In this document: positions 1 to 64,000 of the stretch, piece after piece
Numbering within the stretch: position 1 is the stretch's first letter
How the letters are laid out: each line of letters begins with the position of its first letter
Assembly: GCF_006543045.1 (NCBI RefSeq)
Contig: NZ_RBZW01000076.1
Location: forward strand, 118,820-182,819
Direction of reading: 5' to 3'
DNA: 64,000 nucleotides
DNA from: Salinadaptatus halalkaliphilus
GTDB taxonomy: Archaea; Halobacteriota; Halobacteria; Halobacteriales; Natrialbaceae
Made by a program: the position numbers and the translations under genes
Notes under the pieces: model-generated
Seen by the model: the letters and a program-made list of their open reading frames with translations, nothing else
The model's database searches: none
Told to the model about the DNA's origin: nothing

Positions 1-747
1 GACGCAAAACTCAACGCCGTCCTCGAGTTCGTCGATCGGGACGAGGAGATTCAGACCTACCTCGAGGCCCAGAATATCAACGCGGTCGATCGGATGCGCT
101 ACAACGACCACGGCGTCAAACACATCGAAATCGTTCGCAACCGCGCGCTGTGTCTCTACGAGTTGCTCAAAGCGAGCAACGTCGAGTTCAACGGCGCGGG
201 CGAGCAGGGACTGTCAGAGGCCGACGAATCGGTGATCATCGCGCTGGCGGCCACACTCCACGACATCGGCCACGTCGTCCACCGTGACGAGCACGTCTAC
301 TACTCGATTCCGCTGGCTGCCGATATCCTCGACCGCGTCCTCGAGGAGTTCTACAACCTTGCCGAGGCCGTCCGGATGAAAGGTGAGGTGTTACACGCGA
401 TTCTCTGTCATCACACGGCTGAGACCCCGCTGACGACCGAGGCCGGCATCATTCGCGTCGCCGACGCCCTCGACATGGAACGTGGCCGGTCCCGAATTCC
501 GTACGAACACGGTGGCCGCGGCATCAACACGCTCTCGAGCCAGGCGATCAAGCGCGTCTCGCTGTACGAGGGTGAGACCAGCCCCGTCCTGGTCGAGATC
601 GCGATGACCAACGCCGCGGGCGTCTACCAGGTCGACAACCTCTTGAAGGCGAAACTCCGCGGGTCGGGACTCGAGGACGAGATCCGTATCGTCGCCGTCA
701 ACACCAACGAAAACCACGAGCAGTTAGTCGAACGAATCGAACTCTAA
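1..747 (+). CDS. HD-domain phosphohydrolase, 5'-truncated by the window edge
   Basis: The frame is open from base 1, so the true start lies upstream; an internal ATG at 94 is not the likely start because the sequence before it reads as normal protein. The motif HDIGHVVHRDEH near the middle is the HD metal-binding signature, followed by a second histidine cluster CHHT, as in metal-dependent phosphohydrolases that act on nucleotides or phosphorylated substrates. The C-terminus is a small alpha/beta domain. The substrate cannot be read from sequence. The TAA stop overlaps the stop codon of the convergent wHTH gene. Confidence 0.85.
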   Translation, partial: DAKLNAVLEFVDRDEEIQTYLEAQNINAVDRMRYNDHGVKHIEIVRNRALCLYELLKASNVEFNGAGEQGLSEADESVIIALAATLHDIGHVVHRDEHVYYSIPLAADILDRVLEEFYNLAEAVRMKGEVLHAILCHHTAETPLTTEAGIIRVADALDMERGRSRIPYEHGGRGINTLSSQAIKRVSLYEGETSPVLVEIAMTNAAGVYQVDNLLKAKLRGSGLEDEIRIVAVNTNENHEQLVERIEL

Positions 748-971
748 TCGACGAGTTCGAATCTACCGTCCGTCCGCTCGAGATGACCCCGTTTCCGTAA
801 CGTTCCCGTGATCGAGAGCGCGGTCCCTTTCTTGATGCCGAGATCGGTACAGAGCTGATCGATCGTCGTCTCGCCGCTCGCCCCGACGTAGAGGAAGACG
901 AGCTTTGCGCGAGCGGACTCGAGATCTGTGGGTATCGTGAAATCGATGCTGTGTGCCGATTGTGATGACAT
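744..971 (-). CDS. Small winged-helix transcriptional regulator (TrmB/MarR-like)
   Basis: This 75-residue protein is one winged helix-turn-helix. A segment ending ARAKLVFLYVG is followed by a recognition region (TTIDQLCTDLGIKKGTALSI) and a wing (RKRGHLERTDGRFELVD). Such single-domain proteins are common haloarchaeal regulators; no ligand domain is present and the target is unknown. Its TAG stop overlaps the TAA of the convergent HD gene by two bases. Confidence 0.75.
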   Translation of the reverse strand: MSSQSAHSIDFTIPTDLESARAKLVFLYVGASGETTIDQLCTDLGIKKGTALSITGTLRKRGHLERTDGRFELVD

Positions 972-1236
972 AGTCGACCGATGTTTTTCGACGATAATAA
1001 ATCTCTGTTACAACAGATGTCGAAATGGGGCCGGCGCATGTGGCTCTCGGGCGTGTCAAAGAAATTGTATGGCTACGACACCGACGTTTCGAGGACGAAC
1101 GCTCACGATTCTCGTCGTGCGATGATTGTACGATCGACGAATGACACGGTTGTGGACGGTGCTTGCTACCGCAAAACACGATCTGGGATTACCAACAGGC
1201 GTATCGTTTTTATCTCCGCCACAGAATCGGTACGGT

Positions 1237-1431
1237 ATGTCGACTCAAATTACTATCCTCGCACTCCTGACCGGGCTGGTTACCGGAGCGTTGTTTCGGT
1301 TTCTCAATATCCCCATTCCCGCACCGCCGGAACTACCAGGGATCATGGGTATCGTCGGTATCTACGTCGGCTACAAGCTGATCGATCACTTCGGGGTTGG
1401 CGTCGACATCCTCGAGTTAATCGGGACGTAG
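1237..1431 (+). CDS. XapX-domain small membrane protein
   Basis: This 64-residue protein has two hydrophobic segments separated by a proline-rich turn (IPIPAPPELPG), then GIMGIVGIYVGYKLIDHF. That is the XapX layout, a family of small membrane proteins of unknown role. I chose the ATG at 1237; an upstream in-frame start at 1126 would add residues unlike a membrane protein. It is monocistronic. Confidence 0.75.
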   Translation: MSTQITILALLTGLVTGALFRFLNIPIPAPPELPGIMGIVGIYVGYKLIDHFGVGVDILELIGT

Positions 1432-1477
1432 GCCTCCCGACAAATAGCTGGCACCGTCGGCTGTACCGATCCGGCCG

Positions 1478-1666
1478 TCAGGACGACTCCAGCGCCAGCG
1501 ACGCCTTCGCGAGCAGCCAGAAGACCGTGACGACGGCGACGAACACGGCGGCGATGTAGCCGATCCACACCAAGATCCCAGGAGCGTAGGCGACCATTTC
1601 GAGAACGTATAGCAACAATAGATAGCCGGCGACGATCGACAGCAAGACGCCGATTCGCTTGATCAT
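1478..1666 (-). CDS. Small two-TM membrane protein, unknown function
   Basis: The 62-residue product has two hydrophobic helices (about residues 6-28 and 32-54) and begins with the basic MIKRIG. There are no catalytic residues or known domain. It lies downstream of sdhA on the same strand with a gap of about 97 bp, so read-through from the sdh operon is possible but unproven. Confidence 0.6.
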   Translation of the reverse strand: MIKRIGVLLSIVAGYLLLLYVLEMVAYAPGILVWIGYIAAVFVAVVTVFWLLAKASLALESS

Positions 1667-1763
1667 GGGTTCGATATTGGTGACGTGCCTTCAAAAGATG
1701 TCGAAACGGTAGCTTCCGGCCGGAGACGAGAGTCCGTCCGAGTGCTCACCACACCAATCCGTA

Positions 1764-3602
1764 TCAGTAACTGCGTTCTTTCGGCTCGTAGGTTTTTTCC
1801 TCGCCCTCGAGGATGACCGGTCGATAGAAGATCGACGGCTCGCCGTCGTCCCAAGAGACGAGCGTGTGTTTGAGCCAGTTTTCGTCGTCGCGGATCTGGT
1901 TCTCCTGGCGCCAGTGGGCGCCGCGGAACTCGTTTCGCACCAAGGCACCGAGCGCGATCGTTTCGGCGACGTCGATCAGGTTGCGCGTCTCGTAGGTCTG
2001 CTGGAGGTCGGTGTTGAACGTCGTCGAGGGATCGTCGACGTAGACGTCCTGGTACTCCTCGCGACACTCTCGGATGATCTTCAGTGCCTTCTTGACGCCC
2101 GCTTCGGTCCGGAAGACGTTGACGTAGTCGGTCATCGCCTGCTGGAGCTTCGAGCGGATCTCGGCGTGTTGAACGCCGCTGTCTTTGTTCATCAGCCGGT
2201 CGACGCGGTCGCGTTCGCGTTCGACGGCACGCTCGAGGGCACCCTCGGCATCGGCTGCGACTCCGCCGTCTGCGGCGACGCCACCGGAGCGCTCGAGGCC
2301 GGCAGCACCGGGCTGGACGGGAAGGTCGGTCTCGGTCTCGTCCTCGACATCGTCGCCGTACCCAGTCCGAATTTCGGGGTCGCCGAGATCCTCGCCGGCA
2401 GCGTGACGGCCCGCGCGTTTCCCGAAGACGATCAGCTCGGGCAGGGCGTTGCCGCCCAGTCGGTTGCCGCCGTGGACGGACACACAGGCACACTCGCCGG
2501 CGGCGTAGAGCCCGTTGATGCAGGTCTGGCCGTTCTCGTCGGTCTCGATACCGCCCATCGCGTAGTGTTGGCCGGGTTTGACCGGCATCGGCTCGACGAG
2601 ACCGTCGACGCCCTCGAAGTCCTCCGCGAGGTGGAGGATGTTCTCGAGGCGATCCAGAATGCGCTCCTCGCCGAGGTGGCGCATGTCGAGGTGGACGTAC
2701 TCGTCGTCGACACCGCGGCCCTCGTCGACCTCGGTCAGTTCGGCACGCGCGACGACGTCACGGCTGGCGAGTTCGCCGGAGTTGTTCGCGTACCCGTACT
2801 CGAACATGAAGCGTTCACCCTCGTTGTTGAAGAGGATACCACCCTCGCCACGGACACCCTCACTGATGAGGACGCCCGTCGAGGGGAGCGACGTGGGGTG
2901 GAACTGGATGAACTCCATGTCTTCCAACGGTGCGCCCGCACGATATGCCATCGCGTGGCCGTCGCCGGTACAGGAGACGGCGTTGGTGGTGTGATCGAAC
3001 GCCTGCCCGGGGCCGCCGGTCGCGAGCACGACGCCGTTGTTCGCTTTGAAACCCTCGATCTGGCCGGACTGGACGTCGTAGGCGACGACGCCGTGACACT
3101 CCCGATCGTTGGGGTCGTCCTCGTCGCTGGTCGCTAGGTTCATCACGTACCACTCGTCGTAGACCTGAATGCCGCGTTTGACGACCTGCTCGTACATCGT
3201 GTGCAGCAGGTGGTGGCCGGTTTCGGCGCCGGCGTAGGTGGTCCGCGGGTACGAGAGGCCGCCGAACGGTCGCTGGGAGACGCGGCCGTCCTCCTCCCGG
3301 GAGAATGGCATCCCCCAGTGTTCCAGGCGCATCGTGTCCTCTCGAGCGTCCTGTGCGAGGGTCTCGACTGCCGGGGCGTCGCCCAGGTAGTCCGAGCCCT
3401 TCATCGTGTCGTAGGCGTGCAGTTCCCAGTCGTCGCCCTCCTGGAGGGCGGCGTTGATCCCACCCTCCGCAGCGCCGGTGTGGCTGCGGACGGGGTGGAG
3501 TTTCGAGACGATCGCCGTATCGGCTCCCGCCTCGTTCGCTGCGATCGCGGCTCGGAGGCCGGCGCCGCCTGCGCCGACCACGATGACGTCGTGTTCGTAC
3601 AT
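1764..3602 (-). CDS. sdhA: Succinate dehydrogenase flavoprotein subunit
   Basis: This 612-residue protein oxidises succinate to fumarate in the TCA cycle and passes electrons to SdhB. The N-terminal FAD Rossmann motif VVGAGGAGLRAA (from residue 9) is followed by RSHTGAAEGG, in which His41 is the expected covalent FAD attachment site. GEGGILFNNEGERFM and HGGNRLGGNALPE are conserved SdhA/FrdA motifs. A low-complexity Gly/Ala insert (GGVAADGGVAADAEG) precedes the C-terminal domain. It is the last gene of sdhC-sdhD-sdhB-sdhA, one base after sdhB. The stop is followed by TACGGATT, which resembles the arm of the palindromic repeats elsewhere in the window. Confidence 0.97.
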   Translation of the reverse strand: MYEHDVIVVGAGGAGLRAAIAANEAGADTAIVSKLHPVRSHTGAAEGGINAALQEGDDWELHAYDTMKGSDYLGDAPAVETLAQDAREDTMRLEHWGMPFSREEDGRVSQRPFGGLSYPRTTYAGAETGHHLLHTMYEQVVKRGIQVYDEWYVMNLATSDEDDPNDRECHGVVAYDVQSGQIEGFKANNGVVLATGGPGQAFDHTTNAVSCTGDGHAMAYRAGAPLEDMEFIQFHPTSLPSTGVLISEGVRGEGGILFNNEGERFMFEYGYANNSGELASRDVVARAELTEVDEGRGVDDEYVHLDMRHLGEERILDRLENILHLAEDFEGVDGLVEPMPVKPGQHYAMGGIETDENGQTCINGLYAAGECACVSVHGGNRLGGNALPELIVFGKRAGRHAAGEDLGDPEIRTGYGDDVEDETETDLPVQPGAAGLERSGGVAADGGVAADAEGALERAVERERDRVDRLMNKDSGVQHAEIRSKLQQAMTDYVNVFRTEAGVKKALKIIRECREEYQDVYVDDPSTTFNTDLQQTYETRNLIDVAETIALGALVRNEFRGAHWRQENQIRDDENWLKHTLVSWDDGEPSIFYRPVILEGEEKTYEPKERSY

Positions 3603-3603
3603 A

Positions 3604-4479
3604 TTACCAGAATTTCAGGTTTTTCTTGACCGCTTCCCGCTTGAGCTCCTGAATGTGCTCGGTCAGCGGGATGTCCTTCGGGCACACCTCGGTACAGGAG
3701 AACTGGGTCTGGCAGCGCCAGACGCCGTGTTCCTGCTCGAGAATGCGGAGTCGGTGCTCTTTGATCGCCTCGCTCTCGCGGTCGTCCATCGCGAACTTGT
3801 AGGCCTTGTTGATCGCCGCGGGACCGAGGTACTCGTTGTCGCCGGCGGCGATGTTACAGGAAGACATACACGCGCCACACCAGATACACCGCGAGGACAT
3901 CTTGATCTTTTCGCGGTTCTCGGGGCTCTGGCGTTGCTCCTCGAGATCGGCCGCAGCGGGCGTCTCCTCGTCCTGGAAGTACGGCTCGACGGCGTGCATC
4001 TGGTCGTAGAAGTGATCCATATCGACGACCAGATCCTTGACGACCTCCTGGTGGGGCAACGGTTCGATACGAACCGGCTGTTCGAGTTCGACGATCTGTG
4101 TCTTACAGCCGAGTCGCTGTTTGCCGTTGACGAAGAAGGCGTCGGAGCCACAGACGGCCTGCCGACAGGAGTGTCGGAAGGTTAGCGAAGAGTCGTACTC
4201 GTCGCGGGCGTACATGACCGCGTCGAGAACCGTCATCCCTTTTTCGAACGGAACGTGAAAGTCGTCGAACCGCGGTTCCTGTTTCCCCTCGACTTCGGGG
4301 TCGTATCGGAACACCTTGAGGTGGACCGTCTCGCCCTCGAGGTCGCCCGCCGAATCGGCGTCTTCGGTCAGCCCCGATTCCTTTTCCTCGAGTCGCCGTT
4401 CCTGTGGCGACTGAGTCCCTTTCATCTCGGGGTCTTCCGGTGCTTCCTGTGTCTCTGGTTCCTGTTGTTGTGTACTCAT
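3604..4479 (-). CDS. sdhB: Succinate dehydrogenase iron-sulfur subunit
   Basis: The 291-residue protein wires SdhA to the membrane anchor. After an acidic N-terminal extension of about 50 residues comes a ferredoxin domain with Cys105, Cys110 and Cys125; the remaining ligand position is Asp (GSD), as in E. coli SdhB. The C-terminal domain carries CIWCGACMSSC and CTEVCPKDIPL for the [4Fe-4S] and [3Fe-4S] clusters. It sits tightly between sdhD and sdhA in one operon. Confidence 0.97.
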   Translation of the reverse strand: MSTQQQEPETQEAPEDPEMKGTQSPQERRLEEKESGLTEDADSAGDLEGETVHLKVFRYDPEVEGKQEPRFDDFHVPFEKGMTVLDAVMYARDEYDSSLTFRHSCRQAVCGSDAFFVNGKQRLGCKTQIVELEQPVRIEPLPHQEVVKDLVVDMDHFYDQMHAVEPYFQDEETPAAADLEEQRQSPENREKIKMSSRCIWCGACMSSCNIAAGDNEYLGPAAINKAYKFAMDDRESEAIKEHRLRILEQEHGVWRCQTQFSCTEVCPKDIPLTEHIQELKREAVKKNLKFW

Positions 4480-4480
4480 G

Positions 4481-4849
4481 TTAGTAGATCATCCCCGACA
4501 TCGCGAGTGCAACCCAGATACCCTGTGCGATGAGTGCAACACTAGCAATGATCAGGACCCCAAGCACTACCTTCTTTGGGGTGCCGGTGAGTCCCTGGTT
4601 GACCAAGGCGTTGTAGACGCCGTTGACGCCGTGGAAGGTTCCGGCGATGAGGAACAACACCATCGCCAGGAAGTAGCCAATGTTCTCCATCCGTGCTTGG
4701 GTCCCCATGAAGGTAACGTCCGCAGCGTGATTGACGAAGTGAAGCTGGAAGAAGTGAAAGGCGAGCACGACCACGAGAAACGCGGCCGTGAGCCGTTGCA
4801 AGAGCCAGCCGGTCCCACCAGGCGTGAACGACGAGTAGCGTTCCGCCAT
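4481..4849 (-). CDS. sdhD: Succinate dehydrogenase membrane anchor subunit D
   Basis: This 122-residue protein has three hydrophobic helices. Histidines in AFHFFQLHFVNH and in GTFHGVNGVYN are in suitable positions for haem and quinone sites. Its start codon shares one base with the stop of sdhC (TGATG), and sdhB begins just after it, which shows translational coupling. The C/D assignment follows gene order in haloarchaeal sdhCDBA operons. Confidence 0.85.
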   Translation of the reverse strand: MAERYSSFTPGGTGWLLQRLTAAFLVVVLAFHFFQLHFVNHAADVTFMGTQARMENIGYFLAMVLFLIAGTFHGVNGVYNALVNQGLTGTPKKVVLGVLIIASVALIAQGIWVALAMSGMIY

Positions 4850-5280
4850 CAGAGACCCACCCCCGTCAGGAAGGTCGGGACGCTCGCGACGGTGATCACG
4901 CCCGTCAGGATCAACGAGGCGTAGAAACTCTTATCCTGGGCCGTCAATCCGATGCCGAGATCGACCATCAGCAATCGAAGCCCGTTCAGAATGTGAAAGA
5001 CAGCGACGGCAAGCAAGCCGACCTCGAGTACGCGGATAATAAAGAGACTCTCCAGTCCCTGGATCGTCCCCGTATAGACGTCGACCTGTTCGCTCGCGAG
5101 CATCATCGTTTCGCCCTGTGCAGCACCGATGGCGGTACTCAGTACGGCGATGTGCGTGAACAAGTACCCGATCAGCATCCACCCGGTGAACTTGTGGAAG
5201 ATCCACGCCCACATGCCGGCCGAGAACTCCTTCCACCGACCGAAGTCCTCGATGAGACCGCGATTGTAAGACTGACTCAT
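4849..5280 (-). CDS. sdhC: Succinate dehydrogenase cytochrome b subunit
   Basis: The 143-residue protein has three membrane helices. Histidines lie in [17 protein letters not shown] and in the characteristic [16 protein letters not shown], which matches the H-x3-G-x-R-x3-x-D signature of SdhC and supplies a probable haem ligand. It is the first gene of sdhCDBA. The 107 bp before it contain an AT-rich stretch consistent with a promoter. Confidence 0.88.
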
Positions 5281-5387
5281 GCGCTCATGTGGACGGTTTG
5301 ACCGTGGGGGTATAGAACTTACTTTTATCGCCTCGTCACACGCTGGCGATCAGCATTGTTTTCCGGGAGGATCATATCATCTGAGTG

Positions 5388-6437
5388 TTATAAATCGGAT
5401 CGAGACCGCCCGGTCGTCCGCTCGTACTCGATGGCCGTCCGTGTAGCCGAGGACAGTCCGACCAGATGACAGAGCGGGTTTCCCGGATAGACGACGGGGT
5501 TCTCGAGGACGCCGACGATCAGGCCGGTAAAGGGCGCCTCGACGGTAACGATGTCCGCTTCCTCTTTGAACGGGTTGGTGATCGTACAGATGACTTCGTC
5601 CTCGTGGACGAGGGCACCGCGACCGCGTTTCATGTCGACGATGCCGCCGGCGTCGGCCCGCAACCAGGTTTTTTCGTCGTCGTCGTCGATAATGGTTCGC
5701 CAGCCGGGCCAGTGGACCGAGGAGTCGCGATGACAGCCAAATTCGGCAAGGACGCTCGCAACGCCGGTCAGCGCGCGGTCGATGAGCCGGCGCTGGAAGC
5801 GGTGGGCTTCGCCCATCTCGACGGTGATCGTCGGAACGCCGGCGTCGGTGGCCTCACGCCGGAGCGTTCCGGTGGGACCTTCGCCGGCGATGATGACGTT
5901 GGAACTGAACGCCTTCGCGAGACGGTCAACCGATGGATCCTCCGTGTTGGCCCGGACGTGAAGCATGTTCGTCCGGCCTCGAGTGGACGTATGAAAGTCG
6001 ATTCCGAGGTCGCAGGGATCGATGAAGTTCGTGAAGATCTGGTGGGCCATTCGTCGGGCGCTGGTCGAACCTTCACGGCCGGGAAAGGATCGGTTGAGGT
6101 CGCGGTCGTAGATCGGAAGATACCGCTCCTGGGCCAGGAAACCGGGGACGTTCATCACGGGAAGACAGACTAACGTGCCGTGTAACTCGGCGTGATCCCA
6201 GTCGTGGGCGACCTCCCGGACGACCTCGATACCGTTGAGTTCGTCGCCGTGGGCGGCCGCCGAGAGAAACACCGTCGGCCCCGGCTTCGCCCCGTTGACG
6301 ATCGTCACTGGAATTCGCACCGGGTCTCCGAGATACGTTTCGCTGATACCGTAGCGGATATTGGCGGTCTCTCCGGGATCGACGCGACCGCCGTTATAGG
6401 TAAAGGCATCGTCGTTCGTCTCGCCAGCCTCGCTCAT
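5388..6437 (-). CDS. Succinylglutamate desuccinylase/aspartoacylase family zinc hydrolase
   Basis: The 349-residue protein is an M14-like amidohydrolase. The zinc site shows as AAAHGDELNGIEV (H and E) and DFHTST (H), with NRSFPG between them. The C-terminal 90 residues form a beta-rich lid resembling other AstE/AspA-like proteins. I chose the ATG at 6437 because GGAGGGG lies just upstream; extending to 6557 adds an unconserved 40 residues and would run into the divergent GNAT gene. The natural substrate is unknown. Confidence 0.85.
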   Translation of the reverse strand: MSEAGETNDDAFTYNGGRVDPGETANIRYGISETYLGDPVRIPVTIVNGAKPGPTVFLSAAAHGDELNGIEVVREVAHDWDHAELHGTLVCLPVMNVPGFLAQERYLPIYDRDLNRSFPGREGSTSARRMAHQIFTNFIDPCDLGIDFHTSTRGRTNMLHVRANTEDPSVDRLAKAFSSNVIIAGEGPTGTLRREATDAGVPTITVEMGEAHRFQRRLIDRALTGVASVLAEFGCHRDSSVHWPGWRTIIDDDDEKTWLRADAGGIVDMKRGRGALVHEDEVICTITNPFKEEADIVTVEAPFTGLIVGVLENPVVYPGNPLCHLVGLSSATRTAIEYERTTGRSRSDL

Positions 6438-6538
6438 ATCCCCTCCACCGCACTCACCGACGTGAATCTTGTCGTCTGTGGCTGGCGAGTTTAGCCACGT
6501 GGGCATACGTTTTGTACGAGGGGGTGGTATGATAGCAT

Positions 6539-7288
6539 ATGGAGATTCGTGATGCAACCACCGACGACGTCGATGCCATCCGGTCGATCGCCAACGACTC
6601 GCTCAACTCGACGTACACCGACTTTCTCGACGCGGAGACGATCGACGACGCTATCGAGCAGTGGTACGGCGACGGATTCAGTGAGGACCTGTCGGACGAC
6701 AGCTCGCTCGTTCTCAGCATCGAGCGCGGCGGCGATTTGGCGGGCTTCGCCCAGTGTGACCTCGTCGGACACCAACACAAGACCGGCCGCATCCTCTGGC
6801 TCCACATCGGCCCCGACCACCGCGGTGACGGGACGGGCGTCCGGTTGCTCGTTCGCGCCCGCGAACGACTCTTAGACGCCGGTGCCGAACAGGTTCAGGC
6901 GTTCGTCCTCGAGGACAACGAGGGCGGTAACACGTTCTACCGAGACCACGGCTTCGAACACGCCGGCCAGCGCGAGGTCGAAATCGGGTCGGAAACGTTC
7001 ACCGAAAACGTCTACGTCGAAACCGACCTCGAGGACGAGGGCTGGGGCGCGGTCGACGAACTCGAGGTCGATGGCCAGACCGTCTACGTCAGCTACGGCG
7101 AAGCTGACCGGGGATCGAAAGCGCCCTTCTACAGCGCTTACGAGACCGACGACCGCGAAGAGCTCTACGCCTGGTTCTGTGGGAACTGCGATTCGCTCGA
7201 CAACGCGATGGACGCGATGGGCCGTCTCGAGTGCAACGTCTGTGGCAACCAGCGCAAGGCGACGCGGTGGGATTCGTCGTACCTCTAA
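6539..7288 (+). CDS. GNAT acetyltransferase with C-terminal zinc-ribbon-like domain
   Basis: Residues 1-150 are a GNAT fold, with the acetyl-CoA loop in LWLHIGPDHRGDGTGVRLL and the beta5-alpha4 region FYRDHGFEHAGQ. The C-terminal 85 residues hold two cysteine pairs (FCGNCDSL and CNVCGNQ) and end KATRWDSSYL; this looks like the haloarchaeal DUF5816 module. The acceptor is unknown. It is divergent from the desuccinylase gene, about 100 bp away. Confidence 0.85.
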   Translation: MEIRDATTDDVDAIRSIANDSLNSTYTDFLDAETIDDAIEQWYGDGFSEDLSDDSSLVLSIERGGDLAGFAQCDLVGHQHKTGRILWLHIGPDHRGDGTGVRLLVRARERLLDAGAEQVQAFVLEDNEGGNTFYRDHGFEHAGQREVEIGSETFTENVYVETDLEDEGWGAVDELEVDGQTVYVSYGEADRGSKAPFYSAYETDDREELYAWFCGNCDSLDNAMDAMGRLECNVCGNQRKATRWDSSYL

Positions 7289-7405
7289 CCCAACGCACCG
7301 CGAGCCCCTGCCGCCAGAACCGACGCCACAGACCGCCACACGTCGTCACAACCGATCCGTAACGTCGGTTTGCAGTCGTGGTATCTCGTCCTTACTGCTG
7401 TTGTC

Positions 7406-7505
7406 ACCGCATTACAATTGGCGGATTCCACAATCGCCCGAGTAGTCGGCCAAGGACCGCATTACAATTAGTGGCCTCCACGTCCGAGCGAGCAGTCGGC
7501 CAGGG
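7406..7505 (+). repeat. Tandem imperfect 50-bp duplication upstream of the flippase gene
   Basis: Two adjacent 50-bp units (7406-7455 and 7456-7505) both begin ACCGCATTACAATT and both carry AGTCGGCCA near the end, with roughly ten mismatches between them. They fill the space before the flippase ATG at 7554. The AT-rich ATTACAATT core could be a TATA-type element, so the duplication may double a promoter or operator. The rest of the 265-bp gap shows nothing recognisable. Confidence 0.7.
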
Positions 7506-7553
7506 TGCTCTGGCGGTTCCGCCCAGCCGTCCTTGCAGCCGCGCAGACACAGC

Positions 7554-9017
7554 ATGAGCACACGGGAGCACATCGTTCGCGGATTCAAAGCGACGCTCGT
7601 CTCGAGAGCGATCTACATGCTCTCGAGTGCGCTGTTGATGTTTATCCTCGCACGGGTGTTGAACCCGGACGGCTACGGGGCGTTGTACTGGGCGATCGGG
7701 ATTCTGATGGTCGTCCAGCTGTTCGCCGACCTCGGACTGGGGAAATCCACCGCCCGGTACATCTCGGAGTACAGCGAGACGGACGAGGGCCAGATCCCGT
7801 ATCTGCTTCGGTCGGCGATTACCTACAAGCTGATTGTCCTGGCGGCCGTCTCGTTCGCTCTCTTGCTCTTACACGAGCACATCGCGATCGTGCTGGGCGA
7901 TCCGAGCGCGACGCCGTTTCTGGCTGTCGGGGTGTTGTTCGTCATCGCCCAATCGTTCAGCAGTTTTTCGATGATGGCGTTTCAAGGACTCAACCGCCTG
8001 GGCTACAGCGCGGCCGTCCAGGCAGTCAGCGGGGCGACGCGGCTCGTGTTCGCCGTCACGTTCGTCTTCCTCGGGTTTGGGGCACTCGGTGCGCTGTACG
8101 GCTACATCGTCGGCTACGCGCTCGCCGGTGCGTTCGGCCTTCTCGTCCTCTACATCGGTTTCTATCGACACTACGACCAGGCCGACGCCTACGAGGACGG
8201 GCTATCGCGCCGGCTCGCCGAGTACAGCGTCCCGTTGACGGCGACACGAAGTGCCAACGTCATTGACAAGCGGATCGACGTCGTCCTCGTCGGCGTCTTC
8301 CTCACGCCCGCTGCGGTCGGTTTCTACCAGCTCGGCAAGCAGATCACCGACTTCGTCCTCGCGCCGGCTGAGTCGCTCGGCTTTACGATCTCGCCGAACT
8401 TCGGCGAGCAGAAGGCGTCGGACCAACTCCAGCAGGCCCGCCGGATCTACGAGGAGTCGTTGACCCATACGATGTTGGTCTACGTGCCGGCAGCCGTCGG
8501 GATCGTCCTCGTCGCCGAGCCGTTCATCGGGATGGTGTTTCCGGAGTACGCGGGGGCGGTGGTGGTGTTGCAGGTGTTGGCAGGGTTCATGGTGTTACAG
8601 GCGATTACGAACCTGACGAGCGATAGCCTGGACTATCTCGGGCGCGCGCGGTCGCGAGCGATCGCGAAGGGCGCGACATCGATCGCGAACTTCGGGTTGA
8701 ACCTCGTGCTCATTCCGACCATCGGCGTCGTCGGCGCGGCGATCGCGACGGTCGCGACTCACACCGTCTACGTCGCGGTGAACCTCTACATTATCCACAG
8801 CGAACTGGCGCTCCGGCTCGGCCAACTCGCCCGGTCGATGGGGCTGATCTGTGCGATCACGCTCGCGATGGCCGTCGCCGTCTCCCTCGTCACGCCGCTG
8901 GCGTCGAATATCCTCATGCTGCTCGGCGCGATCGCGCTCGGTACCCTCGTCTGGGCGATTCTCGCGGTCGCCAGTGGCATGGTCGATCCACACGAGGTCC
9001 GTGCGATCGTTCGGTAG
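7554..9017 (+). CDS. Oligosaccharide flippase (Wzx/MATE-like polysaccharide biosynthesis protein)
   Basis: This is a 487-residue integral membrane protein with about 12-14 hydrophobic helices. The N-terminal GFKATLVSRAIYML and ARVLNPDGYGALYWAI are characteristic of the RfbX/Wzx branch, which moves lipid-linked glycans across the membrane. I chose the ATG at 7554; a TTG at 7533 is less likely. In haloarchaea such proteins serve N-glycosylation or exopolysaccharide. No glycosyltransferase lies in the window, so the glycan is unknown. Confidence 0.88.
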   Translation: MSTREHIVRGFKATLVSRAIYMLSSALLMFILARVLNPDGYGALYWAIGILMVVQLFADLGLGKSTARYISEYSETDEGQIPYLLRSAITYKLIVLAAVSFALLLLHEHIAIVLGDPSATPFLAVGVLFVIAQSFSSFSMMAFQGLNRLGYSAAVQAVSGATRLVFAVTFVFLGFGALGALYGYIVGYALAGAFGLLVLYIGFYRHYDQADAYEDGLSRRLAEYSVPLTATRSANVIDKRIDVVLVGVFLTPAAVGFYQLGKQITDFVLAPAESLGFTISPNFGEQKASDQLQQARRIYEESLTHTMLVYVPAAVGIVLVAEPFIGMVFPEYAGAVVVLQVLAGFMVLQAITNLTSDSLDYLGRARSRAIAKGATSIANFGLNLVLIPTIGVVGAAIATVATHTVYVAVNLYIIHSELALRLGQLARSMGLICAITLAMAVAVSLVTPLASNILMLLGAIALGTLVWAILAVASGMVDPHEVRAIVR

Positions 9018-9105
9018 CCGAAACCGTCGACTAACTCGAGCGAAAAAATGGCCGACGGCAGCGTTAACTGGCAATGCTTATCCCCTCGGTTGTCGTTCAC
9101 TCAGT

Positions 9106-10449
9106 ATGACCGTTGCCGATCCCGTCACCGTCGGGGTACTCAGTTTACATACGAGCAAGGAGACGAAAGCGATTCTTAACGCCGTCGAGGCCCTCGGCCA
9201 CGACACGGAGTGGCTCCGGACCGAGAACACGACGATCAGTGTCACCGACGGCACTGTCGTCTTGGAACCCGACGTGGACGTGATCGCCAACCGAATGCTG
9301 CTCTCGAACACCGAACATCCCGCCGAAGAGCTCGGTCTCGCGAACACGTTCGCACAACTGGTGCCGATGCTCAACGAACCCGCAACCGTTCTGACGGCGA
9401 TTCACAAACTCTCGACGGCGACGACGCTTGCAACCCACGACGTACGAACGCCCGACGTCACCCTCGCACTGAACAACGAAGGGCTGGCCGCCGCTCGAGA
9501 TCGGTACGGCGAGGAAGCTGTCTATAAGACCGCGATCGGCACCCACGGCGGCGGCACCTGGAAAGTCGGTCTCGAGGAACCGATCAACGCGAAAGTTGGC
9601 AACCGATACGCGTTCTTACAGGAGTTGCTCGATCGGGAGGGCGAGCGACACCGTGACGCTCGAGTCTACCTCGTCGGTAGCGAGATCGTCGGCGCGATGT
9701 ACCGCTATGCACCCGACAACGACTGGCGAACCAACGTCGCACTCGGCGGCACCGTCGAGGATGCAAGCGACGATCTCCCGGCGGAAGCGCGGGATCTCGC
9801 TCGCCGGTCGGCAACGGCTATCGGCCTCGATTACGCCGGTGTCGACCTCGTCGAAGGCGAGGACGGCTGGTACGTCCTCGAGGTCAATCCCACGGCAGGG
9901 TTCAAGGGGCTCTACGAGGCGACACAGATCAGCCCGGCACCGTACATCGCCCGCCTGGCGATCGAGCGGGCCGGCGGATCGGTCGACGACGAACGGGTCG
10001 TCGAACTCTCGAGGGCGCTCGACGACAGCCAACCCGCTGCACAGCCGCCGAGACCGGCACAGACTGACAACGAGGCGGCCATCATCGGCTACATCGAAGA
10101 TATCGTCCTCTCGGGGACGAGCGGCTCGACATCAGTCCTCGCAAAGTCCGACACGGGAGCGACCCGAACCAGTATCGACACCTCGCTGGCGGCCGAGATC
10201 GGTGCCGGCCCAATCAAATCGATCACCCGCGTCAAATCCGGCAGTTCGAAGACCGCCAAGAGCCGCCCGGTCGTCGACGTCGTCGTCGGCGTCGGCGGCA
10301 ACCAACACACCGTCACCGCGAGCGTCGAGGATCGTAGCCACATGGACTACCCGGTATTGCTCGGGCGGGACATTCTCGAGCAGTATCGAGTCGACGTCAG
10401 CCGTCGCGTCGATGCCGACGAACCCGAGTCGCCGGAAGAAGAGGAGTAA
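9106..10449 (+). CDS. RimK-like ATP-grasp ligase fused to a retropepsin-like (RimB-type) domain
   Basis: The 447-residue protein joins two enzymes. Residues 1 to about 300 are an ATP-grasp ligase, with the glycine-rich loop GTHGGGTWKV near residue 145 and the Mg-binding VLEVNPTAGFKG near 257. Residues 325-430 are an aspartic-protease-like domain of the ATP-dependent zinc protease/RimB family, with AKSDTGATRTSI at 345-356 and VLLGRDIL near the end. In bacteria these are usually separate neighbouring genes of a glutamate-ligase pathway. I start at ATG 9106, which fits the RimK N-terminus (VTVGVLSLH). The acceptor protein is unknown. Confidence 0.85.
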   Translation: MTVADPVTVGVLSLHTSKETKAILNAVEALGHDTEWLRTENTTISVTDGTVVLEPDVDVIANRMLLSNTEHPAEELGLANTFAQLVPMLNEPATVLTAIHKLSTATTLATHDVRTPDVTLALNNEGLAAARDRYGEEAVYKTAIGTHGGGTWKVGLEEPINAKVGNRYAFLQELLDREGERHRDARVYLVGSEIVGAMYRYAPDNDWRTNVALGGTVEDASDDLPAEARDLARRSATAIGLDYAGVDLVEGEDGWYVLEVNPTAGFKGLYEATQISPAPYIARLAIERAGGSVDDERVVELSRALDDSQPAAQPPRPAQTDNEAAIIGYIEDIVLSGTSGSTSVLAKSDTGATRTSIDTSLAAEIGAGPIKSITRVKSGSSKTAKSRPVVDVVVGVGGNQHTVTASVEDRSHMDYPVLLGRDILEQYRVDVSRRVDADEPESPEEEE

Positions 10450-10533
10450 CGGCGATCAATGCCGTCGGCTTGGCCGTGCGATCTTCGAGTGAACAGATAA
10501 CTTTATTGTCCAATACAGCTAGCATAAACGCGT

Positions 10534-10767
10534 ATGACGACGGTCCTCGCATCCACGCTCTCCAGCAAGCCCGTGATGGGATCGGACGGGAAAGAACTCG
10601 GCACGGTTCACAACATCACGATGAACGTCACTACCGGCGAACTCGAGTCCGTCCTCGTCACGCCGAAAGACGACGACGTTTACCGGTTCGAAACGACCGA
10701 CGACGGGAATCTCCGCATTCCCGCCCATCAGGTCCAGGGCGTCGACGACTATCTGATGGTCGAGTGA
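10534..10767 (+). CDS. PRC-barrel domain protein
   Basis: The 77-residue protein is one PRC barrel: LSSKPVMGSDGKELGTVHNI is the conserved first strand pair, followed by VLVTPKDDDVYRF and IPAHQVQGVDDYLMV. PRC barrels in archaea bind RNA, protein or division partners. A TATA-like CTTTATT lies about 30 bp upstream of the ATG, so it is probably transcribed alone. Confidence 0.88.
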   Translation: MTTVLASTLSSKPVMGSDGKELGTVHNITMNVTTGELESVLVTPKDDDVYRFETTDDGNLRIPAHQVQGVDDYLMVE

Positions 10768-10806
10768 TCGCCACCAGAATCGACGGCGACGGCCCCGCGA
10801 CGCCGT

Positions 10807-12114
10807 CTACCAGGTGCCGTCGAAATCCTCGTGCGTGAACGCCTTCGCGTCGGCGCCCGCGTATGTTCCCACGAGGTGGCCGTCGCCCTCGAGGTAGTAC
10901 TGGTAGGTGGTCAGCCCCTCGAGGCCGACGGGGCCGCGGGCGTGAATCTTGCCGGTGCTGATCCCGACCTCGGCGCCGAGCCCGAACCGGTAGCCGTCGC
11001 TGAATCGGGTCGAGGCGTTGTGGAAGACGCTCGCGGAGTCGAGTCGGCGCATGAACGTCCGGGCGCGGTCGTCGTCCGCGGTGACGATCGACTCCGTGTG
11101 TTTCGAGCCGTAGGTCGTCACGTGCGCCAAGGCGTCCTCGAGCGAATCGACGACCCGGACCGAGACGATCAGATCGCCGTACTCGGTCGCCCAGTCGGCC
11201 TCGTTCGCGGCCTCGACATCGACGATCGAACGGGTCCGCTCGTCGCCGCGAACCTCGACGCCCGCCTCCTCCCAGCGGGCGACGATGTCGGGCAGGAACG
11301 CTTCGGCGACATCGGTGTGGACCAACAGCGTCTCGACGGCGTTACAGACGGCCGGATACTGAACCTTCGCGTCGTAGGCGATCTCCGTGGCCATCTCGAG
11401 GTCGGCCTTGCTATCGACGAAGACGTGACAGATGCCCTCGGTGTGGCCGAGGACGGGAATGCTCGTGTTGTCCTGGATGTAGCTGACGAACTCCGAGCTT
11501 CCGCGGGGCATGACCAGATCGATCTCGTCGTCCATCTCGAGGATAGTGTCGACGTCCTCGCGGGCCTCGATGAGTTGGGCCCAGCCGTCGACGATGTCGT
11601 CGGTCGCCTCGCGGATGATCTCGAAGAGGGTTCGGTTGGATTCGCTGGCCTCGCTGCCGCCTTTCAGGATGACGGCGTTGCCCGACTTCAGGCTAAGCGC
11701 GGCGATCTGGACGAGCGCGTCGGGTCGGGATTCGAAGATCGTCCCGACGACGCCGATCGGCACCGTCTGCTTGTACAGCTCGAGGTCGTCGTCGAGTTCG
11801 CGGGCTTGCTGGGTCGTCCCCAGCGGATCGTCCTGGGCGGCGACGCTGCGGACCATCTCAGTGATGCTCTCGAGTTTCGTCGGCGAGAGCTCGAGGCGGT
11901 CGACAAGCGCCTGGCTGTACTCGCCGGCCTCGAGCAGTTGCTCGGCTTCCTCGACATCGATCTCGTTGGCCGCGAGGATCTCCTCGTGGCGCGCGTCGAT
12001 CGCGTCGGCGATGGCGTGGAGCGCGCTCGAGCGTCGCTGCTCGTCGTAGGTCGCCAGCTCGAGGGCTGCGGACTGTGCCTCCTCGACTTTCTGTTCGGTG
12101 GCTTGCTCAGTCAT
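10807..12114 (-). CDS. proA: Glutamate-5-semialdehyde dehydrogenase (gamma-glutamyl phosphate reductase)
   Basis: The 435-residue protein catalyses the second step of proline synthesis. Family motifs include [29 protein letters not shown] and, around the catalytic Cys, [34 protein letters not shown] is the ProA C-terminal signature. I chose the ATG at 12114, which overlaps the end of proB by 8 bp. It is the last gene of the proCBA operon. Confidence 0.95.
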
Positions 12115-12955
12115 CGATGACACCGTTCGTTGGGACGAATACGGTCCCCACGGACTTCTCGGCAGCGATTTTCTCGAGGACGTTCGGCTCGGTCGACTTG
12201 GCGATGACGGCCGGGATACCGTGTTCGCTGACGGATCGCGCACCCGCTACCTTGGTCTGGATGCCGCCAAACTGCGTGCTCGAGCTATCGTCGACCAGTT
12301 CCTGGATCTCGTCGTAGTTTCGGCCGACGGCTTCGATGCGTTCGGCGTCGGGATTGTCCTTCGGATTGGCCGTGTAGACGCCCCCGACGTCGGTCAAGGT
12401 GACCAGCAGATCGCTATCGATGCCGACCGCGACCGACGAGGAGAGCATGTCGTTGTCGCCGATGCGGATCTCTTCGGTCGCGACGGCGTCGTTTTCGTTG
12501 ATAATCGGGACGATGTCCCACTCGAGTAACGTCTCGATGGTGTTTTTGAAATTGGTGAACCGATCGGGATTGTCCAGATCCGTCTGGGTCAACAGGATCT
12601 GCGCGACTTTCCGGTCGTAGCGCGCGAAACTCTCGGTGTAGCGGTGCATGAGGTGTGATTGGCCAACCGTCGACAGCGCCTGTGACTCCTCGACCGTTTC
12701 CCCGTTGTCGTCGCCGCCGTCGTAGCCGACCCGTCCCTTACCGGCCCCGACCGCGCCGGAGGAGACGAGGATGACTTCGCGGTCGCCGGCGAGTAGATCG
12801 GCGATATCGTCGACGAGTTTGTCGAGTTTCGCGTCATCGAGATTCGACTCCTCGTCGGTCAGCGAGTTCGTCCCGGCTTTGACCACGACGCGGTCGGCCT
12901 CGGCCGCGAGTTGACGCGTCGCTTCGACGACGCCGAGTTCGACCGTCTCAGTCAT
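12107..12955 (-). CDS. proB: Glutamate 5-kinase, short form without a PUA domain
   Basis: The 282-residue protein phosphorylates glutamate. Amino-acid-kinase motifs are [38 protein letters not shown] and [12 protein letters not shown]. It ends soon after the kinase fold, so the C-terminal PUA domain of E. coli ProB is absent, as in many archaeal forms. It overlaps proC and proA by 8 bp on each side, indicating coupled translation. Confidence 0.95.
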
Positions 12956-13721
12956 CGTCGATATCGGCTGCGAGTTCCGCGGATCGTTGCTCGGCTGCGC
13001 CGACGGCGTCGGCGACCGCCTCGTCGGCCGTGCTGTCCCAGAGGACCTCCATGCCCTCGATCGTCGTTCCCTTCGGCGAACAGACGGCGTCGATCAGCTC
13101 CTCGATCGACCGCTCGGATCGCAGGACCGTCTCCGCAGCTCCCTTGAACGTCTGTGCGGCGAGGACTTCGGCGTCGTCGGGCTCGAGTCCCGCGTCGACG
13201 CCAGCGTCTCGCATCGCGCCAATCAGATAGAAGACGAACGCGGGACCGCTCCCGTTGACCGCCGTCGCGATATCCATCTGGGATTCCTCGACCTCGACGA
13301 ACTCCCCGACCGCCCCGAGCAGGGTCGTGACCTCCTCGGGGATCGTCTCGCCGGTGACGGCCGCCGCCATATTCTGCGTCTCGGCCGCGAGATTCGGCAT
13401 CGCTCGAACGAGCGTTGCGTCCGTATGCGGCTCGAGAACGGACGTCGGAACGCCCGCGGCGAAGGAGACGAGTATCTGATCGGGCGAGAGATCGAGATCG
13501 TCGACGACGTCGACGACCAGTCCCGGCTTGATCGCGACGACGACGACATCCGCCTCGGCCGCGACCGACGGATCGGTCGTCGTTTCCGCACAGTCTTCGA
13601 CTGTCTCGAGTGCTGCCGGATCGACGTCGCAAGCGGTGACCGCGTGCGTTCCGCTCTCCGAGAGGCCCCGTACGAGGGCACTCCCCATGTTTCCACAGCC
13701 AATGACGCTGGCACGTACCAT
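12948..13721 (-). CDS. proC: Pyrroline-5-carboxylate reductase
   Basis: The 257-residue enzyme does the final NAD(P)H-dependent step to proline. The Rossmann motif [17 protein letters not shown] is at the N-terminus; VVVAIKPG, the MPNLAA motif and [11 protein letters not shown] are conserved ProC motifs. The start is the ATG at 13721. It is the first gene of proC-proB-proA, so one promoter upstream would drive the whole glutamate-to-proline route, relevant to osmolyte supply. Confidence 0.95.
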
Positions 13722-13940
13722 TCTATTTCGACAAACGGGGAGTGGGGGACATAGCAACTTTGATTTCGAATCGCAGTTGGTGTCGCTCACACGGATGCGA
13801 GAGAACCAATCACGGACGACATCGATTCCGAAGACGGCTCAGCGATCGTACCAGGGACGCAGTCGGATCTCGATGCGAACGGCAGTTTATGAGTCAAGAA
13901 TATTTTTTGGTCTGCAAGAAAGACTTCATCATTGGATTAG

Positions 13941-16160
<2,220 letters not shown>

Positions 16161-16184
16161 CGACCGCAAATCGTCGTTCTCGAG

Positions 16185-17456
16185 TCACTCCATTTCGTCG
16201 GCGTCCGTTGGACTCTCGACGATCACTTCCTCGTCGGTTATTTCGTTGATCTCGGCGGCCTCGACCGGATAGTCCTCGGCGTCGTGACCACCCCAGTTGA
16301 GTCGGGCCCTGAGTCGATCCGCCAGCCCCGGCTCGGGATCGACGTACGCGGTCTGGCCCTCGACTTCGGCGACGATACCGATCTGTTCACCCGTCTCGCC
16401 GACGACCACTTTCCCCTGATCGTCCGCCGAGAACTCGACCGATCCCGACCCGGCAGTCGGCATCTCCGATCCGGCGTTGGCCGCCGTGCCCGCAGTGTCG
16501 GACGCAGCCGTCGGCCCCATCTCTCCGTACTCCTCGAGGTCCATGATCCCGCCCTCGAGGACATCGCTGCCGACCACCTCGGACTCGAGCACCTCGGTCT
16601 CTTCGAGTCTGAAGGTCAGTCGCGATCGTTCGTCGATCTGCTCTTCGACGGTTCGGCGCTCGAGTAGCTCGCTGCGAACGGTATCACCCTCGCCGCGTCG
16701 ACTCTCGATAACCTCTCGATCGACGACATCGGCGGCGGCTACGTCCGCCCGCACGACATCGCTCTCGAGGATTGAGCGCTGGACGCTCTCGAGTTCGACG
16801 TTCGTCTCGACCTCGTCGTGCTCGAGTTCGTCGTGCTGGTCAATGTCGACATCGACGACCTGGCTCTCAATCGTGTAGCGTTCGACCTCCTCGACCGTCT
16901 CGAGGCGGGATTCGTCAGTTGTCACCTTGATTAGATCTGCACTGACGAACTTGGTATCGACGATTTCGCGGTTCAACAGTTCGGAGTCGACGGGCTGGCG
17001 CTCGACCAGTTCGGTCTCGACGATCTCGCTCTCGATCGTGTCGCGTTCGACGACCTGGGTCTCGACCACCTGCGTTTCGATGATTTCGGTCGTCACCGTC
17101 TCGCCCTTCCGGAGCTGGTCCTCGAGTTTGCTGCGACCGAGCGAGGCGCGGTCGAACGCCGCCTCGCGTTCGATCAGTTCGAACTGACCGAGCTCCTCGC
17201 CGGTCGACTCCTCCTCCTCATGGTAGACGAACACTAGATCCTCCGTACGGATCGTCTCGGCGAACGCTTCCCAGGTGGACTCCTCGTGGTCGCTTTCGAG
17301 TTCGTCCCGGCGGACGAGCGAGTGACCGTGGCCCTCGCCGCCGTGTGTCGAGACGGGAACGGCGTCGTGCGTGTCTGCCCACTCTCGAATACGGTCCGGA
17401 TCGGTCGTCATTCGGCGTTGTCCGGGACCGTCGTCTGGGGATGGATCGTTCGACAT
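16185..17456 (-). CDS. Acidic pentapeptide-repeat-like protein with a C-terminal PRC-barrel-like domain
   Basis: The 423-residue protein has three parts. An N-terminal domain of about 100 residues (from DRIREWADTHDAVPV to EDLVFVYHEE) is not recognised. Residues about 120-310 consist of five-residue units of the form x-[DE]-x-[VIL]-[VIL], for example ETQVV, ESEIV, ETELV, NREIV, SADLI and later RADVA, AADVV, DREVI. This matches a divergent A(D/N)LXX pentapeptide beta-helix. The C-terminal DDQGKVVVGETGEQIGIV resembles a PRC barrel. Function is unknown; acidic pentapeptide helices such as MfpA and Qnr mimic DNA, but nothing here shows that activity. Confidence 0.7.
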   Translation of the reverse strand: MSNDPSPDDGPGQRRMTTDPDRIREWADTHDAVPVSTHGGEGHGHSLVRRDELESDHEESTWEAFAETIRTEDLVFVYHEEEESTGEELGQFELIEREAAFDRASLGRSKLEDQLRKGETVTTEIIETQVVETQVVERDTIESEIVETELVERQPVDSELLNREIVDTKFVSADLIKVTTDESRLETVEEVERYTIESQVVDVDIDQHDELEHDEVETNVELESVQRSILESDVVRADVAAADVVDREVIESRRGEGDTVRSELLERRTVEEQIDERSRLTFRLEETEVLESEVVGSDVLEGGIMDLEEYGEMGPTAASDTAGTAANAGSEMPTAGSGSVEFSADDQGKVVVGETGEQIGIVAEVEGQTAYVDPEPGLADRLRARLNWGGHDAEDYPVEAAEINEITDEEVIVESPTDADEME

Positions 17457-17654
17457 CTCGTGTTCGAACGCGACCCAATCGCACTTGAGTCGGCGTGGCC
17501 GTCTCGAGTATCAGTATCGGGTTTCTTCGATCCTCGATTCCGGCCTGCACTATCAGGGCCGTAATCCGCGCTTGGTCCACTGCAACGCCAGCGCCGGGCG
17601 CGTGACTCGAGGGTCAGACGGGTTACTTACTGTTGGACAGAACTATTCAACGAT

Positions 17655-17706
17655 CGGTCGCAGTACTGCGGCCGTCACCGCAAGGACGGCCGCGAATTCG
17701 CGACCG
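17655..17706. repeat. Nested hairpin in the 474-bp intergenic region
   Basis: Outer arms CGGTCGC/GCGACCG (17655-17661, 17700-17706) enclose inner arms CGGCCGTC/GACGGCCG (17669-17676, 17685-17692) with an 8-nt loop. The two-level layout resembles the neighbouring palindromic repeats but the sequence is unrelated. Its role is unknown. The whole gap 17457-17930 otherwise contains only repeats A and D. Confidence 0.55.
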
Positions 17707-17717
17707 ACGTTTCACTG

Positions 17718-17799
17718 ATACGGTTTACTGTAACGATGTACCGGCCCAGCCGCCGCCCGGGTCGCGGCTGGGCCGGAAATGACTTACAGTAAACCGTAT
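17718..17799 (-). repeat. 82-bp palindromic intergenic repeat, copy A
   Basis: Perfect 15-bp terminal arms (ATACGGTTTACTGTA and its complement) enclose 13-bp inner arms (CCGGCCCAGCCGC and its complement). Read on the minus strand, it matches copy B at 24539 at all but two positions. It is preceded by TG, giving the TGATACGG edge that coincides with a stop codon at copies B and C. Confidence 0.85.
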
Positions 17800-17888
17800 G
17801 ACTTCTGTCCGACAGTAACTGGAAGTCAGTTCCGGCGCTCGCCGCACGGGTCTCGAGTGCGCCGGTACATCGGTACAGGAATCCGTAT
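17797..17888 (+). repeat. Degenerate palindromic repeat, copy D, abutting copy A
   Basis: It shares with the other copies the internal segments GTCAGTTCCGG and CCGGTACATCGGTACAG, and ends in the arm TACAGGAATCCGTAT (17874-17888). The left arm is eroded and merges with the end of copy A. The orientation is that of B and C. Confidence 0.55.
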
Positions 17889-17930
17889 CAGTGTGGGGTT
17901 ACCGACCTTGAACGGCGACGAGACAGACCG

Positions 17931-18554
17931 CTACTCCGATTCGTACTCGGCCCAGATGTACCGGGTTGCGACGCTGCGGTAGGGCCGCCAGGCCTCGGCG
18001 ACCTCGCGCATCTCCGCTCGCGTCATCTCGTCACCGTCGGCGTACAGTTGTTCGATCCCGCGACGAACGGCGAGGTCGCCAAGCGGAAGGGTATCGGGTC
18101 GCTCAAGGACGAACAGCAGATACATCCGGGCAGTCCACTTGCCGATCCCTTTGATCTCGGTAAGTGCGTCGACAACCTCGTCGTTTGTGTGATCGGCCAG
18201 CCCCGATCGCGTGTAGTCTCGCTCCTGAAACGCGCGAGCGGCGTTGTTGACGTACTCGATCTTCTGTCTCGAGAGCCCGGCCGACCGGAGCGCCTCCGTC
18301 TCGGCTGCGAGGACGGTCTCGGGTGTGACCTCGTCGTCCAATACCTCGAAGAATCGCTCGCGGACGGCCGCCGCGCTCGCCGTCGACAGTTGCTGATTGA
18401 GGATCGAGATGCAGAGCCGCTCGAACTCGGTCCAGTCGGATTCGACGTACGGGTCGTGGCGCTCGAGAAGGTCGGCCATCACGGGGTCGTTTCGGAGGAT
18501 AGAGTGAGCCTCATCGAACATTCGTCGTGTCCGATCACGGGACCGAGTGGGCAT
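17931..18554 (-). CDS. DNA-3-methyladenine glycosylase, AlkA-type HhH-GPD
   Basis: The 207-residue base-excision enzyme removes alkylated purines. The helix-hairpin-helix reads TEIKGIGKWTARMYLLFV and is followed by PLGDLAVRRG, whose Asp is the expected catalytic residue. The early segment SDWTEFERLCISILNQQLS is the AlkA substrate-binding helix region. Starts at 18554 or at the next Met (18521) are both plausible. Confidence 0.88.
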   Translation of the reverse strand: MPTRSRDRTRRMFDEAHSILRNDPVMADLLERHDPYVESDWTEFERLCISILNQQLSTASAAAVRERFFEVLDDEVTPETVLAAETEALRSAGLSRQKIEYVNNAARAFQERDYTRSGLADHTNDEVVDALTEIKGIGKWTARMYLLFVLERPDTLPLGDLAVRRGIEQLYADGDEMTRAEMREVAEAWRPYRSVATRYIWAEYESE

Positions 18555-18868
18555 ATACGTCTCGGTCGCAGTCGCAAACGCCTCCCACCGACCGCCGGCC
18601 ACCGCAGCGAGCCGAACCCGTCCACGGGTCGCCCGATCGTTCGCTCGATCCCGGCAGCTCGAGCGGCCCTCGTCCGTCCCAGTTCGCGCGACCTATCGGT
18701 ATCGGACGGTTGTGGTGTCATCAATGCAACAGAGGTGGCGGACACCTATACGTGTCGTCCCAAACAGCATGGATCGTCCGGTTTCGAGGATTTCAGTCGC
18801 TCTAATGGACATGTCGGGATCACCATTCCGGCCGGGAATTTAGGGGGGTTGCGATCGTAGAGCCGTCC

Positions 18869-19399
18869 GTGCAACCGGTCGTTCATCCGGTCGTCGGCTA
18901 TCTCTGTTATGCGGCCTACGCCCGCTGGGCGGACGGCAATCCACCGGCATCGACTCCGGCGACCGTAGCGATCGTGGCCGCGACGATCCCCGACCTGCTA
19001 GATCAACCGCTGTACCACGCGGGGATCACGCCCGTTGGTCGGACGGTCGGTCACTCCTTGCTGTTTGCCGTTCCCGTCGTCGCGCTGGCGTGGCTCGTCG
19101 CTCGACGGCGCGGCCGAGACCGGCTCGGCGTCGCCTTCGCGATCGGCTACAGTTCCCACGTCGCGACCGACATCCCCTGGCACGTCCTGGCCGACGACTA
19201 CCACGAACTCGGCTTCCTGCTGTGGCCGGCCACGCAGATGCCGGAGTACTCCGGCGTCAAACCGCTGGGAACGGTCCCCGGGCTAGGCCTCGAGGCGACG
19301 ACGCTGTGGCTCGAGGCGGTGATCTTTCTCGGTGGGGTCGCGCTATGGTGGCGCAACGGAATGCCTGGGCTCGACCTCGTTCGCGATCGCTACGGGTGA
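18869..19399 (+). CDS. Membrane-bound metal-dependent hydrolase, YdjM/DUF457-like
   Basis: The 176-residue protein has about four membrane helices and the histidine/aspartate motifs of this family: VHPVVGYLCYAAY, TIPDLLDQPLYH, RTVGHSLLF and SSHVATDIPWH. The start appears to be GTG at 18869; no nearby ATG fits. Family members are putative zinc hydrolases of unknown substrate. It converges with the P1B ATPase gene, overlapping by 10 bp. Confidence 0.75.
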   Translation: MQPVVHPVVGYLCYAAYARWADGNPPASTPATVAIVAATIPDLLDQPLYHAGITPVGRTVGHSLLFAVPVVALAWLVARRRGRDRLGVAFAIGYSSHVATDIPWHVLADDYHELGFLLWPATQMPEYSGVKPLGTVPGLGLEATTLWLEAVIFLGGVALWWRNGMPGLDLVRDRYG

Positions 19400-21960
19400 T
19401 CGTCGGGCGTCTCGGGTTCGACGTTCGCGAGTCGCATCGCGTTGCCGGTGACGCCGAGGCTCATCCCCATGTCCCCGATGACGACGGCGTGGATCACCGT
19501 GACGATGCCGACGGGGGCGCCGGCGGCCAGGACAGCCTTGACGGCCAGACTCGCCCAGATGTTCTGACGGATGACGCCGTTTGCCGTCCCCGAGAGCTCG
19601 AAGAGGTACGGCAGCCGGGTGAGGTCGTCACCCATCAGCGCCACGTCGGCCGTCTCGAGGGCCGTATCGGTGCCTGCGGCACCCATCGCAATGCCGACGC
19701 TCGCGGTCGCCAGCGCGGGCGCGTCGTTGATACCGTCGCCGACCATGGCGACGCGATTGTCGTCGGCGTCGGGTCCACCATCGTCGAGACGATCGATCCA
19801 CTCGAGTTTCTCGTCGGGCAGCAGTTCGGCGTGGTACTCATCGATACCGACCGCCTCGGCGATGGCGCGAGCGGTCCCCTCGTTGTCGCCGGTGAGCATC
19901 ACGACGCGGATGCCCTGCTCTTGTACCCTCGAGACGGCCCACTCGGCCTCGGGGCGAACGCGGTCCGCGACGGCGATCACGCCGATCGGTCGCTCGTCGG
20001 TACCGACGACCACGACAGTCTTGCCCTCGGACTCGAGGTCCGGGACGACCTCCGTGAGGACATCCAGACAGCACTCGCGGTCACACTGGGGGGTCGTCTC
20101 GTAGCCCATGCCCGAAAGCGTGGCGCCACCGTCAGTCGTCGCGTGAGCGTGCTCGAGATCCGCCAGCCCGTCGAAGAGACCCGGTTTGCCGACGTAGTGG
20201 GTCACGCCGTCGACATCGGCGCGGACGCCCTCGCCGGTCAGCGCTTCGAAGTTCGAGACCTCGAGGTCGTGATCGTCGTCTGGCTCCGAGTCACTGCCGT
20301 TCTGACCGACGCCCTGCTCGTCGGCGTAGCCAACGATCGCTTGCCCGATCGGGTGCTCGCTGCGCCGTTCGGCGGCGCTCGCCCGTCGGAGAACCTCGTC
20401 CTCGTCGGCCCCCTCGAGAGGAATCACGTCGGTGATGGAGAGGTCGCCCTCCGTCAGCGTCCCCGTCTTGTCGACCGCGAGTACGTCGGTTTCGCCGGCA
20501 GTCTCGAGGTGACGGCCGCCCTTGATGAGCACGCCGTTTCGTGCGGCGCTCGTGATCCCCGAGACGACACTGACCGGCGTCGAGATGACGAGCGCGCAGG
20601 GACAGGAGATCACGAGTAGCGTCAGTCCGACGAGGAACCAGTAGCTCCACGACGCCCCGAAAAGCAAGGGCGGAACGAGGGCGAACGCGACGGCCAGCGC
20701 GACCACGATCGGCGTGTAGACGCTCGCAAACCGATCGATAAACTGTTCGCGGTCGGTCTTCTCGCGCTCGGCGTCCTCGACCATCCGGACGATCCGGGCG
20801 ATCGTCGAGTCGTCGGCCTCGCTCTCGACCGCGACCTCGAGGTAACCCGACTCGGGAATGGTGCCGGCGTAAATCTCGTCGCCCTCGCTCTTGTCGGCTG
20901 GGACACTCTCGCCCGTGATCGGCGACTGGTCGACTGCACTCTGGCCCTCGAGGACCGTACCGTCGGCGGGGATTTTCTCGCCCGGCCTGACGATCACGGT
21001 ATCGCCGATCTCGAGGTCGTCGGCGGGGATCGTCTCCTCGCTTCCGTCCGCTCGGCGAACCGTCGCCGTGTCGGGCGAGAGGTCCATCAACTCGCGCAGC
21101 GAGTCTCGCGCGCGATCCATCGAGAAGCGCTCTAAGAGCTCCGCGACCGAGAACAGCACGGCGAGCATCGCCCCTTCGAAAGGGTGGTGGGCCGCGACGC
21201 TTGCCACGATCCCGACGCTCATCAGGAAGTCGATGTCGAGGCTGCGATTGCGCGCGGAGTAGTAGCCGTTTCGCAGGATCGGCGTCCCCGCGACGACGGC
21301 AGCCGCGATAAAGAGGAGGTGAGACAGTTCGTAGGACCGACCCGCGACGGTGCCAAGCAACGGATCGATGCCGGGGACGACGAACTCGAGAGCGATTCCG
21401 ACGGCGACGAGCACGCCACCGATCGCCGTGCCGAGGGCTCGTCGACTCCGCCAGACCGCGCGCTCGTCACCGATCGACCCGGCGGCGTCGTCCGCGAGCG
21501 GGGCCGCCTCGTAGCCGGCCGACTCGATTGCCGCCACGATGGCTCCCGAATCGGCTCCTTCGCTCGCCGTGACGGTGACCCGCCCCGACGTCGGCCGTGT
21601 TTCGACCGCCGAGACATCCTCGAGCCCCTCGAGGGCGTTTGCGACCTTGTTCGCACAGGAGGCACAGTCCATGTCCGGGACCGAGACCGTCAGCTCCGAG
21701 GCCGACGAATCGTCGTCGATCGCGTAGCCGGCCGCCTGTACCCGCTCGCGGATCTCTGCCTCGCTCGTCGCCGTAGGGTCGTACTCGACGACCAGCCGCC
21801 CGCTCGTCACCTGCGGCTCGAGCGCGTCGATCCCCTCGAGGCGCTCGACGCTGTTGGTCACCTTGCCCGCACAGGAGGGACAGTCCATATCCGGGACTCG
21901 TAGCTCGAGGGTGCGGTTCGCGTCCGGATCGGGCGGCACGGCGGGAGATGAATCGCTCAT
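19390..21960 (-). CDS. P1B-type heavy-metal ATPase, probably Zn2+/Cd2+ exporter
   Basis: The 856-residue pump exports metal with ATP. Two N-terminal metal-binding domains carry MDCPSCAGK and MDCASCANK. The transport helix reads CPCALVISTP, the form typical of Zn/Cd/Pb (P1B-2) rather than copper (CALGLATP). DKTGTLTEGD is the phosphorylation site, ERRSEHPIG the nucleotide-binding HP motif and VGDGINDAPAL the hinge. An extra Cys cluster (CDRECC, about residues 625-630) interrupts the ATP-binding region and may be a further metal sensor. An HTH_10 regulator lies upstream on the same strand. Confidence 0.93.
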   Translation of the reverse strand: MSDSSPAVPPDPDANRTLELRVPDMDCPSCAGKVTNSVERLEGIDALEPQVTSGRLVVEYDPTATSEAEIRERVQAAGYAIDDDSSASELTVSVPDMDCASCANKVANALEGLEDVSAVETRPTSGRVTVTASEGADSGAIVAAIESAGYEAAPLADDAAGSIGDERAVWRSRRALGTAIGGVLVAVGIALEFVVPGIDPLLGTVAGRSYELSHLLFIAAAVVAGTPILRNGYYSARNRSLDIDFLMSVGIVASVAAHHPFEGAMLAVLFSVAELLERFSMDRARDSLRELMDLSPDTATVRRADGSEETIPADDLEIGDTVIVRPGEKIPADGTVLEGQSAVDQSPITGESVPADKSEGDEIYAGTIPESGYLEVAVESEADDSTIARIVRMVEDAEREKTDREQFIDRFASVYTPIVVALAVAFALVPPLLFGASWSYWFLVGLTLLVISCPCALVISTPVSVVSGITSAARNGVLIKGGRHLETAGETDVLAVDKTGTLTEGDLSITDVIPLEGADEDEVLRRASAAERRSEHPIGQAIVGYADEQGVGQNGSDSEPDDDHDLEVSNFEALTGEGVRADVDGVTHYVGKPGLFDGLADLEHAHATTDGGATLSGMGYETTPQCDRECCLDVLTEVVPDLESEGKTVVVVGTDERPIGVIAVADRVRPEAEWAVSRVQEQGIRVVMLTGDNEGTARAIAEAVGIDEYHAELLPDEKLEWIDRLDDGGPDADDNRVAMVGDGINDAPALATASVGIAMGAAGTDTALETADVALMGDDLTRLPYLFELSGTANGVIRQNIWASLAVKAVLAAGAPVGIVTVIHAVVIGDMGMSLGVTGNAMRLANVEPETPDDHP

Positions 21961-22095
21961 TACTGGCTCCTAGCGGGTCGATCATCTTACGGGTTATTTG
22001 GCGTGTGCCAACTCGAGTGTCGGCCCGGGCCAGGGCGAGGTGTCGGGATGGCCGTATTTCGACCACGTCTTCGATGCACAACGCGGTCAGCAGAA

Positions 22096-22839
22096 CTACA
22101 ACCGCGCCGCGAGCTGTTCTATCGACTCGTCGCCGACGAACGCCGACGCGAGCGATGCTTCGGCTCGCCTGAGTCGATACGAGAGCGTCGAGCGTGGAAT
22201 TCCGACCCGCTCCGCGAGTTCCGAGAGTTCGATCTCCCGTGGCGTCTCGTAGTAGCCGTGTTCGACGGCGGCTGCGAGGGCCTCACGCTGCTCGAGCGGG
22301 ATCGATTCGTCGGGGGCGATCCCGTTTCGGCCGGGATCGAGTTCGGTCAGTCGAAGCATCTCGATGCCGGTACACTCGCCGACTTCCTCGCCCAGCGCGT
22401 CGAAGAAGTCGTGGATCGGCGCGTCGCTGGCGAGGACGATCCGCCAGCGGTAGCGCCGGCCCTCGCGGTAGGTCTCGAAGAGGAGTCCGTCACCGAGGTG
22501 CTCCAAGGCGACGTGGGGCACCGACGTACAGAGCTCGGTGCGCTCCCAGTAGGTGTAGACGACGAGTTCGTCGCTCGAGCGGTCGAGGACCTGCACCTCG
22601 CAGTCGGCGCCGCAGTCGTCCTTGACGAGACAGTCCGCGAAGTAGTCGGCGTTCGCGTAGGCGCGTTCTAGGGCCTCGAGGGCGTTGTCGGGGCCGGTCG
22701 CGTGGTCGACGCGCCAGAGGCTGTCGGCGCTGACGTGACAGGATAGCGAGCGGACCGCGGTCTCGGGATACTCGGCGAGTACGTCGGCAACCGGGTTCGT
22801 GCCCGGTTCGTACTCGAGGGCGAAGACGAATTCTCTCAT
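22096..22839 (-). CDS. Bat-like HTH_10 transcriptional regulator
   Basis: The 247-residue protein has an N-terminal sensor region of about 180 residues and a C-terminal HTH_10 domain, seen in LEQREALAAAVEHGYYETPR and IPRSTLSYRLRRAEASL. Cysteines in the sensor (DCLVKDDCGADCEV, ELCTSV, ECTG) could bind metal. I chose the ATG at 22839, where MREFVFALEY begins a normal sensor strand. Its position 136 bp upstream of the metal ATPase, same strand, suggests it regulates that pump; this is inference. Confidence 0.85.
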   Translation of the reverse strand: MREFVFALEYEPGTNPVADVLAEYPETAVRSLSCHVSADSLWRVDHATGPDNALEALERAYANADYFADCLVKDDCGADCEVQVLDRSSDELVVYTYWERTELCTSVPHVALEHLGDGLLFETYREGRRYRWRIVLASDAPIHDFFDALGEEVGECTGIEMLRLTELDPGRNGIAPDESIPLEQREALAAAVEHGYYETPREIELSELAERVGIPRSTLSYRLRRAEASLASAFVGDESIEQLAARL

Positions 22840-22927
22840 AGGAACGTGTAGGGTGGCAATCGACAAAGGCTGCTCGCTCGTCGACGCCGGCCGTCGAACA
22901 GTCAACAGGAGAAATCGCCGGGCCAGG

Positions 22928-24145
22928 TTAGGCGAAGGTCTTCGAGATGTCGTCGGTCTCGTCGGAGTCGGCCTGGACTTTCTCCCAGGCGTTGTGGAAG
23001 TCTTGCATCTGGATTTCGGTCCGGTCGTCGCGGATGGCGAACATCCCGGCTTCCGTACAGACGGCCTTGATATCGGCGCCGGAGGCCTCCTCGGCGTCGT
23101 CGGCCAGTTGCGCGAAGTCGACCCCGTCGGCGACGTTCATGTCGCGCGTGTGGATGTCGAAGATGATCTCGCGGCCTTCGTCGTTAGGCTTTGGCACTTC
23201 GATGAGTCGGTCGAAGCGACCGGGTCGGAGGATGGCCCGATCGAGCATGTCGAAGCGGTTGGTGGCGGCGATGATGCGGATCTCGCCGCGATCCTCGAAG
23301 CCGTCCATCTCGCTTAACAGTTGCATCATCGTCCGCTGGACCTCGGCGTCGCCGGAGGTCTTCGATTCGGTTCGCTTGGCGGCGATGGCGTCGATCTCGT
23401 CGATGAAGATCACCGCAGGCTCGTGTTCGCGAGCGACGTCGAACAGGTCACGGACGAGTTTCGCACCCTCGCCGATGAACTTGTGAACCAGTTCCGAACC
23501 GGCCATCTTGATGAAGGTGGCGTCGGTCTGGTTGGCGACGGCTTTCGCGAGCATCGTCTTACCGGTCCCTGGTGGACCGTACAGCAAGACGCCGCTTGGC
23601 GGATCGATCCCGACATCCTCGAAGGCGTCGGGCTTCTCTAAGGGCATCTCGACGGTTTCTCGAACCTCCTGCATCTGCTCTTCGAGTCCGCCGATATCCT
23701 CGTAGCTCACCTCGGGGCTCTCGGTGACTTCCATGACGCGGGCGCGAACGTCGGTCTCACTCGAGAGCGATTTGACGATCGACAGCGAGTTGTTGACCGC
23801 GACCCGATCGTCGGGGTCTAACTCCTCGCGCATCTCTTCGGTGACCTCGGTCAGTGCCTCCTGGTTGTTCCCGTGCTGTTTGATGATGACGCCTTCGTCC
23901 GTGATCTCTTGGATCGTGGCGACGAACAGCGGGGACTGTTTCAGTTTCTTGTTCTCGTGGGTCAGCCGCTCGAGTTTCTGCTGGTACTTGTTGTTCTCGG
24001 CGTTAGCATCGAGGAGCTTGTCCCGCATCTCCTCGTTTTGGGCCTCGAGGATCTCCAGGCGTTCCTCGAGCGTCTGGATTTTCTCCTGTTGGGACGCCTC
24101 GTCCTCGTCGTATGGGAGGTCGACGTCGTCCACAGTGTCGCTCAT
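22928..24145 (-). CDS. pan: Proteasome-activating nucleotidase (PAN)
   Basis: The 405-residue AAA+ ATPase unfolds substrates for the 20S proteasome. The N-terminal coiled coil runs to about residue 75, followed by an OB domain (SPLFVATIQEITDEGVIIK). Walker A is GPPGTGKT and Walker B VIFIDEIDAIA, with the second region of homology at AILRPGRFDR. The ATG at 24145 gives the normal length for the family. The last three residues are TFA, so the usual hydrophobic-Tyr-x gate-opening tail is only approximated. Confidence 0.95.
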   Translation of the reverse strand: MSDTVDDVDLPYDEDEASQQEKIQTLEERLEILEAQNEEMRDKLLDANAENNKYQQKLERLTHENKKLKQSPLFVATIQEITDEGVIIKQHGNNQEALTEVTEEMREELDPDDRVAVNNSLSIVKSLSSETDVRARVMEVTESPEVSYEDIGGLEEQMQEVRETVEMPLEKPDAFEDVGIDPPSGVLLYGPPGTGKTMLAKAVANQTDATFIKMAGSELVHKFIGEGAKLVRDLFDVAREHEPAVIFIDEIDAIAAKRTESKTSGDAEVQRTMMQLLSEMDGFEDRGEIRIIAATNRFDMLDRAILRPGRFDRLIEVPKPNDEGREIIFDIHTRDMNVADGVDFAQLADDAEEASGADIKAVCTEAGMFAIRDDRTEIQMQDFHNAWEKVQADSDETDDISKTFA

Positions 24146-24269
24146 CACCCGTCCATTGGGTGTTGGTTCATAAGAGACTTCGGGTCGGCACAGTTCGCCG
24201 AGAATTATAACTGAAGGACATAATACGAAACAGAAAATATTATCACCCTGTATTCGATACGAGTATACG

Positions 24270-24539
24270 ATGAGTGCTTCAGAGTCGATCTCGCAGGACG
24301 CCGACACCCCGGGAACCTGGGACGACGTACGCGATCTTCCCCCGAGTGCAAAACTCGTCGCAAAAGTTCTCGAGTACAACGACACGATGACCCAACAGCA
24401 ACTCGCCGACGAGACGATGCTGCCCTCGCGGACGGTTCGGTACGCACTGAACCGCCTCGACGAAGAAAACGTCATCGACTCCCGGTTTTCCTTCTCGGAC
24501 GCTCGAAAGCGCCTCTACAGCCTGGATATCGAGTCCTGA
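24270..24539 (+). CDS. Small winged-helix regulator divergent from PAN
   Basis: The 89-residue protein is a single MarR/ArsR-like wHTH: SAKLVAKVLEYNDTMTQQQL, then LPSRTVRYALNRLDEENVI and a wing ending RKRLYSLDIES. It is divergent from pan across a 124-bp AT-rich region (several TATA-like stretches), so it may control pan or itself. Its TGA stop forms the edge of palindromic repeat B. Confidence 0.8.
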   Translation: MSASESISQDADTPGTWDDVRDLPPSAKLVAKVLEYNDTMTQQQLADETMLPSRTVRYALNRLDEENVIDSRFSFSDARKRLYSLDIES

Positions 24540-24620
24540 TACGGTTTACTGTAAGTCATTTCCGGCCCAGCCGCGACCCGGGCGGCGGCTGGGCCGGTAA
24601 CTCGTTACAGTAAACCGTAT
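24539..24620 (+). repeat. 82-bp palindromic intergenic repeat, copy B
   Basis: Perfect 15-bp terminal arms (24539-24553 and 24606-24620) and 13-bp inner arms, opposite in orientation to copy A and nearly identical to its reverse complement. The first base is the last base of the preceding gene's TGA stop. Confidence 0.88.
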
Positions 24621-24713
24621 GACTCGTTTCTCGTCGTCGCTATCGTTTCGGTTCGCTTCACTTTCACCGCGGTCGCGGAATCCCTTTAGGGACGGCCGAC
24701 CAACCACCGTGCA

Positions 24714-26012
24714 ATGACACGGGTGCTCCACACGGGCGATACCCACATCGGCTATCAGCAATACAACTCGCCCGCGCGCCGCCAGGACTTCCTCGAGGCG
24801 TTCGAGCAGGTCGCCAACGATGCCATTGCCGACGATGTCGACGCCGTAGTCCACGCCGGCGACCTCTTTCACGACCGACGACCGAGTTTGATCGACCTTC
24901 AGGGCACCGTCGAGATTCTGCGAACGCTCGCCGACGCCGACGTGCCCTTCCTCGCCGTCGTCGGCAACCACGAGGGTAAACGCGACGCCCAGTGGCTCGA
25001 TCTCTTTGCCGATCTCGGGCTGGCAACCCGACTCGACGCTGAACCGACGGTAATCGGCGATGTCGCCTTCTACGGGCTCGATTTCGTCCCACGGTCCCGT
25101 CGCGAGGACCTCGAGTACGAGTTCGCTCCGCTCCCGGACGACGCCGAGTACGCCACGCTCGTGAGCCACGGCCTCTTCGAACCCTTCCCCCACGCCGACT
25201 GGGATACCCAACGCCTGCTCGCCGAATCGACCGTCGACTTCGACGCCGTCCTGCTCGGGGACAACCACGACGCCCACACCGCCCAAGTCGACGACACGTG
25301 GGTCACCTACTGCGGGTCGACCGAGCGCGCGAGCGCGAGCGAGCGCGAACCGCGGGGGTACAACTGCCTCGAGTTCGACGAGGAGGTTGCGATCTCCCGA
25401 CGCGGGCTCACCTCGACCCGGGAGTTCGTCTTCGTCGACGTCGAGTTGGCCGAGAGCGAGGGGGTCGACCGCGTCCAGGAACGGGTTCGCCAGCACGAGG
25501 TCGACGATGCCGTCGTCGTCGTCACCATCGAAGGCGACGGCCGGCCGATTACGCCGGCGTCGATCGAGGAGTTGGCCATCGACCGCGGTGCCCTCGTCGC
25601 CCGCGTCAACGACCGACGCGAGCTCCCCGACGAGGAAGAGGCCGTCTCGGTGAGCTTCGCCGATCCCGACGACGCCGTCCGCGATCGAATCCGCGATCTC
25701 GGGCTCAGCGACGCGGCCCTCGAGATCGACGAGACGGTCCGTGACGACGATCTGGCCGACGCCAACGTCCGCGAGTCGGTCGAGCGCCGCGTCAGGGAGC
25801 TACTTGAGGACGACGACGCGGCATTCGAGCCGGCACCCGAACGCGAACCGAGCGACGAGAACGTGACGACGGTCGCGGACCAACTCGATGACTCCGGGTC
25901 GACGGCCGACAGCGAGGAGAGTCAGACCCCTGAAACGAGTGTGACACCACCGGATAGCGATCAGGAAGCCGATCCCGACGCTGCAGACGCCTCGCTGGGT
26001 GATTTCGCGTGA
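24714..26012 (+). CDS. mre11: DNA double-strand break repair nuclease Mre11
   Basis: The 432-residue metallophosphoesterase processes broken DNA ends with Rad50. Phosphodiesterase motifs are DTHIGY (residues 9-14), GDLFHDRRPS (from about 49), GNHEGK (from about 84) and GDNHDAHT. The last 100 residues are acidic and low in complexity (the Rad50-binding and linker region). Its TGA overlaps the GTG start of rad50. Confidence 0.95.
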   Translation: MTRVLHTGDTHIGYQQYNSPARRQDFLEAFEQVANDAIADDVDAVVHAGDLFHDRRPSLIDLQGTVEILRTLADADVPFLAVVGNHEGKRDAQWLDLFADLGLATRLDAEPTVIGDVAFYGLDFVPRSRREDLEYEFAPLPDDAEYATLVSHGLFEPFPHADWDTQRLLAESTVDFDAVLLGDNHDAHTAQVDDTWVTYCGSTERASASEREPRGYNCLEFDEEVAISRRGLTSTREFVFVDVELAESEGVDRVQERVRQHEVDDAVVVVTIEGDGRPITPASIEELAIDRGALVARVNDRRELPDEEEAVSVSFADPDDAVRDRIRDLGLSDAALEIDETVRDDDLADANVRESVERRVRELLEDDDAAFEPAPEREPSDENVTTVADQLDDSGSTADSEESQTPETSVTPPDSDQEADPDAADASLGDFA

Positions 26013-28708
26013 GAGTGGATCGGGTTCGCCTGCAAAATTTCAAGTGCTACGGCGAGAGCGAACTCGCCCTCGAGCGCGGCGTGACGATCGTCCACGGCGT
26101 CAACGGCAGCGGGAAGTCGACCCTGCTCGAGGCGGTCTTCTTCGCGCTGTACGGTTCGAAATCCCTCGACGACCGCACCTTAGACGACGTGATCACGACC
26201 GGTGAAGACGAGTGTGAGATCGAACTCGCGTTCGCCCACGACGGGCTGGACTACCGCGTCGAACGCCACCTCAAGCGCCGCGGTGACCGGGCGACAACCA
26301 CGAAATGTGTCCTCGAGACGCCCACCGAGACGATCGAAGGGGCTCGCGACGTCCGCCACGAGATCACGACGCTCCTGCGGATGGACGCCGAAGCGTTCGT
26401 CAACTGCGCGTACGTCCGCCAGGGCGAAGTCAACAAGCTCATCCACGCCTCGCCCAGCGACCGCCAGGACATGATCGACGACCTCCTGCAACTGGGTGCC
26501 CTCGAGGAGTACCGCGAGCGCGCAAGCGACGCCCGGCTGGGGGTCAAGACCGTCCTCGACGGCCAGCAGGAAGTCATCGACGACGTCAGCAAGCAAGTCG
26601 AACAGAAAGAACAGAAAGAGCTTCACGACCGTCTCAACGGCCTCGAGTCGCGACTGGCCGAGATCAGCGAGGAGATCGACCGCTACGAGCAACAGCGCAA
26701 ACAGGCCGTCGAAACCCGCGACACCGCGATCGAGGTCCTCGAGCGCCACGAGGAAACCCGCGAGGAGATCGACACGCTGGAAGCGGATATCGAACGCCTT
26801 CGCTCGAAGATCACCGAGACCGAACGCAAACGCGAGGATGCCGGCGATGCGATCAGCGAGCTCGAGACCGAACGCGAGGAACTCGCCGACGAGCGCGACG
26901 AGCTACTCACCGAGATCGACGCCGACGCCGGTTCGGACTCGGTCGACGGCGTCGACGAGGACGCGCTCGAGCGCCGGATCGACGACCTCGAAGCCCGCGA
27001 CGAGGACCTGCGGGACAACCTCGAGGACGTTCGCGTCGAGATCAACTCGAAGACCGAGGCGATCGAACGGCTCCGCGAAGCGGCCGACGACTGCGAGACG
27101 AAGGCCGAACAGGCCCGCGAGGAAGCCGCCGATCTCGCCTCGACACTGGCGGCCGACGAGGCGACGATCGAGGACCGCGAAGCCAAACTCGAGACACTCG
27201 CCGAGGAAATCGAGGCCGCACGCGAGCGGTTCGAGGACGCGCCGATCGCGTTCGGCGAGGCCGACACCCACCTCGAGGACCTCGAGGCCGACCGCGACGA
27301 TCTCGAGGCAGAGCGCAACGAACTCACGGCCGAGATTCGGACGGTCGAAGCTACCATCGAGGAGGGCGAGCGCCTCCGCGAGGAAGGGAAGTGCCCCGAG
27401 TGTGGCCAGCCCGTCGAAGAGTCCCCCCACGTCGACGTGCTCGAGGACAAACGCGAGGCACTCGCCGATCTCGAGAATCGGCTCGAGGACCTCGAGGCCG
27501 ATCGCGACGATCTCGACGAGCGGATCGCTCGCGCCGAACGGCTTCGCGAGGCCGAGCGACGCGTCGATCGCCTCGAGAACAACCGCGAGAACGTCACTCA
27601 GTTGCTCACCGAGAAACGCGAGGCCCTTGCCGACCGGCGCGAGCACCGCAAGCAGTTGCGCGAGGACGCGAGCGAGTACGCGGCCGACGCCGAGGAAAAA
27701 CGCAACGAGGCGGCCGAGATCGAGGACGAACTCGAGGCGACGCGGTCGCGGATCGGCGAGATCAACACCGAACGCGCCGAGATCAAGAACACTCTCGAAA
27801 CGTACCATCGGCTCCAAGAGATCGTCGCCGAACGCGCGGATATCGCGAGCGAGATCGAGACGCGACGCGAGCGGCGCCAGGATTGGGGCAAGATAAACGA
27901 CGAGCGCCGCGAGACGCTCTCGGACAAACGCGACCGCAAGCGAGATCTCGAGGACGAGTTCGACGAAAACCAGGTCGAAACGGCCCGCGAGGACAAGCAA
28001 AAGGCACAGAGCTACATCGAGAACGTCGACGAGAAACTCGACGAACTCGACGCAAACCGCGACGAGATCCAGAACGCCATCGGCGCCGTCGAGAACGAAC
28101 TCGAGGAACTCGAGCGCTTGCGCGACCGTCTGGCTGCCCTCGAGGATCGGTACGCGAAACTCGAGTCGCTGTACGACGAGGCAGAGACCTTGCAGACGAC
28201 CTATGGCGAGTTGCGCTCGGAGCTGCGCCAGCGAAACGTCGAGACCCTAGAACGACTTTTGAACGAGACGTTCGATCTCATCTACCAGAACGATTCGTAC
28301 GCCTCGATCGAACTCGACGGCGACTACCGGCTGACGGTCTATCAGAAAGACGGCGAGGCGCTTGATCCCGAACAGCTATCGGGCGGCGAACGTGCGTTGT
28401 TCAACCTCAGCCTCCGGTGTGCGATCTACCGGCTGCTGGCCGAAGGCGTCGAGGGAACCGCCCCGATGCCGCCGCTCATCCTGGACGAGCCGACGGTCTT
28501 TCTGGACTCGGGCCACGTCACGCAACTCGTCGAACTGGTCGAGTCGATGCGCGACCTCGGGGTCGAACAGATCGTCCTCGTCAGTCACGACGAAGAACTC
28601 GTCGGTGCGGCCGACTCGGTGGTCCGCGTCGAAAAGGACGCGACGTCGAATCGGTCGCGACTCGAGCGCGACGAGACGCCGGCGGCGGCGCTGCTTGCGT
28701 CCGATTGA
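26009..28708 (+). CDS. rad50: DNA double-strand break repair ATPase Rad50
   Basis: The 899-residue SMC-like protein tethers DNA ends. Walker A GVNGSGKST is at residues 30-38; long acidic coiled coils flank the zinc hook CPECGQPV (Cys 462 and 465); the signature LSGGERALFNLSLR and Walker B LILDEPTVFLDS close the ATPase. The start is GTG at 26009, overlapping the mre11 stop by four bases (GTGA). Confidence 0.96.
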   Translation: MRVDRVRLQNFKCYGESELALERGVTIVHGVNGSGKSTLLEAVFFALYGSKSLDDRTLDDVITTGEDECEIELAFAHDGLDYRVERHLKRRGDRATTTKCVLETPTETIEGARDVRHEITTLLRMDAEAFVNCAYVRQGEVNKLIHASPSDRQDMIDDLLQLGALEEYRERASDARLGVKTVLDGQQEVIDDVSKQVEQKEQKELHDRLNGLESRLAEISEEIDRYEQQRKQAVETRDTAIEVLERHEETREEIDTLEADIERLRSKITETERKREDAGDAISELETEREELADERDELLTEIDADAGSDSVDGVDEDALERRIDDLEARDEDLRDNLEDVRVEINSKTEAIERLREAADDCETKAEQAREEAADLASTLAADEATIEDREAKLETLAEEIEAARERFEDAPIAFGEADTHLEDLEADRDDLEAERNELTAEIRTVEATIEEGERLREEGKCPECGQPVEESPHVDVLEDKREALADLENRLEDLEADRDDLDERIARAERLREAERRVDRLENNRENVTQLLTEKREALADRREHRKQLREDASEYAADAEEKRNEAAEIEDELEATRSRIGEINTERAEIKNTLETYHRLQEIVAERADIASEIETRRERRQDWGKINDERRETLSDKRDRKRDLEDEFDENQVETAREDKQKAQSYIENVDEKLDELDANRDEIQNAIGAVENELEELERLRDRLAALEDRYAKLESLYDEAETLQTTYGELRSELRQRNVETLERLLNETFDLIYQNDSYASIELDGDYRLTVYQKDGEALDPEQLSGGERALFNLSLRCAIYRLLAEGVEGTAPMPPLILDEPTVFLDSGHVTQLVELVESMRDLGVEQIVLVSHDEELVGAADSVVRVEKDATSNRSRLERDETPAAALLASD

Positions 28709-28737
28709 GCGATCACGTCGATCGAGTCCGTCGATTC

Positions 28738-28823
28738 ATACGGTCTGCTGTACGTACGTCATTTCCGGCGCAACCGCGAGCCATCCTGCGGTAGCGCCGG
28801 TACATCGGTACAGCAGTCCGTAT
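28738..28823 (+). repeat. Palindromic intergenic repeat, copy C (86 bp)
   Basis: Terminal arms ATACGGTCTGCTGTA and TACAGCAGTCCGTAT pair at 14 of 15 positions; inner arms CCGGCGCAACCGC and GCGGTAGCGCCGG pair at 12 of 13. The flanking words GTCATTTCCGG and CCGGTACATCGGTACAG are shared with the other copies. Its right end is the first base of the TGA stop of the minus-strand gene beside it. Confidence 0.82.
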
Positions 28824-29326
28824 CAGGGATCGAACTCGAGATCGCTACCCTCGGTGGCGGTATCAGCGAGCGTTTCGGAGGCGTCGCTCGATCGCGATCC
28901 GGACGACGGGTCGGCGAGTGCGTCGAGCGCCGTCGTACACGTCTCGGTGGTCCGGTAACCGCGCTGGCCGTCGACATCGGTCTCCTCGAGCAGCCCCGAC
29001 GCTTTCAGCACCGTCAGCTGACCGTGTAGATCACTCTCACAGACATCGTAGGCGTCGAGCAGCGTCCGAACGCCGAGTGGCCCGCGCGCGTCGAGTTCGA
29101 CGAGCAACCCGAGGGTGTGCTCGTCGTGGACGCTCGTGACGAGGCTGCGAACCGAGTCGGGAATCATCGTCGCAGCCGTCTCGAGCGGCCGTTCGTCGAC
29201 CGACTCGAGGCGGTCGTTTTGGATGTAACACTCGTTGCCACTTTCGGGATCGCGAACGAGACTCGCGTGATCGGCGTGTTTGAGCAACAGGTAGCGTCTG
29301 CCGGTGTCGTCCTGGACGGTTTGCAT
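28823..29326 (-). CDS. Haloarchaeal protein with predicted wHTH, unknown function
   Basis: The 167-residue protein starts with a beta-rich segment (YLLLKHADHASLVRDPESG, then ECYIQNDRLESV) and continues with a wHTH-like part, GPLGVRTLLDAYDVCESDLH then LTVLKASGLLEETDVDGQRG, consistent with a transcription regulator. The tail is acidic and disordered. The stop codon lies in the edge of repeat C. No partner or ligand can be named. Confidence 0.65.
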   Translation of the reverse strand: MQTVQDDTGRRYLLLKHADHASLVRDPESGNECYIQNDRLESVDERPLETAATMIPDSVRSLVTSVHDEHTLGLLVELDARGPLGVRTLLDAYDVCESDLHGQLTVLKASGLLEETDVDGQRGYRTTETCTTALDALADPSSGSRSSDASETLADTATEGSDLEFDP

Positions 29327-29369
29327 GGGTGGGGTCCGTCGTCTGCTATCGGTAATGGGGGCAGCGGGT

Positions 29370-30095
29370 TTAGAAGTTTTCGTGGGCGTCGACCGTCCCC
29401 AGCCAGGAACCGCCTCGCCAGTAGAGCCACGGGCCGAAGGTCATGTACGCGAGTCCGAGGATCAGGAGTGCGAACGGAAAGGAACGGTTGGCAAATTCGG
29501 GGACGAGAATCGCCAGCACGTGGACGACGCCCATGATGGCGGCGTCGCGGGCCAGCAGATCGGGATAGGGGATTCGCGAGACCATGAGATAGCAGAACGC
29601 GCCCGTGATCGCGAGGACGAGCACGGGACCGGCGACATCGGCGAGGATCGCGGCGCCGAGAATCGTCGCCGCGAGCGTCGTCTGGACGCCTTCGGTGTAG
29701 GCTTCGGCCGTGTCGTAGGCGGTGTAGAGCCCGAGCCGCGCAACCGCCATCGCGACGAACAACGCACAGACGACCGTCACGAGCAAGAGCGCGGGGGAGA
29801 CCGCCTCGAAGCCGATTCCAAGGCCGTCGCTGACGACGACGAACGCGAGGACTGCCGGTGCGACCGCAAAGGAGGCGACATCGGCCAGCGAATCGAGATA
29901 GGGGCCGGCGTCGGTGCCGCCGTACCGTCGCGCGAGGATGCCGTCGAGTCCGTCGGCGACGGCCGCCAGCAGGATGAGTCGCGCCGCCAGGTCGATGTCG
30001 ACGAACGCGACGACGACCGCGACGAATCCCAACGCAGCGTTGGCGACCGTCACTGCGTCGGCGACGCCGAGGCGGCCGACGAATCGAGGAAGCAT
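29370..30095 (-). CDS. CDP-alcohol phosphatidyltransferase, probably archaetidylserine synthase
   Basis: The 241-residue membrane enzyme shows the CDP-alcohol motif D-G-x2-A-R-x8-G-x3-D-x3-D in DGILARRYGGTDAGPYLDSL and six or more hydrophobic helices. Similar haloarchaeal proteins make archaetidylserine from CDP-archaeol. I prefer the ATG at 30095 (MLPRFVGRLGVADAVTVAN) over a GTG at 30116. Substrate assignment is by resemblance only. Confidence 0.85.
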   Translation of the reverse strand: MLPRFVGRLGVADAVTVANAALGFVAVVVAFVDIDLAARLILLAAVADGLDGILARRYGGTDAGPYLDSLADVASFAVAPAVLAFVVVSDGLGIGFEAVSPALLLVTVVCALFVAMAVARLGLYTAYDTAEAYTEGVQTTLAATILGAAILADVAGPVLVLAITGAFCYLMVSRIPYPDLLARDAAIMGVVHVLAILVPEFANRSFPFALLILGLAYMTFGPWLYWRGGSWLGTVDAHENF

Positions 30096-30200
30096 GTTCC
30101 CGGATTCGGCGGGCACCCTTCTTACCTGTTTTCGTTTTCGGTTCCGGTCGACTGGGAACGAACCGGGTTCGTTATATCACGACCCGCCTAACCCAGCGAC

Positions 30201-30641
30201 ATGAACCGGCGTTGCTATCTCGCCGCTGTCGGGACTGGCGCGGCCGTGAGCCTCGCAGGCTGTTCGTCCGTGCTCTCTGCCTTCGACGACGACGAACTCT
30301 GTCGCGGCGAGGACTGCGACATCGGCATGACCCGCAACGAATTCGTCCCCGAAACGTACGAGGCACGCGTCGGCGAGACCGTCGTCTGGAAGAACACGAG
30401 CGGCGCCGACCACACCGTGACGGCCCTCGAGAACAGCGTTCCAGACGATGGGGCGTACTTCGCGACGGGCGACTACGACGACGAATCGACCGCTCGAGAC
30501 GCCTGGCACGAGTACCGGGGCGGTCGTCTTGGCACTCGAGAGACGTTCGAACACACGTTCGCGGTCGCCGGCACGTACGACTATATCTGTGAACCCCACG
30601 TGACGGGCGGTATGATCGGCTCTGTCGTCGTGACCGAGTGA
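30201..30641 (+). CDS. Halocyanin-like blue copper lipoprotein
   Basis: The 146-residue protein begins MNRRCYLAAVG, a short signal, with a lipobox SLAGC at about residue 20, so it is probably a membrane-anchored lipoprotein. The cupredoxin domain has the copper ligands His (GADHTVTA), Cys and His (YICEPHVTGG) and Met (GGMIG). It would act as a small mobile electron carrier on the outer face of the cell. Confidence 0.88.
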   Translation: MNRRCYLAAVGTGAAVSLAGCSSVLSAFDDDELCRGEDCDIGMTRNEFVPETYEARVGETVVWKNTSGADHTVTALENSVPDDGAYFATGDYDDESTARDAWHEYRGGRLGTRETFEHTFAVAGTYDYICEPHVTGGMIGSVVVTE

Positions 30642-30681
30642 GAGCGTCTCGGTGGCACGAAATCGAGTTCGGGGCCGCGGA

Positions 30682-31032
30682 CTACTCCTCGAGCTGGTCT
30701 TGGAGTCGATTTTTGGCTTCCGTTCGGCGCTTCCGGGAGAAGTCGGGAGCGTCACCAGAGAAGTCGACCTCGATCTCGTCGAGCGTTCGTCGGTAGATGT
30801 TCGTTCGGCGACCCTCCTCGGAAAGCTGTCGGCCCTCACAGGTCAATAGTCCGGCGTCGACGAGTTCCTCGATACGGCGGTAACACGTCGCAATCGGAAT
30901 TCCGACGTTCTCACTGAGGGTCTGTGCTGATTTCGGCGTGCCAGCTTCACAGAGAATCTTGGCGCTGTACTTGTTGCCAAGCGCCGAGAGGACGGCCGCC
31001 GAGGTCACGTCGTTTCGCTCCGAACGGGACAT
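30682..31032 (-). CDS. Winged-helix regulator at the left end of the archaellum cluster
   Basis: The 116-residue ArsR-like protein reads VLSALGNKYSAKILCEAG, TPKSAQTLSENVGIP and CYRRIEELVDAGLL. These match the regulator at 46063 (VLGNLGKKYSPDILRSA; PKSAQELSDELDIP; SYRRVEALNELGLL), so the two are homologues flanking the same cluster. It follows arlI on the same strand with a 74-bp AT-rich gap that includes CAATT-N5-AATTG (31047-31061). Control of archaellum genes is inferred from location. Confidence 0.82.
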   Translation of the reverse strand: MSRSERNDVTSAAVLSALGNKYSAKILCEAGTPKSAQTLSENVGIPIATCYRRIEELVDAGLLTCEGRQLSEEGRRTNIYRRTLDEIEVDFSGDAPDFSRKRRTEAKNRLQDQLEE

Positions 31033-31106
31033 CGTTCTTCTGTTATCAATTATCAAAATTGAATCTTATGGTTACCGTGAATGATTCGACAGGTGGTACA
31101 TATCGA

Positions 31107-32780
31107 TCAGTCCGGTCGTGTAATGTGGAACGGCAGCCCTTCGATGCCGTCGCGCTGGAATGCATCGATCGTCGAGTTGACCTCGTGATACTCGAGGATG
31201 TTCTCCTGGATCATTCGTTCGATGATGTTCGAGCGAAACTCGAGGTCGTCGTAGATGTCGCGGGTGTCGGCGTAGCCAAGCAGGGTTGCGATCTGTTCTT
31301 CGAGCACGTACGAGTTGTTCATCCCCTGGAAGACGATTTCGTCTTCGACAGGATCCCAGTAGAACACCTGACGGGTAACGACGCCTTCCATCTCCTCGGA
31401 GTAGCCTTCGATTTCCTGGACGCTGGTAACGCGTCGCAAGACGTCGTCGCCCTGCTTGACCCGGTTCTGGAAGAGTGCAACGTCGGCGTTGTCCATGAAC
31501 GTCTCCGGGACGTTGATCGGATCGCCGGTAAAGCGCTGGATCATCGAGACAATGTCGCTCGCGTGGAACGTCAACATGACGGGGTGGCCGGTCTGGGCTG
31601 CCTGGAAGGCCATCCGACCCTCCTCACCACGAACCTCACCCACGACGATGTACTCGGGGCGAGAACGCAGCGCCGCCTCGACGAGATTGAACATGTCGAC
31701 ATCCGCGCTGTCCTCGCTACGGCTCTCACGGGTCAGTAGCTGCTGCCAGGTGTCGTGTGGGGGCAGGACCTCCGCGGTGTCTTCCGCGGTGTAGATCTTC
31801 GAGTCCCGCGGAATGAACGTCATGATGGAGTTCAGCGTCGTCGTCTTCCCCGACGCCGTCTCGCCGACGACGAAGACGGTTCGTTCGTTCTCGAGACAGA
31901 GCCAGAGATAGGCCGCAAGTTGCGGCGAGAGCGTCCCCCAGTTCGTAATCTGGGTCACCGAGAGCGGCACCTCGTCGCCCTGACGGATGGTGAGACTCGG
32001 CCCTTTCACACTGACGTCCGAGCTGTAGATGACGTTCAGACGCGAGCCATCGGGAAGCGTGGAGTCGACGATCGGTTCGGCGTCGGTCATCGGATTCCCG
32101 ATCCGTTCGCCCATATTGGAGAGCCAGTTGTCGAAGTCCTCGGCCGTGCCGAAATCGACCGTCGTTTCGACCATGCCATAGACCCCGTGGTCGACGTAAC
32201 ACTCGTTGGGGCCAATGACGTGAATGTCTTCGTTTGCCGGATCGCGCATCACCGGCTCGAGCGGTCCGAGGCCGACGATATCCCGATTGAGCCGATACCG
32301 AATATTCTCGTAGGTTTCCTGTGGAACTTCCTGGATGCCGGGATGGAATCGGATCTTCAACTGCTCGAGAACGTTCTCTACCTCCTCACCTTTGATGTGG
32401 GTCGTCTCGTTGAGCAACTCTTCGATCCGGTCGCCGTACTCGGCGTCGCCGTCGGGCGCTTTCTTCGCCGCACTCTTGCGAAGCAAGGAGTCTTTGACCG
32501 TCTGGAAGACGTCCTGTTCTTCCTCCGAGAGCGTCGGCTCGACGGCGAAGTACTGCATCTTGGTTCCGACATCGCCGTAAATATGGCTGTATATCGGGCC
32601 GCCAACGGGATAGAGGACGTTCGGATGTGCCGTCTCGTATTCCGCGGTCGGCTCCTGAATCAACACCGGGAACTCGCCGGTGATTTGCCTGAACTTCTTC
32701 AAGTGTTCGCGGAGGTGTGGCCGACGGGCAGCAAGTTCCTGTAGCTCGTCCGACGGTTTCGGCCGTCCCATTTCCGTCAT
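31107..32780 (-). CDS. arlI: Archaellum motor ATPase ArlI (FlaI)
   Basis: The 557-residue type II/IV secretion ATPase powers archaellum assembly and rotation. Walker A is GETASGKTTTLN; YIVVGEVRGEEGR and GHPVMLTFHASD are the Walker B and His-box regions. The N-terminal domain of about 200 residues is typical of ArlI. It is the last arl gene on this strand, 15 bp after arlH. Unusually, arlJ does not follow it. Confidence 0.96.
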   Translation of the reverse strand: MTEMGRPKPSDELQELAARRPHLREHLKKFRQITGEFPVLIQEPTAEYETAHPNVLYPVGGPIYSHIYGDVGTKMQYFAVEPTLSEEEQDVFQTVKDSLLRKSAAKKAPDGDAEYGDRIEELLNETTHIKGEEVENVLEQLKIRFHPGIQEVPQETYENIRYRLNRDIVGLGPLEPVMRDPANEDIHVIGPNECYVDHGVYGMVETTVDFGTAEDFDNWLSNMGERIGNPMTDAEPIVDSTLPDGSRLNVIYSSDVSVKGPSLTIRQGDEVPLSVTQITNWGTLSPQLAAYLWLCLENERTVFVVGETASGKTTTLNSIMTFIPRDSKIYTAEDTAEVLPPHDTWQQLLTRESRSEDSADVDMFNLVEAALRSRPEYIVVGEVRGEEGRMAFQAAQTGHPVMLTFHASDIVSMIQRFTGDPINVPETFMDNADVALFQNRVKQGDDVLRRVTSVQEIEGYSEEMEGVVTRQVFYWDPVEDEIVFQGMNNSYVLEEQIATLLGYADTRDIYDDLEFRSNIIERMIQENILEYHEVNSTIDAFQRDGIEGLPFHITRPD

Positions 32781-32795
32781 CGATCGACCACCGTC

Positions 32796-33554
32796 CTAGG
32801 CGACGCTGCGGTTCTCGATGACGATTCCTGCACCCGACCGGACCGAGTAGCCGATCCGGTCGCCGACCTGTTCACCCATCCCTGCAAATCGCTTGATGAA
32901 CAGCTGTCGACGGATGTCGTTGCCGACCTCGATCATCTCGAGCTCGATGAAGACGTCGGCGATCGATCGGAAGGGGCCGATCGCTTCCTCGCCGACCGTC
33001 GACGGATCGACGGTCAGGACGATGACCTTCCCTTGTGAGATGATGTCACGGAAGAACGAGATGATCTCGAGGGCGGCCTGTCGCTCTTCGTTTTCACGAA
33101 CGAGCGCTTCGAACTTCGGATCGTTTCGAAGGATCGCATCGAAGGTATCGATGACGATGACATCGGCCGACCAGAGCGTATCTTCGTCCATCAGATCCGT
33201 CAGGAGGTCCTGACGGTTGTCCTCCTCGTCGGTCGAAGAGAGTACGCCGCCGCTGTCGAGGTCGCCGTGGAGGAACAGCAGGTTCTCGAACAGGAGATGT
33301 TCCTCGACGTTGTAATTGAGCGAGTCCATCTGCTCGAGAAAGCCCTTGACCTCGAGTTCGGTCGACAGCACCGTGACGGATTTGCCGGTTTCACACAGTC
33401 CGTAGGCAAACCGCTGGGAGATGGCGCTTTTCCCGGCACCGTAATCCCCCTCCATCAAGACGATACTACCGGTCGGAATGCCGCCGCCGAGTTCCTTGTT
33501 GAGCCTATCTCGGTCGTCTAACCCGATCGAAAAGATGTTTTTGAACGTACTCAT
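32796..33554 (-). CDS. arlH: Archaellum ATP-binding protein ArlH (FlaH)
   Basis: The 252-residue RecA/KaiC-like protein binds ATP and forms the cytoplasmic ring below ArlI. Walker A is [12 protein letters not shown] and the Walker B region [14 protein letters not shown]. It overlaps the upstream arlCDE-like gene by four bases and precedes arlI by 15 bp. Confidence 0.96.
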
Positions 33555-35719
33555 GTCGATTTCCCTACCGCAGAGTCTTCTTCAGGAGCGAACAGTGATC
33601 GAATGAGATCGACCTGCCACGATTCTAAATCGGCGCGCTCCTCCGAGACGACGAGTGGTTTGACGTAGCCATCGTCGTCCGATTGTTCCCCCGCTGGCTC
33701 GAGCATCGACTGGACGCGTTCGACCTGCCCGGAACGGTCGGCCGTTCGCTGAAGTTCGACACCCGAGTCCGAGAGGACGACGTCGGAGTCGACCCAGATC
33801 ATCTGCCCACCGTCGGTGTCGACCTGTGCCTCCGGCAGTTCCAGCCCATCGTCGGCCCCAGGTCGTTCGATCGGTTCCGGGTCGTCACCGACGTCGTCGA
33901 CGCCGCTACCGGAATCGTCGATGGTGATCGTGTGTGCCTCGCCCGCCGAGAGCTGATGCTCGTCGGCACCGTCGGAGGGGCCGGCGCTCGTCGCCCCGGA
34001 ATCCGGTTCCGTCCCGTCGTCACCAACGTCGACGTCGATAGCGTCGTCGTCCCCGACGCCGTCGACAGCGTCTTCCGTGTAGGTTAGCTGTGCACCCGTC
34101 TGTTCGTGCTGGGCGTTCTCGTCGTTCGCCGCCGATGGATCCGGCGCTGACGCGGTGGCCGTGATGTCGAGATCGGACGCGCCACTGTCGCGATCAACGG
34201 CGGCTGGCGTCTCGAGGATCGGTGTCGATTCGGCCTCGAGCCAGGCCTCGTAGGATTGGCGGTTCTTTTTCGGCGTCGAAATCTGGGTGAGCCGCCAGAG
34301 GCTCCGCTTGTGATCGACGCCGAGTCCCGATCGGGGCTCGGGATCCTCGACGTCGGGGCCACCGTGGAATCCGTTGAGAATCGTCTGGAGGTACTGCTCG
34401 ACCGGCTCGCCGATCCAGTGGATTGCCCCGTAGAACCGGATCGTCTCGGCTGCCCCGTCGAGGCCGGCCTCGCCGACGAGATAGTCGAGCCAGTCCATCA
34501 CGACGAACTCGGTTTCGTACTCCGCGGGAACCGTCGCCAGATACGGCCGTCCACCGTCGTCCCACGGAATCGTCGGCTCGTCGGCTGGCGTCTCCGTGGC
34601 AGTCCCGTCGTCCTCGAGTGTCTCCTCGCCGGCCTCGAAGTCGTCTGTGAGCGAACCGGCGTCGTCCTCGAGGGCGGCGCCGTCGGGGTCGCTGGCGACT
34701 TCGTCACCCGCTGGCTCGTCCTCGAGGCTCTCGAACTCGTCGTCTCCCGTCTCCCCACGGTCCTCCGCAAATTCGTTGTCGATAGCGCCATCCGCGTCGT
34801 CGCTCTCGCCGTCGGCACCCTCGCCCCAATCCGCGTCACCCGATTCGTACTCGGATTTGAGCTCGTCGAAAGAGAGGTCGTCGCCGCCGGCTGCGTCGTC
34901 GCCATCGTCCTCGAGTCCGAGGTCGTCGTCGCCGTCACCGTCTTCCTCGAGGGCGAATTCGTCCTCGTCGTCCGCGTCGAAGTCGTCCATCTCCTCGTCG
35001 TCGCCATCGATGATGCTCTCGTCGAGGAACTCCTCGGCGTCGGCGTCGGCGATGTTGTCGTCCATCGACTCCTCGTTCTCGCCATCGTCGTCAGTATCGA
35101 AGAGACTCTGGCCGCCGAAGTTCCCGCTGCCGGCTGTATCGCCGCCGGCGCCGGGGCCGAACGTATCGTTCAACGAATCGTCTTCGACGAAGGGATTGAC
35201 CCCCTGTGTCACCATCTCGTAGACCTCGAGGAGCTTTCGAATGTTCTCCTCGATATCGTCGAGCGAGTCGTTTATTTTCTCGTTTTCACTCTGAACGGTG
35301 TTGACCGTCGAGGACAGCGATCCGATCTCGTTTTCCATCTCCTCGACGCGGGCTTCGACCTCGCTCGAGACGCTCTCGTCGCCACCGGCTTCCATACCGT
35401 CGATCGACATCTCGTCGCCCATCTCGCCGTCGCCGCCCTCGAGATCGAAGTCGTCGCCGCCGTCGTCGCCGAAGACATCGCCCATGGCGTCGTCCATGGT
35501 GTCGTCGCCGCCATCGCCACCACCGATCTCGGTCGTGCCGTCGATCCCATCGCCACCGGCGTCGTTCGTACCCGAGGAACTCGCGGAACCCGGGAGTAGC
35601 TCGTCTTCGCTCATGCTGCCGGCGAGTTCGCCACCGATTCCGTCGTCACCACCGCCGGAACTCGTATTGGCGTTCTCGCCATCACTGCCGAGTATATCGC
35701 CGATTATGGATAGTAACAT
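33551..35719 (-). CDS. Large ArlCDE-type archaellum cytoplasmic-ring protein
   Basis: The 722-residue, extremely acidic protein has a FlaC-like coiled coil ([20 protein letters not shown], ending [11 protein letters not shown]) and a FlaD/E domain ([37 protein letters not shown]). Long Asp/Glu-rich linkers join them. After the FlaD/E domain lies a further 200-residue acidic region ending [16 protein letters not shown], absent from the shorter paralogue at 38949. It links the motor to chemotaxis signals in known archaella. It overlaps arlH by four bases. Confidence 0.88.
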
Positions 35720-36031
35720 TGTGAACTCATCACGGTTGTCCGCTGCTGTGTCCGATTGCGTGTTCCCGTAGTCGACCGCCGCCGAGTTCGGAATGTGGGG
35801 GTGTTGGGTCGGTCGGCGGGACTACGAGCGGTCATCTGTAAACACTATGCGAATCGATGTATTAAGTAATTGTGGCCGGTTTTCGGAAGATATCAACGGA
35901 GTTCTGGTTAGTATTACACTAGTTCCCGATAATATTGTGTCGGTCGGCGATACGTTATCCCACAGCAGAGTCTTACGCTGAGCAACAGTTTCTTTTCGCC
36001 GCGCGTGTAACTCCCCCACAGTGGAGAGGCC
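35720..36031. promoter_or_regulatory. Divergent promoter region between arlCDE-like gene and a family-unknown gene
   Basis: The 312 bp have no supported gene. On the minus strand CTTAATAC (around 35860) is a TATA candidate for the arlCDE-arlH-arlI unit. On the plus strand GATAATATTG (around 35930) is AT-rich and could serve the 36032 gene. No copy of the TTTTC-N6-GAAAA operator is visible. Confidence 0.4.
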
Positions 36032-36688
36032 ATGACCGATAGCAACGAGGGGGGAGATCCCAAAGAAAAAGCAGACGTCCCACCCGTCTTACCGAACGAA
36101 CAACCCACGGCGTCTGAGGCGGGTGGCGTGCTCTCGCCGGACGAACTCGATTTTACCGACAGTCCACACGTCGCCGAGGTGGCCGACGATCGGTACGTCG
36201 TCTCCGCTGATAAGCGGCCGCCGACCCCATCGAATCGGGAGACGAATCAGCCCGATCGATCGTCCGACCCGTCGAGTGCACACTCGACCCCGACGCCGTC
36301 CGAGCCATCGGCCGAATCGGCAACGAATCGACAGCCCGCAGCCACCCAACAGCCAGTCCAGAGCCCGGAAACTGCACGGTCGGTCCTGGCAACCGAACTC
36401 GAGCGAGCGAACGCCCGCTACGCGATGGATATCGTCTCGCAGTTCAACGGGACGACCATCCGCCACCGGACGACCTCGGACGACGTCGTCGGCACCTTCG
36501 ACAACCTCGTGCTCTGGTACGCCCAACACGTCGCGAGTGACACCTCGACCCAGCGAACCGCCTCGTTGCTGTTCGAGAAGTCTGAGTTTTCGTCCCCACT
36601 TTCTCCCGACGAGGTCCGGCGAGAAGCGAAGCAACGTGGTCTCTCGCGCTCGAGTTCGATCGGCGAACTACTCGACGCACTCGAGTAA
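36032..36688 (+). CDS. Archaellum-cluster-associated haloarchaeal protein, unknown function
   Basis: The 218-residue protein has a short N-terminal motif (VLSPDELDFTDSPHVAEV, DDRYVVSADKRPP), a Ser/Thr/Pro-rich linker of about 60 residues, and a conserved-looking C-terminal domain of about 100 residues (RYAMDIVSQFNGTTIRHRTT, VGTFDNLVLWYAQHV). It resembles a haloarchaeal family I recall as DUF7500. It is transcribed against the arl genes that flank it, and may be a cytoplasmic archaellum or chemotaxis adaptor; that is inference. Confidence 0.7.
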   Translation: MTDSNEGGDPKEKADVPPVLPNEQPTASEAGGVLSPDELDFTDSPHVAEVADDRYVVSADKRPPTPSNRETNQPDRSSDPSSAHSTPTPSEPSAESATNRQPAATQQPVQSPETARSVLATELERANARYAMDIVSQFNGTTIRHRTTSDDVVGTFDNLVLWYAQHVASDTSTQRTASLLFEKSEFSSPLSPDEVRREAKQRGLSRSSSIGELLDALE

Positions 36689-36756
36689 CGGGTTCGGCCT
36701 CGAACGATCGTGACCGAACCAGCCATACAAGACGATCGACGCAAACCCGTGGCCAG

Positions 36757-36891
36757 TCAGCCGCCGTTGATGAACATCACTGCCCCCATAAACAGCGACA
36801 GCAGGACCGAAAACCCAAACAGGAGGATGCCGCTGTGTGCCGATTCGATGCCACGCGATTCGCGGACGAATCGGAGGGGATCAGCGTCCAT
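36757..36891 (-). CDS. Short single-TM protein downstream of arlJ
   Basis: A 44-residue frame reads MDADPLRFVRESRGIESAHS followed by one hydrophobic helix (GILLFGFSVLLSLFMGAVMF) and ends INGG. It begins 97 bp after the arlJ stop on the same strand. The GC-rich third positions and the clear charged-then-hydrophobic layout support coding. It could be an archaellum accessory membrane peptide; no family is recognised. Confidence 0.6.
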   Translation of the reverse strand: MDADPLRFVRESRGIESAHSGILLFGFSVLLSLFMGAVMFINGG

Positions 36892-36987
36892 TGTACGTCG
36901 ACTCCATTCGACGCTCACCCCTTTGATCTTGTGGCCACGAACTCGCGGTTCGCAGGGTGAGTCGGGTCCCCGGGACGGCAGTCGGCA

Positions 36988-38715
36988 TCAGAGATCGACC
37001 GTGATAATCAAGTCGACGAGCCACTCCGTTATCGTCCCCGTGACTGCGCCGACCCACAGCAACGCCGTAAAGTGGAGATAGGAGTTGCCGAAGTGACCGC
37101 CGTCGGCAACCCGCAACACCAGCGACGAGATGAACGCGTTGAAGATCAACACGAGGACGATCAGAAATCGCAGCATTGGAACGTCGTACTGTTCGGTGTG
37201 GATCAACGAGCCGCCGATGATGTCGCCTTGCAAATCGATATCGAAACTCGAGAGCATGACCGCGAGCTCGAGGCCGATGAAAAACGCGAACGCCGAGGCG
37301 GCGGTAATGCCGTAGATGACGCCGACGAGCGTTCGCGCCTGTTGGCGTCGCTCCTCGCGGAGGTTGACGATCTCGCTCATATTCGTACTGATGAGTTCGC
37401 CCAGCCGTTTCGGACCGCCACCCATTTCCCGGCCAACCAGGTACATCTCGCTGAACTTTTGGATCAAAAACGAATGCGAGTCGCCCGTAAAAAACCGCCA
37501 GGACTTCTCGGTCGAGAGACGCATATTCAGCCGTCGATACAGTTCGTCGACGTTCTCGGTCAACGGCCCGAAATCCTTCGTCCGAAGCGTCGCGAGGACG
37601 TCGGTCGTCGTGCTCTGGGTTGCGCTTTCGCTGGTCCCGAGTGCACGGATGAAGTTCGGAAACTCGCGGTCGCGCTCGAACACCTGTCGTTCGACGTGCC
37701 AGAAGACGATCCCCGGAATCATCAGGGGCAGGGTCGCAATCGGCATGTACAGTAACTGTGGAATTTCCGTAAACTCGAGTGTGGGGAGTATCGGTAGGTG
37801 GGCGAGATACGCGACCGTCATGCCGGCGATGAGCAGGACGCTCAATCCGACGCCAGCGATCGTCGAGCCGAGCATGAGTCTCTTCGTCCGCGTTCGATAC
37901 CCCTCCTCGAGATACCAGATCGGATCGTCGGGGACGACCGCGCGGATGACGAAGAAAAAGCCGATCTGGACGAAGATGAACAACACGATGACAATACTCG
38001 TGACGATGGTCGGATCGTTCCCCGTCAACAACGGGAGCACGATCGCAAACACCAGCGCGAACGTCATCGAGATGATCAAGGAGAGATACAGGTCTTTCAG
38101 CACGTCGAGATTGCCGAGCGACTGGCGATACACCGTCGAATACTTCTCGATCAGGACGTCCTGTTCCTGAAAGAGGAACTCGTCGAGTTCCTGGCCCGCC
38201 TCGAGCGTGTAGGCCATGCGCTCTAAGAGGTCCTCGACGGACTCGCTGGGGACGGCCTTCGCTCTGCGGCGACAGGCGTCGCCGAGACTCAGGTGCCAGA
38301 CGTCGACCAGATCGACGACCTTCTGGGCTTCGACCGCGAGCTCGCCGTACTCCTCCTCCTGGGCGAGTCGCCGAAGCACCTCCATCCGGTCGATGTTTGT
38401 CGTCGAGAGAATCGTCATGTGGATGACGAACAGATGGAACCGATTCTCCATCTCGATCCGGCGCTGGTCGACCGCCAGGCGCGGATAGCCGATCGCCGAC
38501 AGCAAGATCAAGAGTCCAAGTGCGGGAATCAGCAGTCGAACCAGAAAGAATGCCTCGACCGCCACTGCAGCCAGAATCGTGAGTACGAAGACGAATACCG
38601 ACGGTAACAACACGACGAGGAGGTAGATCCGCGTCGGCATCTCCATCTCGTCGTAGGCCTGAATGATGGACTTGGCGAGTTCGCCCGCAGCCGTAGACTT
38701 TCCAACGATTCCCAT
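36988..38715 (-). CDS. arlJ: Archaellum membrane platform protein ArlJ (FlaJ)
   Basis: The 575-residue polytopic protein, with two T2SSF-type cytoplasmic domains and about nine membrane helices, anchors the ArlI motor. GGGPKRLGELISTNMSEI is a conserved platform motif. I start at ATG 38715 (MGIVGKSTAAGELAKSI). It is separated from arlI by the large arlCDE gene and an oppositely oriented gene, unlike the usual arlHIJ order. A TATA-like TTTTGTATG lies about 75 bp upstream. Confidence 0.95.
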   Translation of the reverse strand: MGIVGKSTAAGELAKSIIQAYDEMEMPTRIYLLVVLLPSVFVFVLTILAAVAVEAFFLVRLLIPALGLLILLSAIGYPRLAVDQRRIEMENRFHLFVIHMTILSTTNIDRMEVLRRLAQEEEYGELAVEAQKVVDLVDVWHLSLGDACRRRAKAVPSESVEDLLERMAYTLEAGQELDEFLFQEQDVLIEKYSTVYRQSLGNLDVLKDLYLSLIISMTFALVFAIVLPLLTGNDPTIVTSIVIVLFIFVQIGFFFVIRAVVPDDPIWYLEEGYRTRTKRLMLGSTIAGVGLSVLLIAGMTVAYLAHLPILPTLEFTEIPQLLYMPIATLPLMIPGIVFWHVERQVFERDREFPNFIRALGTSESATQSTTTDVLATLRTKDFGPLTENVDELYRRLNMRLSTEKSWRFFTGDSHSFLIQKFSEMYLVGREMGGGPKRLGELISTNMSEIVNLREERRQQARTLVGVIYGITAASAFAFFIGLELAVMLSSFDIDLQGDIIGGSLIHTEQYDVPMLRFLIVLVLIFNAFISSLVLRVADGGHFGNSYLHFTALLWVGAVTGTITEWLVDLIITVDL

Positions 38716-38948
38716 GATACCCGTCGTCGACTCCTGACACCAGAACCGCACCCGAGTCGATTCTCGACCAGAGTCTCTCGATGGACAGCATACAAAACTT
38801 CTGGCTACCGGCTCGCTGGGCTCGCCAGTCCCCTAACGGATCCGGCGTGTTCGAGTCGGTTGTGGGCCCCTCGAGGACGACAGGTACTCGTGACGGGAAT
38901 CATTACTCGAGTTCGTCTCAATAGCGCTCCCGCGATCTGACTACCGAG

Positions 38949-40184
38949 TTACTGCGAGGGCGTCTCGGCGTCCTCGAGCGTGCCGTCGTCGAATGGACTG
39001 ACCCGTTTTTCCGGGGTCGCGATAGCGGAGATATAGGCCAGACTGCGTTTGTGTTCGTCGGTGCTCAGCCCGGAGCGTGGCTCGGGGTCGTCCTCGGGGA
39101 CGGTCGACTCCTCGCCGAAGCCGGCCAGTAGCGTGTGCAGGTAGGTCTCGATACCGGGTGCGATCCAGTCGATCGACTCGTAGTAGGCGATCGTCTGGGC
39201 CGCCCCGTCGACGCCCGCCGTCTCGACGAGATACGCGAGCCAGTCCAGAGTCGTGATCTCGGCGTCGGGACGCGAGGGGTGGCTGGCCAGATACGGCGGC
39301 GAGCCCATCTCGCCGTTGGCCTCGTCTTCGATCGTCGGCATCTCCTCGGCGTCGTCGGCCTCGAGTGATTCCTCGCTCGCGAGGGCCTCGTCCTCGTCGT
39401 CGGCGAACGGGTCGTCCGCGCCGTCGTCGGCTTCGAGGTCGTCGGCGTCACCCTCGAGTGGGTCCGCATCGCCCTCGAGCGGGTCGTCATCGAGGTCGTC
39501 CGCGACGGCCTCGTCCTCGAGGTCGTCGTCACCATCCGCGCTGAAGGACTCGTCGTCCTCGCCGGGGAGGAACTGCTCGATGTCGTCGTCCGGTTCGTCC
39601 GAATCGTCCGCGAGCGTCTCGTCGTCCATGGGTTCGTCCTCGAGTGGGTCGTCCGCGAAGGGGTCGTCGTCGGCCGGTTCGTCGGTCACGTCCTCGAAGT
39701 CATCTTCGGATTCGTCCTCGATGGGGAGGTCGTCGCCGAGGAAGTCCTCGGCTTCGGCACCGGCGATGTCGGGGTCGATCTCGTCTTCGTCGTCAGCGCC
39801 GATGAGGCCGTCCTGGCCGGTGGCGGTCTCGAAAGCGTCGCCGATCTCCTGGTCGGCCGCGAAGGGGTTGACGCCGTGGGTGACGATCTCGTACATGTCG
39901 ACGAGTTTGTCGACGTTGCGCTCGACGCTCTCGATGGAGTCGCTGATCTGTTCGTTCTCGCCCCGGACGGTCTCGACCTTGCCCTGAAGGCCGTCGATCT
40001 CCTTTTCGATCTCGTCTAAGCGATAGTTGAGTTCGTCGTCGTCCGACTGGTCGTCGTCGCCGCCGAACATATCGTCGCCAGCGCCCATCATCCCGTCCTC
40101 GGCGCCGCCCAACAGGTCGTCCTCGTCGTCGCCGTCCTCGGTTTCATCGTCGGGGTCGCCCCCGATTTCGCTGAATAGTACCAT
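38949..40184 (-). CDS. Second ArlCDE/ArlD-type archaellum protein
   Basis: The 411-residue acidic protein has a coiled coil (NYRLDEIEKEIDGLQGKVET, then EIVTHGVNPFAADQEIGDAF) and a FlaD/E domain (SPPYLASHPSRPDAEITTLD, VDGAAQTIAYYESIDWI), joined by Asp/Glu-rich sequence. It is a shorter paralogue of the 722-residue protein at 33551; both share NPF in the coil and DxHKRSL in the tail. The start is ATG 40184. It follows arlG by 5 bp and precedes arlJ after a 233-bp gap in which no gene was seen. Confidence 0.87.
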   Translation of the reverse strand: MVLFSEIGGDPDDETEDGDDEDDLLGGAEDGMMGAGDDMFGGDDDQSDDDELNYRLDEIEKEIDGLQGKVETVRGENEQISDSIESVERNVDKLVDMYEIVTHGVNPFAADQEIGDAFETATGQDGLIGADDEDEIDPDIAGAEAEDFLGDDLPIEDESEDDFEDVTDEPADDDPFADDPLEDEPMDDETLADDSDEPDDDIEQFLPGEDDESFSADGDDDLEDEAVADDLDDDPLEGDADPLEGDADDLEADDGADDPFADDEDEALASEESLEADDAEEMPTIEDEANGEMGSPPYLASHPSRPDAEITTLDWLAYLVETAGVDGAAQTIAYYESIDWIAPGIETYLHTLLAGFGEESTVPEDDPEPRSGLSTDEHKRSLAYISAIATPEKRVSPFDDGTLEDAETPSQ

Positions 40185-40189
40185 GGTTG

Positions 40190-40675
40190 TTACTCTGGGT
40201 AGTAGAACGTCATCGTGTCCTCGTTGCCGCTGACGATGATCGTCACGTCGATGTCGCCACTTGGTTCCTGTTCGTCGGCGATCGCGAGATCGATCTCGGT
40301 GACGCCACCCGGTTCCCACGTCCTCGCATCGTCTTCCTCTACGTGGGAGACAGTGTCTACCGTGGTGTAGGAGCCGTCCACGGTCGCATCGACCGCACTC
40401 GGATCCGCAGGAATGTCTTCGGAGCCGATATTCTTGACCAGCACGGTTATCGTATCGAGGTTCCCCTGCCCGTCCTCGGAAACGATCGCGTCGGTCTGGG
40501 ACTCGTCGCTGATGATCGCGATTTCGGTTTCGATTTCGGTGGTGACCGAAGCGCTTCGGTCCTCGATCGAGTTACTCACGTGGCCGACCTCGACGACGAC
40601 CGTCCCGGCGACGGCGGTCGCGATGACGAGGCTGCCGATGAACATAATCAAGTGGGTGGCCGAGACGCTGCCCAT
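40190..40675 (-). CDS. arlG: Archaellum stator protein ArlG (FlaG)
   Basis: The 161-residue protein has an N-terminal membrane helix (VSATHLIMFIGSLVIATAVA) and a beta-sandwich outside domain with NIGSEDIPADPS. ArlG works with ArlF to tie the motor to the S-layer. It abuts arlF directly. Confidence 0.92.
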   Translation of the reverse strand: MGSVSATHLIMFIGSLVIATAVAGTVVVEVGHVSNSIEDRSASVTTEIETEIAIISDESQTDAIVSEDGQGNLDTITVLVKNIGSEDIPADPSAVDATVDGSYTTVDTVSHVEEDDARTWEPGGVTEIDLAIADEQEPSGDIDVTIIVSGNEDTMTFYYPE

Positions 40676-41230
40676 CTATTCGGCGCCTCCGTCCGTTTCT
40701 TCGACCGTCGTCAGTTCGGCGGTATCGGAGATACCGCCCTCGGTCGTGATTTTGATGCGGTCTCCCTCCTCGAAATCATCATGGTCGTCGTAGCCGTCGA
40801 CATCGAGAGGCCCGAGCTGGTACTCGCTGAACTCGATCTCGAGGTGTGATCCTGGAAGCCAGGCGTCAGTATCGGATCGGTACTCATCGCCGACGACAAC
40901 GGTCGTGACGGAATTACTACCGACATCTCGAGTCGAATAATACTCGCCACCGATAAGCACGTCCGTGTCACTCACCGAGAGCGTTCTCGAGCCAGTGTTC
41001 GTGACGTTCACGGTCGGACTATCGACGATATCGTCGGTTTCGTTGACGGGCGCCTCGAACGACTCGATCTCGATATCGGTGTTGACCTGGTCCCGGAGTT
41101 GGTCACCCTGCGTGGAAAAGGCCTCCCCGCTCGAGGCCCCGACGCTGAATATCGTAGGGACGATGACGCTGACGGCGACTAAAAAGCCGATGAGGATGAC
41201 CACGACAGCGCCACTCGTACTGAACCCCAT
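40676..41230 (-). CDS. arlF: Archaellum stator protein ArlF (FlaF)
   Basis: The 184-residue protein starts MGFSTSGAVVVILIGFLVAV, a class-III-like N-terminal helix, and continues with a beta-sandwich (VNVTNTGSRTLSVSDTDVLI). It binds the S-layer as part of the stator. It begins the arlF-arlG-arlCDE unit and has its own candidate promoter (CTTTTAAGAA upstream). Confidence 0.92.
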   Translation of the reverse strand: MGFSTSGAVVVILIGFLVAVSVIVPTIFSVGASSGEAFSTQGDQLRDQVNTDIEIESFEAPVNETDDIVDSPTVNVTNTGSRTLSVSDTDVLIGGEYYSTRDVGSNSVTTVVVGDEYRSDTDAWLPGSHLEIEFSEYQLGPLDVDGYDDHDDFEEGDRIKITTEGGISDTAELTTVEETDGGAE

Positions 41231-41376
41231 GCTCGAGTTGTGATGTTATCTCAGATTCTTAAAAGCCCATTGGCCACATCGGACGTGGGGCGGTACCGCC
41301 TCTCAGTAGCGAGTGCGGCGACGCATCTCAAGTGCAATAGCCGACAAAGAAAAGGAATTACTCGATTGAGAGCCGC
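41231..41376 (-). terminator. Archaellin terminator and arlF promoter region
   Basis: After the last archaellin stop, the minus strand reads CCTTTTCTTT, a T-rich stretch of the kind that ends archaeal transcripts. GGCGGTACCGCC (41289-41300) is a perfect 12-bp palindrome. A TATA-like CTTTTAAGAA follows, shortly before arlF. Together they suggest separate transcription of archaellins and arlF-arlG. Confidence 0.5.
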
Positions 41377-42162
41377 TTAGAGCCGGACTGCTTCACCGTC
41401 TTCAGTGTAGAGGTCGGGCGATCGCAGTTCAACCTGCGAGGTCGCGCCCGATGGTGAGACGATGTCGAGGGTTGCCTCGTCGCCCTCACCGAAGACATCT
41501 TCATCATCAAGATTGTCAAGATCTAGCTCGGTTCCTCCATCACTAATAGAATCATGTTCACCGAACGGGTCCACCTTGGGGTTGATCAGAATAGTGAACT
41601 CACTATTCTCATCGGTGAGAACAGCCTCGCTCGGTTGGACGAAATTACCGTCATCGTCCTCAACTGCGAAGTAACCGCTTTCTATATGGCGGGGTAAGGC
41701 ATTTTCATCTGCGTCATTAGTATCAACAGTATCATCACCCGTTGGGACATCAATCCCTTCAGCGTCAGCAATACTTTCATCTTCATCTTCTGGACCTGCT
41801 AATACGAGATTCTCCTGTCCTTCTGGAGCGACAACCTGGATAATCGTCTCATTGAGATCGATGTCGTCGGCACCAGGGGCACCAGTTACACCGAGACGAA
41901 TTTCACTGAGCTCACCACGGTCAGCACCACCATCAATACCGTCGTCATACTCTGAGACGATACCAACTTCACTCGTGACTTCAATCTGCTCGGAGACGAG
42001 GTCAGTACTCTCTTCACCCGTTGCTTCGGCCTGCGTCTGCAACATGCCGGCCGTGTTGATCAGTACGCCTGCGGCAATGGCAGCGACCAGCACCATCGCG
42101 ATAAACACGATAAGCGTGCCGATCCCTACCTGACCTCTGTCAGTTGATTCGTTTGCGAACAT
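41377..42162 (-). CDS. Archaellin, B-type, sixth in the array
   Basis: The 261-residue protein has the class III signal [10 protein letters not shown], cut by archaeal prepilin peptidase before [16 protein letters not shown]. It belongs to the B group: [28 protein letters not shown] and a C-terminal [20 protein letters not shown]. The central region ([17 protein letters not shown] and around) is longer and divergent. N-E-T is a possible N-glycosylation site. It starts 2 bp after the preceding A-type gene. Confidence 0.95.
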
Positions 42163-42164
42163 GA

Positions 42165-42770
42165 TTACAGCCTCACCGATTCATCCTCGTCAGTGATCGT
42201 CGTCGGGACCCGGATCTCCGCTTGCGTCGTTGCACCGGCATCCGTCGTGAAGATCACCGTTAGTTGTTCACCTTCCTCGAGATTGTCCCAACTGTTATCA
42301 ATCTCATTATCAGATCCATCTCCGACAGTGAATACGACTTCAGCACGATCACTGGTATCAGTCAGGACAGGATCGTTATCAGCATCCGAGACACCCTGAA
42401 TGTTATTGACGTACTCGTTAGTGGCATCGGCATCGATGACAACTGTCTGCTCACCCTGTTCACCGATGAACTGAGCCGTCGTCTTGTTCAGGTCGATCGG
42501 ATCGGAGCCTGGGGCCATCGCCATGACGAATCGAAGATCTTCGACTTCGTTACTATCGTCAACGGTCCCCGAGATACTCACGATTTCCAGTCGATCGCTG
42601 ACCTGCTGGGTCGATTCTTCACCGGTGGCTTCTGCTTGCGTCTGCAGCATACCAGCCGTGTTGATCAGTACACCTGCGGCAATGGCAGCGACCAGTACCA
42701 TCGCGATGAACACGATGAGCGTACCGATCCCTACTTGACCGCGATCCGATTCCGAGTTGTTGACAAACAT
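42165..42770 (-). CDS. Archaellin, A-type, fifth in the array
   Basis: The 201-residue protein has signal [11 protein letters not shown] followed by the shared [16 protein letters not shown] helix. A-group features are [32 protein letters not shown] and the tail [17 protein letters not shown] is a possible glycosylation site. An 18-bp gap separates it from the preceding B gene, the widest in the array. Confidence 0.95.
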
Positions 42771-42788
42771 GTATAATTCTAGGAGTTA

Positions 42789-43619
42789 TTAGAGTTGCAC
42801 TGCTTCACCGGCATCAGTGTAGAGGTCAGGTGATCGCAATTCGACCTGCGAGGTAGCGCCCGATGGCGAGACGATGCTGAGGGTTGCCTCGTCACCTTCG
42901 CCGAAGGCGGATTCGCCACCGCCGTCGCCATCAGCAAGGGCGTGGATTTCAAGGTCACCATCGCTTTCGCTTTCTTGTGATCCGAACGGCTCTACCATCG
43001 GATTGATAACAATAGTGAACTCACCATTATTATCATTCAAGACTGCATCGCTTGCTGAGACGAAATTACCGTCCTCGTCTTCAACCGCGAAGTAACCCTG
43101 TGCAATGTGCCGGGGTTCAGTTTCAGTAGATGCATCTGTAGTAGTTGGATCCCCAGGGTCGTCCTCGTCCTCTTCATCCGAGACTTGGACAAAGCTATCC
43201 GTCTCATCCATATCACCATCACCGGGATCAGCAAGGACAAGATTTGCTTGTCCTTCCGGACCAACAACCTGAATGATGGTCTCGTTGAGATCAATGTCAT
43301 CAGCACCTGGTGCACCAGTCACACCGAGGCGAATTTCGCTGAGTTCACCGCGGTCAGCTCCATCAAAAGTCTCGGCAGGGTTAGCAGGATCATCCTCTAC
43401 ATCCGCTTCAGAGACGATCCCAACGTCACTCGTCACGTCAATCCGTTCGGAGACGAGGTCGGTACTCTCTTCACCAGTCGCTTCGGCCTGGGTCTGCAAC
43501 ATACCGGCCGTGTTGATTAGCACGCCGGCAGCGATCGCAGCGACCAGCACCATCGCGATGAACACGATGAGCGTGCCGATCCCCACTTGGCCTCTGTCAG
43601 TTGAGTCGTTTGCGAACAT
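42789..43619 (-). CDS. Archaellin, B-type, fourth in the array (longest)
   Basis: The 276-residue protein has signal [10 protein letters not shown] and the common helix. It is B-type ([38 protein letters not shown]). It has the longest variable centre, with an acidic run ([18 protein letters not shown]) and the segment [20 protein letters not shown], shared with the sixth gene as [13 protein letters not shown]. It starts 2 bp after the third gene. Confidence 0.95.
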
Positions 43620-43621
43620 GG

Positions 43622-44230
43622 TTACAGCCTCACTGCGTCATCCTCGTCGATGATCGTCGTCGGAACCCGGATTTCGGTTTGCGTCGTCGCACCGGAGTCC
43701 GTCGTGAAGACCACCGTTACTTGTTCACCCTCTGGGAGGGGATCCCAATCGCCTACATCTCCGTCGTCAAGATCAAACTGGATCTCGACACGATCACTGT
43801 TATCAGTTAATACAGGTTCTTCTGCATCACTGACACCCTGGATCGGCTCAAATTCTTCTTCGCTGGCACCCGTTTCAGTAGCATCCAGCGCCAACGTTTC
43901 CTCACCTTGTGGACCGATGAACTGGGCCGTCGTTTGATTCAGATCAATCGGGTCGGAGCCAGGTGCCATCGCCATGACGAACCGAAGTTCATCAATGACA
44001 TTATCCCCAGCATCTTCACCAACATCTCCCGAAACACTCACGACTTCTAGTCGATCGCTGACCTGCTGGGTCGATTCTTCACCGGTGGCTTCTGCCTGGG
44101 TCTGCAGCATGCCGGCCGTGTTGATCAAGACGCCCGCGGCGATTGCGGCGACCAGCACCATCGCGATGAACACGATGAGTGTCCCGATCCCCACTTGACC
44201 ACGGTCGTCTTCGCTTTGCGTAGTGAACAT
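43622..44230 (-). CDS. Archaellin, A-type, third in the array
   Basis: The 202-residue protein has signal [11 protein letters not shown], the common helix and A-type markers ([43 protein letters not shown]). N-Q-T is a possible glycosylation site. The TAA stop is followed by CC and the ATG of the fourth gene. Confidence 0.95.
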
Positions 44231-44235
44231 GGGCC

Positions 44236-44886
44236 TTAGAGTTGGACTGCCTCTCCGTCCTCAGTGAACAGATCCGGTGCGATGAGTTCGACCTGCGTGG
44301 TTGCACCCGATGGCGAGACGATGTCGAGGGTTGCCTCGTCGCCTTCACCGAAGGCATCTGGACCTGTGCCAGCTCCAAACGGATCTTCCTTAGGGTCAAG
44401 GGTAATGACGAAGTCTCCGTTATCCGACCTCAGAACGGCATCATCGGGGCCACTAAGAGTCCCGTCACCTGTCTTTTCGACACCGAATGCCCCGGCACCA
44501 TGATCGAGCCCAGTTCCAGAAGTCCCATCGTCCTCAGATAATATGAGATTCTCTTGCCCTTCTGGTCCCACAGCCTGAATGATCGTCTCGTTGAGATCAA
44601 TGTCATCAGCACCTGCTGCTCCGGTCACGCCAATACGGATTTCCTCCAGCGCGCCATCGTCTGCACCGGAAGTGTCTTCGACAATCCCGACTTCACTCGT
44701 CACATCAATCCGTTCGGAGACGAGATCCGTACTCTCTTCACCGGTTGCTTCAGCCTGCGTCTGCAACATGCCGGCGGTGTTGATGAGCACACCCGCGGCG
44801 ATTGCAGCGACCAGTACCATCGCGATGAACACGATGAGCGTCCCGATTCCCACCTGACCGCGCTCTGTAGAGTCGTTTGCGAACAT
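44236..44886 (-). CDS. Archaellin, B-type, second in the array
   Basis: The 216-residue protein has signal [10 protein letters not shown] and the common helix. It is B-type ([24 protein letters not shown]) with a tail [20 protein letters not shown]. Its centre ([20 protein letters not shown]) is the shortest of the B group and lacks the YFAVED segment of the others. Confidence 0.95.
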
Positions 44887-44888
44887 GA

Positions 44889-45497
44889 TTACAGCCTCAC
44901 CGATTCGTCTTCATCGGTAATCGTCGTCGGCACACGGATTTCCGTCTGCGTCGACGCACCAGCGTCCGTCGTGAAGATTACCGTTAGTTGTTCTCCTTCC
45001 TCGAGTGGGTCCCAATCGAGGCCATTCTCGCCATCCCCATCAACATCAAATATCAATTCGACACGATCACTAGTATCCGTCAAAACCGGTTCGTCCTCAT
45101 CGTCAACACCTTGGATTAGTTCGACGTAGTCGTTAGTGCCGCCACCACCAGATTCATCAGCGTTAATGGCCTTCATTTCTTCACCCTGTTCACCGATGAA
45201 CTGGGCAGTCGTCTGATTCAGATCGATCGGATCCGAGCCAGGCGCCATCGCCATAACGAACTTTAGCTGGTTGACCTCGTTACTCTCATCAATCTCTCCC
45301 GAGGTACTCACAATTTCCAGCCGATCGCTCACTTGCTGTGTCGATTCTTCACCGGTGGCTTCTGCTTGCGTTTGCAGCATACCAGCCGTATTGATCAGTA
45401 CGCCCGCGGCAATCGCAGCGACCAGCACCATCGCGATAAACACGATAAGCGTGCCGATCCCCACCTGACCGCGCTCTGTATCGTCGTTCGTAAACAT
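44889..45497 (-). CDS. Archaellin, A-type, first in the array (promoter-proximal)
   Basis: The 202-residue protein has signal [10 protein letters not shown] and the common helix, with A-type markers ([43 protein letters not shown]). I chose the ATG at 45497 because it places the peptidase site at residue 10 as in the others. A hairpin (CCCGC-N5-GCGGG, 45515-45529) lies in its leader. As the first gene it should be the most strongly expressed. Confidence 0.95.
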
Positions 45498-45555
45498 GTG
45501 TAGGGGGGTGAACACCCGCTCAGGGCGGGCGTCACCGGATACTCAGGACTACCGG

Positions 45556-45563
45556 ATATTAAA
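45556..45563 (-). promoter_or_regulatory. Probable TATA box of the archaellin operon
   Basis: On the minus strand GGTTTAATAT places a TATA element about 60 nt upstream of the first archaellin ATG, giving a leader of about 30 nt. It lies directly downstream of the TTTTC-N6-GAAAA operator. Confidence 0.55.
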
Positions 45564-45572
45564 CCTGAGCCA

Positions 45573-45594
45573 GTATTTTCATGTATGAAAACGG
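45573..45594. promoter_or_regulatory. Operator-like inverted repeat upstream of the archaellin promoter
   Basis: TTTTC-ATGTAT-GAAAA, preceded by GTA and followed by CGG, forms a dyad just upstream of the archaellin TATA. A 22-bp window matches the site at 45992 at 18 positions. The position immediately above BRE/TATA is typical of activator sites. The 565-bp gap 45498-46062 has no supported gene. Confidence 0.65.
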
Positions 45595-45991
45595 ATCGGC
45601 GAGCGTGACAGTCACTCACTACTCGAGTTTAATCGACGAATACAACCGCGCCAAAGCCGCCGTGCCTGTCGGGAACTCGAGCATCGTCACCACCACACGA
45701 AAATCGACCCGTCGACAGATACCCCTCACAGCCTCGAGAACGGGCGTTTTTACGGATCGAAACGGGTCGCCGGGCCAAAACTCGGCGAAATCGGCCGTAA
45801 TTCGGGGCGACTCCCACGCCGAGTGTCCCACCTGCGCGCCACCGATCGGCTATCGTTCCGGTGTCGTACCCCGTCGTACTCGAGACGCACGCGCGTACTG
45901 GACTCGACCATCGCCTCGACTCGAGTCCACGACCACCAGCCTGCCAATCACCACCCCTGCCGGTAGTGGGCTCGAGAACGTATCTACGGAC

Positions 45992-46013
45992 GTATTTTCA
46001 CGTTCGAAAATGG
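45992..46013. promoter_or_regulatory. Second copy of the operator, upstream of the divergent regulator gene
   Basis: TTTTC-ACGTTC-GAAAA with the same GTA and TGG edges lies about 50-70 bp upstream of the ATG at 46063. It is followed by AATACGGTTTA, a possible TATA region. The shared site suggests that the regulator binds both its own promoter and that of the archaellins. Confidence 0.65.
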
Positions 46014-46062
46014 TCTCGAATCGGTCAATACGGTTTAGTGACTGCACTACAGAGGCCATGGC

Positions 46063-46422
46063 ATGGATCCGACCGAGGTACTGGGGAATCTGGGGAAGAA
46101 GTACAGCCCCGATATCCTCCGTTCGGCTCACGAACCCAAATCGGCCCAGGAGTTGAGCGACGAGCTCGACATCCCGGTGACGACCAGCTACCGCCGGGTC
46201 GAGGCGTTGAACGAACTCGGCCTGCTCGAGGACGACGAGGACGACCGCGAGTTCGGCGAGACGGGCCAAAGTCAGACCCTCTACCAGCGCAACGTCTCGG
46301 AAATCGTCATCCGATTCGAGGAGGAAGACGTCGAAATCGAATCGAAAGAGCGCGACGTCACCGAACAGCCCCTCAGTAGCGTGTGGGAGGACCTGAGTCG
46401 GGGCATCGGTGGTGACGACTGA
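46063..46422 (+). CDS. Winged-helix regulator divergent from the archaellins
   Basis: The 119-residue ArsR-like wHTH reads VLGNLGKKYSPDILRSAHEP, KSAQELSDELDIPVTTSYRR and VEALNELGLLEDDEDD. It is homologous to the regulator at 30682 at the other end of the cluster. It is followed after one base by a small membrane protein gene, a pairing I recall as common in haloarchaea. It is the best candidate for binding the two nearby operators; this is inference. Confidence 0.85.
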   Translation: MDPTEVLGNLGKKYSPDILRSAHEPKSAQELSDELDIPVTTSYRRVEALNELGLLEDDEDDREFGETGQSQTLYQRNVSEIVIRFEEEDVEIESKERDVTEQPLSSVWEDLSRGIGGDD

Positions 46423-46423
46423 G

Positions 46424-46702
46424 ATGGAGTTCATCGAGATTCTCTACGTCGTCTTCTCCGCGACGCTCGTGACCTCCGGGCTGGTGATGGCCGGGATGGC
46501 CGTCCAGGCCTACGCCGAAACCGAACGCACGGCGATGATCTATCTCTCGGTCGGCTTTACGCTGATCGTCGCCGCCGCCGTCGCGACCACGATGAGCGCG
46601 TTTCTGAACGACTTCCAGAATCCCCGCCAACTGCTGACGGTCAACTACTTCGTGACGACGCTTGGCTTCGTCGCGGTGATCTTGAGTCTCTACGCCGAGT
46701 AA
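46424..46702 (+). CDS. Three-TM membrane protein paired with the wHTH regulator
   Basis: The 92-residue protein has three hydrophobic helices (from FIEILYVVFSATLVTSGLVM, then MIYLSVGFTLIVAAAVATT, then VNYFVTTLGFVAVILSLYA). It resembles the haloarchaeal DUF7521 type that follows wHTH genes. I start at ATG 46424, one base after the wHTH stop. It may anchor or sense for the regulator, which is not proven. Confidence 0.78.
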   Translation: MEFIEILYVVFSATLVTSGLVMAGMAVQAYAETERTAMIYLSVGFTLIVAAAVATTMSAFLNDFQNPRQLLTVNYFVTTLGFVAVILSLYAE

Positions 46703-46849
46703 CCGAATCCGACGGCAGAGCGACTACGATTTCGTCCCGTCGACCTGTCCCCAATCCAGACGTCCCGCTCGTTCCGACGCTGTTCGTATCCCGGATGTCC
46801 CGATGTCACACGCCCAAAACACGACCACAGGCGGAGTAATACGCAGGTG

Positions 46850-47233
46850 TCAATACCCCACCGTTTCCACTCCCTCGACACGCTCGAAGTCCCCGTCACG
46901 GGTCACGAGACGAGCCCCGTTGTGGCGACAGGTGGCCGCGATCAGGATGTCCCCGAGATTGATCGGTGCGCCGGCCTCGAGCAGTTCGGCTTCGATCACC
47001 GCAGCTTCACGAGCGATCGACTCGGTCTGTTCCAGTGGTTCGATCCAATCGAGGGCGTCTGCGACACGATCGACGCCATCGCGGCCGGCCGTGCGTGCCC
47101 CACCCCGATACGCTTCGAACAGCGTCAGCGTCGTCGCGAAGAACGGCTTGTTCCGGTGGGCCTCGAGAAACGCGGCCGTCGCAGGCTCCTCCTCAAGGTA
47201 ATCCACGAGAAACGTCGTGTCAAGGACTATCAC
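46850..47233 (-). CDS. vapC: PIN-domain toxin VapC
   Basis: The 127-residue protein is a PIN ribonuclease. Acidic residues expected at the metal site appear in VLDTTFLVDYLEE (Asp), ATTLTLFEAYRGG (Glu), INLGDILIAAT (Asp) and RDGDFERV (Asp). It overlaps vapB by four bases, so the pair is translated together. Confidence 0.92.
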   Translation of the reverse strand: MIVLDTTFLVDYLEEEPATAAFLEAHRNKPFFATTLTLFEAYRGGARTAGRDGVDRVADALDWIEPLEQTESIAREAAVIEAELLEAGAPINLGDILIAATCRHNGARLVTRDGDFERVEGVETVGY

Positions 47234-47454
47234 CGCCGCTCACGCTCTCTGAGGTCGGAATCGAACTCCGCACGCGAGGATTCGACCGCGTCCGCGAACC
47301 CGTCGACGTCTTTCATCGCACCGAAGCCTTTCATTACGTCCCGGTTGCTCCCAGTGATTCGAACGATCGTCTCGGTAAAGCTTTCGTCGTCGCGTTTGTG
47401 CTCTTTCAGGGCTTCGTAGGCCGCTTCGGTGATCGTTATCGTTTTGGTGCCCAT
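47230..47454 (-). CDS. vapB: VapB-family antitoxin (DUF217-like)
   Basis: The 74-residue protein starts MGTKTITITEAAYEALKEHK, a ribbon-helix-helix DNA-binding fold, followed by RDDESFTETIVRI and a C-terminal part likely to bind VapC. I chose the ATG at 47454 because the upstream sequence holds the TATA and operator. It overlaps vapC by four bases. Confidence 0.9.
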   Translation of the reverse strand: MGTKTITITEAAYEALKEHKRDDESFTETIVRITGSNRDVMKGFGAMKDVDGFADAVESSRAEFDSDLRERERR

Positions 47455-47490
47455 ACACGTACTTGTACACGTACGATAGTATATCTGTCG
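47455..47490 (-). promoter_or_regulatory. vapBC promoter with direct-repeat operator
   Basis: ACACGTAC occurs twice (47455-47462 and 47467-47474), directly before the vapB ATG. On the minus strand ATATAC lies about 25-30 nt upstream of the ATG, so the transcript may be leaderless. The repeat between TATA and start suits autorepression by VapB. Confidence 0.5.
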
Positions 47491-47596
47491 TCCACCGTAC
47501 CGGCGGCTGTCATCCCGGCAGTTCTCGAGAGCCCACTCCCGGACGGGACGACCAGACGTTTGATGGTGGGACATCGCCAACGGCTACGTACGACAC

Positions 47597-49681
47597 ATGC
47601 CATCAGACACCGCACTCGAGGATGTCGACGAGATCGTTCACGAACCGAGCGAAGAATTCGTCGAATCGACGAACGTCTCCGAGTTCATGCAGAGCTACGA
47701 TATCGACGACTACGACGAGCTCGTCGAGCGCACGACGACCGACCTCGAGGGAGTCGAAGCGTCGGGTCTCGAGTGGTTCTGGGACGAGGTGGTCGACTAT
47801 CTCGACATCGAGTTTTACGAAGCGTACGACACGGTTCGAGACGATAGCGAGGGCCCGCAGTTCAGCGATTGGTATCCCGGCGGGAAACTCAACGTCGCCC
47901 ACAACGTCGTCGATCGCCACGCGGCCGTCGACGCGGAACGACGGAACAAAGTAGCGACCATCTGGGAAGGTGAAGACGGCGAGGTTCGAGAGGTTACCTA
48001 CCACGAACTCCACCGCCAGGCCAATCAGGTCGCCAACGCCCTCGAGGCCCGCGGCATCGAGACGGGCGATACCGTGGGGCTCTACATGCCGATGGTGCCG
48101 GAGGTCGTCTCGATTCTCTATGGCTGTTTCAAGGTCGGCGCGATCGCGGTCCCCATCTTCTCTGGCTTCGGCGTCGACGCCGCCGCAACGCGCATCGACG
48201 ACTCGGCGTGCTCGGTGCTGTTTACCGGCGACGGCTTCTACCGGCGCGGCGACCACGTCTATCTCAAGGGTGGCGCCGACGACGCCATTACCCAGGCGGG
48301 CCACGTCGAGCACACGATCGTCTTCGACAGATTCGGGAGTACGGCGGCCGAGGAAGACGCCGACTCGACGGCCGGCGAAATCCCCTGGGACGACGACCGC
48401 GACGAGTGGTGGGCCGACGCCGTCGAAACGCAGTCCGACGAGTACGAGACGAAATCCCTGCCCTCGAGTCAGGAGTCGATGCTACTGTACTCCTCGGGGA
48501 CGACGGGGAAGCCGAAAGGGATCGTCCATACGCACGCGGGTGTGGGCGTGCAGTGTCCCAAGGAGGTCTATTTCGGCATGGATCTCAAGCCGTCCGATCG
48601 CTTCTTCTGGGTGTCCGATATCGGCTGGATGATGGGGCCCTGGACCCTGATCGGCACCCACACCGTCGGCGGGACCGTCTTCATGTACGAGGGCGCGCCG
48701 GACTATCCCGAACCCGACCGCTTCTGGGCGATGATCGATCGCCACGAACTCACTCAGTTTGGCATCTCCCCGACGGCGATTCGCGCGCTCCGAAAACACG
48801 GCGAGCGTCAGACGACGTCTGACGAGCCATCCGGCTCCGGTGGAGCCGGAGACGACCAGTGGCTCGAGGGTCACGACCTCTCCTCGCTGCGGCTGCTGGG
48901 CTCGACGGGCGAGCCCTGGGATCCCGAATCCTGGCAGTGGTTCTACGAACACGTCGGCAACGGGGAGTGTCCGATCATCAACATCTCCGGCGGCACCGAG
49001 ATCTGTGGCTGCTTCCTGATGCCGATGCCGACCGAGCCGCTCAAACCCTGCACGCTCGGCGGGCCCGGCCTCGGCATGGACATCGACATCGTCGACGCCA
49101 CCGGCGACTCGGTCAGGGAAGCCAACGAGCGCGGCTATCTCGTCGCGCGTGACTCCTGTCCCTCGATGACCAAGTCGCTGTGGTCGGGCGACGAACGCTA
49201 CATAGCGGAGTACTGGTCGCGCTTCGACGACATGTGGAACCACGGCGACTGGGCCCAGAAAGACGCCGATGGCTTCTGGTTCCTCCACGGGCGGGCCGAT
49301 GACGCCTTGAACGTCGCCGGGCGTAAGGTCGGCCCCGCGGAGGTCGAGGGTGCGCTCATCGACCACGAGGCGGTCAACCAGGCCGCCGCCATCGGCGCTC
49401 CCGACGACACCACCGGCACCGCCGTCGTCACCTACGTCATCCTCGAGGACGGGGTCGAAGAGAGTGACGACCTTCGCGAGGAACTTCGAGGCCAGGTCGG
49501 GTCGGAACTTGGCAAACCCTTCCGCCCGCGGGAGGTCCTGTTCGTCGACGCGTTCCCCAAAACCCAGTCGGGCAAGATCATCCGTCGCGCTATCGAGGCG
49601 ACCTACACCGACGAGGATCTGGGCGACATGAGTAGTATCGAAAATCCCGAAGCGCTCGAGGCCCTCGAGGACGCACGATAG
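47597..49681 (+). CDS. AMP-forming acyl-CoA synthetase (ACS superfamily, not canonical acetate form)
   Basis: The 694-residue enzyme activates a carboxylic acid with ATP and CoA. The P-loop is LLYSSGTTGKPKGIVHT; the adenylation motif GWMMGPWTLIG and the hinge GRADDALNVAGRKVGPAEVE are intact; the catalytic Lys is in PKTQSGKIIRR. Where the acetyl-CoA synthetases have DTWWQTETG, this has NISGGTEICG. The Trp that limits the pocket to acetate is Gly here, suggesting a larger acid. A 70-residue N-terminal extension is present. Confidence 0.88.
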   Translation: MPSDTALEDVDEIVHEPSEEFVESTNVSEFMQSYDIDDYDELVERTTTDLEGVEASGLEWFWDEVVDYLDIEFYEAYDTVRDDSEGPQFSDWYPGGKLNVAHNVVDRHAAVDAERRNKVATIWEGEDGEVREVTYHELHRQANQVANALEARGIETGDTVGLYMPMVPEVVSILYGCFKVGAIAVPIFSGFGVDAAATRIDDSACSVLFTGDGFYRRGDHVYLKGGADDAITQAGHVEHTIVFDRFGSTAAEEDADSTAGEIPWDDDRDEWWADAVETQSDEYETKSLPSSQESMLLYSSGTTGKPKGIVHTHAGVGVQCPKEVYFGMDLKPSDRFFWVSDIGWMMGPWTLIGTHTVGGTVFMYEGAPDYPEPDRFWAMIDRHELTQFGISPTAIRALRKHGERQTTSDEPSGSGGAGDDQWLEGHDLSSLRLLGSTGEPWDPESWQWFYEHVGNGECPIINISGGTEICGCFLMPMPTEPLKPCTLGGPGLGMDIDIVDATGDSVREANERGYLVARDSCPSMTKSLWSGDERYIAEYWSRFDDMWNHGDWAQKDADGFWFLHGRADDALNVAGRKVGPAEVEGALIDHEAVNQAAAIGAPDDTTGTAVVTYVILEDGVEESDDLREELRGQVGSELGKPFRPREVLFVDAFPKTQSGKIIRRAIEATYTDEDLGDMSSIENPEALEALEDAR

Positions 49682-49775
49682 CCACGACACGTCACTGCAC
49701 ACCTGATCGTACAGCTGTCGTATCCATTGGTCTCGGTTCGGCAGGGGAACCGATGAACTCCGCCGGTAACCCCTG

Positions 49776-49982
49776 TCAGGTATAGAGAGATTTCGCCTCT
49801 TTTCGTGGACGAGAATCGATCGTCGTCGCACATTCGGGACACGTAGAATCGACGTATTCGCCGTGGGCGTAGACGTGCCACGCTTTGTCGATAGGACTTT
49901 CAAATCCACAATTATAGCAGTAAAGCATCGTTTTGGGATTCGTCGCGCTAACAGCAGATTGTTCGATTAGCGACACCGTCAT
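49776..49982 (-). CDS. Small zinc-ribbon protein (DUF8106-like)
   Basis: The 68-residue protein has two cysteine pairs, CYNCGFESP and CPECATT, forming a zinc ribbon near its C-terminus, with a short N-terminal tail. I favour the start at 49982; a shorter form from 49928 would still keep the ribbon. It converges with the acyl-CoA synthetase gene. Upstream TTATAC suits a TATA box. Confidence 0.72.
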   Translation of the reverse strand: MTVSLIEQSAVSATNPKTMLYCYNCGFESPIDKAWHVYAHGEYVDSTCPECATTIDSRPRKEAKSLYT

Positions 49983-50033
49983 TGGTAGCACCCTGGCAGG
50001 TATAACGGTGGCGCCTACGCTCCCCCAAGTCCG

Positions 50034-50043
50034 GTGATATCAC
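50034..50043. promoter_or_regulatory. Perfect 10-bp palindrome in the gap before the acidic cassette
   Basis: GTGATATCAC lies between the zinc-ribbon gene and the cassette in a 215-bp gap that otherwise shows only a TATA candidate for the minus-strand gene. It could be an operator, but a 10-bp palindrome can arise by chance. Confidence 0.25.
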
Positions 50044-50197
50044 GGCACGGGTTCGAGCCGAATCGGAAGCGGTGTAGTCGGTTTGCCAGCGGACGGTCCT
50101 GTCGCAGGGGTGGACGACAACCGCGTCGAATTCACGTCGCTATCGCATACGCAAGGCCAACCACCACAACACTGTCGCACGTGGGTTTTGCCGAATA

Positions 50198-51223
50198 ATG
50201 AGAGCGGAACAGAGCGTTGGCGATTCCGACGACTGTTCAGAGAAGGCAACGGTCCGGGAGCCGTCGATGAGGACTGCTACCGGAGAACTTCGCACCGACG
50301 GCGGGCAGGCACAGGTCGAAGCGGACGAATCGGACGACGAACGGACCGAAGAGCAAGCCGACGAGGAAACCGACGCAGCCGACGGGGAGGAGAGGGACAC
50401 GGAAGGCAGCGATGAGACGGACGCAGACGAAGGGGAAACCCAAGGCGAAACCGACGACGGTGAAAGCGAAGACGACGAAGCCGCGACCGGCGGAGAATCC
50501 GAAGTGGAGGACGAGACGTCGGACGAGGAGGCGGCCAGCGACGAAACGAGCGACACGGACGAGGAAGACGAGTCCCACGTCGAGGACGCCGACGACGTCT
50601 ACGAGAGCGACGACGCCTCGGGGGTCGTCCACCTCGATCTCGAGGGACTCTTTCTCGACGTCCTCGGCCTCGAGGTCAACCTGAACGAGGTAACCCTCGA
50701 TGTCTCGGCGCGGCCGGGTGAGAACAACTTGCTCGGGAACCTCCTGTCGGCGGTGTCCGGATTGCTCGACGGACCGAGCGCGGTTCTCGACAGCGTGAAG
50801 TCCATGCTGGCAAAGCCCAAGGAGTGGTTCACCGGGCTGTTGCAACGACCGAAGGAGTTTCTCGCGTCGGTGCCGACTCGAGCCAGGGAGTTCCTCGGCG
50901 GATTCGTGAGTCGAACGACCGAGTTTCTGGCCGGATTGTTCGGCGTCGGCGGCGAGGGCGAGGAGCCAGCAGGCGAAGACGAGGCGGGAGCCGGCGAGGA
51001 GGAAGAGGCCGACAACGAACCCGAAGAGTCCGCCGGACGGATCTCCCGTGCGATGAGTTGGCTCAGGGAGAAACTCGTCGGCGTCGTCCCCGGGCTGCCG
51101 ATCGAGGAACTCGTCGCGACGGTCGTTCGCGAGGTGCTCCAGCAGGTGATCGATCAGCTCGAGCCCGAGGACGACCAGCCAGCGGGTGAGGAAGGCGCCG
51201 CACAAGCGGAGGCCCAATCATGA
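50198..51223 (+). CDS. Acidic cassette protein 1: LGL-motif domain and four 11-residue amphipathic repeats
   Basis: The 341-residue protein begins with about 140 residues rich in Asp/Glu. It then has LDLEGLFLDVLGLEVNLNEV followed by LGNLLSAVSGLLDG, a motif I recall from uncharacterised bacterial proteins. Next come four 11-residue units, KPKEWFTGLLQ, RPKEFLASVPT, RAREFLGGFVS and RTTEFLAGLFG, like amphipathic lipid-binding helices. A second acidic linker and a C-terminal helix pair (PIEELVATVVREVLQQVIDQ) close it. The start is ATG 50198 or an internal ATG 23 codons later. It overlaps gene 2 by four bases. Confidence 0.65.
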   Translation: MRAEQSVGDSDDCSEKATVREPSMRTATGELRTDGGQAQVEADESDDERTEEQADEETDAADGEERDTEGSDETDADEGETQGETDDGESEDDEAATGGESEVEDETSDEEAASDETSDTDEEDESHVEDADDVYESDDASGVVHLDLEGLFLDVLGLEVNLNEVTLDVSARPGENNLLGNLLSAVSGLLDGPSAVLDSVKSMLAKPKEWFTGLLQRPKEFLASVPTRAREFLGGFVSRTTEFLAGLFGVGGEGEEPAGEDEAGAGEEEEADNEPEESAGRISRAMSWLREKLVGVVPGLPIEELVATVVREVLQQVIDQLEPEDDQPAGEEGAAQAEAQS

Positions 51224-51726
51224 GTGACGGATCACTGACCCAGCGGATCGACTACGAGTCGCTTGCGGAGAACATCGACGTCGCAGAGTTAGTCGAGGGG
51301 ACCCAGTGGGAAGACGAGATCGACGAGGATCGACCGTTGGGTGAGGCCCTCGGCGCCCAGATCGGCGCGCTGGTCGGACGCAAAGTCGGCGAGCAGATCG
51401 GCCGGACGATCGGCGAGATGGTCGTCGAAGAGCTGCTCCAACCCGACGAAGCGGCGGGCGAAGACGAGACAGAAGGCGACGAGGGCGAGGAAGACGAGGA
51501 GACTGCTGCCGATGACGAGGAAACCGGGGGCGAAGACGAAGAGAGCGAAGAGGAACGCGAGGACGACGAATCGGGTGCGGACGAGATGGACGAGACGGAC
51601 GACACGGACGATGACGAACAGAGCGAGGACTCGAGCGAAGAAGCCGACGAGGGGAGCGACGCCGAAGACGCCGAGGCCGAGGACGCGGAGGAAAACGACA
51701 CAGGAGAAACCGACGAGGGGGAATAG
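51220..51726 (+). CDS. Acidic cassette protein 2: glycine-zipper protein
   Basis: The 168-residue protein has an N-terminal region (MSDGSLTQRIDYESLAENID), then a glycine zipper with Gly every four residues (LGAQIGALVGRKVGEQIGRT), and an acidic tail of about 80 residues. Glycine zippers favour helix packing or membrane oligomers. It overlaps gene 1 by ATGA and is followed directly by gene 3. Confidence 0.62.
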   Translation: MSDGSLTQRIDYESLAENIDVAELVEGTQWEDEIDEDRPLGEALGAQIGALVGRKVGEQIGRTIGEMVVEELLQPDEAAGEDETEGDEGEEDEETAADDEETGGEDEESEEEREDDESGADEMDETDDTDDDEQSEDSSEEADEGSDAEDAEAEDAEENDTGETDEGE

Positions 51727-52557
51727 ATGAGCGACGGAACGGACCTCAAACAGGTCGTCACCGACGAAGTGAGCGAGCAACTCGAGGTGGATGACCTGCT
51801 CGGCGACGGCACGATTCGAGACGCCATCGACGGCGACGAACTCGGCGCGGCAGTCGGGCGCACATTCGGCGAGCAAGTTGGGCGCGCGTTCGGCGCCGCG
51901 ATCGGCCGCAAGATCCACCTGGCGATCGCCGATGCGGTCGAACAGGAGAAAGACCGGCAGGAACTGCAATCGGATCTCACCACAGCGGTTCGTGATGCCG
52001 TCAGCGAGACCGTCCAGGGGGCGGCCGTCTCGGACTCGGTGCGATCGCTGCTTGGCGAAGCGACCGGCGAGGGCGACCTCGCGGACCTGCTCGAGGACGA
52101 GAAGACCGACGCCGACGAGGGCGACGAGGCCGAACGCGATTCCGAGAGCGAGGGCGACGACGAATCGGCGGACGAGCAAACGGAAGACGACGCGGAAACG
52201 GAGCCCGACGACGCCGAAGCCGAGATGGACGCCCAGGACGAATCGGGCGATGCCGAGGACGGCGACGAAAGCACCGAGGACGACTCGAGTGGCCCGTCAG
52301 CGGGGAACCTCGAGGAGCTTCGAACGGAGACGCTCGAGGATTTCCTGGGCGTGATGTCCTACGAGGAGTTGCAGTCGATCGCGAAAGACATCGACGTGAA
52401 GGCGAATCTCAGTCGCGAGGAGATGACGGCGGAAATCATCGAGACGGTGTCCGACGAGGCAGACGAGACGTCCGGCGATGCGGATGCGGGTGACGCCGAC
52501 GACTCGAGCGAAGACGGCGACGAGACGGATACCGAGTCGGAAGCCAAAGCCAGCTAA
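51727..52557 (+). CDS. Acidic cassette protein 3: glycine zipper plus SAP/Rho-N-like segment
   Basis: The 276-residue protein is related to protein 2 at its N-terminus (MSDGTDLKQVVTDEVSEQLE) and zipper (LGAAVGRTFGEQVGRAFGAA). After an acidic linker comes MSYEELQSIAKDIDVKANLS then REEMTAEIIETV, similar to SAP or Rho N-terminal helical domains that bind nucleic acid or protein. The ATG follows the stop of gene 2 with no gap. Confidence 0.62.
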   Translation: MSDGTDLKQVVTDEVSEQLEVDDLLGDGTIRDAIDGDELGAAVGRTFGEQVGRAFGAAIGRKIHLAIADAVEQEKDRQELQSDLTTAVRDAVSETVQGAAVSDSVRSLLGEATGEGDLADLLEDEKTDADEGDEAERDSESEGDDESADEQTEDDAETEPDDAEAEMDAQDESGDAEDGDESTEDDSSGPSAGNLEELRTETLEDFLGVMSYEELQSIAKDIDVKANLSREEMTAEIIETVSDEADETSGDADAGDADDSSEDGDETDTESEAKAS

Positions 52558-52656
52558 CGACCGTCCCAGGAAACGGCGGATCGGCCCACGAAAACGGGAA
52601 CCGCCCAGCGAGATGCCGGCGTACGCAACCGCCCGTCAAATCGGGCCCCGATACCC

Positions 52657-53496
52657 ATGAGCGATTCACCACACGACCAGGTAACCGAAATCCTGGCCAC
52701 GGCCGACGAGCGAAGCCACGTACTCGTCGCGGCGGACGATCCAGACGAGACCATCGACTCGAGCGAGTCGGCAGAATCGTCGTTACTCGAGGCGGCAGCG
52801 GAAGCCACAGCGTTCCTCGAGTCGGCCGATCCCGAGGACGTGCTCGCGGCGGTCGGCCTCGAGACGCTGCCCGACGGGAGCGAGCCGTCCTCGATCCCCG
52901 ACGCGATCGCTCGCGGCGACGAGTCACGGGTCGACGATCTGAAACGCTTGCTGAATCTCGCGAAACTGGCCGACGACAGTGACGAGGGTGACCTCGAGGC
53001 GGCGTCGGCCCACGTCCGAGCACGGCGCGAGGGTGGCGAGGCCGGAGACGACGACCGTACTGCGTCCGAAACCGACGATGGACGCGACGAGACTGCAGCG
53101 GACGACGAGGAACCAGCCGGCGAAGACGACGAGACACCGGCGGACATCGGCGATGCGATCAAATCGGCGCTGCAATCGACGGTGACGGAAGTCGGCGACG
53201 ACGTCGGGACGCTCCGCGAGCGACTCGAGGCGGCGAGTGGCTCGCTCGAGTCGGACAACGATACGGACGCGGAAACCGACGCGGAGACGGCCTCCGACGA
53301 CGGGAAATCGGCGTCGACCGATGCCGACGACGACACCGACGGAGACGACAAATTCCTCGAGATGGAGTTTGGCTCCGACGACTCGGCGACCAGTCGTGGG
53401 GTGGTTCGGCATTCGACGGTCGCGTCGTCACCGTCCGATCGAGCGGATATGCGGGGGACGGCTCGACACTCGACGATGCCGGACAAAAGCAGGTGA
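52657..53496 (+). CDS. Acidic cassette protein 4: unknown
   Basis: The 279-residue protein has a helical N-terminal domain (SPHDQVTEILATADERSHVL, ESADPEDVLAAVGLETLPDG, SRVDDLKRLLNLAKLADD), then long acidic linkers around a short helix (DIGDAIKSALQSTVTEVGDD) and a C-terminal basic/His part (VVRHSTVA, ARHSTMPDK). It is 99 bp after gene 3 on the same strand. No catalytic motif is visible. It probably works with proteins 1-3. Confidence 0.6.
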   Translation: MSDSPHDQVTEILATADERSHVLVAADDPDETIDSSESAESSLLEAAAEATAFLESADPEDVLAAVGLETLPDGSEPSSIPDAIARGDESRVDDLKRLLNLAKLADDSDEGDLEAASAHVRARREGGEAGDDDRTASETDDGRDETAADDEEPAGEDDETPADIGDAIKSALQSTVTEVGDDVGTLRERLEAASGSLESDNDTDAETDAETASDDGKSASTDADDDTDGDDKFLEMEFGSDDSATSRGVVRHSTVASSPSDRADMRGTARHSTMPDKSR

Positions 53497-53511
53497 CGTC
53501 GACGCGAGCCG

Positions 53512-53724
53512 TTACTCGTCTTCGTCCCCGATGAACAGCCGTAGCCCCATGATCGGGATAAAGAGGAAGAACGCGAGCAGCGTCGCGCCGACGAAGATCG
53601 CGTTGAAAAACTGTGGCGAGAGCTCCGGCGTGATCGTTACGGTCGCGATGAGCAAGCCACCGAGTAGCGATACGACGCCGAGAACGAGCAGGTCCGTCCG
53701 ATGTACCGGGACCTCGTCGGTCAT
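53512..53724 (-). CDS. Two-TM small membrane protein
   Basis: The 70-residue protein has helices at about 12-30 (LLVLGVVSLLGGLLIATVTI) and 38-62 (FNAIFVGATLLAFFLFIPIM) and an acidic end. I chose the ATG at 53724. It converges with the acidic cassette and is divergent from a UspA gene. The function is unknown. Confidence 0.65.
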   Translation of the reverse strand: MTDEVPVHRTDLLVLGVVSLLGGLLIATVTITPELSPQFFNAIFVGATLLAFFLFIPIMGLRLFIGDEDE

Positions 53725-53862
53725 ACCGGTGCTTTCCACTCGTGGCATAAATACGCTGCTAGAGTTGTGACGGCGAGGCGGTACTCGAGGAGTCGGGCGA
53801 TTGCCGGGGCGGCAGTGCAGGTCGGGTCAAACCCTTAACGGCCTCGAGCCGTATGCGACGGT

Positions 53863-54294
53863 ATGTACGACTCACTACTCGTAGCGACCGACGGCAGTGA
53901 GGCCGCAACGACCGCGATCGAGCACGCGGTCGGACTCGCAACGAGACTCGAGATTCCGGTCTATGGCATCGCGGTCCTCGAGTCCCGGACCGAGTACGAC
54001 AACGCGATCGTCGATCCGGCGGAAGTCGAGCAGCGACGGCGAGCGGCGGCCGAATCGGCACTCGAGTATCTCGAGGAGCAAGCGGCGGCCGCGGATGTCC
54101 CCGTCGAGACGACGATTCGCTCGGGGGTGCCCCACGAGGAGGTGTTGGCGTATGCCGACGAACGGGACGCCGGTGCCGTCGTCATCGGCGCTCGAGGGAG
54201 ATCATCGTTCAAGCGCGCGCTGCTCGGGGCGACGGTCGACCGGATCGTCAGACTCGCGGATCGGCCGGTGCTCGTCGTCGGCGACGCGGAGTGA
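53863..54294 (+). CDS. Universal stress protein (UspA)
   Basis: The 143-residue protein has the Usp fold: MYDSLLVATDGSEAATTAIE at the start and the ATP-binding motif VIGARGRSSFKRALLGATVD (G-2x-G-9x-G-[ST]) near the end. It probably binds ATP and helps in stress response. Another Usp gene follows 59 bp later. Confidence 0.92.
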   Translation: MYDSLLVATDGSEAATTAIEHAVGLATRLEIPVYGIAVLESRTEYDNAIVDPAEVEQRRRAAAESALEYLEEQAAAADVPVETTIRSGVPHEEVLAYADERDAGAVVIGARGRSSFKRALLGATVDRIVRLADRPVLVVGDAE

Positions 54295-54353
54295 TTTTCA
54301 TCAGGTGGGCGGTGGGCGAAGGTTTACTTTGACAGTGACCCTGGGATGACAGT

Positions 54354-54848
54354 ATGACACTGCTCGTTCCCTACGACGGCTCCAGACTGGCACGGAAGGC
54401 ACTCGAGAAGGCGGCGACGTTCGGCGAGTTACTCGAGGAGAGCATCGTCGTGCTGACGGTGATCCCGGACGACGAGGAGTACGCCCGCGAACGTGGCTGG
54501 ATCACGCGGGGCGAGCCCTTCGATGCCGACGCGATCGAAGCGGGACTGCAGTCGCGAGCGAGCGAGGTCGCGCCCGAAGCGACGGTCGAAACCGAGCGGG
54601 TGAGCGCCGACGAACCGACCGCGACGGCGACGACGGAGGTCGTCCGTGAGATTCGTCGAGTTGCCGCCGAAATCGATGCCAGCGTCGTCTTCATCGGCTC
54701 GGAAAACGCCGGCTCGGTGATCGCACCCCAATCGAGCGTCGGCAGTCCCGTCGCCAGCGACCATCGCTACGACGTCTACGTCGTTCGCGAACCCGGCGAG
54801 CCGGCCGATCCCGAAGAGATCACCGACATCGATTCGACGACCGAATGA
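54354..54848 (+). CDS. Universal stress protein-like protein
   Basis: The 164-residue protein starts MTLLVPYDGSRLARKALEKA, the Usp first strand and helix. The C-terminal nucleotide motif is degenerate (FIGSENAGSVIAPQSSVGSP) compared with the neighbour, so it may not bind ATP. It lies in tandem with the preceding Usp, 94 bp before an acetyl-CoA synthetase. Confidence 0.82.
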   Translation: MTLLVPYDGSRLARKALEKAATFGELLEESIVVLTVIPDDEEYARERGWITRGEPFDADAIEAGLQSRASEVAPEATVETERVSADEPTATATTEVVREIRRVAAEIDASVVFIGSENAGSVIAPQSSVGSPVASDHRYDVYVVREPGEPADPEEITDIDSTTE

Positions 54849-54942
54849 GACGGATTGCTGTAGCGACTGCCCCCAGAAACCCACGGCAGTTCGCCGCCGG
54901 AGGAACGTTTATTCCCCTGACTCCCGTCAGTTCGAACGATAT

Positions 54943-56919
<1,977 letters not shown>

Positions 56920-57045
56920 CGTTTCGCCGTTTCAAACGTGGCGAAACGAGTCTCGACGAATTGCGACGCGTCTCTCCACAGATATGAGGATAGAGCGGGG
57001 AGAGAGACGATACAATTATGTTCGCGCCTATAGAAAGGGCGAACT

Positions 57046-59328
57046 ATGTCTCTCGAGGGGGCCGTCGACACCGTCCTCTCGCCGCGACAGTACGAGTCGT
57101 TACTCGACGCCGCCGAAACCTATCGCGAAGCGTTGGTCGTCCGACTCTGCGGCGACGTCGGTCTCCGCCCGGCGGAGCTGGCCGAATTGACGATCGGCGA
57201 TATCGAACAGGTGCGAATGGAGCCGCCGCGGTACCTCGTTCGGGTTCCGTCGGTGGGCGATCGCGACGGTCGAACTGCGTATCTCCCGACGCGGGTCGAA
57301 CGCGAGCTGCGTCGCTACGCGCGATCGAACAGTCTGTCGGCGGACGATCCAATTTTCTCGGTGACGCCGCGACGACTGCAGATGCTCGTGGCCGACGTCG
57401 CCGACCGGGCGAGCGACCTGTTCGACGATCCCGAGCTTACAGACGTCTCCTCGAGTGAACTCAGACAGTACTTCGCGTACCGATCGCTTGTCGACCACGA
57501 TGTCAACCCCCGCATCGTCAAATCCGCGGGCGGCTGGCAGAGCTTCGAGGCCCTCGAGACGTATCTTCCCGAGCCGACCGACACGGAGATCGTCGACAGC
57601 TTCGACGCCGTCGAACAGCCGTCGGGGACAGGACGGGAGGACGATCGCTCGACAGCCCGAACGGCCATCAGTGACGACAGCGTCGTTAGGCTGTTGCTCG
57701 CGGCCAGCGAGCAGTACGCACTCGTTCGGCTGGACGGCGACGGCTACGTCGAACGCTGGAACCGAAGCGGCGCGGCGCTGTTTGGCTACCGGGCCGGCGA
57801 AATCGTCGGGACCCACGTCTCGGCGTTCTACACCGACGACGCCGTGGACGACGGCATACCGGAACGGGCACTCGCCGCTGCGCTGGAGGAGTCGGGTCAC
57901 GAGACCGAGGGGTGGCGAGTCCACAAAGACGGGAGCCAGTTTCGCGCGACCGAGGTCCTCACGCCGCTGCGAGACGACCGAGGACGTCACCGGGGATACG
58001 CCGTCTTCGTCCGGGACGTCTCGGAATACTACGACGACCTCGAGACGGTCCAGAGCCGCCGAGACGAACTCGAGGATCAGTACGCCGTCGCCCGGCGACA
58101 CCGACAGCTATCCGAGTCCCTGCTCGCCTCGAACGACCATCAAGAGGTCGAAACGAACACCTGTACGTCGCTGGCCGACGGCTCGGCCTACGAGTTCGCC
58201 TGGATCGACCGGACGGCGCTTGCCGACCGACGAAACCAGTGGCGAGCCACAAGCGGGATCGAACCCGACGCCATCGACCGACTCGTTCCCGAGGGATGGC
58301 ACGACATCGACGAGCCAGCGGCCGCCGGAACCGACGACGGCGGTACTCGATCCGACACCGACGACAAACAGCCCCTCGAGTCGGGTGCCGGCAATGCGAT
58401 CTCGCCGGCAGTAACGGTCGAACGCGACGTAACGGGGCAACTCGACGGAACGACGTTTGCCGGTGCAATCGCACAGATCCCGCTACAGTATGGGGATACG
58501 ACCTACGGCACCCTCTCGGTTGCGACCGACCGTTCGGATTCCTTCGACGAGGAAGAACGACGCTGGCTGCGGACGATCGGGCGCCAAGTCGGCTACGCCA
58601 TCACCGCCGTCCGACGGCGCAACCTCTTGCTGTCGGATCGCGTCGTCGAACTCGAGGTCGCCTGTCACGACGCGGCGTCGTTTTTTGCAAGCGCCTCCGA
58701 ACAACTCGACTGTCGGTTCGAACTCGACTCACTCGTAGCACTCTCGGAATCGACCCAGCTGTACTACATGGGCCTCGAGGGAGCCTCGCCGGCGGCGGTG
58801 TTCGACCTCGCGGCGGGCGAACCCGACATCGGCGACTGCCGGCTGATCGAGACCGACGCCGACGGCTGGCGGGTCGAGTTCGTCGTCGAGGGCTCCTCGC
58901 CGACGCTGACGCTGACCGAGTACGGCGTCACGGTCGTCGACGCCGTCGTCGAAGACGGGACGGCGACGATCACCGGCGAGTGTGCACTCGACGCCGACAT
59001 CAGAACGATCGTCGACGGCCTCCGGGCGGCGTTTCCGGCGTCGGAACTCGTCGGCAAACGCGAGGCCGAACGGACCGTCCAAACCGCCCGCGAGTTCAGG
59101 GAGGGCCTCGAGGATCGGCTAACGGATCGCCAGGAGGCTGCACTTCGAGCGGCGTACTTCGGCGGCTACTACGACTGGCCGCGAGAGAGTACGGCCGAGG
59201 AAGTCGCCGACGCGATGGACATCTCCTCGCCGACGCTTCACAATCACCTCCGGAAGGGCCAACACGAACTCCTGCGGACGTTTTTCGACGAACCGACGGC
59301 CGAATCAGAACAGAATCGTACCGAGTGA
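57046..59328 (+). CDS. Bat-type regulator with N-terminal tyrosine-recombinase-like domain, PAS, GAF and HTH_10
   Basis: The 760-residue protein has residues 1-185 resembling a tyrosine recombinase catalytic fold: LRPAELAELTIGDIE holds the first Arg, ELRQYFAYRSLVDHDV the second, GGWQS and ETYLP the Trp and Tyr; the His of HxxR is replaced by Ser. A PAS domain follows (VRLDGDGYVERWNRSGAALF), then a GAF-like part (QIPLQYGDTTYGTLSVATDR), and a C-terminal HTH_10 (TDRQEAALRAAYFGGYYDWP). Located between two acs genes, it is a candidate regulator of acetate use. Recombinase activity is unlikely. Confidence 0.85.
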   Translation: MSLEGAVDTVLSPRQYESLLDAAETYREALVVRLCGDVGLRPAELAELTIGDIEQVRMEPPRYLVRVPSVGDRDGRTAYLPTRVERELRRYARSNSLSADDPIFSVTPRRLQMLVADVADRASDLFDDPELTDVSSSELRQYFAYRSLVDHDVNPRIVKSAGGWQSFEALETYLPEPTDTEIVDSFDAVEQPSGTGREDDRSTARTAISDDSVVRLLLAASEQYALVRLDGDGYVERWNRSGAALFGYRAGEIVGTHVSAFYTDDAVDDGIPERALAAALEESGHETEGWRVHKDGSQFRATEVLTPLRDDRGRHRGYAVFVRDVSEYYDDLETVQSRRDELEDQYAVARRHRQLSESLLASNDHQEVETNTCTSLADGSAYEFAWIDRTALADRRNQWRATSGIEPDAIDRLVPEGWHDIDEPAAAGTDDGGTRSDTDDKQPLESGAGNAISPAVTVERDVTGQLDGTTFAGAIAQIPLQYGDTTYGTLSVATDRSDSFDEEERRWLRTIGRQVGYAITAVRRRNLLLSDRVVELEVACHDAASFFASASEQLDCRFELDSLVALSESTQLYYMGLEGASPAAVFDLAAGEPDIGDCRLIETDADGWRVEFVVEGSSPTLTLTEYGVTVVDAVVEDGTATITGECALDADIRTIVDGLRAAFPASELVGKREAERTVQTAREFREGLEDRLTDRQEAALRAAYFGGYYDWPRESTAEEVADAMDISSPTLHNHLRKGQHELLRTFFDEPTAESEQNRTE

Positions 59329-59645
59329 GATCGACGACTCGAGCCGGGTTTTCGGACGATTGCAGTAGGTTTGCAGGCAGTATCGGGAGCTGACTACTGG
59401 CCGATCGCCTGCACTAATCTTCTAGAGTTTCGTGTTGGTTCGGCAGTCGATGCCGGTCGGCGGGCCGCTCGAAACACGATCGTTCGCTACTCACTGCGCG
59501 ATCAGATCGGCATCGTGCGCCATTCCACGCGAATAAATATGAAAGAATAGCCGATCGACGACGATCGGCCGCACGATAACCCGGATGGTTTTGCACAGCT
59601 AGAGCCTCGCTTTACTATGCTCGTACTGCATTGAATTGATGTAGC
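59329..59645. promoter_or_regulatory. Long acs upstream region with inverted repeat
   Basis: The 317-bp gap has no supported gene. GCCGATCG-ACGA-CGATCGGC (59550-59569) is a perfect 8-bp inverted repeat just after AATAAATATG. A second TATA candidate, CTTTACTATG (around 59611), lies nearer the acs start. This layout would suit two promoters with an operator between, or a terminator for the regulator gene. Confidence 0.45.
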
Positions 59646-61622
59646 ATGTCACAGGACGAAGCCAATCTCGAGGCGCGACTCGAGGGGCAAGCGGCGTTTG
59701 AGCCCCCCGAGTCGTTCGTCGAGCAGGCAAACGTATCCGATCCGGGGATCTACGACGAGTTCGAGGAGAACTGGCCCGACTGCTGGGAGCGTGCGGCCGA
59801 TCTCCTCTCGTGGGACGAGCCCTACGACACGGTGCTCGAGGACGACGACGCGCCGTTTTACGAGTGGTTCACCGGCGGCGAGTTGAACGCCTCGTACAAC
59901 TGTCTCGATCGCCACGTCGAGGACGGTGCGAAGAATCGCGCGGCGATCAAGTGGGAGGGTGAGTTAGGCGAGACGCGAACGTACACCTACGGGGAGCTGT
60001 TGAACGAGGTCGAAGCGTTCGCGGCGACGCTGCGGGACCTCGGCGTCGAGGAAGACGACGTCGTGACGCTGTACATGCCGATGATTCCGGAGCTGCCGAT
60101 CGCGATGCTCGCGTGTGCACGCATCGGCGCCCCACATAGCGTCGTCTTCGCCGGCTTCTCCGCGGACGCGCTCGCGACGCGGATGAACTCGGCCGACAGC
60201 GAGTATTTGGTCACCTGTGACGGCTATTACCGTCGCGGGGACGCCCTCGATCACATCGAGAAGGCAAACGAGGGGCTCGCCGACGTCGACCACGACGTAT
60301 CCGACGTCGTGGTCGTCGATCGACTCGGCGACGCGCTCGAGCACTCGCTTGCCGACAACCAGTGCGACTACGACGAGTTAGTCGAGGCCAACGCGGGGGC
60401 GTCGGTCGAGCCGGTGTCACGGGATGCGGAGGACATGTTGTTCCTGATGTATACGTCGGGAACGACGGGCAAGCCAAAGGGGGTCAAACACACGACGGGT
60501 GGCTATCTGGCCTACACGGCCTGGACGAGTCACTCGGTCCTGGACATCGAGCCGGAAGACACCTACTGGTGTTCGGCCGATATCGGCTGGATCACGGGCC
60601 ATTCCTACATCGTCTACGGGCCGCTCGCGCTTGGCACGACGACGGTGATGTACGAGGGGACGCCCGACTACCCCGAGAAGGACCGGCTCTGGGAGATCGT
60701 CGAGAAGAACAGCGTCGACATCTTCTACACCGCCCCGACGGCGATTCGGGCGTTCATGAAGTGGGGGAGTCAGTATCCCGAGGAGTACGATCTCTCCTCG
60801 CTACGATTGCTGGGAACGGTCGGGGAACCGATCAATCCGCGCGCGTGGAAATGGTATTACAAGCATATCGGCGACGAAGCGTGCCCGATCGTTGACACCT
60901 GGTGGCAGACCGAGACGGGCGGGATGATGATCACGACGTTGCCGGGGATCAACACGATGAAACCCGGCTCCGCCGGACCGCCGCTGCCGGGAATCGACGC
61001 CCAAGTCGTCGACGCCAACGGCGACGAAATCGGCGCCGGGGAAGCGGGCTACGTGACCGTACAGAACCCGTGGCCGGGCATGTTGCGGACGCTCTATAAC
61101 AACGACGAGCGGTTCATTTCGGAATACTGGGCGGAGTACTCCGACGAGGAGACCGACGAGTGGGTCTACTTCCCCGAGGACGGGGCGAAACTCGACGAGG
61201 ACGGCTACATCACCATCCTCGGTCGCGTCGACGACGTGATCAACGTCTCCGGCCACCGGCTGGGGACGATGGAAATCGAGTCGGCCGTCGTCGGCGTCGA
61301 AGGCGTCGCCGAAGCAGCCGTCGTCGGCGGCGACCACGACGTCAAAGGCGAAGCCGTCTACGTCTACGCCATCCCCGAAGACGACTACGACGGCGACGAC
61401 GAGTTACAAGAGCGCGCCGTCGAGGCCGTGCTCGATTCGATCGGCCCGATCGCGAAACCGGAAGACGTGATCTTCACGCCGGAACTCCCGAAGACGCGCT
61501 CGGGTAAAATCATGCGACGGCTGCTCGAGGACATCGCGAGCGGCAACGAACTCGGGAACACCTCGACGCTTCGAAATCCGGATGTCGTCGACGACATCGC
61601 CGAACAGGTAGGGGAGAACTAA
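59646..61622 (+). CDS. acs: Acetyl-CoA synthetase, canonical copy
   Basis: The 658-residue enzyme has the full set of motifs: MYTSGTTGKPKGVKHT, DTWWQTETGG, GRVDDVINVSGHRLGTMEIE and PKTRSGKIMRR. It is closely related to the copy at 54943 and the same length. It begins a run with the DUF4212 and symporter genes 57 bp downstream, suggesting acetate uptake and activation together. Confidence 0.95.
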   Translation: MSQDEANLEARLEGQAAFEPPESFVEQANVSDPGIYDEFEENWPDCWERAADLLSWDEPYDTVLEDDDAPFYEWFTGGELNASYNCLDRHVEDGAKNRAAIKWEGELGETRTYTYGELLNEVEAFAATLRDLGVEEDDVVTLYMPMIPELPIAMLACARIGAPHSVVFAGFSADALATRMNSADSEYLVTCDGYYRRGDALDHIEKANEGLADVDHDVSDVVVVDRLGDALEHSLADNQCDYDELVEANAGASVEPVSRDAEDMLFLMYTSGTTGKPKGVKHTTGGYLAYTAWTSHSVLDIEPEDTYWCSADIGWITGHSYIVYGPLALGTTTVMYEGTPDYPEKDRLWEIVEKNSVDIFYTAPTAIRAFMKWGSQYPEEYDLSSLRLLGTVGEPINPRAWKWYYKHIGDEACPIVDTWWQTETGGMMITTLPGINTMKPGSAGPPLPGIDAQVVDANGDEIGAGEAGYVTVQNPWPGMLRTLYNNDERFISEYWAEYSDEETDEWVYFPEDGAKLDEDGYITILGRVDDVINVSGHRLGTMEIESAVVGVEGVAEAAVVGGDHDVKGEAVYVYAIPEDDYDGDDELQERAVEAVLDSIGPIAKPEDVIFTPELPKTRSGKIMRRLLEDIASGNELGNTSTLRNPDVVDDIAEQVGEN

Positions 61623-61679
61623 CCGAGCGGTCGATTTTATCGAACGAACCAAGCCACAGACTTTCCACCGAGACAAACT

Positions 61680-62123
61680 ATGGCAGACAAAGACAAGCAA
61701 GAATCAGCAGAGGACGTCAGAACCGATGGCGGCCTCTCGGACGTTGAGCGCGAGAAACAGATCGATTATATGGACGTCGAGATCAACCTGTTGAAGCCGG
61801 CGACGCCGTTCATGCGGGACCACCAGCGGGTGATCCTGATCGGGTTCGCCATCTGGGTCGTCACCACGTTCGGGCCGATTACGGCGACGCGGCTCGCACC
61901 GGATGCGATGACGTCGACGATGCCGGTACTTGGCTTCCCGTTGCATTACTTCCTGATCGCGATCGTCGGGCCATCGGCCGCACTGATTCTATCGGTGTGG
62001 TACGCTCGCAAACGAGATCAGATCGACGACAAGTACGGTATCGAACAGCAGGTGTACGAACCCGAAACGACCGAGACTGTGCCGGACGATGCGGCGGCGG
62101 CTGATGGAGGTGTAAGCGAATGA
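61680..62123 (+). CDS. DUF4212 small subunit of a sodium:solute symporter
   Basis: The 147-residue protein has an acidic N-terminal tail, then two hydrophobic helices (VILIGFAIWVVTTFGPITAT and LHYFLIAIVGPSAALILSVW) and the motif VWYARKRDQIDDKYGI. This is the DUF4212 partner usually encoded before VC_2705-type symporters. Its stop overlaps the start of the symporter by four bases. Confidence 0.92.
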   Translation: MADKDKQESAEDVRTDGGLSDVEREKQIDYMDVEINLLKPATPFMRDHQRVILIGFAIWVVTTFGPITATRLAPDAMTSTMPVLGFPLHYFLIAIVGPSAALILSVWYARKRDQIDDKYGIEQQVYEPETTETVPDDAAAADGGVSE

Positions 62124-63832
62124 TAGACGCGCTCGCGGTGACGCCGGAACTCGCGACGGTTCCGCTACAGGCGTCAGAAGAACTGCTACCGGAGGGGCTC
62201 GACATTTCGTTCAAGGCCGCTCCCGCAGTCATCGTCGTGTTGATGATGCTGTCGTTCCTCGTGGCTGGCTTCTTCTACAGGGTCGCTAACACGGACGACA
62301 TGTGGGTCGCCGGCCGCTCGATCGGGAACGTCGAGAACGGGATGGCGATCGGCTCGAACTGGATGTCGGCCGCGTCGTATCTCGGAATGGCGGCGCTGAT
62401 CGCCCTTTCGGGGGTTTACGGCCTCGCATTCGTCGTCGGCTGGACCACGGGATATTTCATCCTGCTAATCTTCATGGCCGCGCAGATGCGCCGATTCGGG
62501 AAATACACCGCACCGGACTTCGTCGGGGACCGATTCAACTCCGACACCGCCAGAGCGCTGGCCGCGGTCACCACGTTCCTCATCGGACTCGTGTACGCGC
62601 TCGGACAGGCCCGTGGGATGGGACTCGTCGGGATGTACATCCTCGGTGACTGGTCTGCCATCACTGGCGGCACGCTGAGTGCCTACCAGACGATGATGGT
62701 CCTGTTCATGGTCGTCACCATTGCGTACCTCGCGCTATCCGGGATGCTGGGAGCGACCAAGAACATGGTGCTTCAGTACGTTATTCTGATCGTCGCGTTC
62801 CTCGTCGGCCTGCTCGTTACGGGCTGGACCACCGGGTACACGACCATCCTGCCACAGATCGAGTACGGGCTGTTGATCGACCAGCTCGGCAACGAGTTCT
62901 CCGATCCCTTCGCCGGTGGGAGCTACTACCTCTGGATCGCGACCTGTTTCAGCCTGATCTTCGGGACCTGCGGACTGCCCCACGTCCTGGTCAGGTTCTA
63001 CACGGTCGAGAACGAACGGATCGCCCGCTGGTCGTGCACCTGGGGGCTGTTCTTCATCTGTCTGCTGTACCTGAGTGCACCCGCGTTCGCGGCGATCGGA
63101 ACGCTCCTGTTCAGCGAGAACATCACAGCCGCCTACGGCGACCCCGGCATGACCGACGTCGCCGGTGACGTGATCGTCGTCCTGGCCGCACAGCTCGCCG
63201 GGTTACCGGAGTGGTTCGTGGGCATCGTGGCCGCCGGCGGTATCGCGGCGGCGATTGCGACCACGGCCGGCCTGTTCATCGCCGCGTCGTCTGCCATTTC
63301 ACACGACATCTACGCGAACATCATCAACGAAGACGCGACCCAGCGCCAGCAAGTCCTGATCGGGCGCCTGAGCATCGTCCTGCTGGGCGTGCTGACGATC
63401 ATCATGACGCTTGATCCGTCCGCACCGATCGCCGCGCTCGTCTCCTTTGCGTTCGCACTCGCTGCGATCGTGCTGTTCCCGATGTTCTTCCTCGGGCTCT
63501 GGTGGGAGCGCACCAACCGACAGGGTGCACTCGCCGGCATGGTCATCGGACTGATCATCTGGACCATCCCGATGCTCAACGAAGGACATCTCATGAACGA
63601 ACCGTGGGGCATCGAGTGGCTCGCGACCTGGGTGCCGGCGATCGGTTCCGGACTGATCGGCGTCCCAGTCGTCTTCGCCGTCGTCATCGTCGTCTCGCTG
63701 CTCACTGACGACCCGCCACTCGAGACCAAACAGATGGTCCGACAATGTCACAGCCCAGATCCGATGCCGAAAGACAAGACTGCGGCGGATATCGTCGCCG
63801 AAAAGAACGGAAACGCACCAGCCGACGACTAA
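62120..63832 (+). CDS. Sodium:solute symporter, VC_2705/ActP-like, probable acetate transporter
   Basis: The 570-residue protein has about 13 membrane helices. SSS family motifs include VAGRSIGNVENGMAIGSNWM near the start, LGQARGMGLVGMYI, and GTCGLPHVLVRFYTV. The pairing with DUF4212 and the position after acs support acetate or a related short acid as substrate, driven by sodium. It is followed by a Usp gene 3 bp later. Confidence 0.92.
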   Translation: MIDALAVTPELATVPLQASEELLPEGLDISFKAAPAVIVVLMMLSFLVAGFFYRVANTDDMWVAGRSIGNVENGMAIGSNWMSAASYLGMAALIALSGVYGLAFVVGWTTGYFILLIFMAAQMRRFGKYTAPDFVGDRFNSDTARALAAVTTFLIGLVYALGQARGMGLVGMYILGDWSAITGGTLSAYQTMMVLFMVVTIAYLALSGMLGATKNMVLQYVILIVAFLVGLLVTGWTTGYTTILPQIEYGLLIDQLGNEFSDPFAGGSYYLWIATCFSLIFGTCGLPHVLVRFYTVENERIARWSCTWGLFFICLLYLSAPAFAAIGTLLFSENITAAYGDPGMTDVAGDVIVVLAAQLAGLPEWFVGIVAAGGIAAAIATTAGLFIAASSAISHDIYANIINEDATQRQQVLIGRLSIVLLGVLTIIMTLDPSAPIAALVSFAFALAAIVLFPMFFLGLWWERTNRQGALAGMVIGLIIWTIPMLNEGHLMNEPWGIEWLATWVPAIGSGLIGVPVVFAVVIVVSLLTDDPPLETKQMVRQCHSPDPMPKDKTAADIVAEKNGNAPADD

Positions 63833-63835
63833 CCA

Positions 63836-64000
63836 ATGTACGAACGCATACTCATTCCGACGGACGGCAGCAACGTCGCACAGGCAGCGGTCGACAGCGC
63901 AATCGATCTCGCCGAGAGGTACGACGCAGAGATCCACGCGTTGTTCGTCGCCGATACCGACGCAGTGGCGTACGGTCTCGGTACCGAACAGGTCGATCGG
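63836..64000 (+). CDS. Universal stress protein, truncated at the window end
   Basis: The first 55 residues (MYERILIPTDGSNVAQAAVD and on) are the N-terminal Usp strand-loop-helix. It begins 3 bp after the symporter stop, so it is probably in the same operon and may modulate the transporter. The ATP-binding end is beyond the window. Confidence 0.88.
   Translation, partial: MYERILIPTDGSNVAQAAVDSAIDLAERYDAEIHALFVADTDAVAYGLGTEQVDR

Follow-up and report, generated by a model that had tools for sequence, protein, structure and literature searches.

The 64,000-nucleotide stretch of Salinadaptatus halalkaliphilus DNA analysed here (the window) contains a cassette of four genes, P1 to P4, which lie on the forward strand between positions 50198 and 53496. 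P1 (50198..51223) and P2 (51220..51726) are joined by an ATGA overlap, P3 (51727..52557) follows P2 with a 0-nt gap, and P4 (52657..53496) is separated from P3 by 99 nt. Coordinates and junctions thus bear out the preliminary description of this DNA, in which four same-strand genes, the first three tightly coupled, had been noticed. None of the four proteins was matched above threshold by a Pfam or NCBIfam profile. The features of the cassette described below, and the element upstream of it, lie on the forward strand.

Conservation of the cassette

The gene order P1-P2-P3-P4 is conserved over about 30 haloarchaeal genera. In a sample of 61 genomes P1 was found in 34 and P3 in 31, and the order is kept in nearly all 20-kb neighbourhoods of this sample. 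The preliminary description had made its proposal depend on co-conservation of the four genes, and they are indeed conserved together and in order. The genes flanking the cassette vary among genomes and include cobalamin genes, acs/usp genes and others. Elsewhere in the window there are a tandem array of six archaellin-like paralogues whose N-termini are almost identical (41377-45497) and a VapBC-type toxin-antitoxin pair (46850-47454) with Pfam matches to PIN and VAPB_antitox.

P1 has a conserved LGNLL domain and optional repeats

In P1 an acidic N-terminus is followed by an LGNLL domain (residues 145-192; 50630..50773), by four tandem 11-residue units (residues 206-249; 50813..50944) and by a C-terminal amphipathic helix (LPIEELVATVVREVLQQVIDQLE; 51095..51166). 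The LGL/LGNLL segment and the four consecutive units had been recognised from the sequence before and are both present, the lag-11 self-identity of P1 being reached in 0 of 2000 shuffles. In the orthologue alignment (A1) all invariant columns fall inside the LGNLL domain, making it the sole part of P1 with invariant residues; the C-terminal amphipathic helix is also conserved. The number of repeats varies among orthologues, and many of those outside the core genera have no 11-residue repeat at all, indicating that the repeats are a variable, optional decoration. The conserved feature of P1 thus lies elsewhere than in the repeats, and in this the P1 family departs from what would be expected of 11-residue repeat proteins of the synuclein and perilipin types, namely conserved amphipathic repeats.

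In the model of a P1 fragment the amphipathic helix spans positions 168-187 with a pLDDT of 84-90, and the core was modelled with low to moderate confidence as a β-hairpin plus helices (model pLDDT 64). A search of the PDB with this model (pLDDT 64) returned no match. The idea that P1 has a GvpA-like fold was dropped, as the model, whose confidence is low, has no match in the PDB.

P2 and P3 are glycine-zipper paralogues

P2 is an acidic protein with a glycine zipper at residues 41-65 (51340..51414), in which G45, G49, G53 and G57 are invariant and G41 and G61 nearly so. The zipper of P3 comprises residues 40-60 (51844..51906) with G48, G52, G56 and G60 being invariant, and its region forms a confident helix (residues 36-73) in the AF2 model. 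Both proteins thus have the zippers that had been noted earlier, and a profile-profile comparison (probability 97.6%) shows them to be paralogues.

P3 additionally carries a C-terminal SAP/Rho-N-like segment (residues 200-246; 52324..52464). In the AF2 model the C-terminus of P3 consists of three helices (192-209, 212-221 and 230-248) with a pLDDT of about 90, which superpose on the SAP domain of DEK and on Rho with 0.8-1.0 Å across 42 residues. The corresponding Foldseek matches are recurrent and weak, with E-values above 1, and the Pfam profile SAP_new25 scores P3 with 12.1 bits, below its cut-off of 26.3. P3 thus resembles SAP/Rho-N domains in its modelled fold while staying under the sequence threshold, and a SAP/Rho-N-like identity of the segment is structurally plausible. 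The helix pair proposed earlier is accordingly modelled as a three-helix fold, with the sequence profile remaining below cut-off. At L086 and L089, which come from other families, the SAP-like end is found on P2 itself, which suggests that a single ancestral gene was duplicated to give P2 and P3.

The SAP/Rho-N-like fold also occurs in P2/P3-like proteins encoded within gvp clusters, and we found nothing in support of the connection to DNA that the preliminary description had considered. In a Natrialbaceae variant of GvpC (L105:11684-12931) a SAP-like end replaces the zinc finger present in GvpC of L120, L121 and L124; a kinship between this end and that of P3 was rejected at a profile probability of 25%.

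P4 is related to GvpI-type proteins

In gvp clusters that lack gvpC, the GvpI-type protein comprises about 250-350 residues (L099:10320-11213 and equivalents), is at least roughly twice as long as classical GvpI and has an additional N-terminal helical region that is also found in P4. GvpC-type clusters have the short GvpI, whereas GvpC-less clusters have the long form. P4 is homologous to the long form, as hhalign gave probabilities of 98.1% over 109 N-terminal columns and of 96.4% for the C-terminus, and 17 control comparisons with the N-terminal profile all stayed at or below 2.5%. Through its C-terminus the long protein itself matches classical GvpI (98.2%), and the direct match between P4 and classical GvpI is weaker (72.7%). 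At its C-terminus P4 shares the HSTxx / RADM / HSTMP motif (53386..53493) with GvpI-type proteins. The complete C-terminal STVP...RxYGxR motif is absent from P4, which stops after the HSTMP motif; lacking the terminal YGxR segment, P4 was classed as a relative of GvpI and not as GvpI itself. Moreover, P4 is encoded in the cassette, whereas a separate GvpI-type gene remains in the gvp cluster. Neither this resemblance nor the link to gas vesicles had been noticed in the preliminary description, although its account of the gene set was correct.

The cassette co-occurs with gas-vesicle genes

Gas vesicles are protein-walled, gas-filled flotation organelles with applications as ultrasound reporters and as carriers of antigens. 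We surveyed 392 genomes of the class Halobacteria with a completeness of at least 90%, 166 of which carry gvp genes and 226 of which do not. P1 was found in 134 of the 166 gvp-positive genomes and in one of the 226 gvp-negative genomes, this lone exception being a marginal match of 20 bits; conversely, 134 of 135 P1-positive genomes carry GvpA-family genes. Fisher's test gave 2e-72, a value inflated by the relatedness of the genomes, on account of which p-values overstate independence. In the 61-genome sample all P1-positive genomes are gvp-positive and P1 occurs in none of the 25 gvp-negative genomes.

Physical linkage was found as well, at first in three loci from other families. Overall, P1 adjoins or sits inside a gvp cluster in 15 loci, which are spread over seven families (f1, which is Natrialbaceae, f4, f5, f6, f12, f13 and f14). 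All four cassette genes abut the gvp cluster next to gvpO in L135, L136 and L137 and next to gvpL in L090, and in L091, L134 and L229 P1 lies between gvpH and the long gvpI, i.e. within the accessory operon. In Natrialbaceae the cassette is usually encoded apart from the gvp cluster. This holds for the genome of the window, where the cassette is not beside gvp genes and the gvp cluster (L099) is located on another contig (G000:C71). Co-occurrence with gvp genes, linkage in other families, the homology of P4 and the near-exclusion of GvpC described below together indicate a genetic tie of the cassette to gas vesicles, and it is very probably a gas-vesicle module. As a separate observation, the divergent region of two gvp clusters (L128 and L129) contains a P3-like gene as well as a second copy of gvpO.

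The preliminary description had suggested that the set could coat a membrane, a storage granule or another surface, with polyhydroxyalkanoate (PHA) granules named for comparison, and tie it to DNA or another partner. The amphipathic 11-residue repeats of P1 and the SAP/Rho-N-like segment of P3 would suit such a coat; many P1 orthologues, however, have no repeats, and gvp genes predict the presence of the cassette while its other neighbours change from genus to genus. On these grounds a PHA-granule or membrane coat was rejected, and any version of it is very improbable. The more general notion of a set that coats or builds a surface fits our data, but the gvp association points to the gas vesicle as this surface.

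LGNLL proteins in bacteria

A scan with a bacterial LGNLL consensus returned 72 loci across many phyla. These uncharacterised proteins have the same domain as the core of P1; the members examined mostly carry an apparent signal peptide, at a length of about 160-240 residues, and would thus mostly be secreted. Most of the tested bacterial genomes with LGNLL proteins, other than Kribbella, have no gvp genes, implying that the domain in general is not specific for gas vesicles. Some haloarchaea encode a second, diverged LGNLL protein apart from both gvp genes and cassette (L235, L236 and others, e.g. G049:C1:503387).

In Kribbella (Actinomycetota) we found a cytosolic LGNLL relative of the P1 core with about 100 residues and without signal peptide (L147:3221-3526 and L217-L222). 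Nine of 38 Kribbella genomes are gvp-positive, and all six LGNLL carriers are among those nine (p = 3e-5). In three of the six the LGNLL gene and gvp genes are no more than about 6 kb apart. Between the LGNLL gene and gvpA of K. pittospori there is a gene for a short protein whose end is Rho-N-like (L147:3919-4206).

The Kribbella case bears on the question of whether cassette and gvp genes have merely been retained in the same lineages, as a by-product of shared ancestry and without working together. As 90 of the 134 positive genomes come from one family, the observations are non-independent, which speaks for such a by-product. Against it, scattered genomes within four genera of Natrialbaceae (g6, g7, g9 and g10) lack both P1 and gvp genes, P1 is linked to gvp clusters in seven families, and both the homology of P4 to GvpI-type proteins and the Kribbella case are independent of haloarchaeal phylogeny. 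We consider common retention without common function hardly credible.

The cassette and GvpC are nearly exclusive

GvpC is the usual shell-strengthening protein of gas vesicles. Among gvp-positive genomes, GvpC was detected in one of 128 tested with and in 14 of 32 without the cassette (Fisher's test, 1.4e-10), using a profile (A2) that is built on four sequences and that a divergent GvpC could escape. The sole genome having both, G035, contains two gvp clusters. Searching the genome of the window with the same profile yielded no GvpC. Haloarchaeal GvpC and the cassette thus occupy nearly complementary sets of genomes.

Eighteen gvp-positive genomes have neither P1 nor GvpC, so some gvp clusters manage without either. 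We inspected 11 of them: in all 11 the cluster lacks gvpC and encodes the long form of GvpI, and in five a P2- or P3-like gene lies inside the gvp cluster.

Vac regions without gvpC and gvpDE have been described for several Natrialbaceae, with the species being reported as Vac-, and GvpC-less regions are known from Natrialba, Natrinema, Natronobacterium, Halopiger and Haladaptatus (PMC4390858). They represent the same kind of cluster as L099 of the genome studied here. The published gene list stops at the linked gvp genes (PMC4390858), and no reference to the cassette turned up.

P1 and haloarchaeal GvpC are alike in being large, acidic and tied to gvp genes, and some members of the family have helical repeats. 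Neither sequence nor fold similarity was found between them, the P1 model used for the fold comparison being of low confidence. They differ in that the conserved core of P1 is the LGNLL domain and that P1 belongs to a group of four genes, mostly unlinked to gvp in Natrialbaceae. Cyanobacterial GvpC binds along GvpA ribs via 33-residue helical repeats (PMC9994262). The 11-residue repeat of P1 would be commensurate with this length, which is only an analogy as many P1 proteins are repeat-free.

A candidate promoter element common to P1 and gvpA

About 54 bp before the start of P1 there is a conserved element, CGCATACGCAAGGCCAACCACCACAAC (50144..50170), which contains GCA-N3-GCA and is a candidate regulator site. 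Allowing for start calls, it precedes P1 in 31 of 32 Natrialbaceae loci. GCA-N3-GCA is also found upstream of gvpA (window of -70 to -40) in 11 of 14 loci, as compared to 3 of 704 other genes and to 1 of 16 loci for gvpF of the accessory operon. The full P1 and gvpA elements are each unique within the genome of the window. This would be compatible with a regulatory element common to both promoters; as the element was spotted after both promoters had been viewed, and as orthologous promoters are non-independent, the finding is suggestive only.

Discussion

We propose that the four genes form an accessory module for gas vesicles, serving in haloarchaeal vesicles without GvpC as the counterpart of GvpC and of part of the Halobacterium-type accessory set, a reading to which we assign a probability of roughly 0.6. 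Speaking against it are the Vac- state reported for named Natrialbaceae with GvpC-less clusters (PMC4390858), the 18 gvp-positive genomes without P1 and GvpC, the presence of both in G035, and the missing resemblance between P1 and GvpC. From the complementary distribution we infer that the cassette assumes the role of GvpC, or an equivalent role in assembly, in GvpC-less vesicles. That it replaces GvpC at the shell itself is an evenly balanced proposition. P1 would sit on the GvpA shell via its LGNLL domain and its amphipathic helices, stabilising or shaping it, and as a surface- or rib-associated protein it would do the job of GvpC by means of another fold. P2 and P3 may form glycine-zipper assemblies by which P1 and growing ribs are anchored or bridged, and P4 may be a GvpI-like partner in assembly or length control.

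It is possible, if less probable than the accessory-module reading as a whole, that the cassette serves assembly or its control and not the finished shell, acting as a low-abundance chaperone or nucleation complex in which the GvpI-like P4 is the link to GvpH, GvpF and GvpL. GvpI belongs to the minor accessory proteins and has GvpH as its partner (PMC9501494). P4 resembles it, the long GvpI form related to P4 is carried by GvpC-less clusters, and the position of P1 between gvpH and the long gvpI in three loci points in the same direction. A role in assembly alone leaves the near-exclusion with GvpC unexplained, however, and the promoter element of P1 is nearer to that of gvpA (11/14) than to that of gvpF (1/16). 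Returning to the counterpart of GvpC, one may go further and regard LGNLL proteins of archaea and bacteria as another class of gas-vesicle surface proteins beside GvpA and GvpC, with a four-protein coat based on P1 replacing GvpC in haloarchaea that lack it; this extension is tentative and we deem it rather doubtful.

Our literature searches, with subscription journals and preprints largely outside their range, returned no description of the cassette, of LGNLL proteins in a gas-vesicle context or of a module compensating for GvpC. Gas vesicles themselves are well known, but the module, its unlinked position, the exclusion of GvpC and the link between the LGNLL domain and gas vesicles appear to be undescribed in the literature searched. 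GvpC-less haloarchaeal clusters have been treated as reduced but sufficient, the apparently gas-vesicle-negative state of their owners being left open (PMC4390858). According to our analysis such a cluster may be incomplete, with further components encoded at other sites of the genome, namely in a conserved and mostly unlinked four-gene module. This module would offer a new set of shell-modifying proteins for engineering and would provide a first clue to the function of the LGNLL domain, which is widespread and uncharacterised.
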